Below are positions 1 through 64,000 of a stretch of DNA of 64,000 bases, piece after piece; within the stretch, counting starts at the first letter, position 1, and the number at the start of each line of letters is the position of its first letter. The stretch covers positions 6,291,501 to 6,355,500 of the forward strand of contig NZ_CP014870.1 in the NCBI RefSeq assembly GCF_001661075.1, written 5' to 3'. The notes below the pieces were generated by a model, which saw only the letters and a list, made by a program, of their open reading frames with translations, did no database searches and had not been told where the DNA came from. The stretch is from Pseudomonas silesiensis. GTDB taxonomy: Bacteria > Pseudomonadota > Gammaproteobacteria > Pseudomonadales > Pseudomonadaceae. The position numbers and the translations under genes are program-made.

Positions 1-377
1 TAGCCGTAGGCACCGCCTGGACGGGCGGGGTTGACGCTGAGGCAGACACCGGTATGCATCTCTTTGCAGGAACGGCAGCGCCCGCAAGCGACGTTGAACG
101 GCACGGAGACCAGGTCGCCGATTTGCAGGTTTTCGACGTCGCTGCCCTTCTCGATCACTTCACCGGTGATTTCGTGACCCAGTACCAGGCCGGTCTGGGC
201 GGTGGTACGACCGCGCACCATGTGCTGGTCGGAACCACAGATGTTGGTTGAAACCACACGCAGGATGACGGCGTGATTGATCTTCCTGCCGCGCGGGTCC
301 TGCATTTTGGGATAGTCGATTTTCTGTATTTCGACCTGGCCATTGCCGAGATACACGACACCACGATTACCAGACAT
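1..377 (-). CDS. fdhA: Formaldehyde dehydrogenase, glutathione-independent (N-terminal part; runs off window)
   Basis: NAD-dependent, zinc-containing oxidation of formaldehyde to formate. Only the first ~125 residues are in the window. The protein starts MSGNRGVVYLGNGQVEIQ and shows the zinc-alcohol-dehydrogenase N-terminal fold: STNICGSDQHMVRGRT, the GHEITGEV segment, and the structural-zinc region with Cys residues in ACGRCRSCKEMHTGVC. It is last in the minus-strand sarcosine operon, 206 bases after purU with a REP pair between. Formaldehyde released by sarcosine oxidation is the obvious substrate in this setting. The start at 377 is the only good ATG and is preceded by a GGTGA-type ribosome site. 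Confidence 0.93.
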   Translation of the reverse strand, partial: MSGNRGVVYLGNGQVEIQKIDYPKMQDPRGRKINHAVILRVVSTNICGSDQHMVRGRTTAQTGLVLGHEITGEVIEKGSDVENLQIGDLVSVPFNVACGRCRSCKEMHTGVCLSVNPARPGGAYG

Positions 378-483
378 GCTTTCACCTCGCTGTTGTTTTT
401 ATGTAGTCGCGTCGCCCGGGATCGGCGGCGCGTTGATTGCTTGGGTTATTGCTTGTGTCTTTTTGCGTTGTTTGTAAGGGCCT

Positions 484-579
484 CATCGCGAGCAAGCTCG
501 CTCCCACAGTTGATCTTTGGTGTGACTGAGATCTGGGGGCAGACACAAATCCCTGTGGGAGCGAGCTTGCTCGCGATAG
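484..579. repeat. REP pair, between purU and fdhA
   Basis: Two inverted REP copies (484-509 and 553-579) with GCGAGCAAGCTCGCTCCCAC arms. They face each other across about 43 bases, in the cotranscribed gap between purU and fdhA. Confidence 0.9.
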
Positions 580-583
580 CGAT

Positions 584-1441
584 CTAAAGAACGACAGTGC
601 GATTAGCGTTCAGGAAAACCCTTCGTTCAATGTGATATCCAACGGCCCGCGCCAATGTCAGCCCTTCGATATCCCGCCCCTTGGCAATCAGATCTTCGGG
701 GTAATGACTGTGATCCACAGCCTCCACGCCCTGGGCGATGATCGGACCTTCGTCCAGGTCGTTGTTGATGTAGTGCGCGGTGGCGCCGACCAGTTTCACG
801 CCCTTGTTGTAGGCCTGGTGATACGGCTTGGCGCCCTTGAAGCCCGGCAGCAGGGAGTGGTGAATGTTGATTGCCTTGCCGTCGAGTTTGCGGCACAGCT
901 CTGGCGACAGGACCTGCATGTAACGAGCAAGAATGACCAGCTCGGCGCCGGACTCTTCGATCACTTGCCAGACCTGGCGCTCCTGGGATGGCTTATCGTT
1001 CGGGTCCAGCGGGAAGTGGTAATAGGGAATCTGGTGCCAGTCGGCCAACGGCTTGAGGTCGGGGTGATTGGACACCACGGCGGCCACATCCATGGACAGC
1101 TGGCCGATGCGCTGACGGTAGAGCAAGTCGTTGAGGCAGTGGTCGGCCTTGGAGACCATGATCACCACTTTCGGCCGGTAGTTCGGCGCGGTCAGTTCGA
1201 AGATCATGCCAAACGCCTGGCCACGTTCTTCAAGGCCTGCGCGGAAGGATTGTTCGTCGAAGCCGTCGGGCTGGCGGAATTCCACGCGAATGAAGAAACG
1301 GCCCGAGAGCCGGTCATCGAAGGAGTGGTGTTCGGTGACGTAGCAGCCCTGCTCGAACAGAAAGCGCGTCACCGCATCCACGGTGCCGAGGACGCTTGGG
1401 CAATCGGCGGTCAGAATCCATGTGTCTGGGGCGCGGCTCAT
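584..1441 (-). CDS. purU: Formyltetrahydrofolate deformylase
   Basis: Hydrolyses 10-formyltetrahydrofolate to formate and tetrahydrofolate in the cytosol. The 285-residue length is typical. Residues ~5-80 form an ACT domain (WILTADCPSVLGTVDAVTRF, then a FFIRVEF strand). The C-terminal half is a formyltransferase-type catalytic domain with HHSLLPGFKGAKPYHQAY and the VGATAHYINNDLDEGPII segment holding the catalytic His and Asp. It sits between soxG and fdhA, as in the classical glyA-soxBDAG-purU-fdhA order, where it recycles the folate loaded with one-carbon units by sarcosine oxidase. Confidence 0.95.
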   Translation of the reverse strand: MSRAPDTWILTADCPSVLGTVDAVTRFLFEQGCYVTEHHSFDDRLSGRFFIRVEFRQPDGFDEQSFRAGLEERGQAFGMIFELTAPNYRPKVVIMVSKADHCLNDLLYRQRIGQLSMDVAAVVSNHPDLKPLADWHQIPYYHFPLDPNDKPSQERQVWQVIEESGAELVILARYMQVLSPELCRKLDGKAINIHHSLLPGFKGAKPYHQAYNKGVKLVGATAHYINNDLDEGPIIAQGVEAVDHSHYPEDLIAKGRDIEGLTLARAVGYHIERRVFLNANRTVVL

Positions 1442-1483
1442 AGTGCGGTGACTCCTGAGACATCGATAATCGAAACTGCCTCC

Positions 1484-1588
1484 CCTGTAGGAGCGAGCTT
1501 GCTCGCGATGGACGTCAACGATAACGCGTACTTCCTGGAATAACGCGTCGCCTTCAACTCCATCGCGAGCAAGCTCGCTCCTACAGGG
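1484..1588. repeat. REP pair, between soxG and purU
   Basis: Inverted arms TGTAGGAGCGAGCTTGCTCG (from 1486) and its complement (ending 1588) flank a loop of about 50 bases. The pair lies just before the soxG stop codon, inside the operon. Confidence 0.9.
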
Positions 1589-1597
1589 AGGCGGCGG

Positions 1598-2230
1598 TCA
1601 GGCCTGGACGCTAAGCCCGAATTCAGCGGACGCATCCTGCAACCACAACCACCAGTAATCCGAGAAGCTGCGACGGATCAGCAGTTCCCAGGTGTCTTCG
1701 GCGGTGTGGCGGATCATCAGTTGCGATTTGGCAAACACCGTGCCCACTGCCTTGCCGACCGGAAAGCTGTTGGGGTGCACGTCGTAGCTGGTGGATTTCA
1801 TCAGCACCTGGCGCACGTTCGGGCCGCTCAGTTCGAGAAGCTGCTGGCCGCCGCTGACGTTGACGATGGCGATATGCAGATCGCCCAGCGCTTTACGCAG
1901 TTTTTGCTCGGCAGCGAATTCTTCGCCGCTCGGGACGATCAGCAACCATTCATCCGGCCCCATCCATTGCAGGCTGGTTTCGCCTTTGACGATGACGGTC
2001 AGCGCGCCTGGCAATTCGATGCCCAGCGCTTTTTGCACGCCAGCGGCGAAGGCTGCATCGTGGCCATCGCCACGAATGGTCAGGTGGCCGAGCAGTTTTT
2101 TCTCGCGCACGATCACGCCGGCGCTTTTACGGCCCTTGCCCACCAGGCTGGCGAGGTCGGCATGATGCAGCGACGACTCGGCCTTGGCCCCGGTGGTTGG
2201 GCGTTGTTGGTACACATTGGCTGCGGTCAT
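1598..2230 (-). CDS. soxG: Sarcosine oxidase, gamma subunit
   Basis: Small subunit of the heterotetrameric sarcosine oxidase, which demethylates N-methylglycine to glycine and passes the methyl group to folate. At 210 residues it has the usual family length. Family-like segments include the MGPDEWLLIVP stretch (GcvT-like fold) and the FPVGKAVGTVFAKSQLMIRH region. It is the fourth sox gene, 133 bases downstream of soxA with a REP pair between, unlike the tight B-D-A spacing. The REP may lower soxG expression relative to soxA. That last point is inference. Confidence 0.93.
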   Translation of the reverse strand: MTAANVYQQRPTTGAKAESSLHHADLASLVGKGRKSAGVIVREKKLLGHLTIRGDGHDAAFAAGVQKALGIELPGALTVIVKGETSLQWMGPDEWLLIVPSGEEFAAEQKLRKALGDLHIAIVNVSGGQQLLELSGPNVRQVLMKSTSYDVHPNSFPVGKAVGTVFAKSQLMIRHTAEDTWELLIRRSFSDYWWLWLQDASAEFGLSVQA

Positions 2231-2261
2231 AAAACACCTTTCCTGAATTCGTACGACACAC

Positions 2262-2352
2262 CGTAGGAGCGAGGCTCGCCCGCGAAGGCAGCGACGCGGT
2301 TTATCTGAGGGACCGCGTTATCGTTCTTCGCGGGCAAGCCTCGCTCCTACGG
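2262..2352. repeat. REP pair, between soxA and soxG
   Basis: Arms CGTAGGAGCGAGGCTCGCCC (from 2262) and GGGCAAGCCTCGCTCCTACG (ending 2352). The pair fills nearly the whole soxA-soxG gap. Confidence 0.88.
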
Positions 2353-2363
2353 GAGCTGTGGTG

Positions 2364-5300
2364 TTACACGTTCTGGCGATCGCCTTTCGGATCGAAGAAC
2401 ACCGAAGAAACGATTTCCGCCTCGATCACGCTGCCGTCGGCCAGCGGTGCGAACACGCGCTCACCGATGCGCTTCAAGCCGCCCTTGACCACACCCATGG
2501 CAAACGAATAGCCGAGGGAGTTGTGCAGGTAACTGGAAGTCACGTGACCAACCATGGTCATCGGGATGGTTTGCTTGGTGTTGAACACCAACTGCGCACC
2601 CTCTGGCAGCCATTTGGTCGGATCGATCGGCTTCAGGCCCACCAGCTGCTTGCGCTGATCACGCACGCAGTCTTCGCGGTTCATGCCACGCCAGCCAATC
2701 CACGAGAACGGTTTGGTGCGACCGACACACCAGCCCATGTTCAGGTCGTCCGGGGTCATCGAGCTGTCAGTGTCCTGACCGACGATGATGAAGCCCTTCT
2801 CGGCCCGCAGCACGTGCATGGTTTCGGTGCCGTACGGGGTCAGGTTGTACTTCTTGCCAGCATCGACAATTTTTTCCAGCACGCCCATGGCGTAGTCGGC
2901 TTGCACGTTGACTTCGTACGACAGCTCACCGGTAAACGAAATCCGGAATACCCGCGCCGGCACACCGCCGACCAGGCCTTCTTTCCAGGTCATGAACGGG
3001 AAGGCTTCGTTGCTGATATCGATGTCGGTGACTTCGCCCAGCAGCTTGCGGCTGTTCGGGCCGGACAGGGTCATGGTTGCCCAGTGGTCCGTCACGGACG
3101 TGAAGTACACCTTCAAGTCTGGCCATTCGGTCTGGTGGTAGATTTCCAGCCATTGCAGCACGCGCGCAGCGCCGCCGGTGGTGGTGGTCATCACGAAATG
3201 GTTGTCGGCCAGGCATGCAGTCACGCCGTCGTCGAACACCATGCCGTCTTCTTTGCACATCAGGCCGTAGCGGGCCTTGCCCACGTCGAGCTTGGTCCAG
3301 GCATTGGTGTAGATGCGGTTGAGAAACTCGCGGGAGTCCGGGCCCTGGATGTCGATCTTGCCCAGGGTCGAAGCGTCCAGCAGGCCGACGCTGTCGCGCA
3401 CGGCTTTGCATTCGCGCTTGACCGCGGCGTGCAGGTCTTCACCGTTTTTCGGGAAGTACCATGGACGTTTCCACTGACCGACGTCTTCGAACTCGGCGCC
3501 ATTCTTCACGTGCCAGTGATGCAGCGCAGTGAAGCGTACCGGCTCGAAGATGTGCCCACAGTGACGACCGGCCACGGCGCCGAAGGTCACCGGCGTGTAG
3601 TTCGGACGGAACATGGTGGTGCCCATCTGCGGGATGGTCACGTTCAGCGAACGGGCGGCGATGGCCAGGCCGTTGACGTTGCCCAGCTTGCCCTGGTCGG
3701 TACCGAAGCCCAGTGCGGTGTAGCGTTTGACGTGCTCGACCGATTCGAAGCCTTCGCGGGTCGCCAGTTCGATGCCGCCAGCGGTGACGTCGTTCTGGAA
3801 GTCGACGAATTGCTTCGGCGCTCGTGCAGAGTTCTTTTCGTGAGGCACCTGGAACAGCGCCAGCGTCGGTTCTTCGACACGGCTCAGGGCTTTGGGCAAG
3901 GTGCCTTCGACCCCACTGAAGCCGGCTTCGCTGGCCGCGCGGGCGCCACCTTCGAAACCATCGGCCAGGGAATCGCCGAGACCGTAGACGCCGTTGATGC
4001 CACCGACACATACGCGTTTCTGCGGTGCTTCGCCCGGTACGAAACCGAGGATATCGTCGCGCCAGATCGGCTTGCCGCCCAAGTGCGAGGCCAGGTGAAC
4101 CACCGGGCTGTAACCGCCGGAGCTGGCGACCAGGTCGCATTCGAGCCATTCACCCGGGCTGGTCACGGCGTGCGCCTTGACGTCGATCGCGGCAACGCGG
4201 GCAGCGGTCACGCGCTTGCTGCCGCGGGCCTCGATCACGGCGCTGCCGGTCAGGATGCGGATGCCTTTGGCGCGCGCTTCTTCAACCAGCGCACCGCGCG
4301 GATTGCTGCGAGCGTCGGCGATGGCCACCACTTGCAGGCTGGCGTCGAGCCAGTCCAGGGCAACGCGGTAGGCGTGGTCGTTGTTGGTCGACAGCACCAG
4401 TTTTTTGCCTGGCGCCACGCCGTAACGGCGCACGTAAGTCGACACCGCGCCGGCGAGCATGTTGCCCGGCACGTCGTTGTTGCCGTAAACCAGTGGACGC
4501 TCGTGAGTGCCGGTCGCCAGCACCACACGCTTGGCGCGAACCCGGTGGATGCGCTGACGCACCTGGCCAATCGGTGCGCGGTCGCCGAGGTGATCGGTCA
4601 GGCGCTCGTGAATGGTCAGGAAGTTGTGGTCGTGGTAACCGTTGACCGTGGCGCGCGGCAACAGCAGCACGTCCGGGGTATTTTTCAATTCGTCGATGAC
4701 GCTGGCGACCCACTCGATAGCAGGCTTGCCGTCGAGGCTTTCACGGGAATCGAGCAGGCTGCCGCCGAACTCTTCCTGCTCATCGGCCAGGATCACACGC
4801 GCACCGCTGCGGGCAGCCGCCAGTGCAGCCGCCAGACCCGCAGGGCCAGCGCCGACGATCAGCACGTCGCAGTGCTGGTTCATGTAGTCGTAGGTGTCCG
4901 GATCGTTCTCGGTCGGCGAACGGCCTAAACCTGCGGCCTTACGAATGTACTTCTCGTAGGTCATCCAGAACGATTGCGGGTACATGAAGGTTTTGTAGTA
5001 GAAGCCCGGCGGCATCAGCTTGCCGCCGACCTTGCCGAGAATCCCCATCATATCGTTGTTCACGCTTGGCCAGCCGTTGGTGCTGGTGGCGACCAGGCCT
5101 TGGTACAGCGCCTGTTGCGTGGCGCGCACGTTTGGAATCTGGGTGGCTTCGGTGGCGCCGATCTGCAGCACCGCGTTCGGCTCTTCGGCACCGGCGGCGA
5201 AGATGCCGCGCGGACGCGAATACTTGAAGCTGCGACCGATGATGTCCACACCGTTGGCGATCAGGGCGGCCGCCAGGGAGTCGCCTTCAAAGCCTTTGTA

Positions 5301-5381
5301 GCTCTGGCCGTTGAACGTGAAGCTCAGCACTTTGTTGCGGTCGATCCGTCCGCCGTTGGACAGGCGATTGATCTGGCTCAT
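2364..5381 (-). CDS. soxA: Sarcosine oxidase, alpha subunit
   Basis: Large subunit of heterotetrameric sarcosine oxidase, 1005 residues from the chosen start MSQINRLSNGG at 5381. This start overlaps the soxD stop by 4 bases (ATGA). Domains in order: N-terminal ferredoxin-like 2Fe-2S-type fold (~15-100), an NAD/FAD-binding Rossmann domain with DVLIVGAGPAGLAAALAAA, and a C-terminal GcvT-like aminomethyltransferase domain (from ~600, including the ALRAEKG-type region) that binds tetrahydrofolate. A longer in-frame reading to 5537 would run through soxD and is rejected. A long antisense open frame across this gene is a codon-bias shadow. Confidence 0.97.
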   Translation of the reverse strand: MSQINRLSNGGRIDRNKVLSFTFNGQSYKGFEGDSLAAALIANGVDIIGRSFKYSRPRGIFAAGAEEPNAVLQIGATEATQIPNVRATQQALYQGLVATSTNGWPSVNNDMMGILGKVGGKLMPPGFYYKTFMYPQSFWMTYEKYIRKAAGLGRSPTENDPDTYDYMNQHCDVLIVGAGPAGLAAALAAARSGARVILADEQEEFGGSLLDSRESLDGKPAIEWVASVIDELKNTPDVLLLPRATVNGYHDHNFLTIHERLTDHLGDRAPIGQVRQRIHRVRAKRVVLATGTHERPLVYGNNDVPGNMLAGAVSTYVRRYGVAPGKKLVLSTNNDHAYRVALDWLDASLQVVAIADARSNPRGALVEEARAKGIRILTGSAVIEARGSKRVTAARVAAIDVKAHAVTSPGEWLECDLVASSGGYSPVVHLASHLGGKPIWRDDILGFVPGEAPQKRVCVGGINGVYGLGDSLADGFEGGARAASEAGFSGVEGTLPKALSRVEEPTLALFQVPHEKNSARAPKQFVDFQNDVTAGGIELATREGFESVEHVKRYTALGFGTDQGKLGNVNGLAIAARSLNVTIPQMGTTMFRPNYTPVTFGAVAGRHCGHIFEPVRFTALHHWHVKNGAEFEDVGQWKRPWYFPKNGEDLHAAVKRECKAVRDSVGLLDASTLGKIDIQGPDSREFLNRIYTNAWTKLDVGKARYGLMCKEDGMVFDDGVTACLADNHFVMTTTTGGAARVLQWLEIYHQTEWPDLKVYFTSVTDHWATMTLSGPNSRKLLGEVTDIDISNEAFPFMTWKEGLVGGVPARVFRISFTGELSYEVNVQADYAMGVLEKIVDAGKKYNLTPYGTETMHVLRAEKGFIIVGQDTDSSMTPDDLNMGWCVGRTKPFSWIGWRGMNREDCVRDQRKQLVGLKPIDPTKWLPEGAQLVFNTKQTIPMTMVGHVTSSYLHNSLGYSFAMGVVKGGLKRIGERVFAPLADGSVIEAEIVSSVFFDPKGDRQNV

Positions 5382-5707
5382 ACCTTCTCTCCCAGAGCCG
5401 TGGCGGCCGCTTTCGGGCTGTCGGTCTTGTCGGTGAATTGTGGCTTGGTGCCGATCTTGTAGGTTTCGAGAATCTCGTAGGTCACGGTGTCGCGCGTCAC
5501 GTTGAAATACTGACGGCAGCCGGCGACGTGATCCCACAGTTCGTGGTGCAGACCGCGAGGGTTATCGCGGAAGAACATGTAGTCGCCCCACTCCTCGTCG
5601 GTGCAGCTATTCGGATCCAGTGGACGCGGGATATGCGCCTGGCCGGATGCGTGGAATTCCTCTTCGGAGCGCAGTTCGCCACAGTGAGGACAGAAGATAT
5701 GCAACAT
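5378..5707 (-). CDS. soxD: Sarcosine oxidase, delta subunit
   Basis: Zinc-binding small subunit of sarcosine oxidase, 109 residues. The zinc ligands are visible: CPHCG near the N-terminus (residues ~6-10) and the later conserved His/Cys region (HVAGCRQYFNVTRDT). It lies 14 bases after soxB and overlaps soxA by 4 bases, implying translational coupling of the three core subunits. Confidence 0.96.
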   Translation of the reverse strand: MLHIFCPHCGELRSEEEFHASGQAHIPRPLDPNSCTDEEWGDYMFFRDNPRGLHHELWDHVAGCRQYFNVTRDTVTYEILETYKIGTKPQFTDKTDSPKAAATALGEKV

Positions 5708-5721
5708 AGGGATTTCTCCTG

Positions 5722-6972
5722 TTAGTGGGCGACTGCTGCAGCGCCGTGTTCGTCGATCAACGCACCGTTGTGGAAACGGTCGATGGAGAAAGGTGCGGCC
5801 AACGGGTGCATTTCACCCTTGGCCAGGCTTGCGGCAAATACGTTGCCCGAGCCAGGTGTGGCCTTGAAGCCACCGGTGCCCCAACCGCAGTTGAAGAACA
5901 TGTTCGGTACCGGCGTCTTGGAGATGATCGGGCACGCATCCGGCGTGGTGTCGACGATGCCGCCCCACTGACGGTTCATGCGTACGCGCGACAGCACCGG
6001 GAACATTTCGACGATGGCCTGGACGGTGTGCTCGATCACCGGGTACGAACCCCGCTGGCCATAGCCGTTGTAGCCGTCGATACCGGCGCCGATCACCAGG
6101 TCGCCCTTGTCGGACTGGCTGATGTAACCGTGTACGGCGTTGGACATGATCACGCTGTCGATAATCGGCTTGATCGGCTCGGACACCAGCGCTTGCAGCG
6201 GGTGGGATTCGATCGGCAGGCGGAAACCGGCGAGCTTGGCCATGTGCCCGGAATTACCGGCGGTGACCACGCCGACGCGCTTGCCGCCGATGAAGCCCTT
6301 GTTGGTTTCAACGCCGATGCACACGCCGTTTTCCTTGCGGAAGCCGATCACTTCGGTCTGCTGGATCAGGTCCACGCCCAAGGCGTCAGCGGCACGGGCA
6401 AAACCCCAGGCCACGGCATCGTGACGGGCCACGCCGCCGCGACGCTGGACGGTGGCGCCCATCACCGGGTAGCGGGTGTTCTTCGAGCAGTCGAGATACG
6501 GAATCTCGTCGGCCACTTGCTTGGCATCGAGCAGCTCGCCGTCCACGCCGTTGAGGCGGTTGGCGCTGACCCGACGCTCGGAATCACGGATGTCCTGCAG
6601 GGTGTGGCACAGGTTGTAGACGCCGCGCTGGGAGAACATCACGTTGTAGTTCAGGTCCTGGGACAGGCCTTCCCACAATTTCATTGCGTGTTCGTACAGG
6701 TGCGCCGACTCGTCCCACAGGTAGTTGGAGCGAACGATGGTGGTGTTGCGCGCGGTGTTACCGCCGCCCAGCCAGCCTTTCTCGACCACGGCCACGTTGG
6801 TGATGCCATGCTCTTTTGCCAGGTAGTAGGCGGTCGCCAGACCATGCCCGCCACCGCCGACGATGACCACGTCATAGACCTTTTTCGGGGTCGGCGTGCG
6901 CCACATCCGCTGCCAGTTTTCGTGGTGGCTGAGGGAGTGTTTGAAGAGGCCGAAGCCTGAGTAGCGTTGCAT
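5722..6972 (-). CDS. soxB: Sarcosine oxidase, beta subunit
   Basis: Catalytic flavoprotein subunit that oxidises sarcosine and carries covalent and non-covalent flavin in this family. It is 416 residues from [11 protein letters not shown]. An ATG two codons upstream (6978) lies only three bases from the GGAG ribosome site, so the second ATG (spacing 9) is preferred. A DAO-type Rossmann motif [18 protein letters not shown] is at ~35-55, and a C-terminal [14 protein letters not shown] flavin segment is present. It is 23 bases downstream of glyA and first of the sox genes. Confidence 0.96.
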
Positions 6973-6995
6973 AGTCATTTACTCCAAAACCGCGC

Positions 6996-8249
<1,254 letters not shown>

Positions 8250-8437
8250 CGCGTCTCTCCCAGCGGCGGTGGTGCGCCATTCGTCTCGGTGAGGCACTGG
8301 CGTTTCGGCAGTGCCCTTTGAATGCGATGGTATGACCGGCGCAGACAGGCCAAATGCCTACGGACGCCACGCAAAGGTGCGTTTACGACATGGCCTGAAA
8401 TGGCAAGTCGAACACGATCTCCAAATCAACAGAGAAC

Positions 8438-8531
8438 CCTGTGGGAGCGGGCTTGCTCGCGATAGCGGTGGGTCAGCCGCCATCATTGCTGGATGTGATG
8501 CCGCCATCGCGGGCAAGCCCGCTCCCACAGG
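8438..8531. repeat. REP pair upstream of glyA
   Basis: Inverted arms TGTGGGAGCGGGCTTGCTCG and its partner ending 8531, abutting the 3' end of the TraX-like gene. The rest of the 8250-8532 gap is the presumed glyA promoter region. I see no clear -35/-10 pair in it. Confidence 0.88.
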
Positions 8532-8532
8532 G

Positions 8533-9249
8533 TTATGCGGCGAGCTTGCGGATGAGTAGCAGCAGTAAGAAATGCAGTGGATATAAGGCATACGCCCAGC
8601 GCCGCATCGGCGGCAGCTTGAAATGCCCGGCATGTCGCAACAAGACCATCCCCAGCAATGGCGCGATCAGACAAACGGCGATGCCGAGGATGGCTGCGCG
8701 GTTGCCGAACCGGGCCGAGTAATACAGCACCTCCCATTGATTGGCCGCCAGGCAGATCAATCCCGGTAACAGGTTGAAATACCAGGGCCGCCTGATCACC
8801 AGCAACGTCACCAACGGCAACAACACCCCGAAAAAACCGAACATCAGTCGCTCCGGGAACAGTGCCGCCAACACCAACGCAGCGGCCGCCAGCAGTCGCG
8901 ATTGCAGCAGCGGTTGCTGCCAGCCCCGCGCCACCAACAGGCCCAGGGCCAGCGTGGGCAGCACATTGAAGGTGTCGGGGTCAGGAATGAACATTCTGTA
9001 GGGCATTTCACTGACGGCGCTAAACAGCAACAACCACCCCAGATACCGCCAATGGCCGTCGGTCGTGACGCTTCGGGCGCGCGACAGATTGGCCGCCATC
9101 GCCAGACAGAACCACGGGAACGCCAGGCGCCCCGGCACATACAGGATATCGACGGAATAACCGATATATCGCAGATGATCGAGCACCATGCTCAATAGTG
9201 CCAGCCACTTCAGCAGATCCAGTGCACCGTCCCGTTGAGTCATGTGCAT
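8533..9249 (-). CDS. TraX-family membrane protein
   Basis: A polytopic inner-membrane protein of ~238 residues. It resembles TraX, the F-plasmid pilin N-acetyltransferase, and the wider acyltransferase-3-like group. The N-terminus has the family signature RDGALDLLKWLALLSMVLDHL, with Asp-His in the first membrane helix, followed by about seven more hydrophobic segments. Chromosomal homologues without pili are common and their substrate is unknown. Two ATGs (9249 and 9243) are possible; AGGG lies five bases before 9249. It shares a divergent promoter region with ltaE. Confidence 0.75.
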   Translation of the reverse strand: MHMTQRDGALDLLKWLALLSMVLDHLRYIGYSVDILYVPGRLAFPWFCLAMAANLSRARSVTTDGHWRYLGWLLLFSAVSEMPYRMFIPDPDTFNVLPTLALGLLVARGWQQPLLQSRLLAAAALVLAALFPERLMFGFFGVLLPLVTLLVIRRPWYFNLLPGLICLAANQWEVLYYSARFGNRAAILGIAVCLIAPLLGMVLLRHAGHFKLPPMRRWAYALYPLHFLLLLLIRKLAA

Positions 9250-9372
9250 AATTGCCCTGTATTTTTCTGACAGAAAGATCCCGTGCGCTCCCCGGACGAC
9301 CTTCGGTAGAGTGCGCACCATCATTGACCACGATGCTCTTCACCATAAGAGTCTCGATCACGGAAGCCGGCC

Positions 9373-10413
9373 ATGACCGACAAGAGCCAACAATTCGCCA
9401 GCGACAACTATTCCGGTATCTGCCCTGAAGCCTGGGCGGCCATGGAACAGGCCAACCACGGCCACCAGCGCGCGTATGGCGACGATGAATGGACCGCCCG
9501 CGCGGCTGATCAATTCCGCAAACTGTTCGAAACCGACTGCGAAGTGTTTTTCGCCTTCAACGGCACCGCCGCCAACTCCCTGGCCCTGTCGTCGCTGTGC
9601 CAGAGTTACCACAGCGTGATCTGCTCGGAAACCGCCCACGTCGAAACCGACGAATGCGGCGCGCCGGAGTTCTTTTCCAACGGTTCCAAATTGCTCGTCG
9701 CCCGCACCGAAAACGGCAAGCTGACCCCGGAATCGATCCGCGAAATCGCCCTCAAGCGCCAGGACATTCACTACCCGAAACCGCGCGTCGTGACCCTGAC
9801 CCAGGCCACTGAAGTCGGCAGCGTCTACACCCCCGAAGAAATCCGCGCCATCAGCGTCACCTGTAAGGAACTGGGCCTGAACCTGCACATGGACGGCGCG
9901 CGCTTCTCCAATGCCTGCGCATTCCTTGGCTGCTCACCCGCCGACCTGACCTGGAAGGCCGGTGTCGACGTGTTGTGCTTTGGCGGTACGAAAAACGGCA
10001 TGGCGGTCGGCGAGGCCATCCTGTTCTTCAATCACAAACTGGCCGAAGACTTTGACTACCGCTGCAAACAGGCAGGCCAGCTGGCTTCCAAAATGCGCTT
10101 CCTGTCCGCCCCGTGGGTCGGGATCCTGGAAAACGACGCCTGGCTAAACTACGCCCGCCACGCCAACCACTGCGCCCAATTGTTGGCGGAACTGGTCAGC
10201 GACATTCCGGGAGTGGAACTGATGTTCCCGGTGCAGGCCAACGGCGTATTCCTGCAACTCTCGGAACCGGCGATCGCCGCATTGACCGCCAAGGGCTGGC
10301 GCTTCTACACCTTCATCGGCAACGGCGGCGCCCGCTTCATGTGCTCGTGGGACACCGAAGAAGAGCGTGTGCGGGAACTGGCGACGGATATTCGTGAAGT
10401 GATGGCCCGCTAA
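9373..10413 (+). CDS. ltaE: Low-specificity L-threonine aldolase
   Basis: PLP enzyme splitting L-threonine/allo-threonine to glycine and acetaldehyde. It has 346 residues. The fold-type-I signature is clear: HMDGARFSNACAF around 175-187 (aspartate binding the PLP nitrogen) and the lysine segment VLCFGGTKNGMAVGEAI. It stands next to glyA in Pseudomonas betaine loci and links the glycine pool to threonine. It is monocistronic here: its promoter lies in the gap to the TraX-like gene, and a degenerate REP and then the SDR gene follow. Confidence 0.94.
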   Translation: MTDKSQQFASDNYSGICPEAWAAMEQANHGHQRAYGDDEWTARAADQFRKLFETDCEVFFAFNGTAANSLALSSLCQSYHSVICSETAHVETDECGAPEFFSNGSKLLVARTENGKLTPESIREIALKRQDIHYPKPRVVTLTQATEVGSVYTPEEIRAISVTCKELGLNLHMDGARFSNACAFLGCSPADLTWKAGVDVLCFGGTKNGMAVGEAILFFNHKLAEDFDYRCKQAGQLASKMRFLSAPWVGILENDAWLNYARHANHCAQLLAELVSDIPGVELMFPVQANGVFLQLSEPAIAALTAKGWRFYTFIGNGGARFMCSWDTEEERVRELATDIREVMAR

Positions 10414-10465
10414 CCCTCGTTCACGACACACACCCTGTGTACCGATGGTTGTGGAAACGCCAAAC

Positions 10466-10563
10466 CCTGTGGGAGCCGGCTTGCCGGCGAAGGCGTCTTC
10501 AAGGGCCCTGCAAGGCTCAAGACCTTTCGCTGCGGTGCGGCGAGCCGACAAGCCAGCTCCGAC
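10466..10563. repeat. Degenerate REP pair, ltaE-SDR gap
   Basis: The left arm TGTGGGAGCCGGCTTGCCGG is well formed. The right arm reads GACAAGCCAGCTCCGACA and has decayed, so pairing is partial. Confidence 0.7.
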
Positions 10564-10648
10564 AATCCTCATTACAAACATGCATGCGTTCAGCCAGCAG
10601 ACTTCGTCTACATTGACTGGCGAGCCGATAACACTCAGGAGCGCATGC

Positions 10649-11473
10649 ATGTCATTACAAGGAAAAACCCTGTTCATTACCGGCGCCAGCCGCGGCATCG
10701 GGCGCGAGATTGCGCTGCGGGCCGCACGGGACGGGGCCAATATTGTGATTGCGGCCAAAAGCGCCGAGCCGCACCCCAAGTTGCCGGGCACGATTTTCAG
10801 CGTGGCGAAGGAAGTCGAAGCCGCTGGCGGTAAAGCGCTGGCCTTGCAGGTGGATGTGCGTGACGAGGTCGCGGTACATGAAGCACTGGCCAGGGCCAAC
10901 GAGCATTTCGGTGGCATCGATGCGCTGGTCAACAACGCCGGGGCGATCAAGCTGACCGGCGTGCAACACATCGAACTCAAGCGCTTCGACCTGATGCACC
11001 AGATCAACACCCGCGCCGTACTGCTATGCAGCCAGGCTGCCCTGCCCTACCTGAAAAAGAGCAGCGGCCATATCCTCAACCTGTCGCCGCCACTGAACCT
11101 GGCGAGCAAATGGTTCGCCCAGTACAGCCCCTACACCGTGACCAAATACGGCATGAGCATGCTGACCGTCGGCATGAGCGAGGAATTCAAGCACTACGGC
11201 ATCAGCGTCAACTCGCTGTGGCCGCAGACCATGATCGCCACCGCCGCCATCGAGTTTCAGCTGGGTTCCCGGGAGTCGTTCAAGCATGCGCGTACGCCGG
11301 CGATCATGGCGGATGCTGCGCACGTGATTCTGGACAGCAGCGAGCGCAGCATTACGGGGCGCTTGCTGATTGATGAGGAGATTCTGCGTGAGCATGGCGT
11401 GACCGAATTTGATCACTACCGCTTCGAGCCCGGCACCAACGACAAGCTGATGCCCGACTTGTTTATCGATTGA
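10649..11473 (+). CDS. Short-chain dehydrogenase/reductase (HSDL2-like)
   Basis: NAD(P)-dependent oxidoreductase of 274 residues from MSLQGKTLFITGASRG. AGGAG lies seven bases before this ATG, and the earlier in-frame ATGs have no ribosome site. The cofactor motif TGASRGIG is at ~11-18, NNAG at ~95, and the active-site pattern is Ser in LNLSPP followed by YTVTKYGMS (Tyr-x3-Lys). It is closest by memory to the hydroxysteroid-dehydrogenase-like-2 branch, whose substrate is not settled. Its place between ltaE and gbcB does not assign a role. Confidence 0.85.
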   Translation: MSLQGKTLFITGASRGIGREIALRAARDGANIVIAAKSAEPHPKLPGTIFSVAKEVEAAGGKALALQVDVRDEVAVHEALARANEHFGGIDALVNNAGAIKLTGVQHIELKRFDLMHQINTRAVLLCSQAALPYLKKSSGHILNLSPPLNLASKWFAQYSPYTVTKYGMSMLTVGMSEEFKHYGISVNSLWPQTMIATAAIEFQLGSRESFKHARTPAIMADAAHVILDSSERSITGRLLIDEEILREHGVTEFDHYRFEPGTNDKLMPDLFID

Positions 11474-11500
11474 AAAACGGTCAGTCATGACACCGCTGAA

Positions 11501-11595
11501 CCTGTGGGAGCGAGCTTGCTCGCGATGACGGCGGTACATTCAACATCTATGTTGGCTGACCTACCGCTATCGCGAGCAAGCTCGCTCCCACAGGT
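11501..11595. repeat. REP pair between convergent SDR and gbcB
   Basis: Arms CTGTGGGAGCGAGCTTGCTC and its complement ending 11594, in the gap between two converging genes. It could serve as a bidirectional stem-loop at both 3' ends. Confidence 0.88.
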
Positions 11596-11608
11596 TTCGC
11601 AGTGTTGA

Positions 11609-12709
11609 TCAAAACTCGATCCGCACATCGCCCTTCGGCACGCTGCAGCACGACAGGATGAACCCCTCGGCTTCGTCTTCCTCGGTGATCCCGCCGTTGT
11701 GGTCCATGTCGACCTCGCCACCCAGTTTCAACACCTTGCACGTCCCGCAGATCCCCATCCCGCACGCTTTCGGAATCAACAGGCCCAACTTGGCGGCAGC
11801 GGCGTGAACGGTTTCCCCCGGTGCAACACGAATGCTCTTGCCGGACGCCGTGAACTCCACCTGATGCAGGTCCGCCACGTCGATGTCCGGTGCGTCTGCG
11901 GCAATTTCGGCTTGCTCCACCGCATCGGCGCGGGCTTCCGGTGGCGTGGCGCCGAAAGATTCCTCGTGATAACGCGACATGTCGAAGCCGATCATTTCCA
12001 GCATGCGCTTCACCGCATTCATGTACGGCGTCGGGCCGCAGCAGAACACTTCGCGCTCCATGAAGTCCGGCGCCATCAACTCGAGCATCTTCTGGTTCAG
12101 GTAACCGCGATAACCGGCCCATGGTTCACCCAGGCCATGCTTCTCGCAGATCAGGTGCAGGCTGAAGTTGTCGATCCGCGACGCCATGTGTTCCAGCTCG
12201 CGGTGGTAAATGATGTCTTTGGGCGAACGGGCGCTGTGGATAAACACCATGTCGACGTTGCCGTTGGTGTCGTAGAACCAGCGCGCCATGGACATGACCG
12301 GCGTGATGCCAACGCCGCCGCTGAGGTACAGCACTTTCGGCGCGGTGAAGTCCATGGCGTTGAACAGCCCGACCGGTCCGTGCACCGCCAATTCCTGGCC
12401 TTCGTGCAGGGTGTCGTGCAACCAGTTGGAAACCTTGCCGCCCGGCACGCGCTTGATGGTCACCGAAAAGCTGTACGGCACCGACGGCGAGCTGGAAATG
12501 GTGTAGGAGCGCATGATCGGCACGCCTTCGATTTCCAGCTCCAGGGTGACAAACTGCCCGGGCTTGAAAAAGAACAGGATCGGCTGGTCGGCCATGAAGC
12601 AGAAGGTGCGCACATCCCAGGTTTCCTGGATGACTTTGACGCAACGGACGATATGTCGGCCATTGGCCCAGGTCTGGGTGGTTACCGGATTCAGGAAGCT
12701 GTTGGACAT
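11609..12709 (-). CDS. gbcB: Glycine betaine monooxygenase, reductase component
   Basis: Ferredoxin-type reductase supplying electrons to GbcA for demethylation of glycine betaine to dimethylglycine. It is 366 residues from MSNSFLNPVTTQ; GGAG lies six bases upstream, while a start four codons earlier lacks spacing. Domains: an FAD-binding barrel with RSYTISSSPS (~60-70), an NAD-binding region with LYLSGGVGITPVMSM (~120-135), and a C-terminal plant-type 2Fe-2S domain with CGMGICGTCK and a further Cys near the end (SCC). Divergent from gbcA across 282 bases. A perfect DnaA box falls inside the gene at 12235-12243. Confidence 0.96.
   Translation of the reverse strand: MSNSFLNPVTTQTWANGRHIVRCVKVIQETWDVRTFCFMADQPILFFFKPGQFVTLELEIEGVPIMRSYTISSSPSVPYSFSVTIKRVPGGKVSNWLHDTLHEGQELAVHGPVGLFNAMDFTAPKVLYLSGGVGITPVMSMARWFYDTNGNVDMVFIHSARSPKDIIYHRELEHMASRIDNFSLHLICEKHGLGEPWAGYRGYLNQKMLELMAPDFMEREVFCCGPTPYMNAVKRMLEMIGFDMSRYHEESFGATPPEARADAVEQAEIAADAPDIDVADLHQVEFTASGKSIRVAPGETVHAAAAKLGLLIPKACGMGICGTCKVLKLGGEVDMDHNGGITEEDEAEGFILSCCSVPKGDVRIEF
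12235..12243 (-). promoter_or_regulatory. Perfect DnaA box inside gbcB
   Basis: TGTGGATAA on the plus strand, i.e. TTATCCACA on the minus strand. It lies within the coding sequence and is the left-most of nine perfect boxes seen between 12.2 and 20.3 kb. Confidence 0.5.
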
Positions 12710-12991
12710 GCTGTTCTCCACCGCCGATGGTCGGCCTTATGTTGGCGATTCTGCGTATACCGCGAACCACCCATTTACCTATCTGCGACATTCACATACT
12801 TATCGCGACCAGCCCCCAACTACCGGGGGTTGCGCGTCGGGAACAGATTGGGCCATGTCGCCCATGGATAAGGTTCCCGGCAGCGCCGGCCCCACACTCG
12901 CCACAACAGATAAATGCTGTTTGTGTCTTGCGTAGCAACCGTATCAGCCACTATTCGCCGGCCACACAGAATGGCCATGAGGATCAAAACG
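12710..12991. promoter_or_regulatory. Divergent gbcB-gbcA control region
   Basis: 282 bases separating the two start codons. It contains a short hairpin CCCCCAACTACCGGGGG near 12808-12824 and presumably the GbdR target(s), since GbdR is known to activate both genes in P. aeruginosa. I could not place the operator by eye. Confidence 0.55.
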
Positions 12992-14287
12992 ATGGACGTC
13001 ACCGCAAAAATCAGCCTGGGCGATCCGCTGGAACCCGCACGCAAGGCCACCGCGCAGATGCTGCAAGAGCGCGAGCGCACTTTCTCGCTGCCGCAGCCGT
13101 TTTACTCTGACGAGCGGCTGTTTGATATCGACATGCAGGAAATCTTCCAGAAAGAATGGTTGATCGCCGGCATGACCTGCGAGATCCCGACCAAGGGCAA
13201 CTACCTGACCCTGCAGATCGGCAAGAACCCGATCATCGTGATCCGCGGCGCCGAAGGTGTGGTGCATGCGTTCCACAACGTCTGTCGTCACCGTGGTTCG
13301 CGGCTGTGCACCAGTGAAAAAGGCAAGGTCGCCAAGCTGGTCTGCCACTACCACCAGTGGACTTACGAGCTGGACGGTCGCCTGCTGTTCGCCGGCACCG
13401 AAATGGGCGCCGACTTCGACATGAAGCAATACGGCCTCAAACCGGTGAACGTGAAGACCGCCGGCGGCTATATCTTCATCAGCCTGTCGGAGAACCCGCC
13501 AGCCATCGATGACTTCCTGGCGACGTTGAACCATTACATGGAACCGTACGACATGGAGAACACCAAGGTGGCGATTACCACCACCTTGATGGAAAAGGCC
13601 AACTGGAAGCTGGTGCTGGAGAACAACCGCGAGTGCTACCACTGCAACGCCTCGCACCCGGAACTGCTGAAAACCCTGCTGGAATGGGACGACGTCACCG
13701 ACCCGCGGGCCGACCAGGCGTTCAAGGACCACGTCGCCGCCTCCGCCGCCGCCTGGGAAGCCGAAAAAATTCCTTACGCCCACGCCAGCTTCGGCCTGCG
13801 TAACCGTATCGTGCGCATGCCGCTGCTCAAGGGCACCGTGTCGATGACCTTGGACGGCAAGCAGGGTTGCGCCAAACTCATGGGTCGCATCAAGAACCCG
13901 GACCTGGGCTCGATGCGTATCCTGCACCTGCCGCACTCCTGGAACCACTGCATGGGCGACCACATCATCGTCTTCACGGTGTGGCCGATCAGCGCCCAGG
14001 AAACCATGGTCACCACCAAGTGGGTCGTGCACAAGGACGCGGTCGAAGGCGTGGACTACGACGTGGAGCGCATGCGCCAGGTCTGGGATGCGACCAACGA
14101 CCAGGACCGTCGCCTGGCCGAAGAGAACCAGCGCGGGATCAACTCCACGGCGTACCAGCCCGGGCCTTATTCCAAGACCTATGAGTTCGGTGTGGTGAAC
14201 TTTGTGGACTGGTATAGCGAGCGGTTGTTGAACAATCTTGGGGCTGAGCCTGCGCCTTACCTCAAAGGCGTCCCGGTTCAGGGCTAA
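12992..14287 (+). CDS. gbcA: Glycine betaine monooxygenase, oxygenase component
   Basis: Rieske non-heme-iron oxygenase that removes one methyl group from glycine betaine, giving dimethylglycine and formaldehyde. It is 431 residues from MDVTAKISLGDPL, with GAGGA nine bases upstream. The Rieske centre is visible as CRHRGSRLC (Cys-x-His) and CHYHQWTYELDG (Cys-x2-His). The catalytic iron site appears as the NNRECYHCNASHPEL segment with two His. GbcB is the divergent partner. A REP pair follows the stop codon. Confidence 0.97.
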   Translation: MDVTAKISLGDPLEPARKATAQMLQERERTFSLPQPFYSDERLFDIDMQEIFQKEWLIAGMTCEIPTKGNYLTLQIGKNPIIVIRGAEGVVHAFHNVCRHRGSRLCTSEKGKVAKLVCHYHQWTYELDGRLLFAGTEMGADFDMKQYGLKPVNVKTAGGYIFISLSENPPAIDDFLATLNHYMEPYDMENTKVAITTTLMEKANWKLVLENNRECYHCNASHPELLKTLLEWDDVTDPRADQAFKDHVAASAAAWEAEKIPYAHASFGLRNRIVRMPLLKGTVSMTLDGKQGCAKLMGRIKNPDLGSMRILHLPHSWNHCMGDHIIVFTVWPISAQETMVTTKWVVHKDAVEGVDYDVERMRQVWDATNDQDRRLAEENQRGINSTAYQPGPYSKTYEFGVVNFVDWYSERLLNNLGAEPAPYLKGVPVQG

Positions 14288-14297
14288 CAGCAAAAGC

Positions 14298-14391
14298 ATC
14301 GCGGGCAAGCCCGCTCCCACAGGGGATTGGTGGTGTTCAAAAATACTGCGAACAACATCAATCACTGTGGGAGCGAGCTTGCTCGCGATGG
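14298..14391. repeat. REP pair after gbcA
   Basis: Arms CGCGGGCAAGCCCGCTCCCA (14302) and TGTGGGAGCGAGCTTGCTCG (14366). The two arms belong to slightly different REP subtypes (GCCCGC against GAGCTTGCTC). Confidence 0.85.
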
Positions 14392-14410
14392 GGCCCTCAC
14401 ATTCACCTCA

Positions 14411-14660
14411 TCAGCTTGAAGACCACCGCACCGACCCATCCTCTCCAATAAACTCCTCAAAACGCTCACCCCCCACCCACCGCACCTTCACATAATCATT
14501 CAACACCCGATCCGGGTAGGTTGAGGTTATCCATCGCGCGCGCTCCCTGAACCGATGTGGATTATTGACGGCTGTCCTTGTGCCGCGTGAGCGAACAGGT
14601 GACCGGCTGAAGTCAACACATGCCTTATAACTGTATGAAATCTGATCTATTGCGTTCAGG
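14411..14660 (-). pseudogene. Possible remnant of an unidentified gene (C-terminal end)
   Basis: On the minus strand a frame ending at the TGA at 14411-14413 stays open for about 80 codons. Its last part looks like real protein, with fragments RFRERARWITSTYP, RVLNDYVKVRW, GERFEEFIGEDG and a terminal VRWSSS. No in-frame start with a ribosome site is visible, and the frame then runs into the repeat array, so the 5' part appears lost. I do not recognise the family. It could also be a chance frame. Confidence 0.3.
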
Positions 14661-14688
14661 CCTATGCGGAACGTGGCTTGCAGGGTTT

Positions 14689-15240
14689 GGCGAACAAGTT
14701 ATCCACAACTCCACCCACAGCTAATGGGGACAAGTGTGCAATCGGTGGAAATTTTATTCACAAAATGCGAAGAAAATCCGTGACTTATCCGGAATCAGGG
14801 TTCCTGGCGACAATTGGCTATTTTTTGATCTAAAGCTTGTAAGCCACGTTTTACCTGGCCCCCAGAGGATGGCGAACACCTTATCCACAGAAGCGCCAAC
14901 AGACTTTGGGGGCAACTATGGCCGCTCTGTGGAAAACCACGGAAACCCGCGATAAATCGGGGTTTTAGGAAGGTATTCCACAATAATACGCTGATTTGAC
15001 TGTTTTTTAACCAGACCCCTGATAGGCCCGTTTTATATGGCCTGCAGCCGACAGCAAACATCTTATCCACAGAAGCGCCAACAGAGATTGGGGGCAAGTA
15101 TGGGTCCGCCAGTAAACTTATCCTCTGGAAAAAGCTCGAGAAAACCGTGAGTTAGGCTGGTTGTTTTTTGTACGAAGGCTTGCAGGGCTTGTTTTACATG
15201 GGGTGCAGCGAGGGGCGAACATGTTATCCACAGAAGCGCT
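14689..15240 (+). repeat. Degenerate ~180-bp tandem repeat, four copies
   Basis: A start motif close to GGCGAACAnnTTATCCACAG recurs at 14689, 14871, 15053 and 15214 (steps 182, 182 and 161). After each box of copies 2-4 comes GAAGCGCyAACAG and then a TTGGGGGCAA-type stretch. Further conserved points are a run of T (near 14819, 15002, 15162) and GTTTTA-yATGG (near 14849, 15031, 15191). Copies are diverged between these points. No convincing gene overlaps. The last copy is cut by a REP at 15267. Confidence 0.8.
14699..15232 (+). promoter_or_regulatory. Array of four perfect DnaA boxes
   Basis: TTATCCACA occurs at 14699-14707, 14881-14889, 15063-15071 and 15224-15232, all in the same orientation, one per repeat unit. 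Looser matches lie nearby (TATTCCACA at 14972, ATTCACAAA at 14757). The 9-mer is the consensus high-affinity DnaA site of E. coli and is close to that of pseudomonads. There is no dnaA, dnaN or gidA nearby, so this is not the usual oriC setting. A DnaA-titrating or -reactivating locus is possible. Confidence 0.6.
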
Positions 15241-15266
15241 AACAGGGATTGTGGGTAAATGATAAA

Positions 15267-15362
15267 CCCTGTAGGAGCTGGCTTGCCAGCGAAGAGGCCG
15301 TAACATTCAACATCTATTTTGACTGTTACGCCGCCTTCGCTGGCAAGCCAGCTCCTACAGGG
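15267..15362. repeat. REP pair, right end of the DnaA-box region
   Basis: Arms TGTAGGAGCTGGCTTGCCAG (15270) and its complement (to 15362). This is a GCTGGCTTGCCAGC subtype not used in the sox operon. It terminates the repeat array just before the GNAT stop codon. Confidence 0.88.
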
Positions 15363-15375
15363 TTGTGGGTAACGG

Positions 15376-15942
15376 CTACGGACGGTACATCAGATACGCC
15401 TCACCCGTGACCCGAATCATCGGGTGCGGCGTGATCTGACAGGTGTCGACGATGCGGAAGCCATTGCGCTCGTAAAACCGGCGGGCGCCGGTGTTTGCGG
15501 CGTAGTCGATCAGGCTCAAGCCGTTGAGGCCCAACTGGTTGGCGCGGTCGTAAGCATAGGCAAGGAATTGCTTGCCCAAGCCCTGGTTGCGCCAGCCTTC
15601 ATGCAAAGCCAGGCTGGAAATGTAGAGGGTGTCGGGGATTTCCATCGTCGCGTAGGGCGCCAGCACCGGGTCGGTTGTCGGCTCTGCCAGCGGATCGTGA
15701 CGCATCACATAGCTGTGCATCATGCCAATGACCTCGTCATTCGCCTGTGCGATAAGGCAGTTCTGCCAGGAGAAGTCTACGTCGTCACGGGCATATCGGG
15801 TGGCGCCGACGTCCAGCAGATCCTGGCCGGGCTGTGCCAGTTGACTCCAGATGTAATCCGCAGCCCCCTCCGATGTGATTTGAAACAAACGCGCAATTTC
15901 CCGCGCGTCCGCACGCACTGCCGAACGAAACTCAACTGTCAT
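15376..15942 (-). CDS. GNAT-family N-acetyltransferase
   Basis: Predicted acetyl-CoA-dependent acetyltransferase of 188 residues from MTVEFRSAVRADAREIA. A GGGG/GAAA ribosome-site region precedes this ATG. The longer frame to 16050 translates REP sequence (RRNAARSKPAPTG) and is rejected. The acetyl-CoA loop is RNQGLGKQFLAYAYDRA (~125-140), preceded by the LYISSLALHEGWR strand and followed by a GARRFYERNGFRIV C-terminal motif. The substrate is unknown. Homologues occur beside the dgc operon in Pseudomonas, but I have no functional link. Confidence 0.85.
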   Translation of the reverse strand: MTVEFRSAVRADAREIARLFQITSEGAADYIWSQLAQPGQDLLDVGATRYARDDVDFSWQNCLIAQANDEVIGMMHSYVMRHDPLAEPTTDPVLAPYATMEIPDTLYISSLALHEGWRNQGLGKQFLAYAYDRANQLGLNGLSLIDYAANTGARRFYERNGFRIVDTCQITPHPMIRVTGEAYLMYRP

Positions 15943-15973
15943 TGTTTCCCCATAAATGTCGGTGACCAAACAT

Positions 15974-16092
15974 CCTGTGGGAGCGGGCTTGCTCCGGGCG
16001 GCGTTCCGACGAACGCGGCGTGTCAGGCAATCAAATGTCGACTGACTCACTGCATTCGTCGGAACGCCGCCCGGAGCAAGCCCGCTCCCACA
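15974..16092. repeat. Extended REP pair with GGCGGCGTTCCGACGAA arms
   Basis: The REP core TGTGGGAGCGGGCTTGCTCC continues into GGGCGGCGTTCCGACGAA. The whole ~40-base arm is repeated in inverse at 16051-16092, a longer palindrome than most other REPs in this window. Confidence 0.88.
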
Positions 16093-16114
16093 ATGGACTA
16101 GCGGTGGATTTGTT

Positions 16115-16885
16115 TTAGCGGACCACGCCTTCTTCGATCAGCAATTTGAGAATGGCTTCGGCGCCTGCTTGCGCCGTGACGCCTTTGAGCACCTGACCAC
16201 CGCCGCCACTGGCCTTGGCCGTGGCCGCCTTCATCCGGTCCGCGCCGCTCTTGGCCTTGATCACCTTCAAGCGCTTGGGCCGTGGCTTGGCCGGTTGCAG
16301 CGTCGCAACAGCCAGCAACTCGTCATCGACCACTTCAACTTCATCCGCCTGCAGCACTCCCCGCCGAGCCGGGCCGTAGGCGCTCTGCCGAGCCTTCGGC
16401 GCGGCGTTATCCACAGTCGCGAGAAACGGCAAGCGCACTTTCAACCGACGGCGCTGCCCCCGAGGCAAGGCTTGCAGCACCAAGGCCGAGCTGCCGTCGA
16501 TGGATTCAACCTGGGCCAGCCCCACTACCAGCGGCCAGCCAAGACTTTCGGCCAGCAGGAACGGCAGCATGCCCGAGCCTTCGCCGGTTTCCGCCTGGCT
16601 GCCGGTCAATACGACCTGCGCGCCGGCGTCACGCAAATAGGCGGTCAAAGCGGGCAGCGCATCGGCGCCGACCGGTTGTTCCAGCACATGCAGCTGTTCC
16701 AGGCCCATGCCCAGATAAGCCCGCAACGCCGGTTCCGCAACGTCGCCGGCATGCAGCACTTGCAGGTTATCCCCAGCCAGTTGCAACCCCAGTTCCACCG
16801 CCCGCGCATCCTGCTCCGCGCGACGTGGCCGGCCGGAGGTCGGGTGGGCGCCGATGGACACCAGGCTGATGATTTTCGTGCTCAT
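16115..16885 (-). CDS. etfB: Electron transfer flavoprotein, beta subunit (dgc-linked)
   Basis: Predicted small ETF subunit of 256 residues with N-terminal MSTKIISLVSIGAHP and the ETF-beta fold (AEQDARAVELGLQL, VVLTGSQAETGEGSGMLPFLLAE, LGWPLVVGLAQVESIDG). The C-terminal third is lysine- and alanine-rich (KPRPKRLKVIKAK). Last gene of the dimethylglycine operon, 15 bases after the alpha subunit. It would accept electrons from DgcA/DgcB or pass them on to the quinone pool. That role follows from context. A perfect DnaA box sits in the coding sequence at 16407-16415. Confidence 0.88.
   Translation of the reverse strand: MSTKIISLVSIGAHPTSGRPRRAEQDARAVELGLQLAGDNLQVLHAGDVAEPALRAYLGMGLEQLHVLEQPVGADALPALTAYLRDAGAQVVLTGSQAETGEGSGMLPFLLAESLGWPLVVGLAQVESIDGSSALVLQALPRGQRRRLKVRLPFLATVDNAAPKARQSAYGPARRGVLQADEVEVVDDELLAVATLQPAKPRPKRLKVIKAKSGADRMKAATAKASGGGGQVLKGVTAQAGAEAILKLLIEEGVVR
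16407..16415 (+). promoter_or_regulatory. Perfect DnaA box inside etfB
   Basis: TTATCCACA on the plus strand, within the minus-strand etfB coding sequence, about 1.2 kb right of the tandem array. Confidence 0.5.
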
Positions 16886-16900
16886 AACCCTTTCCTTCCC

Positions 16901-18121
16901 TTAAGCCGCATCGCGCTTGGCTTCGTTGCGGTAAGCCTCTACCGCCGCGATCAAGGCTTGAAGTATCTCGGCGCTCTCGCCGATCACCGACAGGTCGGCC
17001 CGTTTGATCATGTCGCAACCCGGGTCGAGGTTGATCGCCACCACCTTGTCGCAGGCACCGATGCCTTGCAGATGCTGGATCGCCCCGGAAATCCCCACGG
17101 CCACGTAGACCCGAGCGGTGACCCAGGTGCCGGACGCACCGACCTGACGGTCGCGGGCCATGAAGCCATCGTCCACCGCCACTCGAGAGGCGCCTTCGGT
17201 CGCGCCCAACGCTTCGGCGGTACTGTGGAAAAGTGCCCAGTCCTTGACCCCGTTACCACCGGAGAAGATGAACTCCGCTTCTGCCATCGGAATCGCCGCC
17301 GGATCCACCGCCACCGCGCCCAAATCTTCAATACGCGACAGGCTGCGAGCCACGGTTGTGGATAACTCCACCGGCAACGCCTCGTGACGGGTTTCGCTGA
17401 CCGGTTCGGCGCATTCGACGGCAGCCAGAATCAAGCGCGCCACCGGGCGTGCCAAATCCTGCAGACCGGCACCGGCACGACCGATGCACGCCTCATCCTT
17501 GACCTGCCAGACCCGCGTCGCCGGGCGTTCGCCCAGTGCGGCCGCAAAGCGTCGACCCAATTCGCCGCCACCGGTGCGGCTGTCAGGCAGCAGCCAGTGA
17601 CGCGGGCTGAACTGGTTATCCACAGCCCGCAGGCCCTGCACCCGTTGTTCCGGTGCATAACCGCTGAACTCTTCGCCATCGAGCACCAGCAAGCGATCGA
17701 CGCCCGCGGTGGCGAAGGCATTTTCCTTGTGTTCACCGAAGACCACGGCCAACACCGCGCCGTCCTTGCCGGCCAGTTGATGCGCCAGGCCGAGCAGGTC
17801 GCGGTCGTGGCTGCTCAAGCGGCCACCGACCATGTCCGGCACCACGCTGATGTAGAACGCCGGTGCAGGCACCTGATGCAACGGCAATTGCACTTCAACC
17901 GCGGCCGAGCGTTTACTCGCTCCGCCCTGCTGGGCGCCGCTGCGGTCGATGCGCTTGATGCCGTTGGGACCGATGAAACCGATGCCATGGGGGTTCTTGC
18001 GGATGACGCCATTAGGTCCCATCCAGCTGTGTTGCACCGGTTGCATCGCCGCATGCAGCGGATGCAGACGGTTGCGGGCGATCCATTCGGCGCGTGGATC
18101 ACGGCGGATAATGTCGCTCAT
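16901..18121 (-). CDS. etfA: Electron transfer flavoprotein, alpha subunit (dgc-linked)
   Basis: Predicted FAD-binding ETF subunit of 406 residues, nearly 100 longer than ordinary ETF-alpha because of an N-terminal extension with a repeated GPNGVIRKNPHG / GPNGIKRIDR motif. The C-terminal FAD domain is clear (IFSGGNGVKDWALFHSTAEAL, GASRVAVDDGFMARDRQVG, VYVAVGISGAIQHLQGI, AINLDPGCDMIKRADLSVIG). The start overlaps the dgcB stop by one base (TGATG), so translation is coupled. Two perfect DnaA boxes fall inside the gene (17357-17365 and 17616-17624). Confidence 0.9.
   Translation of the reverse strand: MSDIIRRDPRAEWIARNRLHPLHAAMQPVQHSWMGPNGVIRKNPHGIGFIGPNGIKRIDRSGAQQGGASKRSAAVEVQLPLHQVPAPAFYISVVPDMVGGRLSSHDRDLLGLAHQLAGKDGAVLAVVFGEHKENAFATAGVDRLLVLDGEEFSGYAPEQRVQGLRAVDNQFSPRHWLLPDSRTGGGELGRRFAAALGERPATRVWQVKDEACIGRAGAGLQDLARPVARLILAAVECAEPVSETRHEALPVELSTTVARSLSRIEDLGAVAVDPAAIPMAEAEFIFSGGNGVKDWALFHSTAEALGATEGASRVAVDDGFMARDRQVGASGTWVTARVYVAVGISGAIQHLQGIGACDKVVAINLDPGCDMIKRADLSVIGESAEILQALIAAVEAYRNEAKRDAA
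17357..17365 (-). promoter_or_regulatory. Perfect DnaA box inside etfA (reverse)
   Basis: TGTGGATAA on the plus strand. It is opposite in orientation to the box 250 bases to its right. Confidence 0.45.
17616..17624 (+). promoter_or_regulatory. Perfect DnaA box inside etfA (forward)
   Basis: TTATCCACA within the etfA coding sequence, forming an inverted pair with the box at 17357-17365. Confidence 0.45.
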
Positions 18122-20073
18122 CAGTGGGCCTCCGCAGGTTCTTCACGTTTGGCCGGCGCATTGGGTTTGCTCGGGGCAGCGTCTTCGAGCAAAGCGTCCG
18201 CGACCAATTCGGCGATGTCCTTGATCAGCGGACGGGGTTCGACCACGCCTTCGAGCATCGCGGTGCATTGTGGACAACCCACGGCCACCAGTTCGGCGCC
18301 GGTTTCGCGGATGTCTTCCATGCGCATGTCGGGGATCCGTTGCTTGCCCGGAATGTCGGTGATCGGCGCGCCGCCACCACCGCCGCAGCAGCGGGAGCGG
18401 AAACCGGAGCGTTGCATCTCTTTCACTTCAATCCCGAGGGCGCGCAGCACTTCACGCGGTGCCTCGTATTCGCCGTTGTAGCGACCGAGGTAGCACGGGT
18501 CGTGATACGTCACGCTGCTGCCTTTGTGCTGGCCGAGGTTCAGGGCGCCAGCGCCGATGATTTCCGCCATATAGGTGCTGTGGTGCTGCACGAGGTAGTT
18601 GCCGTCGAAGGCGCCGTACTCGTTTTTCAGCACGTGGAAGCTGTGCGGGTCGCAGGTGACGATGCGGTTGAAGCTGTATTTGGCCAAGGTCTGGATGTTG
18701 CGTTTGGCCAACAGCTGGAAGGTCGCTTCGTCGCCCAGGCGTCGGGCCACGTCACCGCTGTCGCGCTCTTCGAGCCCCAGTACCGCGAAGTCGACCTTGG
18801 CCGCTTTCAGCACTTTGACGAAGGCGCGCAAGGTGCGCTGGTTGCGCATGTCGAAGGCGCCGTCGCCGACCCAGAACAGCACGTCGACCGACTTCTTCTC
18901 GCTGAGCAGGTCCAGGTTCAAGTCCGCCGCCCAGTTCATCCGCCCGCCCGGGGCGAAGCCGCCAGGGTTGTCGGTGGCGATCAGGTTCTCCAGGACTTCG
19001 GCGCCCTTGTTCGGGGTCGCGCCTTTTTCCAGGGTCAGATGGCGGCGCATGTCGACGATGGCATCGACGTGCTCGATCATCATCGGGCACTCCTCGACGC
19101 AGGCGCGGCAGGTGGTGCAGGACCACAGGGTTTCGGCGTCCACCAGACCGTTGACGATCGGTTGATGCGGGTTACCGGCGTGCTCGCCGATGGGTTTGCC
19201 TGGATAAGGGCTGCCGGCGAACTTGGCATCGGTGCCACCGGCCAGGCCGACCACCATGTCCTGGATCAGTTTTTTCGGGTTCAGCGGCTGGCCGGCGGCG
19301 AATGCCGGGCACGCGGCTTCGCATTTACCGCACTGCACACAGGCGTCGAAGCCGAGCAATTGGTTCCAGGTGAAATCCTTGGGTTTTTCCACGCCCAGCG
19401 GCGCGTTCGGGTCATTCAGATCCAGCGGCTTCAAACCGGTGGAACGACCCCCGCCAAAACGCTCGGCGCGACGGTGCCAGGCCAGGTGCAATGCGCCAGC
19501 GAAGGCGTGCTTCATCGGCCCGCCCCAGGTCATGCCGAAGAATAGTTCCGAGACGCCCCACAGCACACCGACACCGAGGATCGCCGCCACTACCCAGCCG
19601 CCGAAGTTTTCCGGAAGGATACCGGCGACCGGCAGGGTCAACAGGAAGAAGCTGACCGAGAACGCCAAGAGGCTTTTCGGCAGGCGCATCCACGGGCCTT
19701 TGGACAAGCGGGCCGGTGGGTTGCGGCGACGCAGGTAGACAAAAATCGCACCGACGAACATCACGGCCGTCATCAACAGCAGCGCATAACCGAGGATGCG
19801 GTTATGCAGGCCAAAACCGTGAACCAGAATCGCCAGTACGATGGACGCCACCGCGCCGCCTGCCGTGGCGACGTGGGTATTGGCGATGTATTTGTCCCGC
19901 GCGACAACATGGTGCAAGTCGACCATGTAGCGCTTGGGCATGGCGAACAGGCCGCCGATCAGGTCGACTTTCGACGCCCGGCCCCGGCGCCACATGGCCA
20001 CCCGCCGCAACGCGCCCAGGACAGCCAGGCCCAGGGCAGCGAACAACAGGATTGGAAGAAGGGTGTTCAACAT
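18121..20073 (-). CDS. dgcB: Dimethylglycine demethylase subunit DgcB (Fe-S oxidoreductase)
   Basis: Membrane-associated iron-sulfur protein of 650 residues that works with DgcA in turning dimethylglycine into sarcosine. Three to four hydrophobic segments occupy the first ~190 residues. Then come two 4Fe-4S motifs, CVQCGKCEAACPAF and CTTCRACVEECPMM, and C-terminal CCG domains (HDPCYLGRYNG, SRCCGGGGGAP) as in heterodisulfide-reductase and glycolate-oxidase subunits. The membrane part suggests transfer to quinone, together with the ETF pair downstream. It is 188 bases below dgcA with a REP pair between, and overlaps etfA by one base. Confidence 0.95.
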   Translation of the reverse strand: MLNTLLPILLFAALGLAVLGALRRVAMWRRGRASKVDLIGGLFAMPKRYMVDLHHVVARDKYIANTHVATAGGAVASIVLAILVHGFGLHNRILGYALLLMTAVMFVGAIFVYLRRRNPPARLSKGPWMRLPKSLLAFSVSFFLLTLPVAGILPENFGGWVVAAILGVGVLWGVSELFFGMTWGGPMKHAFAGALHLAWHRRAERFGGGRSTGLKPLDLNDPNAPLGVEKPKDFTWNQLLGFDACVQCGKCEAACPAFAAGQPLNPKKLIQDMVVGLAGGTDAKFAGSPYPGKPIGEHAGNPHQPIVNGLVDAETLWSCTTCRACVEECPMMIEHVDAIVDMRRHLTLEKGATPNKGAEVLENLIATDNPGGFAPGGRMNWAADLNLDLLSEKKSVDVLFWVGDGAFDMRNQRTLRAFVKVLKAAKVDFAVLGLEERDSGDVARRLGDEATFQLLAKRNIQTLAKYSFNRIVTCDPHSFHVLKNEYGAFDGNYLVQHHSTYMAEIIGAGALNLGQHKGSSVTYHDPCYLGRYNGEYEAPREVLRALGIEVKEMQRSGFRSRCCGGGGGAPITDIPGKQRIPDMRMEDIRETGAELVAVGCPQCTAMLEGVVEPRPLIKDIAELVADALLEDAAPSKPNAPAKREEPAEAH

Positions 20074-20135
20074 GGTGGAGCTCCCAAAGACCGCACGGTC
20101 TTGCAGGCCAAACTACCTGGATGCCTTGCCCGATG

Positions 20136-20247
20136 CCCTGTAGGAGCGAGGCTTGCCCGCGAAGGCGATGGATCAGCCGACATAAATGTTGAATGTCAGG
20201 ACGCCTTCGCGGGCAAGTCGGAACGCCGCCCGCTCGTTCCTACAGGG
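20136..20247. repeat. REP pair between dgcA and dgcB, chimeric right arm
   Basis: The left arm is an ordinary TGTAGGAGCGAGGCTTGCCC. The right arm reads GCGGGCAAGTCGGAACGCCG then CCCGCTCGTTCCTACA, so it mixes the plain and the GGCGGCGTTCCGAC subtypes. Confidence 0.82.
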
Positions 20248-20256
20248 TTATCCACA
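20248..20256 (+). promoter_or_regulatory. Perfect DnaA box at dgcA 3' end
   Basis: TTATCCACA directly follows the REP and precedes the dgcA stop codon. It is the right-most perfect box seen in the window. Confidence 0.45.
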
Positions 20257-20261
20257 AGCTC

Positions 20262-22322
20262 TTAGAAATCCTTGCACAGCCGCAGTGCGTCATAGATGGC
20301 GGCGTGAATGTTCCGCTGCGCCACGCAGTCGCCAATGCGGAATAGCAAGTAGCCGTCGCCCGGTTGGCTCAACGAAGGTTGCGGCTTGATCGCAAACAAG
20401 GCTTCGACGTCGATCTGGCCCTTGTTGCGTGAACCTTCCTTCATCGCGTAGTAGATCTCTTCGTCCGGACGCACGCCGTTTTCCACGACCACCTGGTCCA
20501 CCACCCGCTCCTCTTTGGCGCCGGTGTATTCGTTTTCCAGTACCGCGATCAGCTTGTCGCCTTCGCGGTAGACCTTCTCCAGCATCATGTCGCCGGTCAT
20601 GATCACTTCTTTCGGGTACATGCTGCGGTAGTACGTCGGGAACGATGTGCCGCCAATCGCCACGCCGGGCTTGATGTCGTCGGTGACGATCTCGACCTGG
20701 CTGCCTTTGTCGGCCAGGAAGTCGGCCGCCGACATGCCGGTGAACTCGCAAATGGTGTCATAGACCAGCACGTTCTTGCCCGGCGCCACCTTGCCATCGA
20801 GGATGTCCCAGCTGCTGACCACCAGGCCTTCGGCCGCGCCCCAGTGCTCGTTCTGCTCCAGGTAGGAATGACCGCCAACGGCGAGCACCACCACGTCCGG
20901 ACGCAGGTCGAGAATGGTCGGCGCATCGGCCGCCACGCCCAGGCGCAGGTCGACTTTCAACCTCGCCAGTTCCAGCTGGTACCAGCGCGTGATACCGGCG
21001 ATCTGGTCCCGTTGCGGGGCTTTCGACGCGGTGGTGATCTGCCCGCCGATGAATTCCTTTTTCTCGAACAAGGTCACGTCGTGGCCTCGTTCGGCGGCCA
21101 CACGAGCGGCTTCCATCCCCGCAGGGCCGGCACCGACCACCACGACTTTGCGTTTGACGCCCGTGGTTTTTTCGATGATGTGCGGCAGGCCCATGTACTC
21201 GCGGGATGTCGCGGCGTTCTGGATGCACAACACATCCAGGCCTTGGTATTGCCGGTCGATGCAGTAGTTGGCGCCGACGCATTGCTTGATCTGGTCGATC
21301 TGACCCATCTTGATCTTGGCGATCAGGTGCGGGTCGGCGATGTGGGCACGGGTCATGCCGACCATGTCGACGTAACCGCCCTCCAGGATACGGGTCGCCT
21401 GGTTCGGGTCCTTGATGTTCTGCGCGTGCAACACCGGCGCCTTGACCACTTCCTTGATACCGGCCGCCAGGTGCAGGAATGGCTCCGGTGGATAACTCAT
21501 GTTCGGGATCACGTTGGCCAGGGTGTTGTGGGTGTCGCAACCCGACCCCACGACGCCGATGAAGTCCAGCATGCCGGTGTCGTCGTAATACTTGGCGATC
21601 TGTTTCATGTCCTCATGGGACAAGCCGTCCGGGTGGAATTCGTCACCGCACAGACGGATGCCGACGCAGAAATCCGGCCCGACTTCGGCGCGTACGGCCT
21701 TGAGCACTTCCAGGCCGAACCGCATGCGATTTTCGAAACTGCCGCCCCATTCATCGGTACGCTTGTTGACGCGCGGGCTCCAGAACTGGTCGATCATGTG
21801 CTGGTGCACAGCGGACAGTTCGACGCCATCCAGCCCCCCGGCCTTGGCCCGACGTGCGGCCTGCGCGTAGTTGCCGATCACCCGCCAGATTTCTTCCGGC
21901 TCGATGGTTTTGCAGGTGGCACGGTGCACCGGCTCGCGCACGCCCGACGGCGACATCAGCGTCGGCCAGTTAAAGCCGTCCCAACGCGAGCGACGGCCCA
22001 TGTGGGTAATCTGGATCATGATCTTGGCGCCGTGCTTGTGCATGGCGTCGGCGAGATTCTGGAAGTGCGGAATGATGCGGTCGGTGGAGAGGTTCACCGA
22101 ACTCCACCATTCCTGCGGGCTGTCGATCGCCACCACGGAGGAACCACCGCAAATCGCCAGGCCGATCCCGCCCTTGGCTTTCTCTTCGTAATACTTGATG
22201 TACCGGTCGGTGGTCATCCCGCCGTCGGTCGCGTAGACCTCGGCGTGCGCGGTGCTGAGCACGCGGTTGCGGATGGTCAGTTTGCCGATCTGGATCGGTT
22301 GGAACATTGCTTCGAAAGCCAT
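20262..22322 (-). CDS. dgcA: Dimethylglycine demethylase subunit DgcA
   Basis: Flavoenzyme of 686 residues in the trimethylamine-dehydrogenase/dienoyl-CoA-reductase group, demethylating dimethylglycine to sarcosine. Residues 1-345 form the OYE-like FMN barrel (GIGLAICGGSSV, GLDGVELSAVHQHMIDQF). Next is an Fe-S segment with Cys348, Cys354 and Cys366. Residues ~392-430 hold an FAD/NAD Rossmann motif (VVVVGAGPAGMEAARVAA). The usual second cluster cysteine is Ala351 here. It lies 15 bases after the DUF5943 gene and upstream of dgcB. Confidence 0.95.
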   Translation of the reverse strand: MAFEAMFQPIQIGKLTIRNRVLSTAHAEVYATDGGMTTDRYIKYYEEKAKGGIGLAICGGSSVVAIDSPQEWWSSVNLSTDRIIPHFQNLADAMHKHGAKIMIQITHMGRRSRWDGFNWPTLMSPSGVREPVHRATCKTIEPEEIWRVIGNYAQAARRAKAGGLDGVELSAVHQHMIDQFWSPRVNKRTDEWGGSFENRMRFGLEVLKAVRAEVGPDFCVGIRLCGDEFHPDGLSHEDMKQIAKYYDDTGMLDFIGVVGSGCDTHNTLANVIPNMSYPPEPFLHLAAGIKEVVKAPVLHAQNIKDPNQATRILEGGYVDMVGMTRAHIADPHLIAKIKMGQIDQIKQCVGANYCIDRQYQGLDVLCIQNAATSREYMGLPHIIEKTTGVKRKVVVVGAGPAGMEAARVAAERGHDVTLFEKKEFIGGQITTASKAPQRDQIAGITRWYQLELARLKVDLRLGVAADAPTILDLRPDVVVLAVGGHSYLEQNEHWGAAEGLVVSSWDILDGKVAPGKNVLVYDTICEFTGMSAADFLADKGSQVEIVTDDIKPGVAIGGTSFPTYYRSMYPKEVIMTGDMMLEKVYREGDKLIAVLENEYTGAKEERVVDQVVVENGVRPDEEIYYAMKEGSRNKGQIDVEALFAIKPQPSLSQPGDGYLLFRIGDCVAQRNIHAAIYDALRLCKDF

Positions 22323-22337
22323 GGCGGGATCCTCGAC

Positions 22338-22868
22338 TTACAACGGCTTGACGGTGAACAAACCGTCGTCGTGGCCTTCTTCGGAGCCACCGTAGACTTG
22401 TTCGGCAACGGTGCGGATCTTGCTGCCGCGGGCTTGCAGAATCTGGTCCATGGCACCGGCAAACCAGCCAGTGAACATGTAGTCGACCTTGCGCCCGACC
22501 TTGCCGTACACATAGACAAATGCGGAGTGCTCGAGCTTGACGCTGGCGGTGCCTTTGTCGAGATCGATGTCCTGGATCTTGAACAGGCCCCAGCCACGTT
22601 GCGACAGGCGCTTCATGTAGTGTTCGAACACCGCGACGCCTTCCAGGCCGTGGCACTCGGCTTCTTTTTCACACCAGTGCCAGGCGGACTTGTAGCCGGC
22701 CTTGTAGAGGATCTCGGCGTAGGCGTCGGCGCCCAGCACTTCCTCGATGCCCATGTGGTTGTTGACGAAGAAATGGCGCGGTACGTACAGCATCGGCAGG
22801 GCGTCGGAAGTCCAGACACCGGTCTCGCTGTCGACTTCGATAGGTAATTGCGGGGCGATCTTGGCCAT
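22338..22868 (-). CDS. DUF5943 protein of the dimethylglycine operon
   Basis: A 176-residue soluble protein (MAKIAPQLPIEVDSETGVW) matching, from memory, the conserved gene preceding dgcA in P. aeruginosa (PA5397). The pattern recalls 4-vinyl-reductase/heme-NO-binding-like folds: DAYAEILYKAGYKSAWHWCEKEAE and a C-terminal YMFTGWFAGAMDQIL. No catalytic residue can be named. It sits 15 bases before dgcA and 78 after the dipeptidase, which makes a role in dimethylglycine use or DgcA maturation plausible but unproven. Confidence 0.85.
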   Translation of the reverse strand: MAKIAPQLPIEVDSETGVWTSDALPMLYVPRHFFVNNHMGIEEVLGADAYAEILYKAGYKSAWHWCEKEAECHGLEGVAVFEHYMKRLSQRGWGLFKIQDIDLDKGTASVKLEHSAFVYVYGKVGRKVDYMFTGWFAGAMDQILQARGSKIRTVAEQVYGGSEEGHDDGLFTVKPL

Positions 22869-22946
22869 GGAAACTTAACTCCAGAAAAATTTTGGTGTTG
22901 CCTGCGGCGCGGATGGCCGCAGGAAAGGATTCAGAAGTGCGGCGGC

Positions 22947-23924
22947 TTATTCGCCCCAGACATCTTTCAAGACGTTGACCCAGTTCTCGCCCATGATCTT
23001 GCGCACCACGCGCTCGGAATGGCCGCGCTTGAGCAGGGTTTCGGTCAGGTTCGGGAACTCGCCGACGGTGCGGATGCCCAGCGGGTTGATGATCTTGCCG
23101 AAACTGGTCAGGCGACGGGCGTAGCCCTTGTCGTGGGTCAGGTATTCGAAGAAATCCTGGCCGTGGCCCTGGGTGAAGTCGGTGCCGATGCCGATGGCGT
23201 CTTCGCCAACGATGTTCATGGTGTATTCGATGGCTTCGGCGTAGTCGTCGATGGTCGAATCGATGCCCTTGGCCAGGAACGGTGCGAACATGGTCACGCC
23301 GACGAAACCGCCGTGGTCGGCAATGAACTTCAGCTCTTCATCGGACTTGTTGCGCGGGTGGATTTTCAGGCCCGACGGCAGGCAATGGGAGTAACAGACC
23401 GGCTTCTTCGATTCGAGGATGACTTCCTCGGAAGTCTTGGAGCCGACGTGGGACAGGTCGCACATCACGCCGACGCGGTTCATCTCGGCGACGATTTCGC
23501 GACCGAAGCCCGACAGGCCGCCGTCGCGTTCGTAGCAACCGGTACCAACCAGGTTCTGGGTGTTGTAGCACATCTGCACAATACCGACGCCCAGCTGCTT
23601 GAACACCTCGACGTAGCCGATCTGGTCTTCAAAGGCGTGGGCATTCTGGAAACCGAAGAGGATGCCGGTCTTGCCCTGCTCCTTGGCCTTGCGGATGTCG
23701 GCGGTAGTGCGCACCGGAATCACCAGGTCGCTGTTCTCGCGGATCAGTTTCTGGCTGGCGGCGATGTTGTTGACGGTGGCCTGGAAGCCCTCCCACACCG
23801 ACACGGTGCAGTTGGCCGCGGTCAGACCGCCCTTGCGCATGTCTTCAAACAACTCGCGGTTCCACTTGGCAATAATCAGCCCGTCGATAACGATGCTGTC
23901 GGCGTGCAATTCGGCTGGGCTCAT
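22947..23924 (-). CDS. Membrane-dipeptidase-family hydrolase (first gene of the dgc operon)
   Basis: Zinc metallohydrolase of the renal dipeptidase (M19) family, 325 residues from MSPAELHADSIVIDGLIIAKWN. The family's first-metal segment (normally DGHxD) reads IDGLIIAKWN here, so the HxD ligand pair is absent. Later features are present: GVMCDLSHVGSKTSEEVILES, PVCYSHCLPSGLKIHPRNKSDEEL (shown in part) and IGIGTDFTQGHG. It corresponds to PA5396 of P. aeruginosa. Its substrate in betaine catabolism is not established. A longer frame to 24104 has no ribosome site support. Confidence 0.85.
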   Translation of the reverse strand: MSPAELHADSIVIDGLIIAKWNRELFEDMRKGGLTAANCTVSVWEGFQATVNNIAASQKLIRENSDLVIPVRTTADIRKAKEQGKTGILFGFQNAHAFEDQIGYVEVFKQLGVGIVQMCYNTQNLVGTGCYERDGGLSGFGREIVAEMNRVGVMCDLSHVGSKTSEEVILESKKPVCYSHCLPSGLKIHPRNKSDEELKFIADHGGFVGVTMFAPFLAKGIDSTIDDYAEAIEYTMNIVGEDAIGIGTDFTQGHGQDFFEYLTHDKGYARRLTSFGKIINPLGIRTVGEFPNLTETLLKRGHSERVVRKIMGENWVNVLKDVWGE

Positions 23925-24148
23925 CAGGCTGTCCCCTATTAGCGATTCATGCGCCGAATCGTGTGCCGGCGCTTTGGGGCCAGCATATGCCTCGGTGCAC
24001 TGGCAGCCGGGTGCAAAAACGACAGGGGAATTGCCGAAAGCGTCAATCCGCGACAAAGGGTCGTCAGCCGGCCGGATAAGCGACCTGTTCAAGCCCGTCC
24101 GCATACGCGAGAATCCATCGCATCACTGGATTTAGGGGCGGCGACGCG

Positions 24149-24550
24149 ATGAAATCGATCTTTCTGGCTTTGGCATTGATAGCGACCGGCGCGCAGGCGG
24201 CTGAAGAGGCCGACGACAACCCCTGCGACGCCGTCGAAAACGAAATCCAGACCCTGGAATGCTCGGCCTACAGCAGAACCACGGCGGAAGACCTGCTGAG
24301 TGAAAACTACAAAAGCCTGACCGAGCGGCTGCAGATGCTCTATGGCAAGACCCCGGCGCAACTGACCGACGTCACCGCCAAGCTCAAGGCGGCCCAGCAA
24401 CAGTGGCTGAAGACCCGGGACGCGGATTGCACCGTGGAGGCGTTCCCGGCGACCAGCGGCAGCAAGGCGTTCACCATTGCGCAGAACGATTGCGTGGCGC
24501 GGATGAGTGATGAGCGGTCGGAGTTTTTGGAGTCGATCGGGCAGGAGTAA
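24149..24550 (+). CDS. Secreted LprI/DUF1311-family protein
   Basis: A 133-residue exported protein. The signal peptide MKSIFLALALIATGAQAAEE is probably cleaved after AQA. The mature part has the DUF1311 (lysozyme-inhibitor LprI N-terminal) pattern: paired cysteines (NPCDAVENEIQTLECSAY, later DADCTVE and NDCVARM) and the AQQQWLKTRDADC motif. Members are periplasmic, and only some are shown to inhibit lysozyme. It is followed after 10 bases by the XRE regulator, which may be cotranscribed. Confidence 0.85.
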   Translation: MKSIFLALALIATGAQAAEEADDNPCDAVENEIQTLECSAYSRTTAEDLLSENYKSLTERLQMLYGKTPAQLTDVTAKLKAAQQQWLKTRDADCTVEAFPATSGSKAFTIAQNDCVARMSDERSEFLESIGQE

Positions 24551-24560
24551 GGACATAAGC

Positions 24561-24791
24561 ATGGAGAATAATTTGATCCCACACGAAGTAGTCAGCCTTA
24601 TCGTCGACGGTGCAACGCCTATTCGCGCCTGGCGCGAACACCTCAGCCTCACACAGGACGAAGTGGCCAAGCGCATGGGCATTTCCCAGCCGGCCTTCGC
24701 TCAGCAGGAAACCGTCGCCAAGCCTCGCAAGGCGACCCGTGAGAAAATTGCCGCGGCGTTTGGCATCACCGCCAACCAGTTAGAGCTGTAA
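24561..24791 (+). CDS. XRE-type helix-turn-helix regulator (antitoxin-like, no toxin)
   Basis: A 76-residue DNA-binding protein from MENNLIPHEVVSLIVDGATP, with AAGGAC upstream. The helix-turn-helix covers ~30-55 (LTQDEVAKRMGISQPAFAQQE). This compact form resembles antitoxins of HigBA/RelBE-like pairs, which normally sit beside a small toxin gene. No toxin frame is visible on either side: upstream is the LprI-like gene, downstream the DUF3010 fragment. It may be a lone survivor of a toxin-antitoxin pair or a stand-alone regulator. Confidence 0.8.
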   Translation: MENNLIPHEVVSLIVDGATPIRAWREHLSLTQDEVAKRMGISQPAFAQQETVAKPRKATREKIAAAFGITANQLEL

Positions 24792-24804
24792 CCTGCACGC
24801 CAGC

Positions 24805-24873
24805 ATGGCGACGTTGAACAAGTATCAGCATGAGGCTTACAAAACCGCGTGTTCGGTACTGATGAAGAAGTAA
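24805..24873 (+). pseudogene. 3' fragment of a DUF3010 gene (duplicate of 26650-26718)
   Basis: Reads MATLNKYQHEAYKTACSVLM then KK and stop, against PATLNKYQHEAFKAACSALM then KK and stop at the end of the intact DUF3010 gene at 26302-26718. About 66 bases match closely (AACAAGTATCAGCATGAGGC is identical) and similarity stops abruptly at the left. It starts 13 bases after the XRE stop. It is the tail of a second copy whose front has been deleted or replaced. Confidence 0.8.
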
Positions 24874-24875
24874 CG

Positions 24876-24958
24876 GGTAGGAGCGAGGCTTGCCCGCGAA
24901 GACGGAGTACCAGTCGACAATGATTTCGAATGTGCCTTCCTCTTCCCGGGCAAGCCTC
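24876..24958. repeat. REP pair with truncated right arm
   Basis: The left arm GTAGGAGCGAGGCTTGCCCG is intact. The right copy reads CCCGGGCAAGCCTC and stops at about 24958, where the usual GCTCCTACAG is replaced by AAAAATAGTACC. Confidence 0.75.
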
Positions 24959-25104
24959 AAAAATAGTACCAACGCCAGCTACAGCTGTAAGAGATAGAGC
25001 AACACGATCAGGGCCTTCGGCGATTCCCACGTCGACACATTCTCCTGAGTTGTCGCTGGCTGTGGCCGCTTGCCCCTCTCATCGATTAATTGATTTGACC
25101 CGTG
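24959..25104. other. Gap downstream of tyrosinase, no gene seen
   Basis: Somewhat AT-richer than its surroundings. It begins exactly where the preceding REP breaks off, suggesting a recombination or insertion junction. No ORF, tRNA or terminator was recognised. Confidence 0.5.
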
Positions 25105-26076
25105 TCATGCCAAGCAGGGCAATTGATTGACCCGCTGTGGTACCACCAGCGAATCTGCTGCCTGCTCGTACTCGTAATCCAACGCGTCAATGTCCATGAC
25201 TTCGCTGATCTTCAGCGTCCAGGGTTTGAGCACGTCATGGTAATTGTGGCCTTCAGGGCCGTTTTGCAGTGGCGCGTAATGCGGTGCCCATTGACCATTG
25301 TCTCGCACCATTCGCGCTTGCCAGTCGGCCCAGACTTTGTCGACGAAACAATGATGAAGAAAGAATACCGGGTCATCTGGAGAAGTCATCGGCAACATGT
25401 TGCCCCCCACCCAAAGATGAACCCGATTATGTAACTGGGAACTCGAAGTTGTGACCTGAGGGTCGCCTCGTTGGGTGATCCAGCCCTCCAGGCGGTTTCT
25501 GAAACCGCGCACGCAATGACTGGAGTCATACGGCGGCGTGTCGTAAAGACTTTCGCGCATTGCCATCTGCAGATCTTCAGGGGTTGGCAAAGAATTCACC
25601 ACCAGACTGAACTGTCGCTTCAATCCAGGCCCTGGCAGGCCATCATCAGGATATGACGGGACGGGCCACTCCCCGTTCTTGTAGGCAAAAGGCCCGCTCG
25701 CCACCCGCCATTCGTCGCTCTCCACACCATTACCGCCCATGAAGTCGTCTTTCCACACCGGAGAGTTCAGCGGATCGGCGAAATCCTGTGTCCAGTCCCA
25801 ATAGGGAATAGTGATCGAAGAGTCGATGGCCTGAAGGTCCGCTTCGAACTGAAGCAAGAAGGCTCGATGCCAGGGCAGGAAAGAGGGCCCCCGGTGGGCA
25901 CCGTTTCTGTAATTGGGGTCATTCGGCTCATGGGGCAGAACGGTGGGCACCATGACGTGATGATGCTGATGCACGTACCGATCGTATTGCCCTGAGGCCT
26001 TGAGCTGAAGACAAGCAGCGACAAATTTCTGTTTTTCAACACTGCTCAACGAGCGAATATTTTTCCGAAGTTTCAT
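25105..26076 (-). CDS. Tyrosinase (type-3 copper monooxygenase)
   Basis: Predicted o-diphenol-forming copper enzyme of 323 residues. CuA ligands are a His in the 36-40 HQHHH cluster, His61 and His70 (GAHRGPSFLPWHRAFLLQFE). CuB ligands are His216 and His220 (LHNRVHLWVGG) and His241/242 (DPVFFLHHCFVDKVWADWQ). There is no signal peptide and no MelC1-type caddie gene nearby. The substrate and biological role (melanin, secondary metabolite or defence) cannot be told. The gene is isolated, flanked by AT-richer gaps and by two copies of the DUF3010 tail, which suggests acquisition. Confidence 0.9.
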   Translation of the reverse strand: MKLRKNIRSLSSVEKQKFVAACLQLKASGQYDRYVHQHHHVMVPTVLPHEPNDPNYRNGAHRGPSFLPWHRAFLLQFEADLQAIDSSITIPYWDWTQDFADPLNSPVWKDDFMGGNGVESDEWRVASGPFAYKNGEWPVPSYPDDGLPGPGLKRQFSLVVNSLPTPEDLQMAMRESLYDTPPYDSSHCVRGFRNRLEGWITQRGDPQVTTSSSQLHNRVHLWVGGNMLPMTSPDDPVFFLHHCFVDKVWADWQARMVRDNGQWAPHYAPLQNGPEGHNYHDVLKPWTLKISEVMDIDALDYEYEQAADSLVVPQRVNQLPCLA

Positions 26077-26301
26077 CTGACTTGATCCTTAAGTGATTAC
26101 CAGAACTGATGTCCCTGAAATGGGCCTGGCACCGGTAAAAATAAGGGCGGCATCGATAGGCAGGTACTCTCAGAAATGATAGGTCAACGCGATTTGCCGA
26201 CCAACGGTCGAGCTTTCGCTGGTGACACGCCTCGGGATGACTTCATGCCTCGACTACGTCAACATCAAGGCTTTGCGGTTCGCTCATAGGGACATCAGTT
26301 C

Positions 26302-26718
26302 ATGAATATCTGCGGTATCGAAATCAAAGGCAGCGAAGCGATCATCGCCGTGGCCTCCCTCGACGATCAGGTGCTCAGCCATGTTGCGCTGAGCACCAAA
26401 AAGATCGCCCTCGACGATGACGACGAGGCCGCGAACGTCAAAGTGTTTGCCGCTCAGGTCGCGTCGTTTGTGCGTGAGCATTCCATCGATCGGATCGCAA
26501 TCAAGAAACGCAGCAAGAAAGGCGAATTTGCCGGTGGACCGACCACGTTCAAGATCGAAGGGATTTTCCAGTTGCTGGAGAATTGCGAAGTAACGCTGCT
26601 GTCGCCGCAGACGATCAATGCGCAGAACAAGAAGTTTGATTTTGCGCTGCCGGCGACGCTGAACAAGTATCAGCATGAGGCGTTTAAAGCGGCGTGTTCG
26701 GCATTGATGAAAAAGTAA
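26302..26718 (+). CDS. DUF3010-family protein
   Basis: A 138-residue cytosolic protein starting MNICGIEIKGSEAIIAVASL, an actin/RNase-H-like first strand. KIEGIFQLLENCEVTLLSPQ follows in the second half. No function is established for the family as far as I know. Its last 22 codons are duplicated at 24805-24873. The start has AGGGAC upstream. A REP pair follows the stop. Confidence 0.8.
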   Translation: MNICGIEIKGSEAIIAVASLDDQVLSHVALSTKKIALDDDDEAANVKVFAAQVASFVREHSIDRIAIKKRSKKGEFAGGPTTFKIEGIFQLLENCEVTLLSPQTINAQNKKFDFALPATLNKYQHEAFKAACSALMKK

Positions 26719-26737
26719 GACTGCAACAGATCAAAAC

Positions 26738-26828
26738 TGTGGGAGCGAGCTTGCTCGCGATAGCGGTGTATCAGACACCTGGATGCTGACTGTTACGACG
26801 CCATCGCGAGCAAGCTCGCTCCCACAGG
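26738..26828. repeat. REP pair after DUF3010 gene
   Basis: Arms CTGTGGGAGCGAGCTTGCTC and its complement (to 26827), between converging DUF3010 and cdhR genes. Confidence 0.88.
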
Positions 26829-26855
26829 GTTTTCTGGTGCTGTCGAAATCTTCGC

Positions 26856-27815
26856 TTAGACAAGTTCCCGGCCATCGCCCAACCGACGCCGGTCCTCCCG
26901 CGGACACCGCGCAAACCGCGCCCGATAACTGCGGGCGAAATACGACGGCGATTCAAACCCGCAGGCAATACTCACCTCCAGCACGCTCATATCCGTCTGA
27001 CGCAACAATTGCCGGGCCTTTTCCAGCCGCAAGCGCAGATAGAAATTGCTCGGCGTGTCGTTCAGGTGCAGCCGAAACAAACGCTCCAGCTGCCGGCGCG
27101 TCACCTTGATCGATTCCGCCAGTTCCAGCGTGCTCAACGGCGGTTCGCTGTGCTGTTCCATTTCGCCAATAACGTGAACGAGTTTCTTATTGCTGATGCC
27201 ATAGCGCGTGGCGACTTCCATGCGCTGGTGGTCTTTGCGTGGGCGGATGCGCCCGAGTACGAATTGTTCGCTGACCTGGATCGCCAGTGCCGGGCCGTGG
27301 GCCTGGGCGATGAGATCGAGCATCAGGTCGATGGAGGCAGTGCCGCCCGCTGACGTGATGCGCCGGCGATCGATCTCGAACAGCTCTTGGGTAACGCTGA
27401 GCTGTGGGTAAGACTCCTTGAACGCGTCGATGGCTTCCCAGTGCAAGGTCAGGCGATGGCCGTCGAGGAGGCCGGCTTCGGCGAGGACGAAGCTGCCGGT
27501 GTCGATGGCGCCGAGGGTCACGCCTTCGTTGTCCAGGCGGCGCAACCAGTGCTCCAGGGCCGGGGTGGCGAACTTCAGCGGTTCGAAACCGGCGACCACC
27601 AATAGGGTTGCACCTTTTTTCAGCGGTTCCAGCGCAGCGTCGGCGTTGACCGACATGCCATTGCTGGCCAATACCGCGCCCCCGTCGGCACTCAGCACAT
27701 GCCAGCGGTATAGCTCGCCGCGAAAGCGATTGGCGACCCGCAGCGGCTCGATGGCCGAGATGAACCCGATGGCCGAGAAACCCGGCATCAACAAGAAGTA
27801 GAAATCCTGGGACAT
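26856..27815 (-). CDS. cdhR: Carnitine catabolism activator (GlxA/AraC family)
   Basis: Transcriptional regulator of 319 residues from MSQDFYFLLMPGFSAIGF. The N-terminal DJ-1/PfpI-like domain (~5-185) has AIDTGSFVLAEAGLL, with no Cys at the nucleophile site. The C-terminal AraC helix-turn-helix (~215-310) has TRRQLERLFRLHLNDTPSNFYL and DMSVLEVSIACGFESPSYFARSY (in part). It is divergent from caiX-cdhCAB, the arrangement of P. aeruginosa cdhR, which activates carnitine dehydrogenase genes. The ribosome site before 27815 is weak, so the start is less sure. Confidence 0.92.
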   Translation of the reverse strand: MSQDFYFLLMPGFSAIGFISAIEPLRVANRFRGELYRWHVLSADGGAVLASNGMSVNADAALEPLKKGATLLVVAGFEPLKFATPALEHWLRRLDNEGVTLGAIDTGSFVLAEAGLLDGHRLTLHWEAIDAFKESYPQLSVTQELFEIDRRRITSAGGTASIDLMLDLIAQAHGPALAIQVSEQFVLGRIRPRKDHQRMEVATRYGISNKKLVHVIGEMEQHSEPPLSTLELAESIKVTRRQLERLFRLHLNDTPSNFYLRLRLEKARQLLRQTDMSVLEVSIACGFESPSYFARSYRARFARCPREDRRRLGDGRELV

Positions 27816-28022
27816 GTAGCGCACTCGACTGGCAGGTAACGAGAGGCGGGAAGCGTGTGGACGTTGATACGCCAGTTGCACGCGGCATTCAAGAGCACAG
27901 GTCGCTGCAGTGCAAGAGCTGGTCGCCGCAGTGCGCTTTCACGGGGTCTATGCTGCGTAACTTGTCATCACCGGCGCATGAAGACGCCGGAACCCACAAT
28001 AACGTCTGCCGAGGAACCCGAC
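27816..28022. promoter_or_regulatory. Divergent cdhR-caiX control region
   Basis: 207 bases between the two starts, expected to hold CdhR and GbdR targets by analogy with P. aeruginosa. No operator could be delimited by eye. Confidence 0.5.
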
Positions 28023-28967
28023 ATGAAACGACTGATCAGCAGCTGTGTTCTTGCACTCAGCGGTACCGCCTTATTGAGCGCCAGTGTCATGGCGGCCGAA
28101 CCTGCGTCATGCCAGAACGTACGCATGGGCGTCGTGAACTGGACCGACGTAATCGCTACAAGTGCCATGACCCAAGTCCTGCTCGACGGCCTCGGCTACA
28201 ACACCAAACAAACCAGCGCATCCCAGCAAATCATCTTCGCCGGGATCCGCGACCAGCGCCTGGACCTGTTCCTGGGCTACTGGAACCCGTTGATGACCCA
28301 GACCATCACGCCGTTCGTCCAGGCCAATCAAGTCAAGGTGCTGGAAGCGCCCAGCCTGAAAGATGCCCGCGCCACCCTCGCCGTTCCGACTTACCTCGCC
28401 GACAAGGGCCTGAAAACCTTTGCCGACATCGCCAAATTCCAGAAAGAACTGGGCGGCAAGATCTACGGCATCGAGCCTGGCTCGGGCGCCAACACCCAGA
28501 TCAAGGCGATGATCGCCAAGAATCAGTTTGGCCTGGGCAAGTTCCAGCTGGTCGAGTCCAGTGAGGCCGGCATGCTCGCCGCAGTGGATCGCGCCGTGCG
28601 GCGCAAGGAAGCGGTGGTGTTCTTCGGCTGGGCGCCGCACCCGATGAACGTCAACGTGCAGATGACTTACCTCACGGGCAGCGAAGACGCCCTGGGCCCG
28701 AACGAAGGCATGGCCACGGTCTGGACCGTCACCTCGCCCAACTACGCGCAGCAGTGCCCGAACATCGGCCGCTTGCTGAGCAACCTGACCTACACCGCCG
28801 AAGACGAGAGCCGGATGATGCAGCCGCTGCTGGAGCACAAGGACGCTTTCGAATCGGCCAAACAATGGTTGAAGGATCACCCGCAAGACAAGCAACGCTG
28901 GCTTGAAGGTGTGACCACCTTCGATGGCAAACCGGCGGCTGACAACCTGAAATTGACCACCCAATAA
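28023..28967 (+). CDS. caiX: Carnitine-binding periplasmic protein
   Basis: Substrate-binding protein of 314 residues with a Sec signal [18 protein letters not shown] and cleavage probably after VMA. It belongs to the choline/betaine/carnitine (OpuAC/ProX-like) family: [38 protein letters not shown] (aromatic cage Trp) and [11 protein letters not shown]. No permease or ATPase lies beside it. In P. aeruginosa CaiX shares the CbcWV core, and cbcWV is about 9 kb away here. A strong hairpin without a T run separates it from cdhC. Confidence 0.95.
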
Positions 28968-28985
28968 ACCCGATTGAACCACCGA

Positions 28986-29009
28986 TTCGCAGCCCGACCG
29001 GGCTGCGAA
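28986..29009 (+). other. Intercistronic hairpin caiX-cdhC
   Basis: TTCGCAGCCC / GGGCTGCGAA, a perfect 10-bp stem with a four-base loop. No T tract follows, so it is more likely an mRNA 3'-end protector or partial attenuator than a full terminator. Confidence 0.7.
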
Positions 29010-29041
29010 CGGAATCATCACGCCTGCAAGGAACCCGTCTC

Positions 29042-29929
29042 ATGAACCACGACGTCATCATCACCTGCGCACTCACCGGTGCTGGCGACACGACCGCCAG
29101 AAGCCCGCACGTGCCGGTCACCCCGAAACAAATCGCCGCAGCCGCCGTGGAAGCCGCCAAGGCCGGTGCCACCGTGGTTCACTGCCACGTTCGCGACCCG
29201 CAAACAGGCAAATTCAGCCGTGACGTCGCGCTGTACCGCGAAGTGATGGAGCGCATCCGCGAGGCGGACGTCGACATCATCGTCAACCTCACCGCCGGCA
29301 TGGGCGGCGACCTGGAAATCGGCGCGGGCGAGAACCCGATGGAGTTCGGCCCCAATACCGACCTGGTCGGCCCGCTGACCCGCCTGGCCCACGTCGAAGA
29401 ACTGCTGCCGGAAATCTGCACCCTCGATTGCGGCACCCTGAACTTCGGCGACGGCGACACCATCTACGTGTCCACCCCGGCGCAACTGCGTGCCGGCGCC
29501 AAACGCATTCAAGAGCTGGGCGTGAAAGCCGAGCTGGAAATCTTCGACACCGGTCACCTGTGGTTTGCCAAGCAGATGATCAAGGAAGGCCTGCTGGACA
29601 ACCCGCTGTTCCAGCTCTGCCTGGGCATCCCGTGGGGCGCGCCGGCGGACACCACCACCATGAAAGCCATGGTCGACAACCTGCCAGCCGACGCGGTCTG
29701 GGCCGGCTTCGGCATCGGTCGCATGCAGATGCCGATGGCGGCACAAGCGGTGCTGCTGGGCGGCAACGTACGGGTCGGCCTGGAAGACAACCTGTGGCTG
29801 GACAAGGGCGTGCTGGCGACCAACGGCCAACTGGTCGAACGCGCCTCGGAAATCCTCAGCCGCCTCGGCGCCCGGGTGCTGACCCCGGCGGAAGGCCGGA
29901 CAAAAATGGGCCTGACCAAGCGCGGCTAA
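29042..29929 (+). CDS. cdhC: 3-dehydrocarnitine:acetyl-CoA trimethylamine transferase (BKACE family)
   Basis: Converts 3-dehydrocarnitine plus acetyl-CoA to betainyl-CoA plus acetoacetate, the second step of carnitine use. It has 295 residues. The zinc-binding [15 protein letters not shown] (His-x-His at ~46-48) and the [15 protein letters not shown] and [16 protein letters not shown] segments are typical of beta-keto-acid cleavage enzymes. It is 74 bases after caiX and followed by a REP pair and cdhA. Confidence 0.94.
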
Positions 29930-29945
29930 ACCCACACAAAAAACC

Positions 29946-30043
29946 TCTGTAGGAGCGAGGCTTGCCCGCGAAGAGACCGGTACATCCGCCACATACTCCG
30001 CGGCTGGACCACCGTCTTCGCGAGCAAGCTTCGCCCCTACAGG
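29946..30043. repeat. REP pair between cdhC and cdhA
   Basis: Left arm TGTAGGAGCGAGGCTTGCCC, right arm GCGAGCAAGCTTCGCCCCTA, with slight mismatch. Inside an operon. Confidence 0.85.
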
Positions 30044-30071
30044 GCATCACCAAATTCTTCAGGACGTTGCC

Positions 30072-31037
30072 ATGACCTTTATTACCGAAATCAAAACCTT
30101 CGCCGCCCTGGGCAGCGGCGTGATCGGCAGCGGCTGGGTCTCCCGCGCCCTCGCCCACGGCCTCGACGTCGTGGCCTGGGACCCGGCGCCCGGCGCCGAA
30201 GCCGCCCTGCGCAAACGCGTCGCCAATGCCTGGGGCGCACTGGAAAAACAAGGCCTGGCACCCGGCGCATCACAGGATCGGTTGCGCTTTGTCGCCACCA
30301 TTGAAGAATGCGTTCGCGACGCGGATTTCATTCAGGAAAGCGCCCCTGAGCGTCTGGACTTGAAACTGGAACTGCACAGCAAAATCAGTGCGGCGGCCAA
30401 ACCGGATGCCCTGATCGGCTCCAGTACCTCCGGGCTGTTGCCGAGTGAGTTTTACGAAAGTTCGACCCACCCGGAACGCTGCGTCGTCGGGCACCCGTTC
30501 AACCCGGTTTATCTGCTGCCGTTGGTCGAAGTGGTAGGTGGCAAAAACACTGCACCAGAAGCCGTGCAGGCAGCGATGAAAGTTTACGAATCCTTAGGCA
30601 TGCGTCCGCTGCATGTACGCAAGGAAGTGCCAGGCTTTATCGCCGACCGCCTGCTCGAAGCGCTGTGGCGTGAAGCGCTGCACCTGGTCAACGATGGCGT
30701 GGCGACCACCGGTGAAATCGACGATGCCATTCGTTTTGGCGCCGGTCTGCGCTGGTCGTTCATGGGGACTTTCCTGACTTACACCCTGGCTGGAGGCGAC
30801 GCGGGCATGCGCCACTTCATGGCGCAGTTCGGGCCGGCATTGCAGTTGCCGTGGACCTATTTGCCGGCGCCGGAACTGACAGACAAGTTGATCGATGATG
30901 TGGTGGATGGCACCAGTGATCAGCTGGGAACGCACAGCATTTCGGCGCTGGAGCGCTATCGTGATGATTGCCTGCTGGCGGTGCTTGAGGCGGTGAAAAC
31001 CACCAAAGAGAAGCATGGGATGGCGTTCGCCGAATAA
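30072..31037 (+). CDS. cdhA: L-carnitine 3-dehydrogenase
   Basis: NAD-dependent oxidation of L-carnitine to 3-dehydrocarnitine. It is 321 residues, of the 3-hydroxyacyl-CoA-dehydrogenase-like family. A Rossmann motif [18 protein letters not shown] is at ~12-30. The catalytic His region is [21 protein letters not shown] and the dimerisation region [16 protein letters not shown]. It sits between cdhC and cdhB with REP pairs on both sides. Confidence 0.95.
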
Positions 31038-31057
31038 TTATCCAGCAGGACCGACCC

Positions 31058-31127
31058 TTTCGCGGGCAAGCCTCGCTCCTACAAGGATTACGCGCATTCC
31101 TGTAGGAGCGAGGCTTGCCCGCGAAAG
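31058..31127. repeat. REP pair between cdhA and cdhB
   Basis: Short-loop pair (CGCGGGCAAGCCTCGCTCCT, then AGGAGCGAGGCTTGCCCGCG), with only ~25 bases between the arms. Confidence 0.88.
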
Positions 31128-31164
31128 CGGCAGTCCAGTCAACACACATCTTGGATCACTCACC

Positions 31165-31641
31165 ATGCCCACCCTCACCACCTACCAAACCACAATCATC
31201 CCCGACTGGGTCGACTACAACGGCCACCTGCGCGATGCCTTCTACCTGCTGATCTTCAGCTACGCCACCGACGCACTGATGGATCGGCTGGGTATGGACA
31301 GCAACAACCGCGAAGCCAGCGGCAACTCGCTGTTCACCCTCGAACTCCACCTCAACTACCTGCACGAAGTGAAGCTCGATGCCGAAGTCGAAGTGCACAC
31401 GCAAATCATCGGCCACGACAGCAAACGCCTGCACCTCTACCACAGCCTGCACCTGGTGGGCGATGACAAGGAACTGGCAGGCAATGAACAAATGCTGCTG
31501 CACGTCGACCTCGCCGGGCCGCGATCCGCGCCCTTCAGTGAAGAGACCTTGAGCAAGCTGCAAGCCATGGTCGCCGAGCAAGCCGACTTGCCCGCCCCCG
31601 CCTGCATTGGCCGCGTGATCGCGCTGCCACCGGCAAAATAG
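31165..31641 (+). CDS. cdhB: Betainyl-CoA thioesterase
   Basis: Hot-dog-fold thioesterase of 158 residues from MPTLTTYQTTIIPDWVDYNG, releasing glycine betaine from betainyl-CoA. The 4-hydroxybenzoyl-CoA-thioesterase-like Asp motif DWVDYNGHLRDAFYLLIFSY is present. An earlier in-frame start at 31015 would read through the REP and overlap cdhA and is rejected. Third enzyme gene of the carnitine cluster, 39 bases before the hydroxylase gene. Confidence 0.92.
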   Translation: MPTLTTYQTTIIPDWVDYNGHLRDAFYLLIFSYATDALMDRLGMDSNNREASGNSLFTLELHLNYLHEVKLDAEVEVHTQIIGHDSKRLHLYHSLHLVGDDKELAGNEQMLLHVDLAGPRSAPFSEETLSKLQAMVAEQADLPAPACIGRVIALPPAK

Positions 31642-31680
31642 CCACCACCGAACAATCACCCTCGAACAAGGAGATCGCCA

Positions 31681-32844
31681 TTGAACACCGCCGCCGCTTT
31701 TGCCGACTTCCGCACTTACCCGTTGATCAGCGCGCTGGCTGGCGTGCAAGCCCTGACGGATCGCGTTCTGGTGAAATGGGCCGACGACCGTGTCAGTCCG
31801 TTTCACCACCAATGGCTGCGGGACAACTGCCCGTGCCCACTGTGCGTCTACACGGTGACTCGCGAGCAGGTGCTGGAAATCGTCGATGTCGAAGAAAATC
31901 TCCTGCCCGCAGAGACAAGCGTCGACGCTGAAGGCTGCCTCTGCGTCGCATGGCAGGACGGCCACCGCAGCCGCTTCGATCCGGGCTGGCTACGGGCCCA
32001 CGCTTATGACGATGAGTCCCGTGCCGAACGCCGCGCCGGCAAACCGCAAGCCAGGCTCTGGAACAGTGATCTACAGTTGCCGGTGTTCGACTACGCGGCG
32101 CTGATGAACGATAACGACGCGCTGTTGCAGTGGCTGTTGGCGGTGCGCGACATCGGCCTGACCCAGGTCCGTGGCGTGCCCACCGAGCCCGGCTCGCTGA
32201 AGCTGATCGCCCAGCGGATTTCCTTCATCCGCGAGAGTAATTTCGGTGTGCTGTTCAACGTGCAATCCAAGGCCGATGCCGACAGCAACGCCTACACCGC
32301 CTTCAACCTGCCGCTGCACAGCGACCTGCCGACCCGGGAGTTGCAACCAGGGCTGCAATTCCTGCATTGCCTGGTCAATGACGCCGAGGGTGGCGAGAGT
32401 ATTTTCGTCGACGGTTTTGCCATCGCCGACGCCTTGCGCCAGGAAGATCCCGAAGCGTTCCAGGCCTTGTGTGAAATCCCCGTGGAGTTTCGCAATAAGG
32501 ACCGTCATAGCGACTACCGCCGCCTCGCGCCGATCATCGCTTTGGACGCTTCGGGACAGGTGTCGGAAATCCGCATGGCGAACTTCCTGCGCGGCCCGTT
32601 CGATGCGGCGGTGGAGCAGATGCCGAAGCTGTATCGCGCTTATCGCCGGTTCATCGCCATGACTCGGGAGCCTCGATTCAGGCTGATGCAAAGGCTCAAT
32701 CCCGGGGAACTGTGGTGTTTCGACAACCGTCGTACGCTCCATGCGCGCAATGCTTTCGACCCGGCCACTGGCGCGCGGCATTTCCAGGGTTGCTATGTTG
32801 ACCGGGATGAATTGCTGTCGCGGATCCTCGTTTTACAACGTTAG
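31681..32844 (+). CDS. Gamma-butyrobetaine hydroxylase (2-oxoglutarate dioxygenase)
   Basis: Fe(II)/2-oxoglutarate oxygenase of 387 residues making L-carnitine from gamma-butyrobetaine. The start is TTG at 31681 behind AAGGAGATCGCCA; no nearby in-frame ATG has a ribosome site. The N-terminal zinc domain has RDNCPCPLC with the later WLRAH as likely fourth ligand. The catalytic iron triad is His-x-Asp in NLPLHSDLPTRE plus His in FDNRRTLHARN. It is the last gene of the cdh operon and extends the pathway upstream to gamma-butyrobetaine. Confidence 0.93.
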   Translation: MNTAAAFADFRTYPLISALAGVQALTDRVLVKWADDRVSPFHHQWLRDNCPCPLCVYTVTREQVLEIVDVEENLLPAETSVDAEGCLCVAWQDGHRSRFDPGWLRAHAYDDESRAERRAGKPQARLWNSDLQLPVFDYAALMNDNDALLQWLLAVRDIGLTQVRGVPTEPGSLKLIAQRISFIRESNFGVLFNVQSKADADSNAYTAFNLPLHSDLPTRELQPGLQFLHCLVNDAEGGESIFVDGFAIADALRQEDPEAFQALCEIPVEFRNKDRHSDYRRLAPIIALDASGQVSEIRMANFLRGPFDAAVEQMPKLYRAYRRFIAMTREPRFRLMQRLNPGELWCFDNRRTLHARNAFDPATGARHFQGCYVDRDELLSRILVLQR

Positions 32845-32857
32845 ACCGCGTCATATT

Positions 32858-32955
32858 CTTCGCGGGCAAGTCGGATCGCCGCACCGCTCGCTCCTACAGG
32901 AGATCGCATACCTCTGTAGGAGCGAGCGGTGCGGCGATCCGACTTGCCCGCGAAA
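32858..32955. repeat. REP pair with TCGGATCGCCGCACCGCTCG insert
   Basis: Each arm carries an inner element (TCGGATCGCCGCACCGCTCG) between GCGGGCAAG and CTCCTACAG, making a longer nested palindrome than the plain REP. Confidence 0.85.
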
Positions 32956-32995
32956 GCGTCAGCCCAGACACCACCTGCATTCCTGATTCACAGGC

Positions 32996-33031
32996 AAAAA
33001 AAACCCCGATCAAGCCGTGACAGGATCGGGG
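32996..33031 (-). terminator. Rho-independent terminator, leftward, orphan
   Basis: Stem CCCCGATC (33004-33011) / GATCGGGG (33024-33031), with eight A residues at 32996-33003 (a T run on the minus strand). No minus-strand gene ends nearby. Confidence 0.75.
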
Positions 33032-33246
33032 CAGAGGTGGGTAACTGTTGAGGAGCCGTTGCGCGAGGGTGACCAAACCTTCGTGAAGCCAGCTGAATCC
33101 AGTGTGCCCCGTCCTCTCTTTAGAAAGTTAGCCGAAAACGACATGTTCATAGCCATTGCGGTCATTGCGACAAATTGCCCTTGCCGCCACCCCGGGGCCC
33201 TACCAGAATCGAGCCAAGACAACGTTCCCTGAAGAAGGATTGCGTC

Positions 33247-33510
33247 ATGATGCACGCTGATTTGATTGACCAGGAAGACCTGTTGGGCCAGCTGAAGGCG
33301 TTGGGATTTGCAGTGCCCCCTGGCGCTACCGCCGAGCAGGCCTGCGAATGCGCGGTACGGGGTTTGAACAACGAACGGGCAACGGAACTGCGGACCATGG
33401 TCAAGCAGATGTACACCAGCAGCGCGACCATCCTGCCGGCCGTGCGCCAGGCTATCGACAAGCAATTGCTGCCGGCACTGGCGGAGTATCAGCAAAGCCG
33501 TAGTGTCTGA
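33247..33510 (+). CDS. Small conserved Pseudomonas protein of unknown function
   Basis: An 87-residue protein beginning MMHADLIDQEDLLGQLKALG, helical and without signal peptide or metal motif. ACEC and RATELRTMVKQMYTSSATIL are its most distinctive segments. AAGGA precedes the first ATG by eight bases. The position just downstream of gbdR, convergent with it, matches a hypothetical gene in P. aeruginosa (PA5381) from memory. No function is proposed. Confidence 0.7.
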   Translation: MMHADLIDQEDLLGQLKALGFAVPPGATAEQACECAVRGLNNERATELRTMVKQMYTSSATILPAVRQAIDKQLLPALAEYQQSRSV

Positions 33511-33518
33511 CAGGACGC

Positions 33519-33615
33519 CTTCGCGGGCAAGCCCGCTCCCACAGTTGACCGCATTCCCCTAAGCGAACTCGGTCAATGTGGGAGCGGGCTTGCTCCGGGC
33601 GGCGTTCCGACGAAT
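33519..33615. repeat. REP pair with extended right arm, ORF-gbdR gap
   Basis: The left copy is plain (CGCGGGCAAGCCCGCTCCCA). The right copy continues into GGGCGGCGTTCCGACGAA, so only the cores pair. Confidence 0.82.
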
Positions 33616-33629
33616 GCAGGCGCCCCGGT

Positions 33630-34733
33630 CTAGAGCCTTACGCTAGCAAAAGTCGACTCATTACGCGCCTGACTCAACGCCGACAACGGCCCGGACAACG
33701 GCGACAGCACCAGTGCCTGTGGCAGCGGCATCATCGCCACTTGCTGCGTGGTGTTGGAACCGACGCGTTCGTCGCGTGGCGGAATGCCGAAGTATTCGCG
33801 GTAGCACTTGGAGAAGTGCGGCGTAGACACAAACCCACACACCGATGCCACTTCGATGATCGACATCGGCGTTTGCTTGAGCAACTGCCGGGCGCGGATC
33901 AAGCGCAGTTTCAGGTAGTAGCGCGACGGCGAGCAGTGCAGGTATTTCTGGAACAACCGCTCCAGCTGACGACGGGACACGGCGACGTACACCGCCAGTT
34001 CGTCGAGATCGATCGGCTCCTCCAGGTTGGCTTCCATCAGCGCGACGATTTCCTGCAGCTTCGGCTGGTTGGTGCCGAGCATGTGCTTGAGCGGTACACG
34101 CTGGTGATCCTGCTCGTTGCGGATGCGCTCGTAGACGAACATTTCCGAGATCGCGGCCGACAGTTCACGTCCGTGATCGCGGCTGATCAGGTGCAGCATC
34201 ATGTCCAGCGGTGCGGTGCCGCCGGAACTGGTGAAACGGTTACGGTCCAGGGTGAACAGGCGCGTACTCATGGCGACACGCGGGAAGGCTTCCTGCATCG
34301 AGGCCAGGCATTCCCAGTGCACGCTGCAGTCGAAGCCGTCCAGCAGGCCGGCGCAAGCCAGGGCCCAGCTGCCGGTGCACACCGCGCCGAGACGGCGGGA
34401 CTGACGGGCCTGGCTTTGCAGCCACGACACGTGTTCACGGGTAACGGTACGCTGGATGCCGATACCGCCGCAGACAATGATGGTGTCCAGGGCGGGCGCT
34501 TTGTGCATGGAGCAGTCGGGGGTGATCTGCAGACCGTCACTGGCCCAGACCTGACCGCCATCGACGGTGATCGTGGTCCAGCGATACAGTTCGCGACCGG
34601 ACAATTGGTTGGCCATGCGCAGGGGTTCTACTGCGGACGCCAGAGAAATAAGCGTGAAATTGTCCAGCAGCAGAAAGCCGATGGATTGAGGCGCACGGTT
34701 CTGGGGTTGGGCCCCGGAGTTGAACGTCGTCAT
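33630..34733 (-). CDS. gbdR: Glycine betaine/dimethylglycine-responsive activator (GlxA/AraC family)
   Basis: Master activator of betaine catabolism and uptake genes, 367 residues. The N-terminal DJ-1/PfpI-like domain (IGFLLLDNFTLISLASAVEP; AVCTGSWALACAGLLDGF with a Cys present) is followed by the AraC helix-turn-helix (VSRRQLERLFQKYLHCSPSRY, MSIIEVASVCGFVSTPHFSK). The C-terminal ~35 residues form a low-complexity tail. In P. aeruginosa GbdR binds promoters of gbcA, gbcB, dgcA, glyA1, cbcX and others. A sigma-54-type promoter is visible upstream. Confidence 0.95.
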   Translation of the reverse strand: MTTFNSGAQPQNRAPQSIGFLLLDNFTLISLASAVEPLRMANQLSGRELYRWTTITVDGGQVWASDGLQITPDCSMHKAPALDTIIVCGGIGIQRTVTREHVSWLQSQARQSRRLGAVCTGSWALACAGLLDGFDCSVHWECLASMQEAFPRVAMSTRLFTLDRNRFTSSGGTAPLDMMLHLISRDHGRELSAAISEMFVYERIRNEQDHQRVPLKHMLGTNQPKLQEIVALMEANLEEPIDLDELAVYVAVSRRQLERLFQKYLHCSPSRYYLKLRLIRARQLLKQTPMSIIEVASVCGFVSTPHFSKCYREYFGIPPRDERVGSNTTQQVAMMPLPQALVLSPLSGPLSALSQARNESTFASVRL

Positions 34734-34829
34734 CGCGGTATCTCCTCACACAAAGCGGGTGATGGCCTCAGGCGGAGGCTCTTGTTATGGCCATCGTTCT
34801 CTCGTGGGAGACGGGCTTTGTAATGACAG

Positions 34830-34845
34830 AGCAATTGCCATGCCT
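34830..34845 (-). promoter_or_regulatory. Sigma-54-type -24/-12 promoter of gbdR
   Basis: On the minus strand AGGCATGGCAATTGCT has the GG and GC doublets at the correct spacing, against consensus TGGCACG-N4-TTGCW. It lies about 97 bases upstream of the gbdR start. Sigma-54 (NtrC/CbrB) control of gbdR is reported in P. aeruginosa and fits. Confidence 0.65.
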
Positions 34846-34961
34846 AAAATTGAATGCGTGTTCAATAACTCCTGAAAACGACGTCGCGATGTGTCTGGAT
34901 ATGACGCAAATAGAGTGTGGAATTTATGTGCCATCAATGGCAGCAAGCGCGCTGTCCCGTT

Positions 34962-35122
34962 ACCTGTGAGCAAATCGGTAGCACTTGTGGGAACAGGTCT
35001 GCGACGGGGCTGGGAAGAGTGTCACCACAAGCACGGGTGACGGGCGGTAATGGCCAATCTGGATCCGTGATCCAGATGAAGGCGCTTATCTGTAAGCGAC
35101 GCGCCAAAACGTGGCGCGTTTT
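34962..35122 (+). ncRNA. Candidate structured small RNA
   Basis: Five stems follow one another: ACCTGT/ACAGGT (34962/34993), GTCACC/GGTGAC (35021/35036), ATCTGGATC/GATCCAGAT (35057/35069), CGCTTA/TAAGCG (35083/35093) and ACGCGCCA/TGGCGCGT (35099/35112). The last runs into TTTT at 35119-35122. The T run is only on the plus strand, and no plus-strand gene precedes it, so the terminator needs its own transcript. The 5' end and promoter are not identified. Confidence 0.5.
35099..35122 (+). terminator. Rho-independent terminator of the candidate sRNA
   Basis: Stem ACGCGCCA / TGGCGCGT, loop AAACG, then TTTT. On the minus strand there is no T tract on the proper side, so it does not serve gbdR or sdaB. 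Confidence 0.7.
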
Positions 35123-35166
35123 GAATCGGGTGTTCATTTAGTGCGCAGTTTTGACTGGTCTGGCGC

Positions 35167-35233
35167 CTTCGCGGGCAAGCCTCGCTCCTACAGGTTTTGT
35201 ATTGCCCTTGTAGGAGCGAGGCTTGCCCGCGAA
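35167..35233. repeat. REP pair downstream of sdaB
   Basis: Close pair (loop ~20 bases), CTTCGCGGGCAAGCCTCGCT and the inverse, just past the sdaB stop codon. Confidence 0.88.
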
Positions 35234-35256
35234 CGAGGCGACGCGGTCTTACTGAA

Positions 35257-36633
35257 TCAACACTCCACCGCGCTAACCGCCAACCCGCCCCGCGATGTCT
35301 CTTTATATTTGTCATGCATATCAGCCCCGGTATCACGCATGGTGCGGATCACCCGATCCAGCGAGATAAAGTGCTGACCGTCGCCCCGCAGCGCCATCTG
35401 TGCCGCGTTGATCGCCTTCACCGCCGCAATCGCATTACGCTCGATGCACGGCACCTGCACCAGCCCACCCACCGGATCACAGGTCAGGCCGAGGTTGTGT
35501 TCCAGGCCGATCTCCGCCGCGTTGCACAGTTGCTCCGGCGTAGCCCCGAGAATCTCTGCCAACCCCGCAGCCGCCATGGCGCAAGCCGAACCGACCTCGC
35601 CCTGGCAACCGACTTCCGCACCGGAAATCGAAGCGTTCTTTTTGCACAGGATCCCCACCGCCGCCGCACTGAGGAAATAGTCGACCACGTTGGCGTCGGT
35701 CACCGCTTCGCTGAACTTCATAAAGTAGTGCAGGACCGCCGGAATGATGCCCGCCGCGCCGTTGGTCGGTGCCGTGACCATACGCCCGCCAGCGGCGTTT
35801 TCTTCATTGACCGCCAGGGCGAACAGGTTGACCCACTCCATGGCGCTCAGGGTCGAGCCAATCACGTTGGGCTTGTTCAACTCCTGCAGGCTACGGTGCA
35901 GCTTGGCCGCGCGTCGGCGCACATTCAGGCCGCCAGGCAGGATGCCTTCGTGCTTGAGGCCCTGTTCGACGCAATCCTGCATCGCGCGCCAGAGCTTCAT
36001 CAGGCCGGTACGGATTTCTTCTTCGCTGCGCCAGACCTTCTCGTTGGCCATCATCAGTTCGGCAACGCGCAGGTCGTGCTGCTTGCACAGACTGAGCAGC
36101 TCGGCGGCGCTGGAGAAGTCGTACGGCAACACCGTGCGATCCAGGTCCACCACTCCGCTGCTGGCTTGTGCTTCATCGACGACAAACCCGCCGCCGATGG
36201 AATAGTAGGTATCGCGATGCAGCTCACCGTCATCACCCTCGGCAACCAGGGTCATGGCGTTGGGATGGAATGGCAGGTTTTCGTCGATCAGGCGCATATC
36301 CCGGGCCCAGATGAACGGCACCGGCAAACGCCCATCGAGCAACAGCGTGTCGGTTTCACGCAAGGTGGCGATATGGAGGCCGATCTGCGACGGATCGATC
36401 GCGTCCGGCCACTCGCCCATCAGCCCCATGATCACTGCGTTGTCGCTGCCGTGTCCGATGCCGGTGGCTGACAGCGACCCGTACAGCTGAACCTCGATAC
36501 GCCGCACTTGCTCCACAAGCCCCTGCTCACGCATACCTTGCACGAACAACGCCGCGGCCCGCATGGGCCCAACGGTGTGCGAACTGGAAGGGCCAATACC
36601 GATTTTGAACAGGTCGAAAACGCTGATAGCCAT
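35257..36633 (-). CDS. sdaB: L-serine dehydratase (iron-sulfur, single chain)
   Basis: Oxygen-sensitive 4Fe-4S enzyme deaminating L-serine to pyruvate, 458 residues from [21 protein letters not shown] longer frame to 36702 has no family match. The N-terminal beta domain has the [12 protein letters not shown] signature. The catalytic alpha domain includes [18 protein letters not shown] and the cysteines in [20 protein letters not shown] and [16 protein letters not shown]. It finishes betaine breakdown (glycine to serine to pyruvate). Located between gbdR and cbcX as in P. aeruginosa. Confidence 0.95.
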
Positions 36634-37068
36634 TGCTGCCGAACTCCTGGATGTGCCAACTCCAGACGCAAAAGCGCCTGGCGACGGAGCTGCTACGCTC
36701 AAGCTGCAATCCGCCGGTATGGCTGCATCATCAGGCTTTTACCCTGTCATTCGACGTCTGACACCGACGTACTCTTGTCCACAAACGCCGCGTGCGTTTT
36801 ACGCTGTGTTTTCGGCGTTTTTTTGCAGTTCAGAGCAACGAACAGGGCTGAAAAAAGCTGTAAGCGACGTCACCGACACTGGATGCGACCCTCCCTGTAC
36901 TGGTTACGACGCACCCTGTAGGCGTCAGATTTTCACTGGTACATGATCGTATCGACTCGATTGCAAGGCGCCGTGGTAGAGATGTCTCCAAAACGCCATC
37001 CAACCGCAACCTATAAGTGCGGTGGTCCAGTCGGAACACTGCCAAAAAAAACACCAAGGAGTCCATTC
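36634..37068. promoter_or_regulatory. Divergent sdaB-cbcX control region
   Basis: 435 bases with promoters for both genes and presumably a GbdR target for cbcX. A long C-poor stretch with GCGTTTTACGCTGTGTTTTC lies near 36800. I see no ORF with a ribosome site and no REP. Confidence 0.5.
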
Positions 37069-38016
37069 ATGAAAGGTTCCCCGCCGTTGTTGTTGGCCGC
37101 CATGCTGAGTCTGCCGTTTCTGGCGCAAGCCGCCGAACCGGCTCAGTGCAAAACCGTAAACTTCTCCGATGTCGGCTGGACTGACATCACCGTGACTACC
37201 GCCACCACCAGCGTCGTGCTCGATGCCCTGGGCTACAAGACCAAGACCACGATGATTTCCGTGCCGGTGACCTACAAATCCCTGGCCGATGGCAAGAACA
37301 TGGACGTATTCCTGGGTAACTGGATGCCGACCATGGAAAACGACATCAAGGCCTACCGCGATGCCGGCACCGTGGACACCCTGCGCGCCAACCTGGAAAA
37401 CGCAAAATACACCCTCGCCGTCCCCGAAGAGTTGTATAACAAGGGTCTGAAGGATTTTGCCGACATCGCCAAGTTCAAGAAAGAACTCGACGGCAAGATC
37501 TACGGCATCGAACCGGGCAACGACGGCAACCGCCTGATTCAGAGCATGATCGACAAGAACGCCTTCGGCTTGAAAGACGCCGGCTTCAAGGTGGTCGAAT
37601 CCAGCGAGGCAGGCATGCTCTCGCAAGTCGATCGCGCCCAGCGCCGCAACACCGCCGTGGTGTTCCTGGGCTGGGAACCGCACCCGATGAACACGCGTTT
37701 CAAGATGAAGTACCTGACCGGCGGCGACGACTTCTTCGGCCCGAACTTCGGTCAGGCGACCATCTTCACCAACACCCGCAAGGGCTACGCGCAGGAATGC
37801 AGCAACGTGGGTCAGTTGCTGAAAAACCTGGTGTTTACCCTCGACATGGAAAGCACGCTGATGGGCAACGTCCTGGACGACAAAATGAAGCCTGACGCGG
37901 CCGCCAAGGCCTGGCTGAAAAAGAATCCACAGGTCCTCGATACCTGGCTCGCTGGCGTGACCACCATTGACGGTAAACCAGGCCTGGAGGCCGTTAAAGC
38001 CAAGCTCGCTCAGTAA
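37069..38016 (+). CDS. cbcX: Choline/betaine-binding periplasmic protein
   Basis: ABC-transporter binding protein of 315 residues from MKGSPPLLLAAMLSLPFLAQ, with a signal peptide ending AQA. AAGGAGTCCATTC precedes the ATG. Ligand-cage segments: VNFSDVGWTDITVTTATTSV, DVFLGNWMPTMENDI, VVFLGWEPHPMNTRF and YLTGGDDFFGPNFG. It is paralogous to CaiX in this window. Together with CbcW and CbcV it imports choline, and in P. aeruginosa it is induced through GbdR. Confidence 0.95.
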   Translation: MKGSPPLLLAAMLSLPFLAQAAEPAQCKTVNFSDVGWTDITVTTATTSVVLDALGYKTKTTMISVPVTYKSLADGKNMDVFLGNWMPTMENDIKAYRDAGTVDTLRANLENAKYTLAVPEELYNKGLKDFADIAKFKKELDGKIYGIEPGNDGNRLIQSMIDKNAFGLKDAGFKVVESSEAGMLSQVDRAQRRNTAVVFLGWEPHPMNTRFKMKYLTGGDDFFGPNFGQATIFTNTRKGYAQECSNVGQLLKNLVFTLDMESTLMGNVLDDKMKPDAAAKAWLKKNPQVLDTWLAGVTTIDGKPGLEAVKAKLAQ

Positions 38017-38025
38017 TCGCTTACG

Positions 38026-38047
38026 CCGGGGGAGGCAACTTCCCCGG
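38026..38047 (+). other. Intercistronic hairpin cbcX-cbcW
   Basis: Stem CCGGGGGAG (38026-38034) / CTTCCCCGG (38039-38047) including one G-T pair. A weak T-rich stretch (GTTTATTT) follows. It could protect the abundant cbcX message or attenuate reading into cbcW. Confidence 0.65.
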
Positions 38048-38082
38048 GCTGTTTATTTCCTTGCATGCGGACGTTCACTACC

Positions 38083-38928
38083 ATGCTGATTGATCAGAAA
38101 ATACCTTTAGGCCAGTACATCGCAGGCTTCGTTGAATGGTTGACGCAAAACGGCGCCAGCACTTTCGACGCCATCGCCGTGTCACTGGAAACGATGATCC
38201 ACGGCGTGACTTTCGCGCTGACCTGGTTCAACCCGCTGGCATTGATCGGCCTCATCGCGCTACTGGCACACTTCATTCAACGAAAGTGGGGCCTGACCGT
38301 TTTTGTCATCGCCTCCTTCCTGCTGATCCTCAACCTGGGGTACTGGCAGGAAACCATGGAAACCCTCGCCCAGGTGTTGTTCGCCACCCTGGTCTGCGTG
38401 CTGATCGGCGTGCCATTGGGCATCGTCGCCGCGCATAAACCGATGTTCTACACAGTGATGCGGCCGGTACTCGATCTGATGCAGACCGTGCCGACCTTCG
38501 TCTACCTCATTCCTACCCTGACCCTCTTCGGTCTGGGTGTGGTCCCGGGCCTGATTTCCACGGTGGTGTTCGCGATTGCCGCGCCCATCCGCCTGACTTA
38601 CCTGGGTATTCGCGATGTCCCGGAAGAATTGATGGACGCTGGCAAGGCCTTTGGCTGCTCGCGACGTCAACTGCTCTCACGGATTGAATTGCCCCACGCC
38701 ATGCCAAGCATCGCGGCCGGTATCACCCAGTGCATCATGCTGTCGTTGTCGATGGTGGTGATCGCGGCACTGGTGGGCGCCGACGGCCTGGGCAAACCCG
38801 TGGTCAACGCACTGAACACTGCTGATATCGCCCTGGGCTTCGAAGCAGGCCTGGCGATCGTACTGCTGGCGATCATGCTCGACCGTATCTGCAAACAACC
38901 CGAAGCCAAAGTAGGGGGTGACGCATGA
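38083..38928 (+). CDS. cbcW: Choline/betaine/carnitine ABC transporter permease
   Basis: Inner-membrane channel of 281 residues from MLIDQKIPLGQYIAGFVEWL. An ATG six codons earlier is possible. About six membrane segments are visible. The binding-protein-dependent EAA loop is DVPEELMDAGKAFGCSRRQLL (in part), followed by RIELPHAMPSIAAGITQCIM. It overlaps cbcV by 4 bases (ATGA). In P. aeruginosa it also serves CaiX and BetX. Confidence 0.95.
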   Translation: MLIDQKIPLGQYIAGFVEWLTQNGASTFDAIAVSLETMIHGVTFALTWFNPLALIGLIALLAHFIQRKWGLTVFVIASFLLILNLGYWQETMETLAQVLFATLVCVLIGVPLGIVAAHKPMFYTVMRPVLDLMQTVPTFVYLIPTLTLFGLGVVPGLISTVVFAIAAPIRLTYLGIRDVPEELMDAGKAFGCSRRQLLSRIELPHAMPSIAAGITQCIMLSLSMVVIAALVGADGLGKPVVNALNTADIALGFEAGLAIVLLAIMLDRICKQPEAKVGGDA

Positions 38929-40103
38929 GCATTATTCGCTTCGATAACGTCGACGTAATTTTCTCCAAGGATCCACGCGAGGCACTCAAGCTGCTGGATC
39001 AAGGCATGACCCGTAACGAGATCCTGAAAAAGACCGGGCAGATCGTAGGGGTCGAAAAGGCCAGCCTGGACGTCGAAAAAGGTGAAATCTGCGTACTGAT
39101 GGGCCTGTCCGGCTCGGGCAAGTCCAGTCTGTTGCGCTGCATCAACGGCCTCAACACCGTCAGCCGCGGCAAATTGTTCGTCGAGCACGAAGGCAAGCAG
39201 ATCGACATCGCCTCTTGCACTCCGGCAGAACTGAAAATGATGCGCACCAAGCGCATTGCGATGGTGTTCCAGAAGTTCGCCCTGATGCCTTGGCTGACCG
39301 TTCGCGAGAACATCAGTTTCGGTCTGGAAATGCAGGGTCGCCCTGAGAAAGAACGCCGCAAACTGGTGGATGAAAAGCTTGAGCTGGTGGGGCTGACCCA
39401 ATGGCGCAACAAGAAACCCAACGAGCTGTCCGGTGGTATGCAACAACGCGTGGGCCTGGCCCGTGCACTGGCGATGGACGCCGACATCCTGCTGATGGAC
39501 GAACCGTTCTCGGCCCTCGACCCGCTGATCCGCCAGGGCCTGCAGGACGAACTGCTGGAACTGCAACGCAAACTGAGCAAGACCATCGTTTTCGTGAGCC
39601 ACGACCTCGATGAAGCCCTGAAGCTCGGCAGCCGTATTGCAATCATGAAAGACGGTCGGATCATTCAGTACAGCAAACCTGAAGAGATCGTGTTGAACCC
39701 GGCGGACGATTACGTGCGGACATTCGTCGCCCACACCAATCCGCTGAACGTGCTGTGCGGTCGCAGCCTGATGCGCACCCTGGACAATTGCAAGCGTATC
39801 AACGGTTCGGTATGCCTGGATCCGGGTGGCGATTCGTGGCTGGACCTGGCCGAAGGCAACACCATCAAGGGCGCTCGCCAGAACGGCGCGAGCCTGGACC
39901 TGCAGAACTGGATCCCAGGGCAAGCGGTTGAAGGGTTGGGGCGTCGGCCGACATTGGTCGACTCCAACATCGGCATGCGCGATGCCTTGCAGATCCGTTA
40001 TCAGACCGGCAACAAGCTGGTGCTGCACGATAACAACAAGGTGGTCGGGATTCTCGGGGACAGCGAGTTGTATCACGCGCTGCTCGGCAAGAACCTGGGG
40101 TAA
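38925..40103 (+). CDS. cbcV: Choline/betaine/carnitine ABC transporter ATPase
   Basis: ATP-binding subunit of 392 residues, OpuAA/ProV type. Walker A is MGLSGSGKSSLLRCING, the Q-loop FQKFALMPWLTV, the signature LSGGMQQRVGLARALAMD, Walker B ILLMDEPFSALDP and the switch His VFVSHDLDEA. The C-terminal ~110 residues replace the usual tandem CBS domains with a shorter regulatory region. It ends the operon at a strong terminator. Confidence 0.95.
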   Translation: MSIIRFDNVDVIFSKDPREALKLLDQGMTRNEILKKTGQIVGVEKASLDVEKGEICVLMGLSGSGKSSLLRCINGLNTVSRGKLFVEHEGKQIDIASCTPAELKMMRTKRIAMVFQKFALMPWLTVRENISFGLEMQGRPEKERRKLVDEKLELVGLTQWRNKKPNELSGGMQQRVGLARALAMDADILLMDEPFSALDPLIRQGLQDELLELQRKLSKTIVFVSHDLDEALKLGSRIAIMKDGRIIQYSKPEEIVLNPADDYVRTFVAHTNPLNVLCGRSLMRTLDNCKRINGSVCLDPGGDSWLDLAEGNTIKGARQNGASLDLQNWIPGQAVEGLGRRPTLVDSNIGMRDALQIRYQTGNKLVLHDNNKVVGILGDSELYHALLGKNLG

Positions 40104-40117
40104 GAAGCAACACACAC

Positions 40118-40148
40118 AAAAACGCCGCGACAGGATCGCGGCGTTTTT
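40118..40148 (+). terminator. Rho-independent terminator of cbcXWV
   Basis: AAACGCCGCGA / TCGCGGCGTTT stem with loop CAGGA and TTTTT, 15 bases after the cbcV stop. Confidence 0.9.
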
Positions 40149-40200
40149 GTTTATGGGATATCGGGTCAAGCAGTTTCGATGCTTATGGCCCCTTCGCTGT

Positions 40201-41479
40201 GTAGAAACGGACACATCCTTTACGACTGAAACCGGGGACATCCTTTACGTTTCTGTTGGCTTGAAAGGCGGCTCTCGCCGCTTTTCAGTCTGCCTAAAAG
40301 GTAGTTGCAAAGGTAAATATCCCACACATCATCGTCCACTTCCTTCAGTCCTAGCGCCTCACCTGCCAAAGATTCACTGACGAAAATCATTTTGCCTTTC
40401 CATTTCATCGATCCATTTTGTCGGATCATGCGGATCCTCATATCCGAAGCGTAATCAGCCTCAGGCACGCGTCCGTCGTACTGCCTTGGCGAAGGCTTAT
40501 ACAGATCCGCAGGAACCTTCATCTCTAAAGCCTTATGAGGTCTTACGTAATTGAACTCCTGTCGAAACTGTTCAAATGCCAACTGTTGTTCCACCAGATT
40601 ACGTTCAGGCGCATGAAGTAATGCAGCCTTGAGCGTTCGATGCATGCGCTCATGACGGCCATTCTGGTCAGGCCGCCCCGGCTGGATTCGCTCAGGGTAG
40701 ATCCCTAGGCGTATCCACCAAGCCGCCAGGCTGGATATGCGCGAAATGCCGGTGGAGGCAAAGGGGGAGCCGTTGTCTGTGCGAATCACATTAGGCAACC
40801 CGTACTCCCGAAACGCCCAGTCGAACCCTTCGCGAGCCCCGGCAACGCTGCTTTGCGCTCTGCACAGCAATAGAAATCGGCTGACGTGATCAGTAATGGT
40901 CAGTGGGTAACAACGTTGGCCGTTCTGAAGCGCGAAGTCACCTTTGAAATCCGCCGCCCATGTCTGATTAGGCGCAGTAGCGTCGCGCAGCGGATTTTTC
41001 CCCGCTGGCGGGCGATTGAGGAAACGACGTTTTTGCACCAGACCTGCTCGCTTAAGCCATTCGCCTGCCGTGCTGACTGTTGGCCAAGACAACTCTGGAT
41101 GATCAATCTTAAGGTTATGCACCAGCTTCTCAGGTCCCCAGCTGTGATGCTCGCGCTTGTACGCGACTAGCAGCTCAAGCACCTCATCGCTGATTTTGAA
41201 AGGGCTCGTATGCGGACGCCGTGACAGTTCCTTGAGCCCATCAATGCCCTGTGTTTCGTAGCGCGCAAGCCATTTATCCAAAGTGGGTCGGCTGAGCCCG
41301 TAGTGACGGGCCAACTCGCTTTTGGAATAGCTGCCTTGCAGCCAGTCGCCTATGAGTTTGATTCGTTGATCCATTGGGGACTCTCGATTCCAGGGCATGG
41401 TCAGGCACCTCCTGACCGTATTTCATACCTGTAAACGATGTCTCCGGTTTAAAACGTAAAGGATGTCTCCGGTTTCTAC
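40201..41479 (-). mobile_element. IS481-family insertion sequence
   Basis: About 1279 bases bounded by inverted ends starting GTAGAAACsG-GACATCCTTT. Each end has two spaced copies of an ACCGGrGACATCsTTTAC-like motif (left at ~40206 and 40230, right at ~41425-41440 and 41455-41475). It holds one transposase gene. The host flanks, CCCCTTCGC on the left and GGGCAAGCCCGC on the right, join to an uninterrupted REP. No clear target duplication is seen. End positions are uncertain by 2-3 bases. Confidence 0.85.
40220..41398 (-). CDS. IS481-family transposase
   Basis: DDE transposase of 392 residues, or 384 if the ATG at 41374 (MDQRIKLIGDWLQGSYSKSE) is used. The N-terminal helix-turn-helix is ELARHYGLSRPTLDKWLARY. 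The integrase core has Asp in QTWAADFKGDF, Asp in VIRTDNGSPFAS and Glu in GRPDQNGRHERMHRTLK. It appears intact. Neighbouring genes on both sides are complete, so the element disrupted no gene. Confidence 0.93.
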   Translation of the reverse strand: MPWNRESPMDQRIKLIGDWLQGSYSKSELARHYGLSRPTLDKWLARYETQGIDGLKELSRRPHTSPFKISDEVLELLVAYKREHHSWGPEKLVHNLKIDHPELSWPTVSTAGEWLKRAGLVQKRRFLNRPPAGKNPLRDATAPNQTWAADFKGDFALQNGQRCYPLTITDHVSRFLLLCRAQSSVAGAREGFDWAFREYGLPNVIRTDNGSPFASTGISRISSLAAWWIRLGIYPERIQPGRPDQNGRHERMHRTLKAALLHAPERNLVEQQLAFEQFRQEFNYVRPHKALEMKVPADLYKPSPRQYDGRVPEADYASDMRIRMIRQNGSMKWKGKMIFVSESLAGEALGLKEVDDDVWDIYLCNYLLGRLKSGESRLSSQQKRKGCPRFQS

Positions 41480-41480
41480 C

Positions 41481-41569
41481 CGGGCAAGCCCGCTCCCACA
41501 GGGGTCGGTGTGGTGAACAATATTTGCATACACCCCCGATCCTGTGGGAGCGGGCTTGCCCGCGATGAA
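41481..41569. repeat. REP pair interrupted by the IS
   Basis: The left arm lost its first bases to the IS: the outer part CCCCTTCGC lies at 40189-40197, the remainder begins GGGCAAGCCCGC at 41482. The right arm TGTGGGAGCGGGCTTGCCCG is complete. Confidence 0.85.
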
Positions 41570-41613
41570 GGCGACGCGGTGCTTCAGGCAGAAACACCGC
41601 ATCACCTCACAAC

Positions 41614-43620
41614 TCAGCTATAGACGCGGCCAAGGAGCTGCCGATGGCTTTCAAACTGATCGAGCACGTCACGGGTGATCTGATCCTGAGTGAAGCCCAT
41701 CAAGTCATAGTCCTGGCTGCCGTTGTGCAGGTACACCTCGGCGCGGTAGTAACGTGCGCGGGGTTCCTCGGCACTTTCAGCCGACACCGTGTCGCTCGCC
41801 GCCGCCAGATAACCATCCAGGCTCACTTCGTAGACAAACGGATTGCCCTCCTCCATCTCGATGCGCACGCCCATGCAGCGCTTGGCCTTGCCCAGCAGCG
41901 TCTGCACGTCCAGCCCCTGCCCGCGCAATTGCACCGTCGCCTCTTCCAGCGCCGGGCTGACGTGCTTGTCCATGAAGCGTTGCACGATCGACTGGTTCGG
42001 TTGCAGGTCCAGCTGAGTCAAACGCTCGCTGAAACCACGACGACCGCGGGCGGCGAGTTCCGCCTGCTCCTGTTCGATCTGCACGTCCTGGCGCATGGCC
42101 TTGTGCAAGCCGAACATAAAGCACACCAGCACCACCGAGAACGGCAGGCCCGCCAGCACCACCATGGTTTGCATGGCTTCGAAGTTACCGGCAAACAACA
42201 GGCCGATGGTCACCAGCGTAATGATCACGGACCAGAAGATCCGCAGCCAGTGCGGCGCATCTTCATCGACATTGCCACCCTTGCACGAAAGGTTGGCCAT
42301 CATCACCGCGCCAGAATCCGCCGGGGTCAGGAACAGTACGAAGCCGACGAAGATCGATACGCCAATCACCACTTTCGACGCCGGGTAATGCTCCAGCAAC
42401 TGGTAGATCGCCATGGACGGCTGTTCCAGCGCCGTCTTCCCGAGCTCCACCGCCCCATGGTTCATCACCAGGTCCAGGGCCGAGTTACCGAAGATCGACA
42501 GCCAGGCCAGGGTGAAACCCAGCGGGATCAGCAGCACGCCAGCCACCAGCTCACGCACCGTGCGACCACGGGAAATACGCGCGATGAACATGCCGACGAA
42601 TGGCGCCCAGGAAATCCACCACGCCCAGTAGAACAAGGTCCACAGGCCCAACCAGCGATCGGACTTCTCACTATCGCCTTCGTACACATAGAGGTCGAAG
42701 GTCTTCAGCACCACGCTGTTCAGATAGTCACCGACGTTTTGCACGAAGCCGTTGAGCAGGTGCAGGGTCGGGCCGAACAGCAGCACGAAAATCAACAGGC
42801 CGCTGAACAACACGATGTTCAGGTTGGACAGACGGCGAATGCCATTTTCGACACCGGACACGGCCGCGATGGTCGCTACGGTGCTCATCACGATGATCAC
42901 GATCAGCAGGTTCGTATTGCTGTGCTGCATGCCGAACAGGTTTTCAAGGCCCGACGACACTTGCAGCGAACCAATCCCCAGGTTCGTCACCAGGCCCAGC
43001 AGGGTCACGAACATGCCGAAGCCGTCCACCGCGTGACCGGCAGCGCCTTTGACCCAACGCTCGCCCACCAGCGGATACAACGCCGAACGCAACGCCAGCG
43101 GCTGGTTGTGCCGGTAAGCAAAGTAGGCAACGGCCAACCCGACCAGGGCATAGATCGCCCAGCCGTGCAGGCCCCAGTGCAGGAATGTCAGCTGCACTGC
43201 CTGACGGGCGGCAAGGTTGCTGCCGGCCACGCCTTCCGGTGGATTGAAGTAGTGGTCCAGCGGCTCGGATGCACCGAAGTACAGCAGCGAGATGCCGATA
43301 CCCGACGAAAACAGCATCCCCGCCCAGGCGCCGTAGCTGAAATCCGGGGTGTCGTCCTTGCTGCCCAGTTTGAGCTTGCCATAGGAAGAAAACGCCAGGC
43401 CGACCACGAACACCAGGTAGGCGGCAATCACCACCATGTAGTACCAGCCGAAGCTGCGGGACAACCAGGCTTGCGCCGTACCCAGCAGTCTGCCGGCCTC
43501 TTGCGGGGCGATGATCAGAATGGCGGTCAACAGCAGGATCAGCGCGGTAGAGGTGTAGAACACCCAACCGTTGACCGTCACCTTCTCGGGCGGGGTCTTT
43601 ATTAGAGAGGCAGAACTCAT
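41614..43620 (-). CDS. betT: Choline transporter, BCCT family
   Basis: Sodium- or proton-coupled betaine/choline/carnitine transporter, 668 residues from MSSASLIKTPPEKVTVNGWV. Twelve hydrophobic segments, with BCCT hallmarks GAWAGMLFSSGIGISLLYFG and the Trp-rich FYWAWWISWAPFVGMFIARIS (in part). The C-terminal ~150 residues are a cytosolic domain as in osmo-sensing BetT of Pseudomonas. Divergent from betIBA. The longer frame to 43662 lacks a ribosome site. Confidence 0.93.
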   Translation of the reverse strand: MSSASLIKTPPEKVTVNGWVFYTSTALILLLTAILIIAPQEAGRLLGTAQAWLSRSFGWYYMVVIAAYLVFVVGLAFSSYGKLKLGSKDDTPDFSYGAWAGMLFSSGIGISLLYFGASEPLDHYFNPPEGVAGSNLAARQAVQLTFLHWGLHGWAIYALVGLAVAYFAYRHNQPLALRSALYPLVGERWVKGAAGHAVDGFGMFVTLLGLVTNLGIGSLQVSSGLENLFGMQHSNTNLLIVIIVMSTVATIAAVSGVENGIRRLSNLNIVLFSGLLIFVLLFGPTLHLLNGFVQNVGDYLNSVVLKTFDLYVYEGDSEKSDRWLGLWTLFYWAWWISWAPFVGMFIARISRGRTVRELVAGVLLIPLGFTLAWLSIFGNSALDLVMNHGAVELGKTALEQPSMAIYQLLEHYPASKVVIGVSIFVGFVLFLTPADSGAVMMANLSCKGGNVDEDAPHWLRIFWSVIITLVTIGLLFAGNFEAMQTMVVLAGLPFSVVLVCFMFGLHKAMRQDVQIEQEQAELAARGRRGFSERLTQLDLQPNQSIVQRFMDKHVSPALEEATVQLRGQGLDVQTLLGKAKRCMGVRIEMEEGNPFVYEVSLDGYLAAASDTVSAESAEEPRARYYRAEVYLHNGSQDYDLMGFTQDQITRDVLDQFESHRQLLGRVYS

Positions 43621-43942
43621 GGCACAGGGGCTCCGGCAGTGCGAGAGAAAGACACAAGGCAACGCGATACCCGACCAATCGGTTAGAGGGGCAGCCGACC
43701 GACGGGTGATATAAAGACACCCCGAAAAAAGCCCGATCCCCAGGAACGCCAGCGCGTATAGGTTTCGAGCAGTTTTGGATGTCGGTTTTTCGCCATTTAC
43801 ATGTAGGAAAAATCTGTAAGCAGCGACGAATTGTCGCAGATCTTATTCTTTGTTGATTGAACGTTCAATCAAAACAAAATAGACTGGCCTTCAACCCGAC
43901 AGACGTTTTACGTCCAGCGGAAGGCCTAAGGAGATGTGCAAG
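43621..43942. promoter_or_regulatory. Divergent betT-betI control region
   Basis: 322 bases with the BetI operator near the betI side (43853-43872). The remainder up to betT shows no REP or gene. Confidence 0.65.
43853..43872. promoter_or_regulatory. BetI operator (perfect palindrome)
   Basis: TTGATTGAACGTTCAATCAA, a 20-bp perfect inverted repeat 70 bases before betI. It fits the choline-responsive BetI operator of enterics and pseudomonads and covers the expected betIBA promoter. Confidence 0.88.
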
Positions 43943-44536
43943 ATGCCCAAGGTCGGTATGCAACCCATCCGTCGCCAGCAGTTGATCGAAGCCACGCTGC
44001 AGGCGGTAGATCAGGTCGGAATGGGGGACGCCAGCATTGCGCTGATCGCCCGTTTGGCCGGCGTCTCGAATGGCATCATCAGTCACTACTTTCAGGACAA
44101 GAACGGCCTGATCGCCGCCACGGCGCAGTATCTGATGAGTGTCCTCAGCGAGAACGTCACCGCGCGCCGTCAGGCGCTGGAGGACGACAGCCCGCGGGCT
44201 CACCTCCAGGTGATTGTCGAAGGCAACTTCGACGCCAGCCAGGTCAATGGCCCGGCAATGAAAACCTGGCTGGCCTTCTGGGCCACCAGCATGCACCACC
44301 CGTCATTGCACAGGTTGCAGCGGATCAACGATCACCGCCTGTATTCCAACCTGTGCTGCCAGTTCCGCCGTGTATTGCCGCTCGATGACGCGCGCAGTGC
44401 AGCTCGAGGTCTGGCAGCCCTCATTGACGGTTTGTGGTTGCGCGGCGCGCTGTCGGGAGATGCTTTCGACACCGCGCAGGCGCACCAGATCGCTTACGAA
44501 TACATGGATTTCCAACTGGCCAAGCAGGTGAGTTAG
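43943..44536 (+). CDS. betI: Choline-responsive repressor BetI
   Basis: TetR-family repressor of 197 residues from [20 protein letters not shown], with AAGGAG nine bases upstream; the GTG/ATG three codons earlier is too close to it. The helix-turn-helix is [21 protein letters not shown]. The ligand domain includes [20 protein letters not shown]. First gene of betIBA, repressing the operon and probably betT through the palindrome just upstream. Confidence 0.96.
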
Positions 44537-44645
44537 AGCACATATAAATGCTCAGCCCCTGAACTGCTACTGATCGATGTTGCCACAACCTTATGGCATC
44601 ACCGCGGTGGCCTACGCCAACCACTTATGCACTTGCGAGGACACT

Positions 44646-46118
44646 ATGGCCCGTTTCGAACTGCAAAAACTTTACATCGATGGCGGTTACTCCGACGCCA
44701 GCAGCGACGCCACCTTCGAAGCCATCAACCCGGCTAACGGTGAAGTCCTCGCAACCGTACAGCGTGCGACCAAGGAAGACGTCGAGCGCGCTGTGGTCAG
44801 CGCCGAAAAGGGCCAGAAAATCTGGGCCGCGATGACCGCCATGGAGCGTTCGCGCATCCTGCGTCGCGCCGTGGACATCCTGCGCGAGCGCAACGATGAA
44901 CTGGCTGCCCTGGAAACCCTGGATACCGGCAAGTCGTACTCCGAAACCAAGTATGTCGACATCGTCACCGGTGCTGACGTGCTGGAATACTACGCTGGCC
45001 TGGTACCGGCCATCGAAGGCGAGCAGATCCCGCTGCGCACCACGTCTTTCGTTTACACCCGTCGCGAGCCGCTGGGCGTCGTGGCCGGTATCGGCGCGTG
45101 GAACTACCCGATCCAGATCGCCCTTTGGAAGTCCGCGCCAGCCCTGGCGGCCGGTAACGCGATGATCTTCAAGCCAAGCGAAGTCACCTCCCTGACCACG
45201 CTGAAACTGGCCGAGATCTACACCGAAGCCGGCGTTCCGGCGGGCGTGTTCAACGTGCTGACCGGCAGCGGCCGCGAAGTCGGCACCTGGCTGACCGAAC
45301 ACCCGCGCATCGAGAAAATCTCCTTCACCGGCGGCACCGACACCGGCAAGAAGGTCATGGCCAGCGCTTCGGGTTCGTCCTTGAAAGACGTGACCATGGA
45401 ACTGGGCGGCAAATCCCCGCTGATCATCTTCGACGACGCCGACCTCGATCGCGCCGCCGACACCGCGATGATGGCCAACTTCTACAGCTCCGGTCAGGTC
45501 TGCACCAACGGCACTCGCGTGTTCGTACCGAGCCAGCTGAAAGCGGCTTTCGAAGCCAAGATCGCTGAGCGTGTTGCCCGCATCCGCATCGGCAACCCGG
45601 AAGACGAGAACACCAACTTCGGTCCGCTGGTCAGCTTTGCCCACATGGAAAGCGTGCTGGGCTACATCGCCAAGGGCAAGGAAGAAGGCGCTCGCCTGCT
45701 GTGCGGCGGTACTCGCCTGACCGACGGCGAATTCGCCAAGGGCGCGTTCGTGGCACCGACCGTGTTCACTGATTGCACCGACGAGATGACCATCGTTCGC
45801 GAAGAAATCTTCGGCCCGGTGATGAGCATCCTGACGTACGAAACCGAAGAAGAAGTGATCCGTCGTGCCAACGACACCGACTTCGGCCTGGCCGCCGGCG
45901 TCGTCACCAAGGACCTGAACCGCGCTCACCGCGTGATCCATCAACTGGAAGCCGGTATCTGCTGGATCAACGCCTGGGGCGAGTCCGACGCCAAAATGCC
46001 GGTCGGCGGCTACAAGCAGTCGGGCGTGGGTCGTGAGAACGGCATCAGCTCGCTGAACAACTTCACACGCATCAAATCGGTACAGGTCGAACTGGGCGAT
46101 TACGCCTCGGTTTTCTAA
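44646..46118 (+). CDS. betB: Betaine aldehyde dehydrogenase
   Basis: NAD(P)-dependent oxidation of betaine aldehyde to glycine betaine, 490 residues from [15 protein letters not shown]. The catalytic Glu is in [14 protein letters not shown] and the catalytic Cys in [15 protein letters not shown]. The cofactor segment is [11 protein letters not shown] and the C-terminal [20 protein letters not shown] is BetB-specific. It lies 109 bases after betI. A REP pair separates it from betA. Confidence 0.97.
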
Positions 46119-46146
46119 GGCGATATCCGCTTCGCCTGCGAGGCCG

Positions 46147-46214
46147 CCTTCGCGGGCAAGCCTCGCTCCTACAGGTCCTGCGTGGTCCTTGTAGGAGCGA
46201 GGCTTGCCCGCGAT
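46147..46214. repeat. REP pair between betB and betA
   Basis: Close inverted pair CTTCGCGGGCAAGCCTCGCT and the inverse (to 46214), loop ~20 bases. Confidence 0.88.
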
Positions 46215-46270
46215 CGAGTGCGCAGCACTCGTCAGGCCAGACCTGACCAACTTCAAAGAGGGTGCATTCA

Positions 46271-47974
46271 ATGTCCCAAGAATTCGACTACATCATCATC
46301 GGTGCCGGCTCGGCCGGTAACACCCTGGCGACCCGTCTGACTGAAGACGAAGGCGTCACCGTCCTGCTGCTCGAAGCCGGCGGCCCGGACTACCGTCTCG
46401 ACTTCCGCACGCAGATGCCGGCCGCACTGGCCTTCCCGCTGCAAGGCCGCCGCTACAACTGGGCCTACGAAACCGATCCAGAGCCACACATGGACGGTCG
46501 TCGGATGGAATGCGGTCGCGGCAAGGGCCTGGGTGGTTCCTCGCTGATCAACGGCATGTGCTACATCCGCGGCAACGCCATGGACTACGACAACTGGGCC
46601 AAGCTTCCAGGCCTGGAAGACTGGGACTACCTCAACTGCCTGCCGTATTTCCGCAAGGCGGAAACCCGTGACATCGGCCCGAACGACTACCACGGTGGCG
46701 ACGGCCCGGTCAGCGTGACCACGCCGAAAGCCGGCAACAACCCGCTGTTCCACGCAATGGTTGAAGCAGGCGTACAAGCCGGTTACCCGCGCACCGAAGA
46801 CCTGAACGGTTACCAGCAAGAAGGCTTCGGCCCGATGGACCGTACCGTGACGCCGAACGGCCGTCGCGCCAGCACCGCCCGCGGTTACCTGGACATCGCC
46901 AAGAAGCGCTCGACCCTGACCATCGTCACCCACGCCCTGACCGACAAGATCCTGTTCGAAGGCAAGCGTGCGGTCGGCGTGCGTTACCTGATCGGCGCCG
47001 CTGAAGAACGCATTGAAGCCCGCGCCCGCAAGGAAGTGTTGCTGTGCTCCGGCGCCATCGCATCGCCGCAGATCCTGCAGCGTTCTGGTGTCGGCCCGGC
47101 GGAACTGCTGAACAAGCTCGACATCCCGGTGGTTCACGACCTGCCAGGCGTGGGTGAAAACCTGCAGGATCACCTCGAGTTGTACCTGCAATACGCCTGC
47201 ACCCAACCGGTCTCGCTGTACCCGTCGCTCCTCTGGTACAACCAGCCGGCCATCGGTGCCGAGTGGCTGTTCAACGGCACCGGCATCGGCGCCAGCAACC
47301 AGTTCGAAGCCGGCGGTTTCATCCGCTCACGTCCGGAATTCGATTGGCCGAACATCCAGTACCACTTCCTGCCGGTCGCCATTAACTACAACGGCAGCAA
47401 CGGCGTGAAGGAACACGGTTTCCAGGCGCACATGGGTTCCATGCGCTCGCCGAGCCGCGGTCGCATCCAGGCCAAGTCCAAGGATCCGCGCGAGTACCCG
47501 AGCATCCTGTTCAACTACATGGCCACCGAGCAGGACTGGCAGGAATTTCGCGATGGCATCCGCCTGACCCGTGAAATCATGCAACAGCCGGCACTGGACG
47601 CCTTCCGTGGCCGCGAAATCAGCCCGGGCATCGAAGTGCAAACCGATGAGCAGCTCGACAAGTTCATCCGCGAACACGCCGAAACCGCGTTCCACCCGTC
47701 CTGCTCGTGCAAGATGGGCACCGACGAGATGGCCGTGGTCGATGGCGAAGGTCGTGTGCATGGCATGCAGGGCCTGCGCGTGGTCGATGCCTCGATCATG
47801 CCGATCATCACCACGGGCAACCTGAACGCGCCGACCATCATGATCGCCGAGAAAATCGCCGACAAGATCCGTGGTCGCAAGCCGTTGCCGCGCAGCACCG
47901 CTGATTATTACGTTGCCGGTGAAGCGCCGGTGCGTGGCAAGCCGTTGCGGGAAGTGAGCCTGACTGCTCAGTAA
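46271..47974 (+). CDS. betA: Choline dehydrogenase
   Basis: GMC-family FAD enzyme of 567 residues oxidising choline to betaine aldehyde at the membrane. The N-terminal FAD motif is [18 protein letters not shown], with GMC signatures [20 protein letters not shown] and [15 protein letters not shown]. The catalytic His pair is in [11 protein letters not shown] and [15 protein letters not shown]. The start chosen has GAGGG eight bases upstream. Last gene of betIBA, followed by a REP pair. Confidence 0.97.
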
Positions 47975-47995
47975 GACGTAATACCGAGGCGCGCC

Positions 47996-48063
47996 CTTCG
48001 CGGGCAAGCCTCGCTCCTACAGGAGAACGCGATTCCTTGTAGGAGCGAGGCTTGCCCGCGAAG
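47996..48063. repeat. REP pair after betA
   Basis: Close inverted pair CTTCGCGGGCAAGCCTCGCT and the inverse, loop ~20 bases, nearly identical to the pair between betB and betA. Confidence 0.88.
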
Positions 48064-48211
48064 ACGCCAGACCAAGCACCATACCTCCCGAAGTAATCCT
48101 TTCCTACACCGCCCCGCCCTTGATATCGCTCCCCGCCCAGGCCTAATCTAGCCCCACGCAATCGTTTCACCCCCTCGCAACACCGATGCTCCATACCAAG
48201 GAGGTCCACGA

Positions 48212-49654
48212 ATGTTCGATTTCCACCCCCAGCTCAAGCAGCGCTTCGCTGCCTTGCGCACGGGCGCTGAATTCTTTTCGCTGCGTTATGTGCGCGAGTC
48301 CGGCCAGTACCTGTCGGTGCGCAAGAACGTCGCCGAGCCTCCAAGCCTGAGCCGGGACGAAGGCGCGATGCTGACGGTTCGGGTCAACGGCGTGGAAACC
48401 TATGCCGCGACCAACGACCTGTCCCAATCCGGCCTGCAGGCCGCACTGGACAAAGCCGAGCAACACGCCCGCCGACTCAAGCCCCACGCCCTGCTCGACC
48501 TGCGCGAACAAGCCGTTTCCAGTGACCGCGCCGATTACTTCTCGCCGAACCTCGACCAGCCCTTCCCGTCCCTGAGCGATTGCTACCAATTGCTCGGCGC
48601 CGAATCCGCGGCCGTGCCCAAGGACGAGCGCCTGGTGAACTGGCAGGTGAGCATCGGCATCACCCACGTCGAGCAGATCTACCTCAACAGCGCCGGCGCC
48701 GAGCTGCGCCAGGCTCAACGTTTCGTGTACCCGGGCCTGGACGTCACTGCCTACGATGGCAGCGACAGCCAGACCCGCACCCTCGGCCGCGAGAACTTCG
48801 GCCAGCAGGGTGGTTTTGATGTGATCAGCCGCTGCGGCCTGGTGGGTGCCGGTCCTAAAATCGCTGATCAGGCGCTGCAATTGCTACTGGCGCCGAACAC
48901 CCCGCAAGGCCCACGCGACCTGCTGCTGATGCCCGACCAGATGATGTTGCAGATCCACGAATCCATCGGTCACCCGCTGGAACTGGACCGTATCCTCGGC
49001 GACGAGCGCAATTACGCCGGCACCAGTTTCGTCAAGGCTGAAGACTTCGGCAGCCTGCAATACGGCTCCGAACTGCTGAACGTTACCTTCGATCCGGACA
49101 TCCCTGAACAGCTCGCCAGTTACGGTCATGACGACGACGGCACCGCCGCCAGCAAGCAATTCCTGATCAAGGAAGGTTTGCTGCTGCGACCACTGGGTGG
49201 CGCCCTTTCTCAATTCCGGGCCGGCATGAACGGCGTCGCCAACAGCCGCGCCTGTGGCTGGAATCGCCCGCCCATTGACCGCATGGCCAACCTGAACATC
49301 GAGCCCGGCGATCAACCGCTGGAGCAGCTGATCGGCAACATCGAGCACGGCATCCTGATGAGCACCAACCGCTCCTGGTCCATCGACGATGCGCGCAACA
49401 AGTTCCAGTTCGGCTGCGAATGGGCTCGGCTGATCGAAAATGGCGAACTCAAGGGCGTGGTGAAAAACCCCAACTACCGGGCAATTTCCGCGCAATTCTG
49501 GAAGAGCCTCAGCGCCGTGGGCGACGCCAGCACCGTCAAGGTCCTCGGCACACCGAATTGCGGCAAGGGAGAACCGAATCAGGTGATCCGCGTTGGCCAT
49601 GCGTCGCCGGCCTGTGTGTTCAGCAATGTGGATGTATTTGGAGGAGACGCCTGA
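48212..49654 (+). CDS. TldD-family metalloprotease subunit
   Basis: Zinc protease of the TldD/PmbA family, 480 residues. The HExxxH zinc motif is in QIHESIGHPLELDRI (~250), followed by GTSFVKAEDFGSLQYGSELL. It overlaps the next gene by one base (TGATG), as expected for partners. Canonical TldD/TldE degrade unfolded peptides and process small modified peptides such as microcin B17. This pair looks like a second, divergent set, and no precursor peptide gene was recognised nearby. AAGGAG precedes the start. Confidence 0.88.
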   Translation: MFDFHPQLKQRFAALRTGAEFFSLRYVRESGQYLSVRKNVAEPPSLSRDEGAMLTVRVNGVETYAATNDLSQSGLQAALDKAEQHARRLKPHALLDLREQAVSSDRADYFSPNLDQPFPSLSDCYQLLGAESAAVPKDERLVNWQVSIGITHVEQIYLNSAGAELRQAQRFVYPGLDVTAYDGSDSQTRTLGRENFGQQGGFDVISRCGLVGAGPKIADQALQLLLAPNTPQGPRDLLLMPDQMMLQIHESIGHPLELDRILGDERNYAGTSFVKAEDFGSLQYGSELLNVTFDPDIPEQLASYGHDDDGTAASKQFLIKEGLLLRPLGGALSQFRAGMNGVANSRACGWNRPPIDRMANLNIEPGDQPLEQLIGNIEHGILMSTNRSWSIDDARNKFQFGCEWARLIENGELKGVVKNPNYRAISAQFWKSLSAVGDASTVKVLGTPNCGKGEPNQVIRVGHASPACVFSNVDVFGGDA

Positions 49655-50991
49655 TGAGTACGTCCAGCAATCAGGCCGAAGCGTTCAAGGCCTTGGTCCA
49701 CTGGTTGCGCGATGCTGTGCGCGAACCGGAACAATTCACCCTCAGCTACGCCGCCGAGTCGTCGGCCTTCGTGCGTTTCAACCATGCCAAAGTGCGCCAG
49801 GCCGGCCAGGTGCAGCAAGCGAGCGTCGGCCTCAAGCTGATCGACGACGGGCGCCACGCGGACCTGAACATTACCCTCTGCGGTGATGCGCAAGTCGATG
49901 TTCAGCGCCTGGCCGAAGGGCTGCAACAGTTGCGCGACACCTTGCCTTTGCTGCCGCAGGACCCGTACCTGCTGCTCAACTACACCGGCTGGCAGAGCAG
50001 GAATGTGCAGGACCATCCGCTGCCGGACACCGAGCAAGTGGTCGCGCAAATCACCCAGGCGGCCGAAGGGCTGGACCTGGTGGGCTTCTACGCTGCCGGC
50101 CCGATCAGTCGGGGTTTCGCCAGTTCTTCAGGCGCGTTTGGCTGGCATCAGGCCAACAGCTTCAACTTCGATTTCAGCCTGTTCCATGACAATGGCCAAG
50201 CCGTCAAAGCCAGCTACGCCGGGCATGACTGGAACAGCGAAGGGTTCGCCAGCCGTTTTGCGCAAGCGCGCGAGCAGCTGGCGTTTCTGGGCAGACCGCA
50301 ACGCACCCTGGCGCCGGGCCAGTACCGCGCCTACCTGGCGCCGGCGGCCATGGGTGAAATCATGGATATGCTGGGCTGGGGCGGTTTCTCGGCACAGTCG
50401 ATTGCCAGCAAGAACAGTCCGCTGCAGAAGCTTTACGCAGGCGACAGCTCGTTCAGCCCGCTGGTGTCGCTCGATGAGAAGGTAAGCGGTTCATTGAGCC
50501 CGGCGTTTTCCGGCGAAGGTTATCCGCGCAGCGATCTTGGATTGATCGTCAATGGCAAGGCCGGCGCGCAGATGGTCAGTTCCCGCAGCGCTGCGGAATA
50601 TGGCCTGACGGCCAATGGCGCCAGCGGCGGTGAAATGCCGAGCGCGTTGAACATGGCGGCCGGAGAATTGCCTGAGGCAGAGATTCTCAAGCAGCTGGGC
50701 ACCGGGTTGTACATCAGCAACCTCTGGTACCTGAACTACTCGGACCAGCCGGCGGCACGCCTGACCGGCATGACGCGATTCGCGACCTTCTGGGTCGAGA
50801 ACGGCGAGATCCAGGCGCCGGTGAGCACCATGCGCTTTGATGACAGCGCCTACAGTTTGCTGGGGTCGCAGCTGGAAGCGTTGACCGCGGAGCGTGAATT
50901 ACTGCTGTCGGCCAGCACCTACAGTCAGCGCGCCACGGACTCGGCGTTGCTGCCGGGGGCGCTTGTCAGCCGATTGACGTTGACTCTGTAA
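49654..50991 (+). CDS. TldE/PmbA-family partner subunit
   Basis: Non-catalytic partner of the preceding protease, 445 residues from MSTSSNQAEAFKALVHWLRD. It shares the TldD/PmbA fold (FVRFNHAKVRQAGQVQQASV, YRAYLAPAAMGEIMDML) and lacks HExxxH. The C-terminal part has GLYISNLWYLNYSDQPAARL and FWVENGEIQAPVSTMRF, both typical. GGAGGAGACGCCTG precedes the start inside the tldD 3' end. Confidence 0.88.
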   Translation: MSTSSNQAEAFKALVHWLRDAVREPEQFTLSYAAESSAFVRFNHAKVRQAGQVQQASVGLKLIDDGRHADLNITLCGDAQVDVQRLAEGLQQLRDTLPLLPQDPYLLLNYTGWQSRNVQDHPLPDTEQVVAQITQAAEGLDLVGFYAAGPISRGFASSSGAFGWHQANSFNFDFSLFHDNGQAVKASYAGHDWNSEGFASRFAQAREQLAFLGRPQRTLAPGQYRAYLAPAAMGEIMDMLGWGGFSAQSIASKNSPLQKLYAGDSSFSPLVSLDEKVSGSLSPAFSGEGYPRSDLGLIVNGKAGAQMVSSRSAAEYGLTANGASGGEMPSALNMAAGELPEAEILKQLGTGLYISNLWYLNYSDQPAARLTGMTRFATFWVENGEIQAPVSTMRFDDSAYSLLGSQLEALTAERELLLSASTYSQRATDSALLPGALVSRLTLTL

Positions 50992-51001
50992 ACACGCATA
51001 T

Positions 51002-51107
51002 CCCTGTAGGAGCGAGCTTGCTCGCGATGAATGTGAAGGCGACGCATTTTTCCAGGCAGCACGCGTCATCGTTCACGTCCATCGCGAGCAAGCTCGCTCC
51101 TACAGGA
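51002..51107. repeat. REP pair between tldE-like and MFS genes
   Basis: Arms CTGTAGGAGCGAGCTTGCTC and its complement (to 51105), loop ~50 bases. Confidence 0.88.
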
Positions 51108-51139
51108 TCGGTGGAATGCTCACACTGACAAGAGGCCCC

Positions 51140-52567
51140 ATGCCCAACCGCCAACCTCTCGACGCTGTCACTGCCCGCTGGTTGCCCTGGGTTGTTGCCA
51201 TCGCGTTCTTCATGCAATCCCTCGACGGGACCATCCTCAACACCGCCCTGCCCGCCATGGCCCGAGACCTGGCCGAAGATCCGCTGCGCATGCAAGGCGT
51301 GATCATCGCCTACATGCTCACCGTCGCCTTGCTGATCCCGGCCTCAGGCTGGATCGCCGACCGCTTCGGCACCAAGAAAATCTTCTTCGGCGCGATCCTG
51401 CTGTTCAGCATCGGCTCGTTGCTCTGCGCCCTGTCGAACACCTTGAGCATGCTGATCGGCGCCCGGGTGATTCAGGGCCTGGGCGGCGCGCTGATGCTGC
51501 CGGTCGGGCGCCTGGTGGTGCTGCGCGCCTACCCGCGCTCGGAGCTGGTGCGGATCATGGGCTTTATCACCATTCCCGGACTGCTCGGCCCCCTGCTAGG
51601 CCCGACCATGGGAGGCTGGATGGTGGAATACCTGACCTGGCACTGGATCTTCCTGATCAACCTGCCGGTGGGCGCCATCGGATGCTACGCCGTGTGGAAA
51701 TTCATCCCTGATCTGCGCGGCACCGAGCGCACCCGTTTCGACAGCCTGGGGTTTTTGCTGTTTGGCGCGGCGATGGTGCTGATCACCATTGCCATGGAAG
51801 GACTCGGCGAACTGCACCTGCCGCACTTGCGCGTAATGTTGCTGCTGTTCGGCGGCATGGCCTGCCTGGCCGCGTACTGGCTGCGCGCCGGGCACATCGA
51901 CAATCCACTGTTCGCACCCTCGCTGTTCAAGACCCGGACGTTTGCCGTGGGCATCCTCGGCAACCTCTTCGCCCGCCTGGGCAGCGGCGCGTTGCCGTTC
52001 CTCGTGCCGTTGCTGCTGCAAGTGGCCCTGGGTTATTCGCCCTCCCAGGCCGGGATGAGCATGTTGCCGCTGGCTGCCGCGGCGATGGTCGCCAAGTCGG
52101 TGGCCCGACCGCTGATCGAGCGCCTGGGCTATCGCATCGTGCTGACCGGTAACACCCTGGCGCTGGGACTGATGCTGGCGAGCATGGGCCTGGTCAGCGA
52201 GCAGACGCCGTACTGGTTGCTGCTGGGAATGCTGGCGATCCTCGGCGCCATCAACTCGCTGCAGTTCACCGCGATGAATACCGTGACCCTGATCGACCTC
52301 GACGACGCCAGCGCCAGCAGCGGCAACAGCTTGCTGTCGGTGGTCGCGCAATTGTCCCTCAGCCTGGGCGTCGCCTGCGCTGGCGCACTGCTCGGCGGCT
52401 TTACCGCAGAAGCCGGCAATGACGGCGTAGACACTGTTCTGGGTGCATTCCAGCTGACCTTTGTGACGGTTGGAATCATGGCGATGCTGGCCGCGACAAT
52501 CTTCTCGCAGCTCTCAAAGGAAGACGGACGGCGCGTCAAGCGTCCGGAAGAACACATAGAGCCTTAG
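51140..52567 (+). CDS. MFS multidrug exporter, DHA2 (14-helix) type, MdtD-like
   Basis: Proton-coupled exporter of 475 residues from MPNRQPLDAVTARWLPWVVA. Antiporter motifs: SLDGTILNTALPAMARDL in helix 1, GWIADRFGTKKIFFGAI between helices 2 and 3, and motif C-like GLLGPLLGPTMGGWMVEY in helix 5. It is closest to MdtD/EmrB relatives. Substrate unknown. Single gene; no efflux periplasmic or outer-membrane partner is adjacent. Confidence 0.88.
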   Translation: MPNRQPLDAVTARWLPWVVAIAFFMQSLDGTILNTALPAMARDLAEDPLRMQGVIIAYMLTVALLIPASGWIADRFGTKKIFFGAILLFSIGSLLCALSNTLSMLIGARVIQGLGGALMLPVGRLVVLRAYPRSELVRIMGFITIPGLLGPLLGPTMGGWMVEYLTWHWIFLINLPVGAIGCYAVWKFIPDLRGTERTRFDSLGFLLFGAAMVLITIAMEGLGELHLPHLRVMLLLFGGMACLAAYWLRAGHIDNPLFAPSLFKTRTFAVGILGNLFARLGSGALPFLVPLLLQVALGYSPSQAGMSMLPLAAAAMVAKSVARPLIERLGYRIVLTGNTLALGLMLASMGLVSEQTPYWLLLGMLAILGAINSLQFTAMNTVTLIDLDDASASSGNSLLSVVAQLSLSLGVACAGALLGGFTAEAGNDGVDTVLGAFQLTFVTVGIMAMLAATIFSQLSKEDGRRVKRPEEHIEP

Positions 52568-52624
52568 GGCGAATGGCCATGGGACTGATACACTGCGCGA
52601 CATTTTGTTTTGCAGGCCAGTCCC

Positions 52625-54010
<1,386 letters not shown>

Positions 54011-54022
54011 AACCGCACCGCC

Positions 54023-54133
54023 CCCTGTAGGAGCGAGCGATGCGGCGATCCGACTTGCCCGCGAAGAACGATAACTCGGTATACCTGATGCACCGTGTAA
54101 TCGTTCTTCGCGGGCAAGCCTCGCTCCTACAGG
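54023..54133. repeat. REP pair, mixed subtypes, after dbpA
   Basis: The left copy has the insert GAGCGATGCGGCGATCCGAC. The right copy is plain GCGGGCAAGCCTCGCTCCTA, so only the outer core pairs. Confidence 0.83.
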
Positions 54134-54171
54134 ATCTGGGTTAGCCCTGAGATTTATGTGAGGACACCGTT

Positions 54172-55350
54172 TTGCGCTCTACCGAAGTCGTGATCATTGG
54201 CGCTGGCGCCGCAGGGTTGATGTGTGCGCTGACCGCCGCCGGGCGTGGGCGCAAAGTGATGTTGCTCGATCACGCAAACAAGGCCGGCAAGAAAATCCTG
54301 ATGTCGGGTGGTGGTCGCTGTAATTTCACCAACATGTACACCGAACCGGGCAATTTTCTCTCGCAGAACGAGCATTTCTGCAAATCCGCCTTGGCGCGAT
54401 ACACCCAGTGGGATTTCATCGGCATGGTCGCCAAACACGGCGTGCCGTACCACGAGAAAAAACTCGGCCAATTGTTCTGCGATAACAAATCCAGCGACAT
54501 CCTCGAGATGCTGCTCAGCGAGTGCGATCAGGTCGGCGTGAGCCTGCATCTGGACACGTCGATCCAGACCATCGAGAAACTCGAACAGGGTTACCTGCTG
54601 GACACCACATTGGGCCAGATCACCTGCGAATCGCTGGTGATCGCCACGGGCGGCCTGTCGATTCCGACCTTGGGCGCAACCGGTTTCGGCTATCAGGTGG
54701 CCAGACAATTCGGCCACGATTTGCTGCCGACCCGCGCAGGTCTGGTGCCGTTCACCATCACCGATCAGCTCAAGGAGCTTTGCACCGAGCTGTCCGGCAC
54801 CTCGGTGGATTGCCTGGTGAGCTGTAACGACCAGAGCTTTCGCGAGAACATCCTGTTCACCCACCGCGGCCTCAGCGGCCCGGCGATTTTGCAGATTTCT
54901 TCGTTCTGGGAGTCCGGCGACACGGTGGAGATCAACCTGCTGCCGGATCACGACGTGCCGGGCTGGCTGCAACAGCAACAAGCCGAACGCCCGAACAGCG
55001 AACTGAAAACCCTGCTGGGTGAAATATTCACCAAGAAGATGGCCAACCTGCTGGCGGACAACTGGTTCGTCTCCAAGCCGATGAAACAGTACACCCATGC
55101 GGAAATTGCCGACATCGCGCAGAAACTGGCGAGCTGGACAGTGGTACCGGCCGGCACCGAAGGCTATCGCACGGCCGAAGTGACCCTCGGCGGCGTCGAC
55201 ACCCGCGAGGTTTCGTCCAAGACCATGGAATCGCTGAAAAGCCCTGGCCTTTATTTCATCGGCGAAGTGCTCGATGTCACCGGGCATCTGGGCGGTTTCA
55301 ATTTCCAGTGGGCCTGGGCCTCCGGGTACGCTGCCGCGCAGTACGTCTGA
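54172..55350 (+). CDS. FAD-dependent oxidoreductase, HI0933/BaiN-like
   Basis: Flavoprotein of 392 residues. The start is TTG at 54172 (MRSTEVVIIGAGAAGLMCAL) behind GAGGACACC. The dinucleotide motif is IGAGAAGLMCALTAAGRGRK. The family hallmark KKILMSGGGRCNFTN follows at ~45-58, and the C-terminal LYFIGEVLDVTGHLGGFNFQ and WAWASGYAAA complete the FAD site. The physiological substrate of the chromosomal family is unknown. Single gene bounded by REPs. Confidence 0.88.
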   Translation: MRSTEVVIIGAGAAGLMCALTAAGRGRKVMLLDHANKAGKKILMSGGGRCNFTNMYTEPGNFLSQNEHFCKSALARYTQWDFIGMVAKHGVPYHEKKLGQLFCDNKSSDILEMLLSECDQVGVSLHLDTSIQTIEKLEQGYLLDTTLGQITCESLVIATGGLSIPTLGATGFGYQVARQFGHDLLPTRAGLVPFTITDQLKELCTELSGTSVDCLVSCNDQSFRENILFTHRGLSGPAILQISSFWESGDTVEINLLPDHDVPGWLQQQQAERPNSELKTLLGEIFTKKMANLLADNWFVSKPMKQYTHAEIADIAQKLASWTVVPAGTEGYRTAEVTLGGVDTREVSSKTMESLKSPGLYFIGEVLDVTGHLGGFNFQWAWASGYAAAQYV

Positions 55351-55367
55351 TAGACCGCGTTATCGTT

Positions 55368-55489
55368 CTTCGCGGGCAAGTCGGATCGCCGCATCGCTCG
55401 CTCCTACGGTTTTTGTTTCGTTTGGGATATTGCGTACGACAGAAACCCGTAGGAGCGAGCGATGCGGCGATCCGACTTGCCCGCGAAGG
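55368..55489. repeat. REP pair with TCGGATCGCCGCATCGCTCG insert
   Basis: Both arms contain the insert and pair over ~40 bases. Same subtype as 32858-32955 apart from one base (CATCGC for CACCGC). Confidence 0.86.
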
Positions 55490-55614
55490 CGTCCGAACAG
55501 ACAACAGAGAACAATCAAGGAACAGATTTTGCTGTCAGATGTGATCGGCGCCATTGCGTCGACGTCATTACTGGCTCAATTTAGCTTCATTGCCTCGGAA
55601 GGCCTTCGCACTTC

Positions 55615-57798
55615 ATGTCATCGACCCCGTTCAGTCAGTCTCTGCGTCGCCTCTGGGCGCTGGATAAATTCAGCTACAGCGTGCGGGTGTTCATCGCCCT
55701 GACCGGCAGCATGGCCCTGTGCTGGTATCAGGATGAAATGGCGCTGCTGATCCCGTTGTTCCTGGGCATCATCGCCAGCGCCCTGGCCGAGACCGACGAC
55801 AGCTGGCAAGGCCGTCTCAACGCCCTGGCCGTGACGCTGGTGTGCTTCAGCGTCGCCGCCGTCTCCGTCGAACTGCTCTTCCCCTACCCCATCGTCTTTG
55901 TCATCGCCCTCGCGCTGGCCAGTTTCGGCCTGACCATGCTGGGTGCCTTGGGCGAACGCTATGGTGCGATTGCGTCGGCAACGCTGATCCTGTCGGTCTA
56001 CACCATGATCGGTGTCGAACAGCGTGGCGGTGCAGTCACTGATTTCTGGCACGAACCGGTGCTGCTGGTGGCCGGTGCGACCTGGTATGGCTTGCTCTCG
56101 GTGCTGTGGCAGGCGATGTTCTCCAACCAGCCGGTGCAGCAGAGCCTGGCGCGACTGTTCCGTGAATTGGGTTATTACCTGAAGCTGAAATCGTCGCTGT
56201 TCGAGCCGATCCGGCAGATGGACGTGGAAGCTCGCCGCCTGGAACTGGCCCAGCAGAACGGCCGAGTGGTGGCCGCATTGAACGCCGCCAAGGAAATCAT
56301 CCTGCATCGGGTCGGCAATGGCCGACCAGGGTCAAAAGTCAGCCGTTACCTGAAATTGTACTTCCTCGCCCAGGACATCCACGAGCGCGCCAGCTCCTCG
56401 CACTACCCCTACAATGCCCTGGCCGAAGCCTTCTTCCACAGCGACGTGCTGTTCCGCTGTCAGCGCCTGCTGCGCCAGCAAGGCAAAGCCTGCCGCGCGC
56501 TGGCCGAGTCGATCCAGATGCGCCAGCCATTCACATATGACGCCAGCTTCGCCGAAGCCCTGAGTGACCTGCACGCCTCCCTCGAACACCTGCGCAACCA
56601 GAGCAACCCGGCCTGGCGCGGCCTGCTGCGTTCATTGCGCGCACTGGCGGCCAACCTCGGCACCCTTGACCGTTTGCTCAGCGATGCCAGCAACCCCGAC
56701 GCGCTGGCCGATGCCACCGACAGCAGCCTGCTCGACCGTTCGCCACGCAGCCTCAAGGATGTGTGGATGCGCTTGCGCACGCAGCTGACGCCGACCTCGC
56801 TGCTGTTCCGTCATGCCCTGCGATTGCCCCTGGCCCTGAGCATCGGCTACGGCATGGTGCATTTGATCCACCCGTCCCAGGGTTACTGGATCATCCTCAC
56901 CACGCTCTTTGTCTGTCAGCCGAACTATGGCGCGACGCGATTAAAGCTGGGTCAGCGGATCATCGGCACCGCCATCGGCCTGACCGTGGCCTGGGCCCTT
57001 TTCGATTTGTTCCCCAATCCCCTGATCCAGTCATGCTTCGCGATCGCCGCCGGGGTGGTGTTCTTTATCAGCCGCACCACCCGCTATACCCTGGCGACTG
57101 CGGCAATCACCCTGATGGTGTTGTTCTGCTTCAACCAGGTCGGCGACGGGTACGGGCTGTTCCTGCCGCGACTGTTCGATACCTTGCTCGGCAGCCTGAT
57201 CGCCGGATTGGCGGTGTTCCTGTTTCTGCCGGACTGGCAAGGCCGACGCCTGAACAAAGTGTTGGCCAACACCCTGACCTGCAACAGCGTTTATCTGCGC
57301 CAGATCATGCAGCAATACGCTGTCGGCAAAAGCGACGACCTGGCGTATCGCCTGGCCCGACGCAATGCTCACAACGCTGACGCCGCGCTGTCGACCACCT
57401 TGGCGAACATGCTGATGGAACCGGGGCATTTTCGTAAGGAAGCGGATGTCGGGTTTCGGTTTCTGGTGCTGTCGCATACCTTGCTCAGCTATTTGTCCGG
57501 TCTGGGCGCCCATCGCGACACCCGGCTACCATCGGACGTGCGCGAGCATTTGATCGAGGGTGCGGGGGTGAAACTGGCCGCCAGCATCGATGAAATCGCC
57601 CAAGGCCTGGCGACTAAACAGCCGATTGCGATTCAGAGCGATGAGGAAGAGGCCCTGGCCAATGCGCTGGAGCACATGCCGGATGAGATCGATGAAGGGC
57701 AACGGCTGGTGCAGACGCAGTTGGGGCTGATCTGCCGGCAGCTGGGGCCGTTGCGCACATTGGCGGCGCATTTGATCAAGGATACGAGCGAGGCGTAG
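55615..57798 (+). CDS. YccS/YhfK-family integral membrane protein
   Basis: A 727-residue inner-membrane protein with two blocks of membrane helices (~20-150 and ~395-530) separated by a soluble helical domain, as in YccS and other FUSC-type proteins. Signature stretches: SYSVRVFIALTGSMALCWYQ, GYWIILTTLFVCQPNYGATR and RIIGTAIGLTVAWALFDLFP. Possibly an aromatic-acid or general efflux protein by FUSC relationship. The actual function is unknown. Confidence 0.87.
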   Translation: MSSTPFSQSLRRLWALDKFSYSVRVFIALTGSMALCWYQDEMALLIPLFLGIIASALAETDDSWQGRLNALAVTLVCFSVAAVSVELLFPYPIVFVIALALASFGLTMLGALGERYGAIASATLILSVYTMIGVEQRGGAVTDFWHEPVLLVAGATWYGLLSVLWQAMFSNQPVQQSLARLFRELGYYLKLKSSLFEPIRQMDVEARRLELAQQNGRVVAALNAAKEIILHRVGNGRPGSKVSRYLKLYFLAQDIHERASSSHYPYNALAEAFFHSDVLFRCQRLLRQQGKACRALAESIQMRQPFTYDASFAEALSDLHASLEHLRNQSNPAWRGLLRSLRALAANLGTLDRLLSDASNPDALADATDSSLLDRSPRSLKDVWMRLRTQLTPTSLLFRHALRLPLALSIGYGMVHLIHPSQGYWIILTTLFVCQPNYGATRLKLGQRIIGTAIGLTVAWALFDLFPNPLIQSCFAIAAGVVFFISRTTRYTLATAAITLMVLFCFNQVGDGYGLFLPRLFDTLLGSLIAGLAVFLFLPDWQGRRLNKVLANTLTCNSVYLRQIMQQYAVGKSDDLAYRLARRNAHNADAALSTTLANMLMEPGHFRKEADVGFRFLVLSHTLLSYLSGLGAHRDTRLPSDVREHLIEGAGVKLAASIDEIAQGLATKQPIAIQSDEEEALANALEHMPDEIDEGQRLVQTQLGLICRQLGPLRTLAAHLIKDTSEA

Positions 57799-57910
57799 GA
57801 GGTGAACAATGACCCGTGACGTTTTGGCCTTTGTCACAGAGTTGTTCGTCATACAGACATCCTTGGCCTGTGCGCTTAGTATCGGAGCGAGTTGATCAAG
57901 GAATGTGAAG

Positions 57911-58363
57911 ATGACAATCGATTGGGTCTGCAAACACCACACTGACCTGGGCAAAGAGCAGCTGTATGCCATTCTGCAATTGCGTGCGCAGGTGTTCGTT
58001 GTCGAGCAGAAATGCGCCTATCAGGACGTGGATGGCCAGGATCTGGAAGGCGATACCTGCCATTTGATGGCGTGGGACGGGGATCGGCTGGTGGCGTACC
58101 TGCGCTTGCTCGACCCGGAGCTACAGGGTGGCGATGTGGTGATCGGGCGGGTCGTAACCGCACCGGAGGCGCGCGGCAAGGGACTGGGTCATGAGTTGAT
58201 CAACCAGGCATTGAAGCAGGCTGAAAAGCGCTGGCCAGAGGTACCGATCTATCTGTCGGCCCAGTCGCACTTGCAGGGGTATTACGGGCGGTACGGGTTT
58301 GTCGTGGCGGGCGAGGAGTTTCTTGAGGATGATATTCCGCATATAGGGATGCGTCGTCCCTGA
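57911..58363 (+). CDS. GNAT acetyltransferase, ElaA-like
   Basis: 150 residues from MTIDWVCKHHTDLGKEQLYA, with AAGGA nine bases upstream; a GTG two codons earlier is an alternative. ElaA signatures: LQLRAQVFVVEQKCAYQDVD at ~25-44, IGRVVTAPEARGKGLGHELI (acetyl-CoA loop) and the final FLEDDIPHIGMRR. The acceptor is unknown. Confidence 0.9.
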   Translation: MTIDWVCKHHTDLGKEQLYAILQLRAQVFVVEQKCAYQDVDGQDLEGDTCHLMAWDGDRLVAYLRLLDPELQGGDVVIGRVVTAPEARGKGLGHELINQALKQAEKRWPEVPIYLSAQSHLQGYYGRYGFVVAGEEFLEDDIPHIGMRRP

Positions 58364-58369
58364 GGCCCC

Positions 58370-58478
58370 CTTCGCGAGCAAGCCCGCTCCCACAGGTTCC
58401 GGGTTGGATTACAAATTTGTATTCCATCCGCGATCACTGTGGGAGCTGGCTTGTCGGATCGCCGCACCGCAGCGATGG
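58370..58478. repeat. REP pair, divergent arms
   Basis: Left TTCGCGAGCAAGCCCGCTCC, right TGTGGGAGCTGGCTTGTCGG continuing into ATCGCCGCACCGCAGCGATG. A mosaic of three subtypes with imperfect pairing. Confidence 0.75.
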
Positions 58479-58499
58479 CGTTAGCACAGGCGCCGAATA

Positions 58500-58796
58500 T
58501 CAGGGGTAGTCCAACACCGCCTTGATCTGCCGCAAATGACGCTCGATCCATCCCCGGTCAATCGCCCCCCACTCGCGAATCCGATAACGCCCGGCATGAT
58601 TGCGCGCGCCTTCTTCCTGTTCGAACTCGCAAACAATATCCAGGTCCGCCAGCGCCGCGATGGTGTCCTGCGCCGTGCGCCGGGGCATGCCGGTCACTTC
58701 GGTCAACGCCGGGACGCTGCTCGCCAGCCCGCTGTCGATAAGGTACGCCACGTACAACCGGCGGTAGAAGCTGCTCTTGGTCTTGCTGACATCCAT
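58500..58796 (-). CDS. Winged-helix DNA-binding protein
   Basis: About 98 residues from MDVSKTKSSFYRRLYVAYLI. An ATG pair at 58814/58811 is the alternative; GGAG is better placed for 58796. A winged helix-turn-helix is visible at ~25-75 (VPALTEVTGMPRRTAQDTIA, then the wing LDIVCEFEQEEGARNHAGRY). The family is conserved in Pseudomonas with unknown targets. Upstream on the same strand is the metal hydrolase gene, 92 bases away. Confidence 0.75.
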   Translation of the reverse strand: MDVSKTKSSFYRRLYVAYLIDSGLASSVPALTEVTGMPRRTAQDTIAALADLDIVCEFEQEEGARNHAGRYRIREWGAIDRGWIERHLRQIKAVLDYP

Positions 58797-58888
58797 CCCT
58801 GCGCTCCACATCATTCAGACGATCAAAAGATAGCAGCCCCGCAGGCGCTGCCGAAAGCTCGGGCGCCGTTCGGACGATCTGTTGATCT

Positions 58889-59380
58889 TTATTGCATATC
58901 CCGCCAGGTCAGATAAACCCGCAGGTCAAACTCCACCTGGTGATACCCCGGCAACATGTGTTCGCACAACTTGTAGAACGCCTTGTTGTGATCCGACTCC
59001 TTGAAATGCGCCAGTTCATGCACCACGATCATTTTCAGAAACTCGGAAGGTGCCTCCTTGAACAACGAGGCCACGCGAATTTCTTTCTTGGCCTTGAGCT
59101 TGCCACCCTGCACCCGGGAGATCGTGGTGTGCAGGCCGAGGGCACGATGGGTCAGGTCCAGGCGGTTGTCGAACAAGACCTTGTCGATGGCCGCAGCGTT
59201 ACGCAAGAACGCCTGCTTCAAGTCCAGCGCGTACGTATACAGCGCCTTGTCGCTCTGCACGTCGTGCTTCTGCGGGTAACGCTGGCTCAGATAGTCCTCC
59301 AGCCGACCTGCGGCGATCAGCTGGCGCACCTGGTCCTGCAATGCAACGGGATAAGCCTGGAGGTATTTCAACACGGTCAT
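58889..59380 (-). CDS. YgjP/M48-like metal-dependent hydrolase
   Basis: Putative zinc hydrolase of 163 residues from MTVLKYLQAYPVALQDQVRQ. The zinc motif HELAHFKESDHNKAFYKLCE (~128-147) contains HExxH plus a downstream His, as in YgjP/SprT-like proteins. The longer frame to 59470 has no ribosome site and overlaps the neighbouring gene. No substrate is known. Confidence 0.87.
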   Translation of the reverse strand: MTVLKYLQAYPVALQDQVRQLIAAGRLEDYLSQRYPQKHDVQSDKALYTYALDLKQAFLRNAAAIDKVLFDNRLDLTHRALGLHTTISRVQGGKLKAKKEIRVASLFKEAPSEFLKMIVVHELAHFKESDHNKAFYKLCEHMLPGYHQVEFDLRVYLTWRDMQ

Positions 59381-59426
59381 CGGGGCGGGCAACATCAGAA
59401 ACGAACAGGTCGCCAGTGTAGCGAAT

Positions 59427-61550
59427 TCAGCGGACCAGCGTGCTCCAGTCGAACGGCTGCACAAAGTCACCGACGTCCTCGGCCATCATCGGTTGCCCGA
59501 CCAGAAACCCTTGTACGTACTCGCAGCCATTCGCGTGCAGCCACTCATATTGCGCAACGGTTTCTACGCCTTCGGCGACCACCAGCATTCCGTATTGCCT
59601 GCACAGCTCGATCACATTGCGCACCAGTGCCGCATCCCGTGAAGACGCCGGCAGCCGGGAGATCAAATGCCGGTCGAGTTTGAGCGTGTCCAGCTCCAGG
59701 TCGCGCAGATGAGACAGCGAGCACGGCCCGGAACCAAAGTCATCCAGGGCGACCCGCACCCCCAGATTGCGCAGCAGGCGCACCTGTTTGCGGGTTTCGT
59801 CGGGATTGTGCATCAAGGCCTCTTCGGTGACCTCGACCTCCAGATGGCGTGCCTGCAGACCGTTGCGCTCCAACACCTGACGCAATTCGGTGACCAGATT
59901 AGGCATGCCGAACTGCGTGCCGCTCAAACTGACGCCCAGCACCAGGTCCTCGGCAAACAAGGTTTCCCAAGCCTTGCGCTGACCTGCCCCGCACTGGTAA
60001 ATCCAGCTGCCCAACCGGCTGATTAACCGCGCCTCTTCCAGCAATGGCAAAAACAACCCGGGCGGCACATCGCCGACACTCGGGTGCTGCCAGCGCAGCA
60101 GTGCTTCGAAGCCGCGAATCTGTCCGCTGGCAATGGATACCTGGGGTTGATACACCAGATTGAAATCACGGTTATCGATGGCTGTCCGGACACTTTCTTC
60201 GAGCATCAAACGCGACCGTGCCCGGCCATTCATGTCGTGATCGTAGAAGCGATACTGTTGTCGGCCGGCACGCTTGGCTTCATACATGGCGATGTCCGAC
60301 GCTCGCAGCAAGCCGTCGAGATTGGCCCCGCAATCCGGGAAAGTGGCAATACCGATGCTGGCGCCCAGGGCGATATCCAGACCGTCGATCTGCTGACAGA
60401 TCGACACGCGCTCAATCAGCTTCTCGGCAATCTTTGCCGCTTGCTCGGGGAATTCCAGATCCAGCAACGCCGTGAATTCGTCGCCGCCCATGCGCGCCAG
60501 GATGTCGAAAGGTCGCAGACAGGCCTTCAACTGTTCGGAGACCCAGCGCAATACCCGGTCACCGGCATCGTGACCGAGCGAGTCATTGACCCGCTTGAAG
60601 CCGTCGAGGTCCAGATAGAGCAATACCCAGACACTGTCAGTACGTTCGCCACGCAGCAGAAGATTTTCCACCGTCTGGTAGAAACCCCGACGATTGAGCA
60701 GCCCGGTCAGCGGGTCGGTCACTGCCTGATACTCCAGCTGTTGGTGCAAATGACGCACGACCGACATGTCCAGCACCGTCACCACCATGGCCTGCTGCTC
60801 GGCGGGCAGAGGTGCGCAGGACAGCGCGACCGGCACTTGTTGACCCGGTGCCGTGCGCAGCAGCGCATCATGCAGGCGCAGGGTTTCACCGCGCCTGTAA
60901 CCGTCGAGCAATTCGGAACCGGCCCAGACAGGGATGTGTGGCTTTTGCAGGTAATCCAGGAATTCCTTGCCCTGCAGGTCTTGCACGGTGGCGTTGAGCA
61001 GCCGCGACATTGCAGGATTGGCAAAACGGATCAGACCGTCCTCACCGACCACCACAATGCCTTCGGCGGCATTATCCAATACCGATGCATTAAACGCGCG
61101 AGCGACCTCCAGATCGTGGCTCAGGCGCTGCAACGCGCGGCGATTGCGCTGATGCTCAAGCACCGCCTGCACTTTCGGCTTGAGTATTTGCGGATCGAAG
61201 GGTTTGAACAGGTAATCCACCGCGCCGCTGGCATAGCCCTTGATCACGGCGGCCCGGGACTGTTCGTTGGCGGTGAGGAAAATGATGGGCGTGTGGCAAG
61301 TGCGTTGGCTGCCGCGCATCAGACGCGCGACTTCAAAGCCATCCATGCCCGGCATCTGCACATCCAGCAGCACCAGGTCCACATCGTGTTCGAGCAACAG
61401 ATCGAGGGCTTCGAAGCCCGAGGCGGCGGTCAAGACCTGCCAGCCTGGGCGCTGGAGCAGCGCGCGCATGCTGATCAGGTTTTCCGGGTAATCATCGACG
61501 ATTAAAAGAATTGAGCTGGCTTCGGCTGGCGTCGCTTGCGCGCATTCCAT
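59427..61550 (-). CDS. Response regulator with PAS, GGDEF and EAL domains
   Basis: Cyclic-di-GMP signalling protein of 707 residues. A REC domain (~14-130) has Asp63 as phosphoacceptor (LVLLDVQMPGMDG) and Lys116. A PAS domain lies at ~155-270. The GGDEF domain has an intact GGDEF at 355-359 and an inhibitory-site RPFD at 346-349. The EAL domain has FEALLRW (Glu482), TEEAL, DDFGSG, LKLDR and VAEGVET. The metal-binding Asn of the usual VNLS motif is Ser541 (VSLS), so phosphodiesterase activity is doubtful. No histidine kinase gene is adjacent. Confidence 0.93.
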   Translation of the reverse strand: MECAQATPAEASSILLIVDDYPENLISMRALLQRPGWQVLTAASGFEALDLLLEHDVDLVLLDVQMPGMDGFEVARLMRGSQRTCHTPIIFLTANEQSRAAVIKGYASGAVDYLFKPFDPQILKPKVQAVLEHQRNRRALQRLSHDLEVARAFNASVLDNAAEGIVVVGEDGLIRFANPAMSRLLNATVQDLQGKEFLDYLQKPHIPVWAGSELLDGYRRGETLRLHDALLRTAPGQQVPVALSCAPLPAEQQAMVVTVLDMSVVRHLHQQLEYQAVTDPLTGLLNRRGFYQTVENLLLRGERTDSVWVLLYLDLDGFKRVNDSLGHDAGDRVLRWVSEQLKACLRPFDILARMGGDEFTALLDLEFPEQAAKIAEKLIERVSICQQIDGLDIALGASIGIATFPDCGANLDGLLRASDIAMYEAKRAGRQQYRFYDHDMNGRARSRLMLEESVRTAIDNRDFNLVYQPQVSIASGQIRGFEALLRWQHPSVGDVPPGLFLPLLEEARLISRLGSWIYQCGAGQRKAWETLFAEDLVLGVSLSGTQFGMPNLVTELRQVLERNGLQARHLEVEVTEEALMHNPDETRKQVRLLRNLGVRVALDDFGSGPCSLSHLRDLELDTLKLDRHLISRLPASSRDAALVRNVIELCRQYGMLVVAEGVETVAQYEWLHANGCEYVQGFLVGQPMMAEDVGDFVQPFDWSTLVR

Positions 61551-61873
61551 GCTGCTTCTCTTTTTCGGGGCGGCAGGCCGGCTTCTTGTGAACGCCGGAC
61601 AAATACTAAGCCTTCACTCTAGTCCCGGATCTGTGAAAGCAGAAGGTGTCAGTACGCCACCATTTAACCATTGCGTACATTGCCGACTAACGGTCGCCCC
61701 TACAACCCCCTGAAACCGGGAAAGATGGCATTTCGACAGGATGTTGACGTCAACCATCTGTCAGACCGACATTAACAAATTGGCCGTGTGCGCTTATAAA
61801 GACCGCCCTCCAAGGCGTGTGCTAGAGCATCTGGCACGTGCGTGCAGCAAAAAATCGTGGAAGCTTTTTGACT
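61551..61873. promoter_or_regulatory. Divergent gap between c-di-GMP gene and alginate lyase
   Basis: 323 bases without a gene. It contains a perfect 12-bp palindrome GTTGACGTCAAC at 61743-61754 that could be an operator. TATAAAGA at 61795-61802 could be a -10-like element for the lyase. No REP here. Confidence 0.4.
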
Positions 61874-62542
61874 ATGATCGATCTCGCAACCTGGAACTTG
61901 AGTGTTCCCGTCGGCAATCCGCCGTACACCGTCGACACGCCCAAACTGGTGAACGGCTTCAAGGATAAATACTTCAACTCCGACTCCGGCACGCTTTTTT
62001 TCTGGACGCCAGTGACGGGTACTCGCACTGAAAACGCCTCATATCCTCGCACCGAGTTGCGCGAAACCTATAGCAATGGAGAGCTGCGCAATTGGCTGTA
62101 TCCGGACGCCGATAACTCCTTGCGTGCCACGCTGGCGATCAACCAGGTGCCCAGTTCCGGCAAGATCGTCATCGGCCAGATTCACGCTTACAAAAGCCAG
62201 AAGCCCATGGTGAAGGTCGAGTACCAGTACAAGACCGAGACGCAGACAGGCAACATTGTCGCCAAAGTACGCATGCGCCCCGATGACGGCGACAGCCGGG
62301 TGATCACCATCGCCACCGGCGTGAAGCTGAATCAGCAATTTGCCTACATGATTCACCTGAGCCCCCACGGCGCACTGGGCATCAGTGCGGCGGGCTACAA
62401 GTGGGACACCGACATCAGCAAGACCTGGAGCGTCAAGCCGCTGTACTTCAAGGCCGGGGTGTATGTGCAGGACCACACCGGATACACCAGCGAAGGCGGG
62501 GAGGTGACGTTTACCAAGCTTGATATTGATCACGATAAATAA
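61874..62542 (+). CDS. Alginate lyase, polysaccharide lyase family 7
   Basis: Beta-jelly-roll lyase of 222 residues from MIDLATWNLSVPVGNPPYTV. Catalytic PL7 motifs: YPRTELRET (Arg-Thr-Glu-Leu-Arg), GQIHAY (Gln-Ile-His) and LYFKAGVYVQD (Tyr-Phe-Lys-Ala-Gly-Val-Tyr). There is no signal peptide, and the upstream in-frame ATG (61838) does not add one. Either it acts inside the cell or it leaves by another route. Small leaderless PL7 enzymes are known in pseudomonads. Ends at a shared terminator. Confidence 0.92.
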   Translation: MIDLATWNLSVPVGNPPYTVDTPKLVNGFKDKYFNSDSGTLFFWTPVTGTRTENASYPRTELRETYSNGELRNWLYPDADNSLRATLAINQVPSSGKIVIGQIHAYKSQKPMVKVEYQYKTETQTGNIVAKVRMRPDDGDSRVITIATGVKLNQQFAYMIHLSPHGALGISAAGYKWDTDISKTWSVKPLYFKAGVYVQDHTGYTSEGGEVTFTKLDIDHDK

Positions 62543-62576
62543 CTGAATCGTGACCGGGTAACATCCCCCTCATAAA

Positions 62577-62598
62577 AAACCCGCCTCTCGGCGGGTTT
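62577..62598. terminator. Bidirectional rho-independent terminator
   Basis: AAACCCGCC / GGCGGGTTT, 9-bp stem with loop TCTC. An A run on the left and TTT on the right let it serve the lyase (plus) and fba (minus), which converge here. Confidence 0.88.
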
Positions 62599-62621
62599 AA
62601 TGTCAATCAAACGCTGGAGGC

Positions 62622-63686
62622 TTAGTTGACCTTAGCGTTCAACTCACCCTTCAGGTAACGCTGATACATCGCTTCCAGCGAGATCGGCTTGATCTTCGAA
62701 GCGTTACCAGCCGTACCAAAGGCTTCATAACGAGCGATGCACACATCACGCATCGCAGTCACGGTCGCGCCGAAGAACTTGCGTGGGTCGAACTCGCTCG
62801 GGTTGGTGGCCATCAGGCGACGCATCGCACCGGTGGACGCCAGGCGCAGGTCGGTGTCGATGTTGACCTTGCGCACGCCGTGCTTGATGCCTTCGACGAT
62901 TTCTTCTACCGGCACGCCGTAGGTTTCCTTGATGTCGCCACCGTACTGGTTGATGATCGCCAGCCAGTCTTGCGGCACCGAAGACGAACCGTGCATCACC
63001 AGGTGAGTGTTCGGGATGCGCTTGTGGATTTCCTTGATACGGTCGATCGCCAACACGTCGCCGGTAGGTGGCTTGGTGAACTTGTAAGCGCCGTGGCTGG
63101 TGCCGATGGCGATGGCCAGGGCGTCGACCTGCGTGCGCTTGACGAAGTCAGCGGCTTCTTCCGGGTCGGTCAGCATCTGGCTGTGATCCAGAACGCCTTC
63201 GGCGCCGATGCCGTCTTCTTCACCGGCCATGCCGGTTTCCAGCGAACCCAGGCAACCCAGCTCGCCTTCTACCGATACGCCACAGGCGTGAGCCAGGGCT
63301 ACGGTTTGTTGGGTGACGCGGATGTTGTAGTCGTAGTCGGTCGGGGTCTTGCCGTCTTCACCCAGGGAACCGTCCATCATCACCGAGCTGAAGCCCAGTT
63401 GGATGGAGCGCTGGCACACGTCAGGGCTGGTGCCGTGGTCCTGGTGCATGCACACCGGGATGTGCGGGAATTCTTCGATTGCCGCCAGGATCAGGTGACG
63501 CAGGAACGGTGCGCCGGCATATTTGCGAGCACCGGCCGAAGCCTGGACGATCACCGGGGAGTCAGTCTTGTCAGCGGCTTCCATGATCGCGCGCATCTGC
63601 TCAAGGTTGTTGACGTTGAAGGCTGGAACGCCGTAGCCGAATTCGGCTGCGTGGTCCAGCATCTGGCGCATGCTGATAAGTGCCAT
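62622..63686 (-). CDS. fba: Fructose-1,6-bisphosphate aldolase, class II
   Basis: Zinc-dependent aldolase of 354 residues, Calvin-Benson-Bassham subtype. Zinc ligands are in [14 protein letters not shown] (His), the VEGELGCLG region (Glu) and [13 protein letters not shown] (His). The sulphate/phosphate-binding GTSHGAYKF is present, and the C-terminal [15 protein letters not shown] is typical. Central glycolysis/gluconeogenesis. Its promoter lies in 63687-63800, before a REP. Confidence 0.96.
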
Positions 63687-63804
63687 TGTGTGTGTCTCTC
63701 CCGGTTTAGGGTCGTTAATCGTGTCAGCCTGCCGTAGCGACGGCGGCTATTCAAGTTATTGCAGATCGGGGGTTGGTCCGGGCTGCGAATTCGGTATTCG
63801 ATTT

Positions 63805-63900
63805 CCTGTAGGAGCGAAGCTTGCTCGCGAAAGCGGTCGAACTGCCAACACATGTGTTGAATGTGATGACCTCTTCGCGAGCAAGCTTCGCTCCTACAGG
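63805..63900. repeat. REP pair upstream of fba
   Basis: Arms CTGTAGGAGCGAAGCTTGCT and its complement (to 63900), a GAAGCTTGC subtype not seen elsewhere in the window apart from one arm at 30030. Confidence 0.88.
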
Positions 63901-63918
63901 TTTAACGCAATCCATCAA

Positions 63919-64000
63919 TTACTCGGCCTTGCAACCGCGGCCGATCAAATCATTGGTGGCAACCCAGTAAGCCAGGCCTTCCTCACCTTTTATGTGAAAT
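63919..64000 (-). CDS. C-terminal end of an unidentified protein (runs off window)
   Basis: The last 26 codons of a minus-strand gene read FHIKGEEGLAYWVATNDLIG then RGCKAE and stop. Too short to assign. A small hypothetical gene next to the aldolase is present at this place in P. aeruginosa by memory. Confidence 0.55.
   Translation of the reverse strand, partial: FHIKGEEGLAYWVATNDLIGRGCKAE

Follow-up and report, generated by a model that had tools for sequence, protein, structure and literature searches.

The stretch of DNA analyzed here (the window; 64,000 nucleotides, positions 6291501–6355500 of the single 6.82-Mb contig of Pseudomonas silesiensis) includes an intergenic region that extends from the stop codon of gbcA at 14287 to position 15376, where a GNAT-like ORF ends, and lies 459 kb from the dnaA match at 6.765 Mb. 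Within it are four exact copies of TTATCCACA, given as the high-affinity DnaA box of P. putida in an excerpt of a published list (PMC4285127), all on the + strand and packed into 534 bp. A preliminary description of this DNA had reported four such boxes in the same orientation with steps of 182, 182, and 161 bp, and these were all found, at 14699, 14881, 15063, and 15224, as was the motif GAAGCGCyAACAG, which follows three of the four boxes. The region is also gene-free as described there, the only listed ORF of ≥80 aa inside it being a mechanical one of 100 aa on the − strand (14795–15097). The feature is larger than that description had it: each exact box is the outer member (III) of a fixed 35-bp trio, in which it is followed by 3 bp, a weak same-strand box (II), 5 bp, and an inverted box (I) (9-3-9-5-9), and the weak middle and inverted third boxes of each unit had been missed. 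The features, in window coordinates and with conservation across 30 aligned loci where given, are as follows.

12914..14287, + strand: gbcA, glycine betaine monooxygenase oxygenase subunit, neighboring gene (NCBIfam GbcA, 806 bits, cut-off 670)
14556..14564, − strand: inverted box TAATCCACA, 143 bp ahead of unit 1 (≤2 mismatches in 17/30)
14699..14733, + strand: trio unit 1 (III 14699–14707; II, weak, 14711–14719; I, inverted, 14725–14733)
14785..14793, + strand: extra weak DnaA-like box TTATCCGGA between units 1 and 2 (≤2 mismatches in 30/30)
14821..14826, no strand: T-tract 60 bp ahead of unit 2 (T/A tract in 26–28/30)
14881..14915, + strand: trio unit 2 (III 14881–14889; II 14893–14901; I, inverted, 14907–14915)
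14928..14936, − strand: extra inverted box TTTTCCACA, 3′ of unit 2 (≤2 mismatches in 30/30)
15003..15008, no strand: T-tract 60 bp ahead of unit 3 (T/A tract in 20–22/30)
15063..15097, + strand: trio unit 3 (III 15063–15071; II 15075–15083; I, inverted, 15089–15097)
15164..15169, no strand: T-tract 60 bp ahead of unit 4 (T/A tract in 26–28/30)
15224..15258, + strand: trio unit 4 (III 15224–15232; II 15236–15244; I, inverted, 15250–15258)
15376..15942, − strand: GNAT-like acetyltransferase ORF, neighboring gene (NCBIfam acetyltransferase models match, all below cut-off)

At the 3/5 spacing (gaps of 3 and 5 bp), units 1–4 carry 5, 8, 8, and 7 total mismatches, respectively, with box II weak (3–6 mismatches) and box I having 1–3 mismatches in the P. 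silesiensis genome. Across the 30 aligned loci, the exact box of unit 1 was kept in all 30 and its inverted box had ≤2 mismatches in 28; the exact-box positions of units 2 and 3, and both the box and the inverted box of unit 4, had ≤2 mismatches in every locus. A repeat search identified units 2–4 as diverged direct repeats, 69–76% identical; the array was not reported by Tandem Repeats Finder, and the window had no Rfam match at gathering thresholds. Directly 3′ of unit 4, beyond the conserved part, is a near-perfect inverted repeat (15265–15364) with 49-nt arms that are 90% complementary, and five more exact DnaA boxes, also missing from the preliminary description, occur within 8 kb of the array (12235, 16407, 17357, 17616, and 20248).

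The exact box occurs 121 times in the genome, compared with 20 occurrences of a reversed control pattern, and none of 3,000 dinucleotide-preserving shuffles of 14640–15265 contained more than one exact box per strand. A chance origin of the array was rejected on the basis of these shuffles, the control-pattern counts, and the conservation scans described below, in which reversed controls gave 0. Along the chromosome, exact boxes were strongly biased toward the origin (56, 24, 14, 15, 4, 5, 3, 0, 0, and 0 in deciles from oriC to the opposite pole), a bias that persisted when boxes ≤5 kb apart were merged; over the whole chromosome, no exact box was listed between 1642347 and 4438550, and dense clusters were present at 6742692–6742962 (five boxes, ∼20 kb from oriC) and 6694414–6694516 (three boxes, ∼69 kb).

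The trio also recurs outside the array. Twelve of the 117 non-array exact boxes, at 11 sites, belonged to a 3/5 trio with ≤7 total mismatches, a cut-off passed by two of the four array units, making 3/5 the commonest of 169 spacings (12 vs. a mean of 0.95 and a next best of 8); 1,000 shuffles of the flanks gave a mean of 0.27 such trios and a maximum of 3. The 3/5 layout was first noticed in the flanks of own-genome boxes, before the spacing scan, so the scan is not blind, whereas the match to Escherichia coli is. A direct search of the genome with the 35-bp pattern returned 13 matches (control 0); nine distinct sites had ≤2 mismatches, and the array accounts for four of these. The array form, with the exact box as the outer member (III), was found in the array and at 667431, 521344, 5849814, 5850016, 6266931, and 6267043, and the E. 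coli form, with the exact box in the middle (II), notably at 1535671 and 4783291. The latter trio, in the region 4783265–4783311 on the other replichore, has two mismatches in each outer box.

DARS sites were worked out in E. coli, and the DARS1 and DARS2 cores read from the MG1655 genome have the same 9-3-9-5-9 arrangement with an inverted third box as the array units. The DARS2 core was placed by primer sequences from an excerpt of the relevant study (rppH-mutH trio, offset 158; PMC4585315), and three boxes with identical spacing at the two DARS sites, box I being reversed relative to the other two, are described in part of another (PMC5742627). Among the 169 spacing pairs, 3/5 was the best in DARS1 (score 3, in total mismatches) and tied for best in DARS2 (score 5), whereas in E. 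coli oriC it scored 11 against a best of 5. A second trio with DARS gaps is present in the MG1655 rppH-mutH intergenic region at offset 474, with 7 mismatches, 316 bp from the DARS2 core.

The array unit thus resembles DARS1 and DARS2 in being an intergenic 35-bp core of three boxes with fixed 3- and 5-bp gaps and box I reversed relative to II and III. The array differs from both in having four tandem cores, in lying near the origin rather than mid-replichore between oriC and terC, in lacking a conserved IHF site, a feature that at DARS belongs, as do Fis sites, to DARS2 only (an IHF-like site was found in at most 6 of 30 aligned array loci), and in its exact box, which is III in the array and II in DARS. 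Boxes 1 and 2 are reported as crucial at DARS2 in the excerpt available (PMC4585315), and good boxes at both I and II were not found in the array, where box II is weak; the array is therefore called DARS-like here and not filed as a DARS. The DARS2 core is described as conserved specifically among E. coli-related gamma-proteobacteria in part of one study (PMC4245941), and DARS-similar sequences in many proteobacteria are mentioned in a section of a review (PMC10380432). No DARS or other DnaA control locus in Pseudomonas was found in the literature searched, the scope of which did not extend to Fujimitsu et al. (2009), a paper that possibly lists DARS-like sites elsewhere.

Absence of the boxes from close relatives had been named in advance as grounds for rejecting a titration or reactivation locus; the boxes proved to be present in relatives, although not in all (see below). 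The strict box triple was present in 196 of 398 genomes (control 0), the 35-bp trio pattern in 185 of 199 same-genus genomes (reversed control 0), and array DNA had BLAST matches in 115 of 149 same-genus genomes, with any match counted and some covering a single core; related genomes in these counts are not independent. At the order level, the trio pattern occurred in 13 of 244 genomes, seven of them from the same family, and the remaining six were judged by eye, on the middle boxes, to be chance matches. A contig scan recovered at least 120 stretches, and 70 of the 80 loci listed were from Pseudomonas, with P. fluorescens, P. chlororaphis, P. viridiflava, P. brassicacearum, and P. alkylphenolica among those named. 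The 10 non-Pseudomonas loci listed were likewise taken as chance, the inverted box having ≥5 mismatches in all three units; three of them (L156, L185, and L208) had one middle box with 0–1 mismatch. In the 210 units of the 70 Pseudomonas loci listed, the best partner offsets were 26 for an inverted box (mean 2.3 mismatches) and 12 for a direct box (mean 4.8), which are the trio's own.

Conservation was concentrated in the trios, with a mean identity over the 30 aligned loci of 0.95 within trios, 0.78 between them, and 0.52 in the flanks, in a set that over-represents close relatives because it was chosen as the best BLAST hits. This profile, together with indels that preserve helical phase (see below) and the zero counts of the control patterns, makes it highly improbable that the array is left over from a tandem duplication and kept its boxes by chance, as the diverged direct repeats of units 2–4 might otherwise suggest. 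The array is not universal in the genus: it was found in none of 10 hand-picked gbcA regions, seven from genomes of the genus that gave no array match and three from sister-genus genomes, and five of these 10 arrayless stretches carry a single trio-like site.

Steps between units vary by about one helical turn. In a search that allowed step windows of 177–195 and 147–169 bp, the 70 Pseudomonas loci listed had steps of only 181–183, 192–194, 149–150, and 159–162 bp, a degree of phase unmatched in 20,000 uniform draws. With the steps of other loci added, including 172 and 299, which the first phase test lacked, the best period was 10.7 bp (R = 0.84). Additional boxes at distances of 26 or 46 bp were left out. 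The strict triple, the trio pattern, the identity profile, and the step lengths strongly support the earlier proposal of a conserved, helically phased DnaA-box locus outside oriC. Together with the phased T-tracts, the phasing could also suit an architectural or secondary-origin role, in which DnaA complexed in phase would fold the region around the origin or, under special conditions, open DNA; this seems very unlikely, since the 3/5 trio is not the layout of the organism's own oriC, where that spacing scored 10 against a best of 6.

In 30 of 31 genomes, the distance from dnaA to the array, or to the best match to its core, was 0.12–0.20 of a half chromosome, and in the remaining one it was 0.34; several genome lengths behind these values were rounded to 0.1 Mb, and some places are those of the best BLAST match, perhaps to one core. 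The exceptional genome (G029, contig C1) is exceptional for both sites considered here, since its 1535671-type site also lies at an unusual position (0.05 of the half chromosome), and reflects either a rearrangement or an assembly fault. Shared gene order contributes to the constant position. Adjacency to gbcA, which the preliminary description had proposed as a search criterion, proved usual but not required: gbc or etf genes were near the array in 12 of 14 hand-picked divergent loci, whereas the other two arrays (L135 and L139) adjoin Rhs-core ORFs without gbc or etf genes, and in those cases the array therefore seems to have moved.

These neighborhoods also bear on whether the array is a DnaA-dependent transcription control element for neighboring genes, with no part in replication timing. 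Its intergenic location, and the position of a separate mid-replichore trio ∼20 bp ahead of an ATG, would fit such a role. It is nevertheless unlikely, given that two of the 14 divergent arrays have other neighbors, that most of the 14 loci lack the GNAT-like ORF that separates the array from etfB (one match), and that a simple operator would need fewer than four phased units.

The origin-proximal position is shared with E. coli datA, an intergenic DnaA-box cluster whose region lies ∼467 kb from oriC by coordinates, or 0.20 of the half chromosome. The main rival reading is accordingly a datA-like sink, in which the origin-proximal array, shortly after its own duplication, binds DnaA or promotes its ATP hydrolysis and so prevents re-initiation. 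Four exact boxes within 534 bp, the extra conserved boxes, and the location at 0.12–0.20 in nearly all genomes would serve this well, and datA itself holds a 3/5 trio with a score of 8, like that of an array unit (best spacing 7; best spacings 10/3 and 11/3). A single unit therefore cannot separate DARS from datA, and the argument depends on the repetition of the unit and on its conservation. Against a sink, the exact trio spacing is conserved, which simple titration would not need, and datA needs an essential IHF site between its boxes according to part of a review (PMC10380432), whereas no IHF-like site is conserved at the array; on balance, a sink is possible but somewhat doubtful. Clusters of DnaA boxes outside oriC are also reported to restrain initiation in Bacillus subtilis and Streptomyces coelicolor, in excerpts of two papers (PMC5742627; PMC4585315), and as described there resemble the array. 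The preliminary description had left titration and reactivation both open; the DARS-core layout leans toward reactivation, while the origin-proximal position and weak box II keep the datA-like alternative alive.

Separate from the array, an E. coli-like trio occurs at 1535659–1535693, with boxes II and I exact, ∼20 bp upstream of an ATG. This site, referred to as 1535671, had matches in 93 of 99 same-genus genomes, a count that includes at least seven genomes (G014, G028, G042, G054, G069, G075, and G082) in which the match spans roughly just the trio and may represent another site, and one (G013) matched outside the trio. Positions 1535655–1535699 were invariant in all 20 aligned loci. Of 20 genomes checked for position, 19 had the site at 0.47–0.63 of the half chromosome and one had it at 0.05. 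It is a better candidate for a true DARS than the array, although promoter control is also possible.

We interpret the array as a chromosomal DnaA control element with four DARS-type cores in tandem that probably affects the nucleotide state of DnaA, a reading to which we assign a probability of about 0.45 and which was drawn from sequence comparisons. It is favored because of the match to the E. coli layout, the 3/5 enrichment, the conservation, the phasing, and the presence of Hda, which is encoded in the P. silesiensis genome above the profile cut-off. Hda generates ADP-DnaA in E. coli, and the substrate for ADP-to-ATP exchange would therefore exist. Reasons to doubt a plain DARS label are the weak box II, the lack of a conserved IHF site, a position like that of datA, and the weak contrast with the datA control. 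Under the DARS-type reading, DnaA would fill the strong box III and then spread to the weaker boxes, bringing AAA+ domains into head-to-head contact over the 5-bp gap, and cores in phase could assemble a single joint DnaA complex; most likely, this complex would promote the replacement of DnaA-bound ADP by ATP, as DARS does. The array probably contributes to the timing of DNA replication.

More tentatively, Pseudomonas may time replication by a genus-wide set of sites with DARS geometry, comprising a mid-replichore E. coli-like core, single or paired strong-III cores nearer the origin, and, at the position that datA occupies in E. coli, the helically phased array of four cores. Cores with a strong box III would then be a functional class of their own, a nucleotide switch of several cores near the origin that perhaps substitutes for datA and in which the number of cores and their phase would set the threshold for initiation; this wider proposal is a speculative one that we consider possible but not likely. 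To our knowledge, Pseudomonas is without Dam and SeqA. For initiation timing in Pseudomonas, these conserved, easily deleted sites with exact coordinates make the question directly testable, and naturally occurring differences in the number of cores and in spacing steps of one turn offer a ready experiment in the geometry of the DnaA complex.
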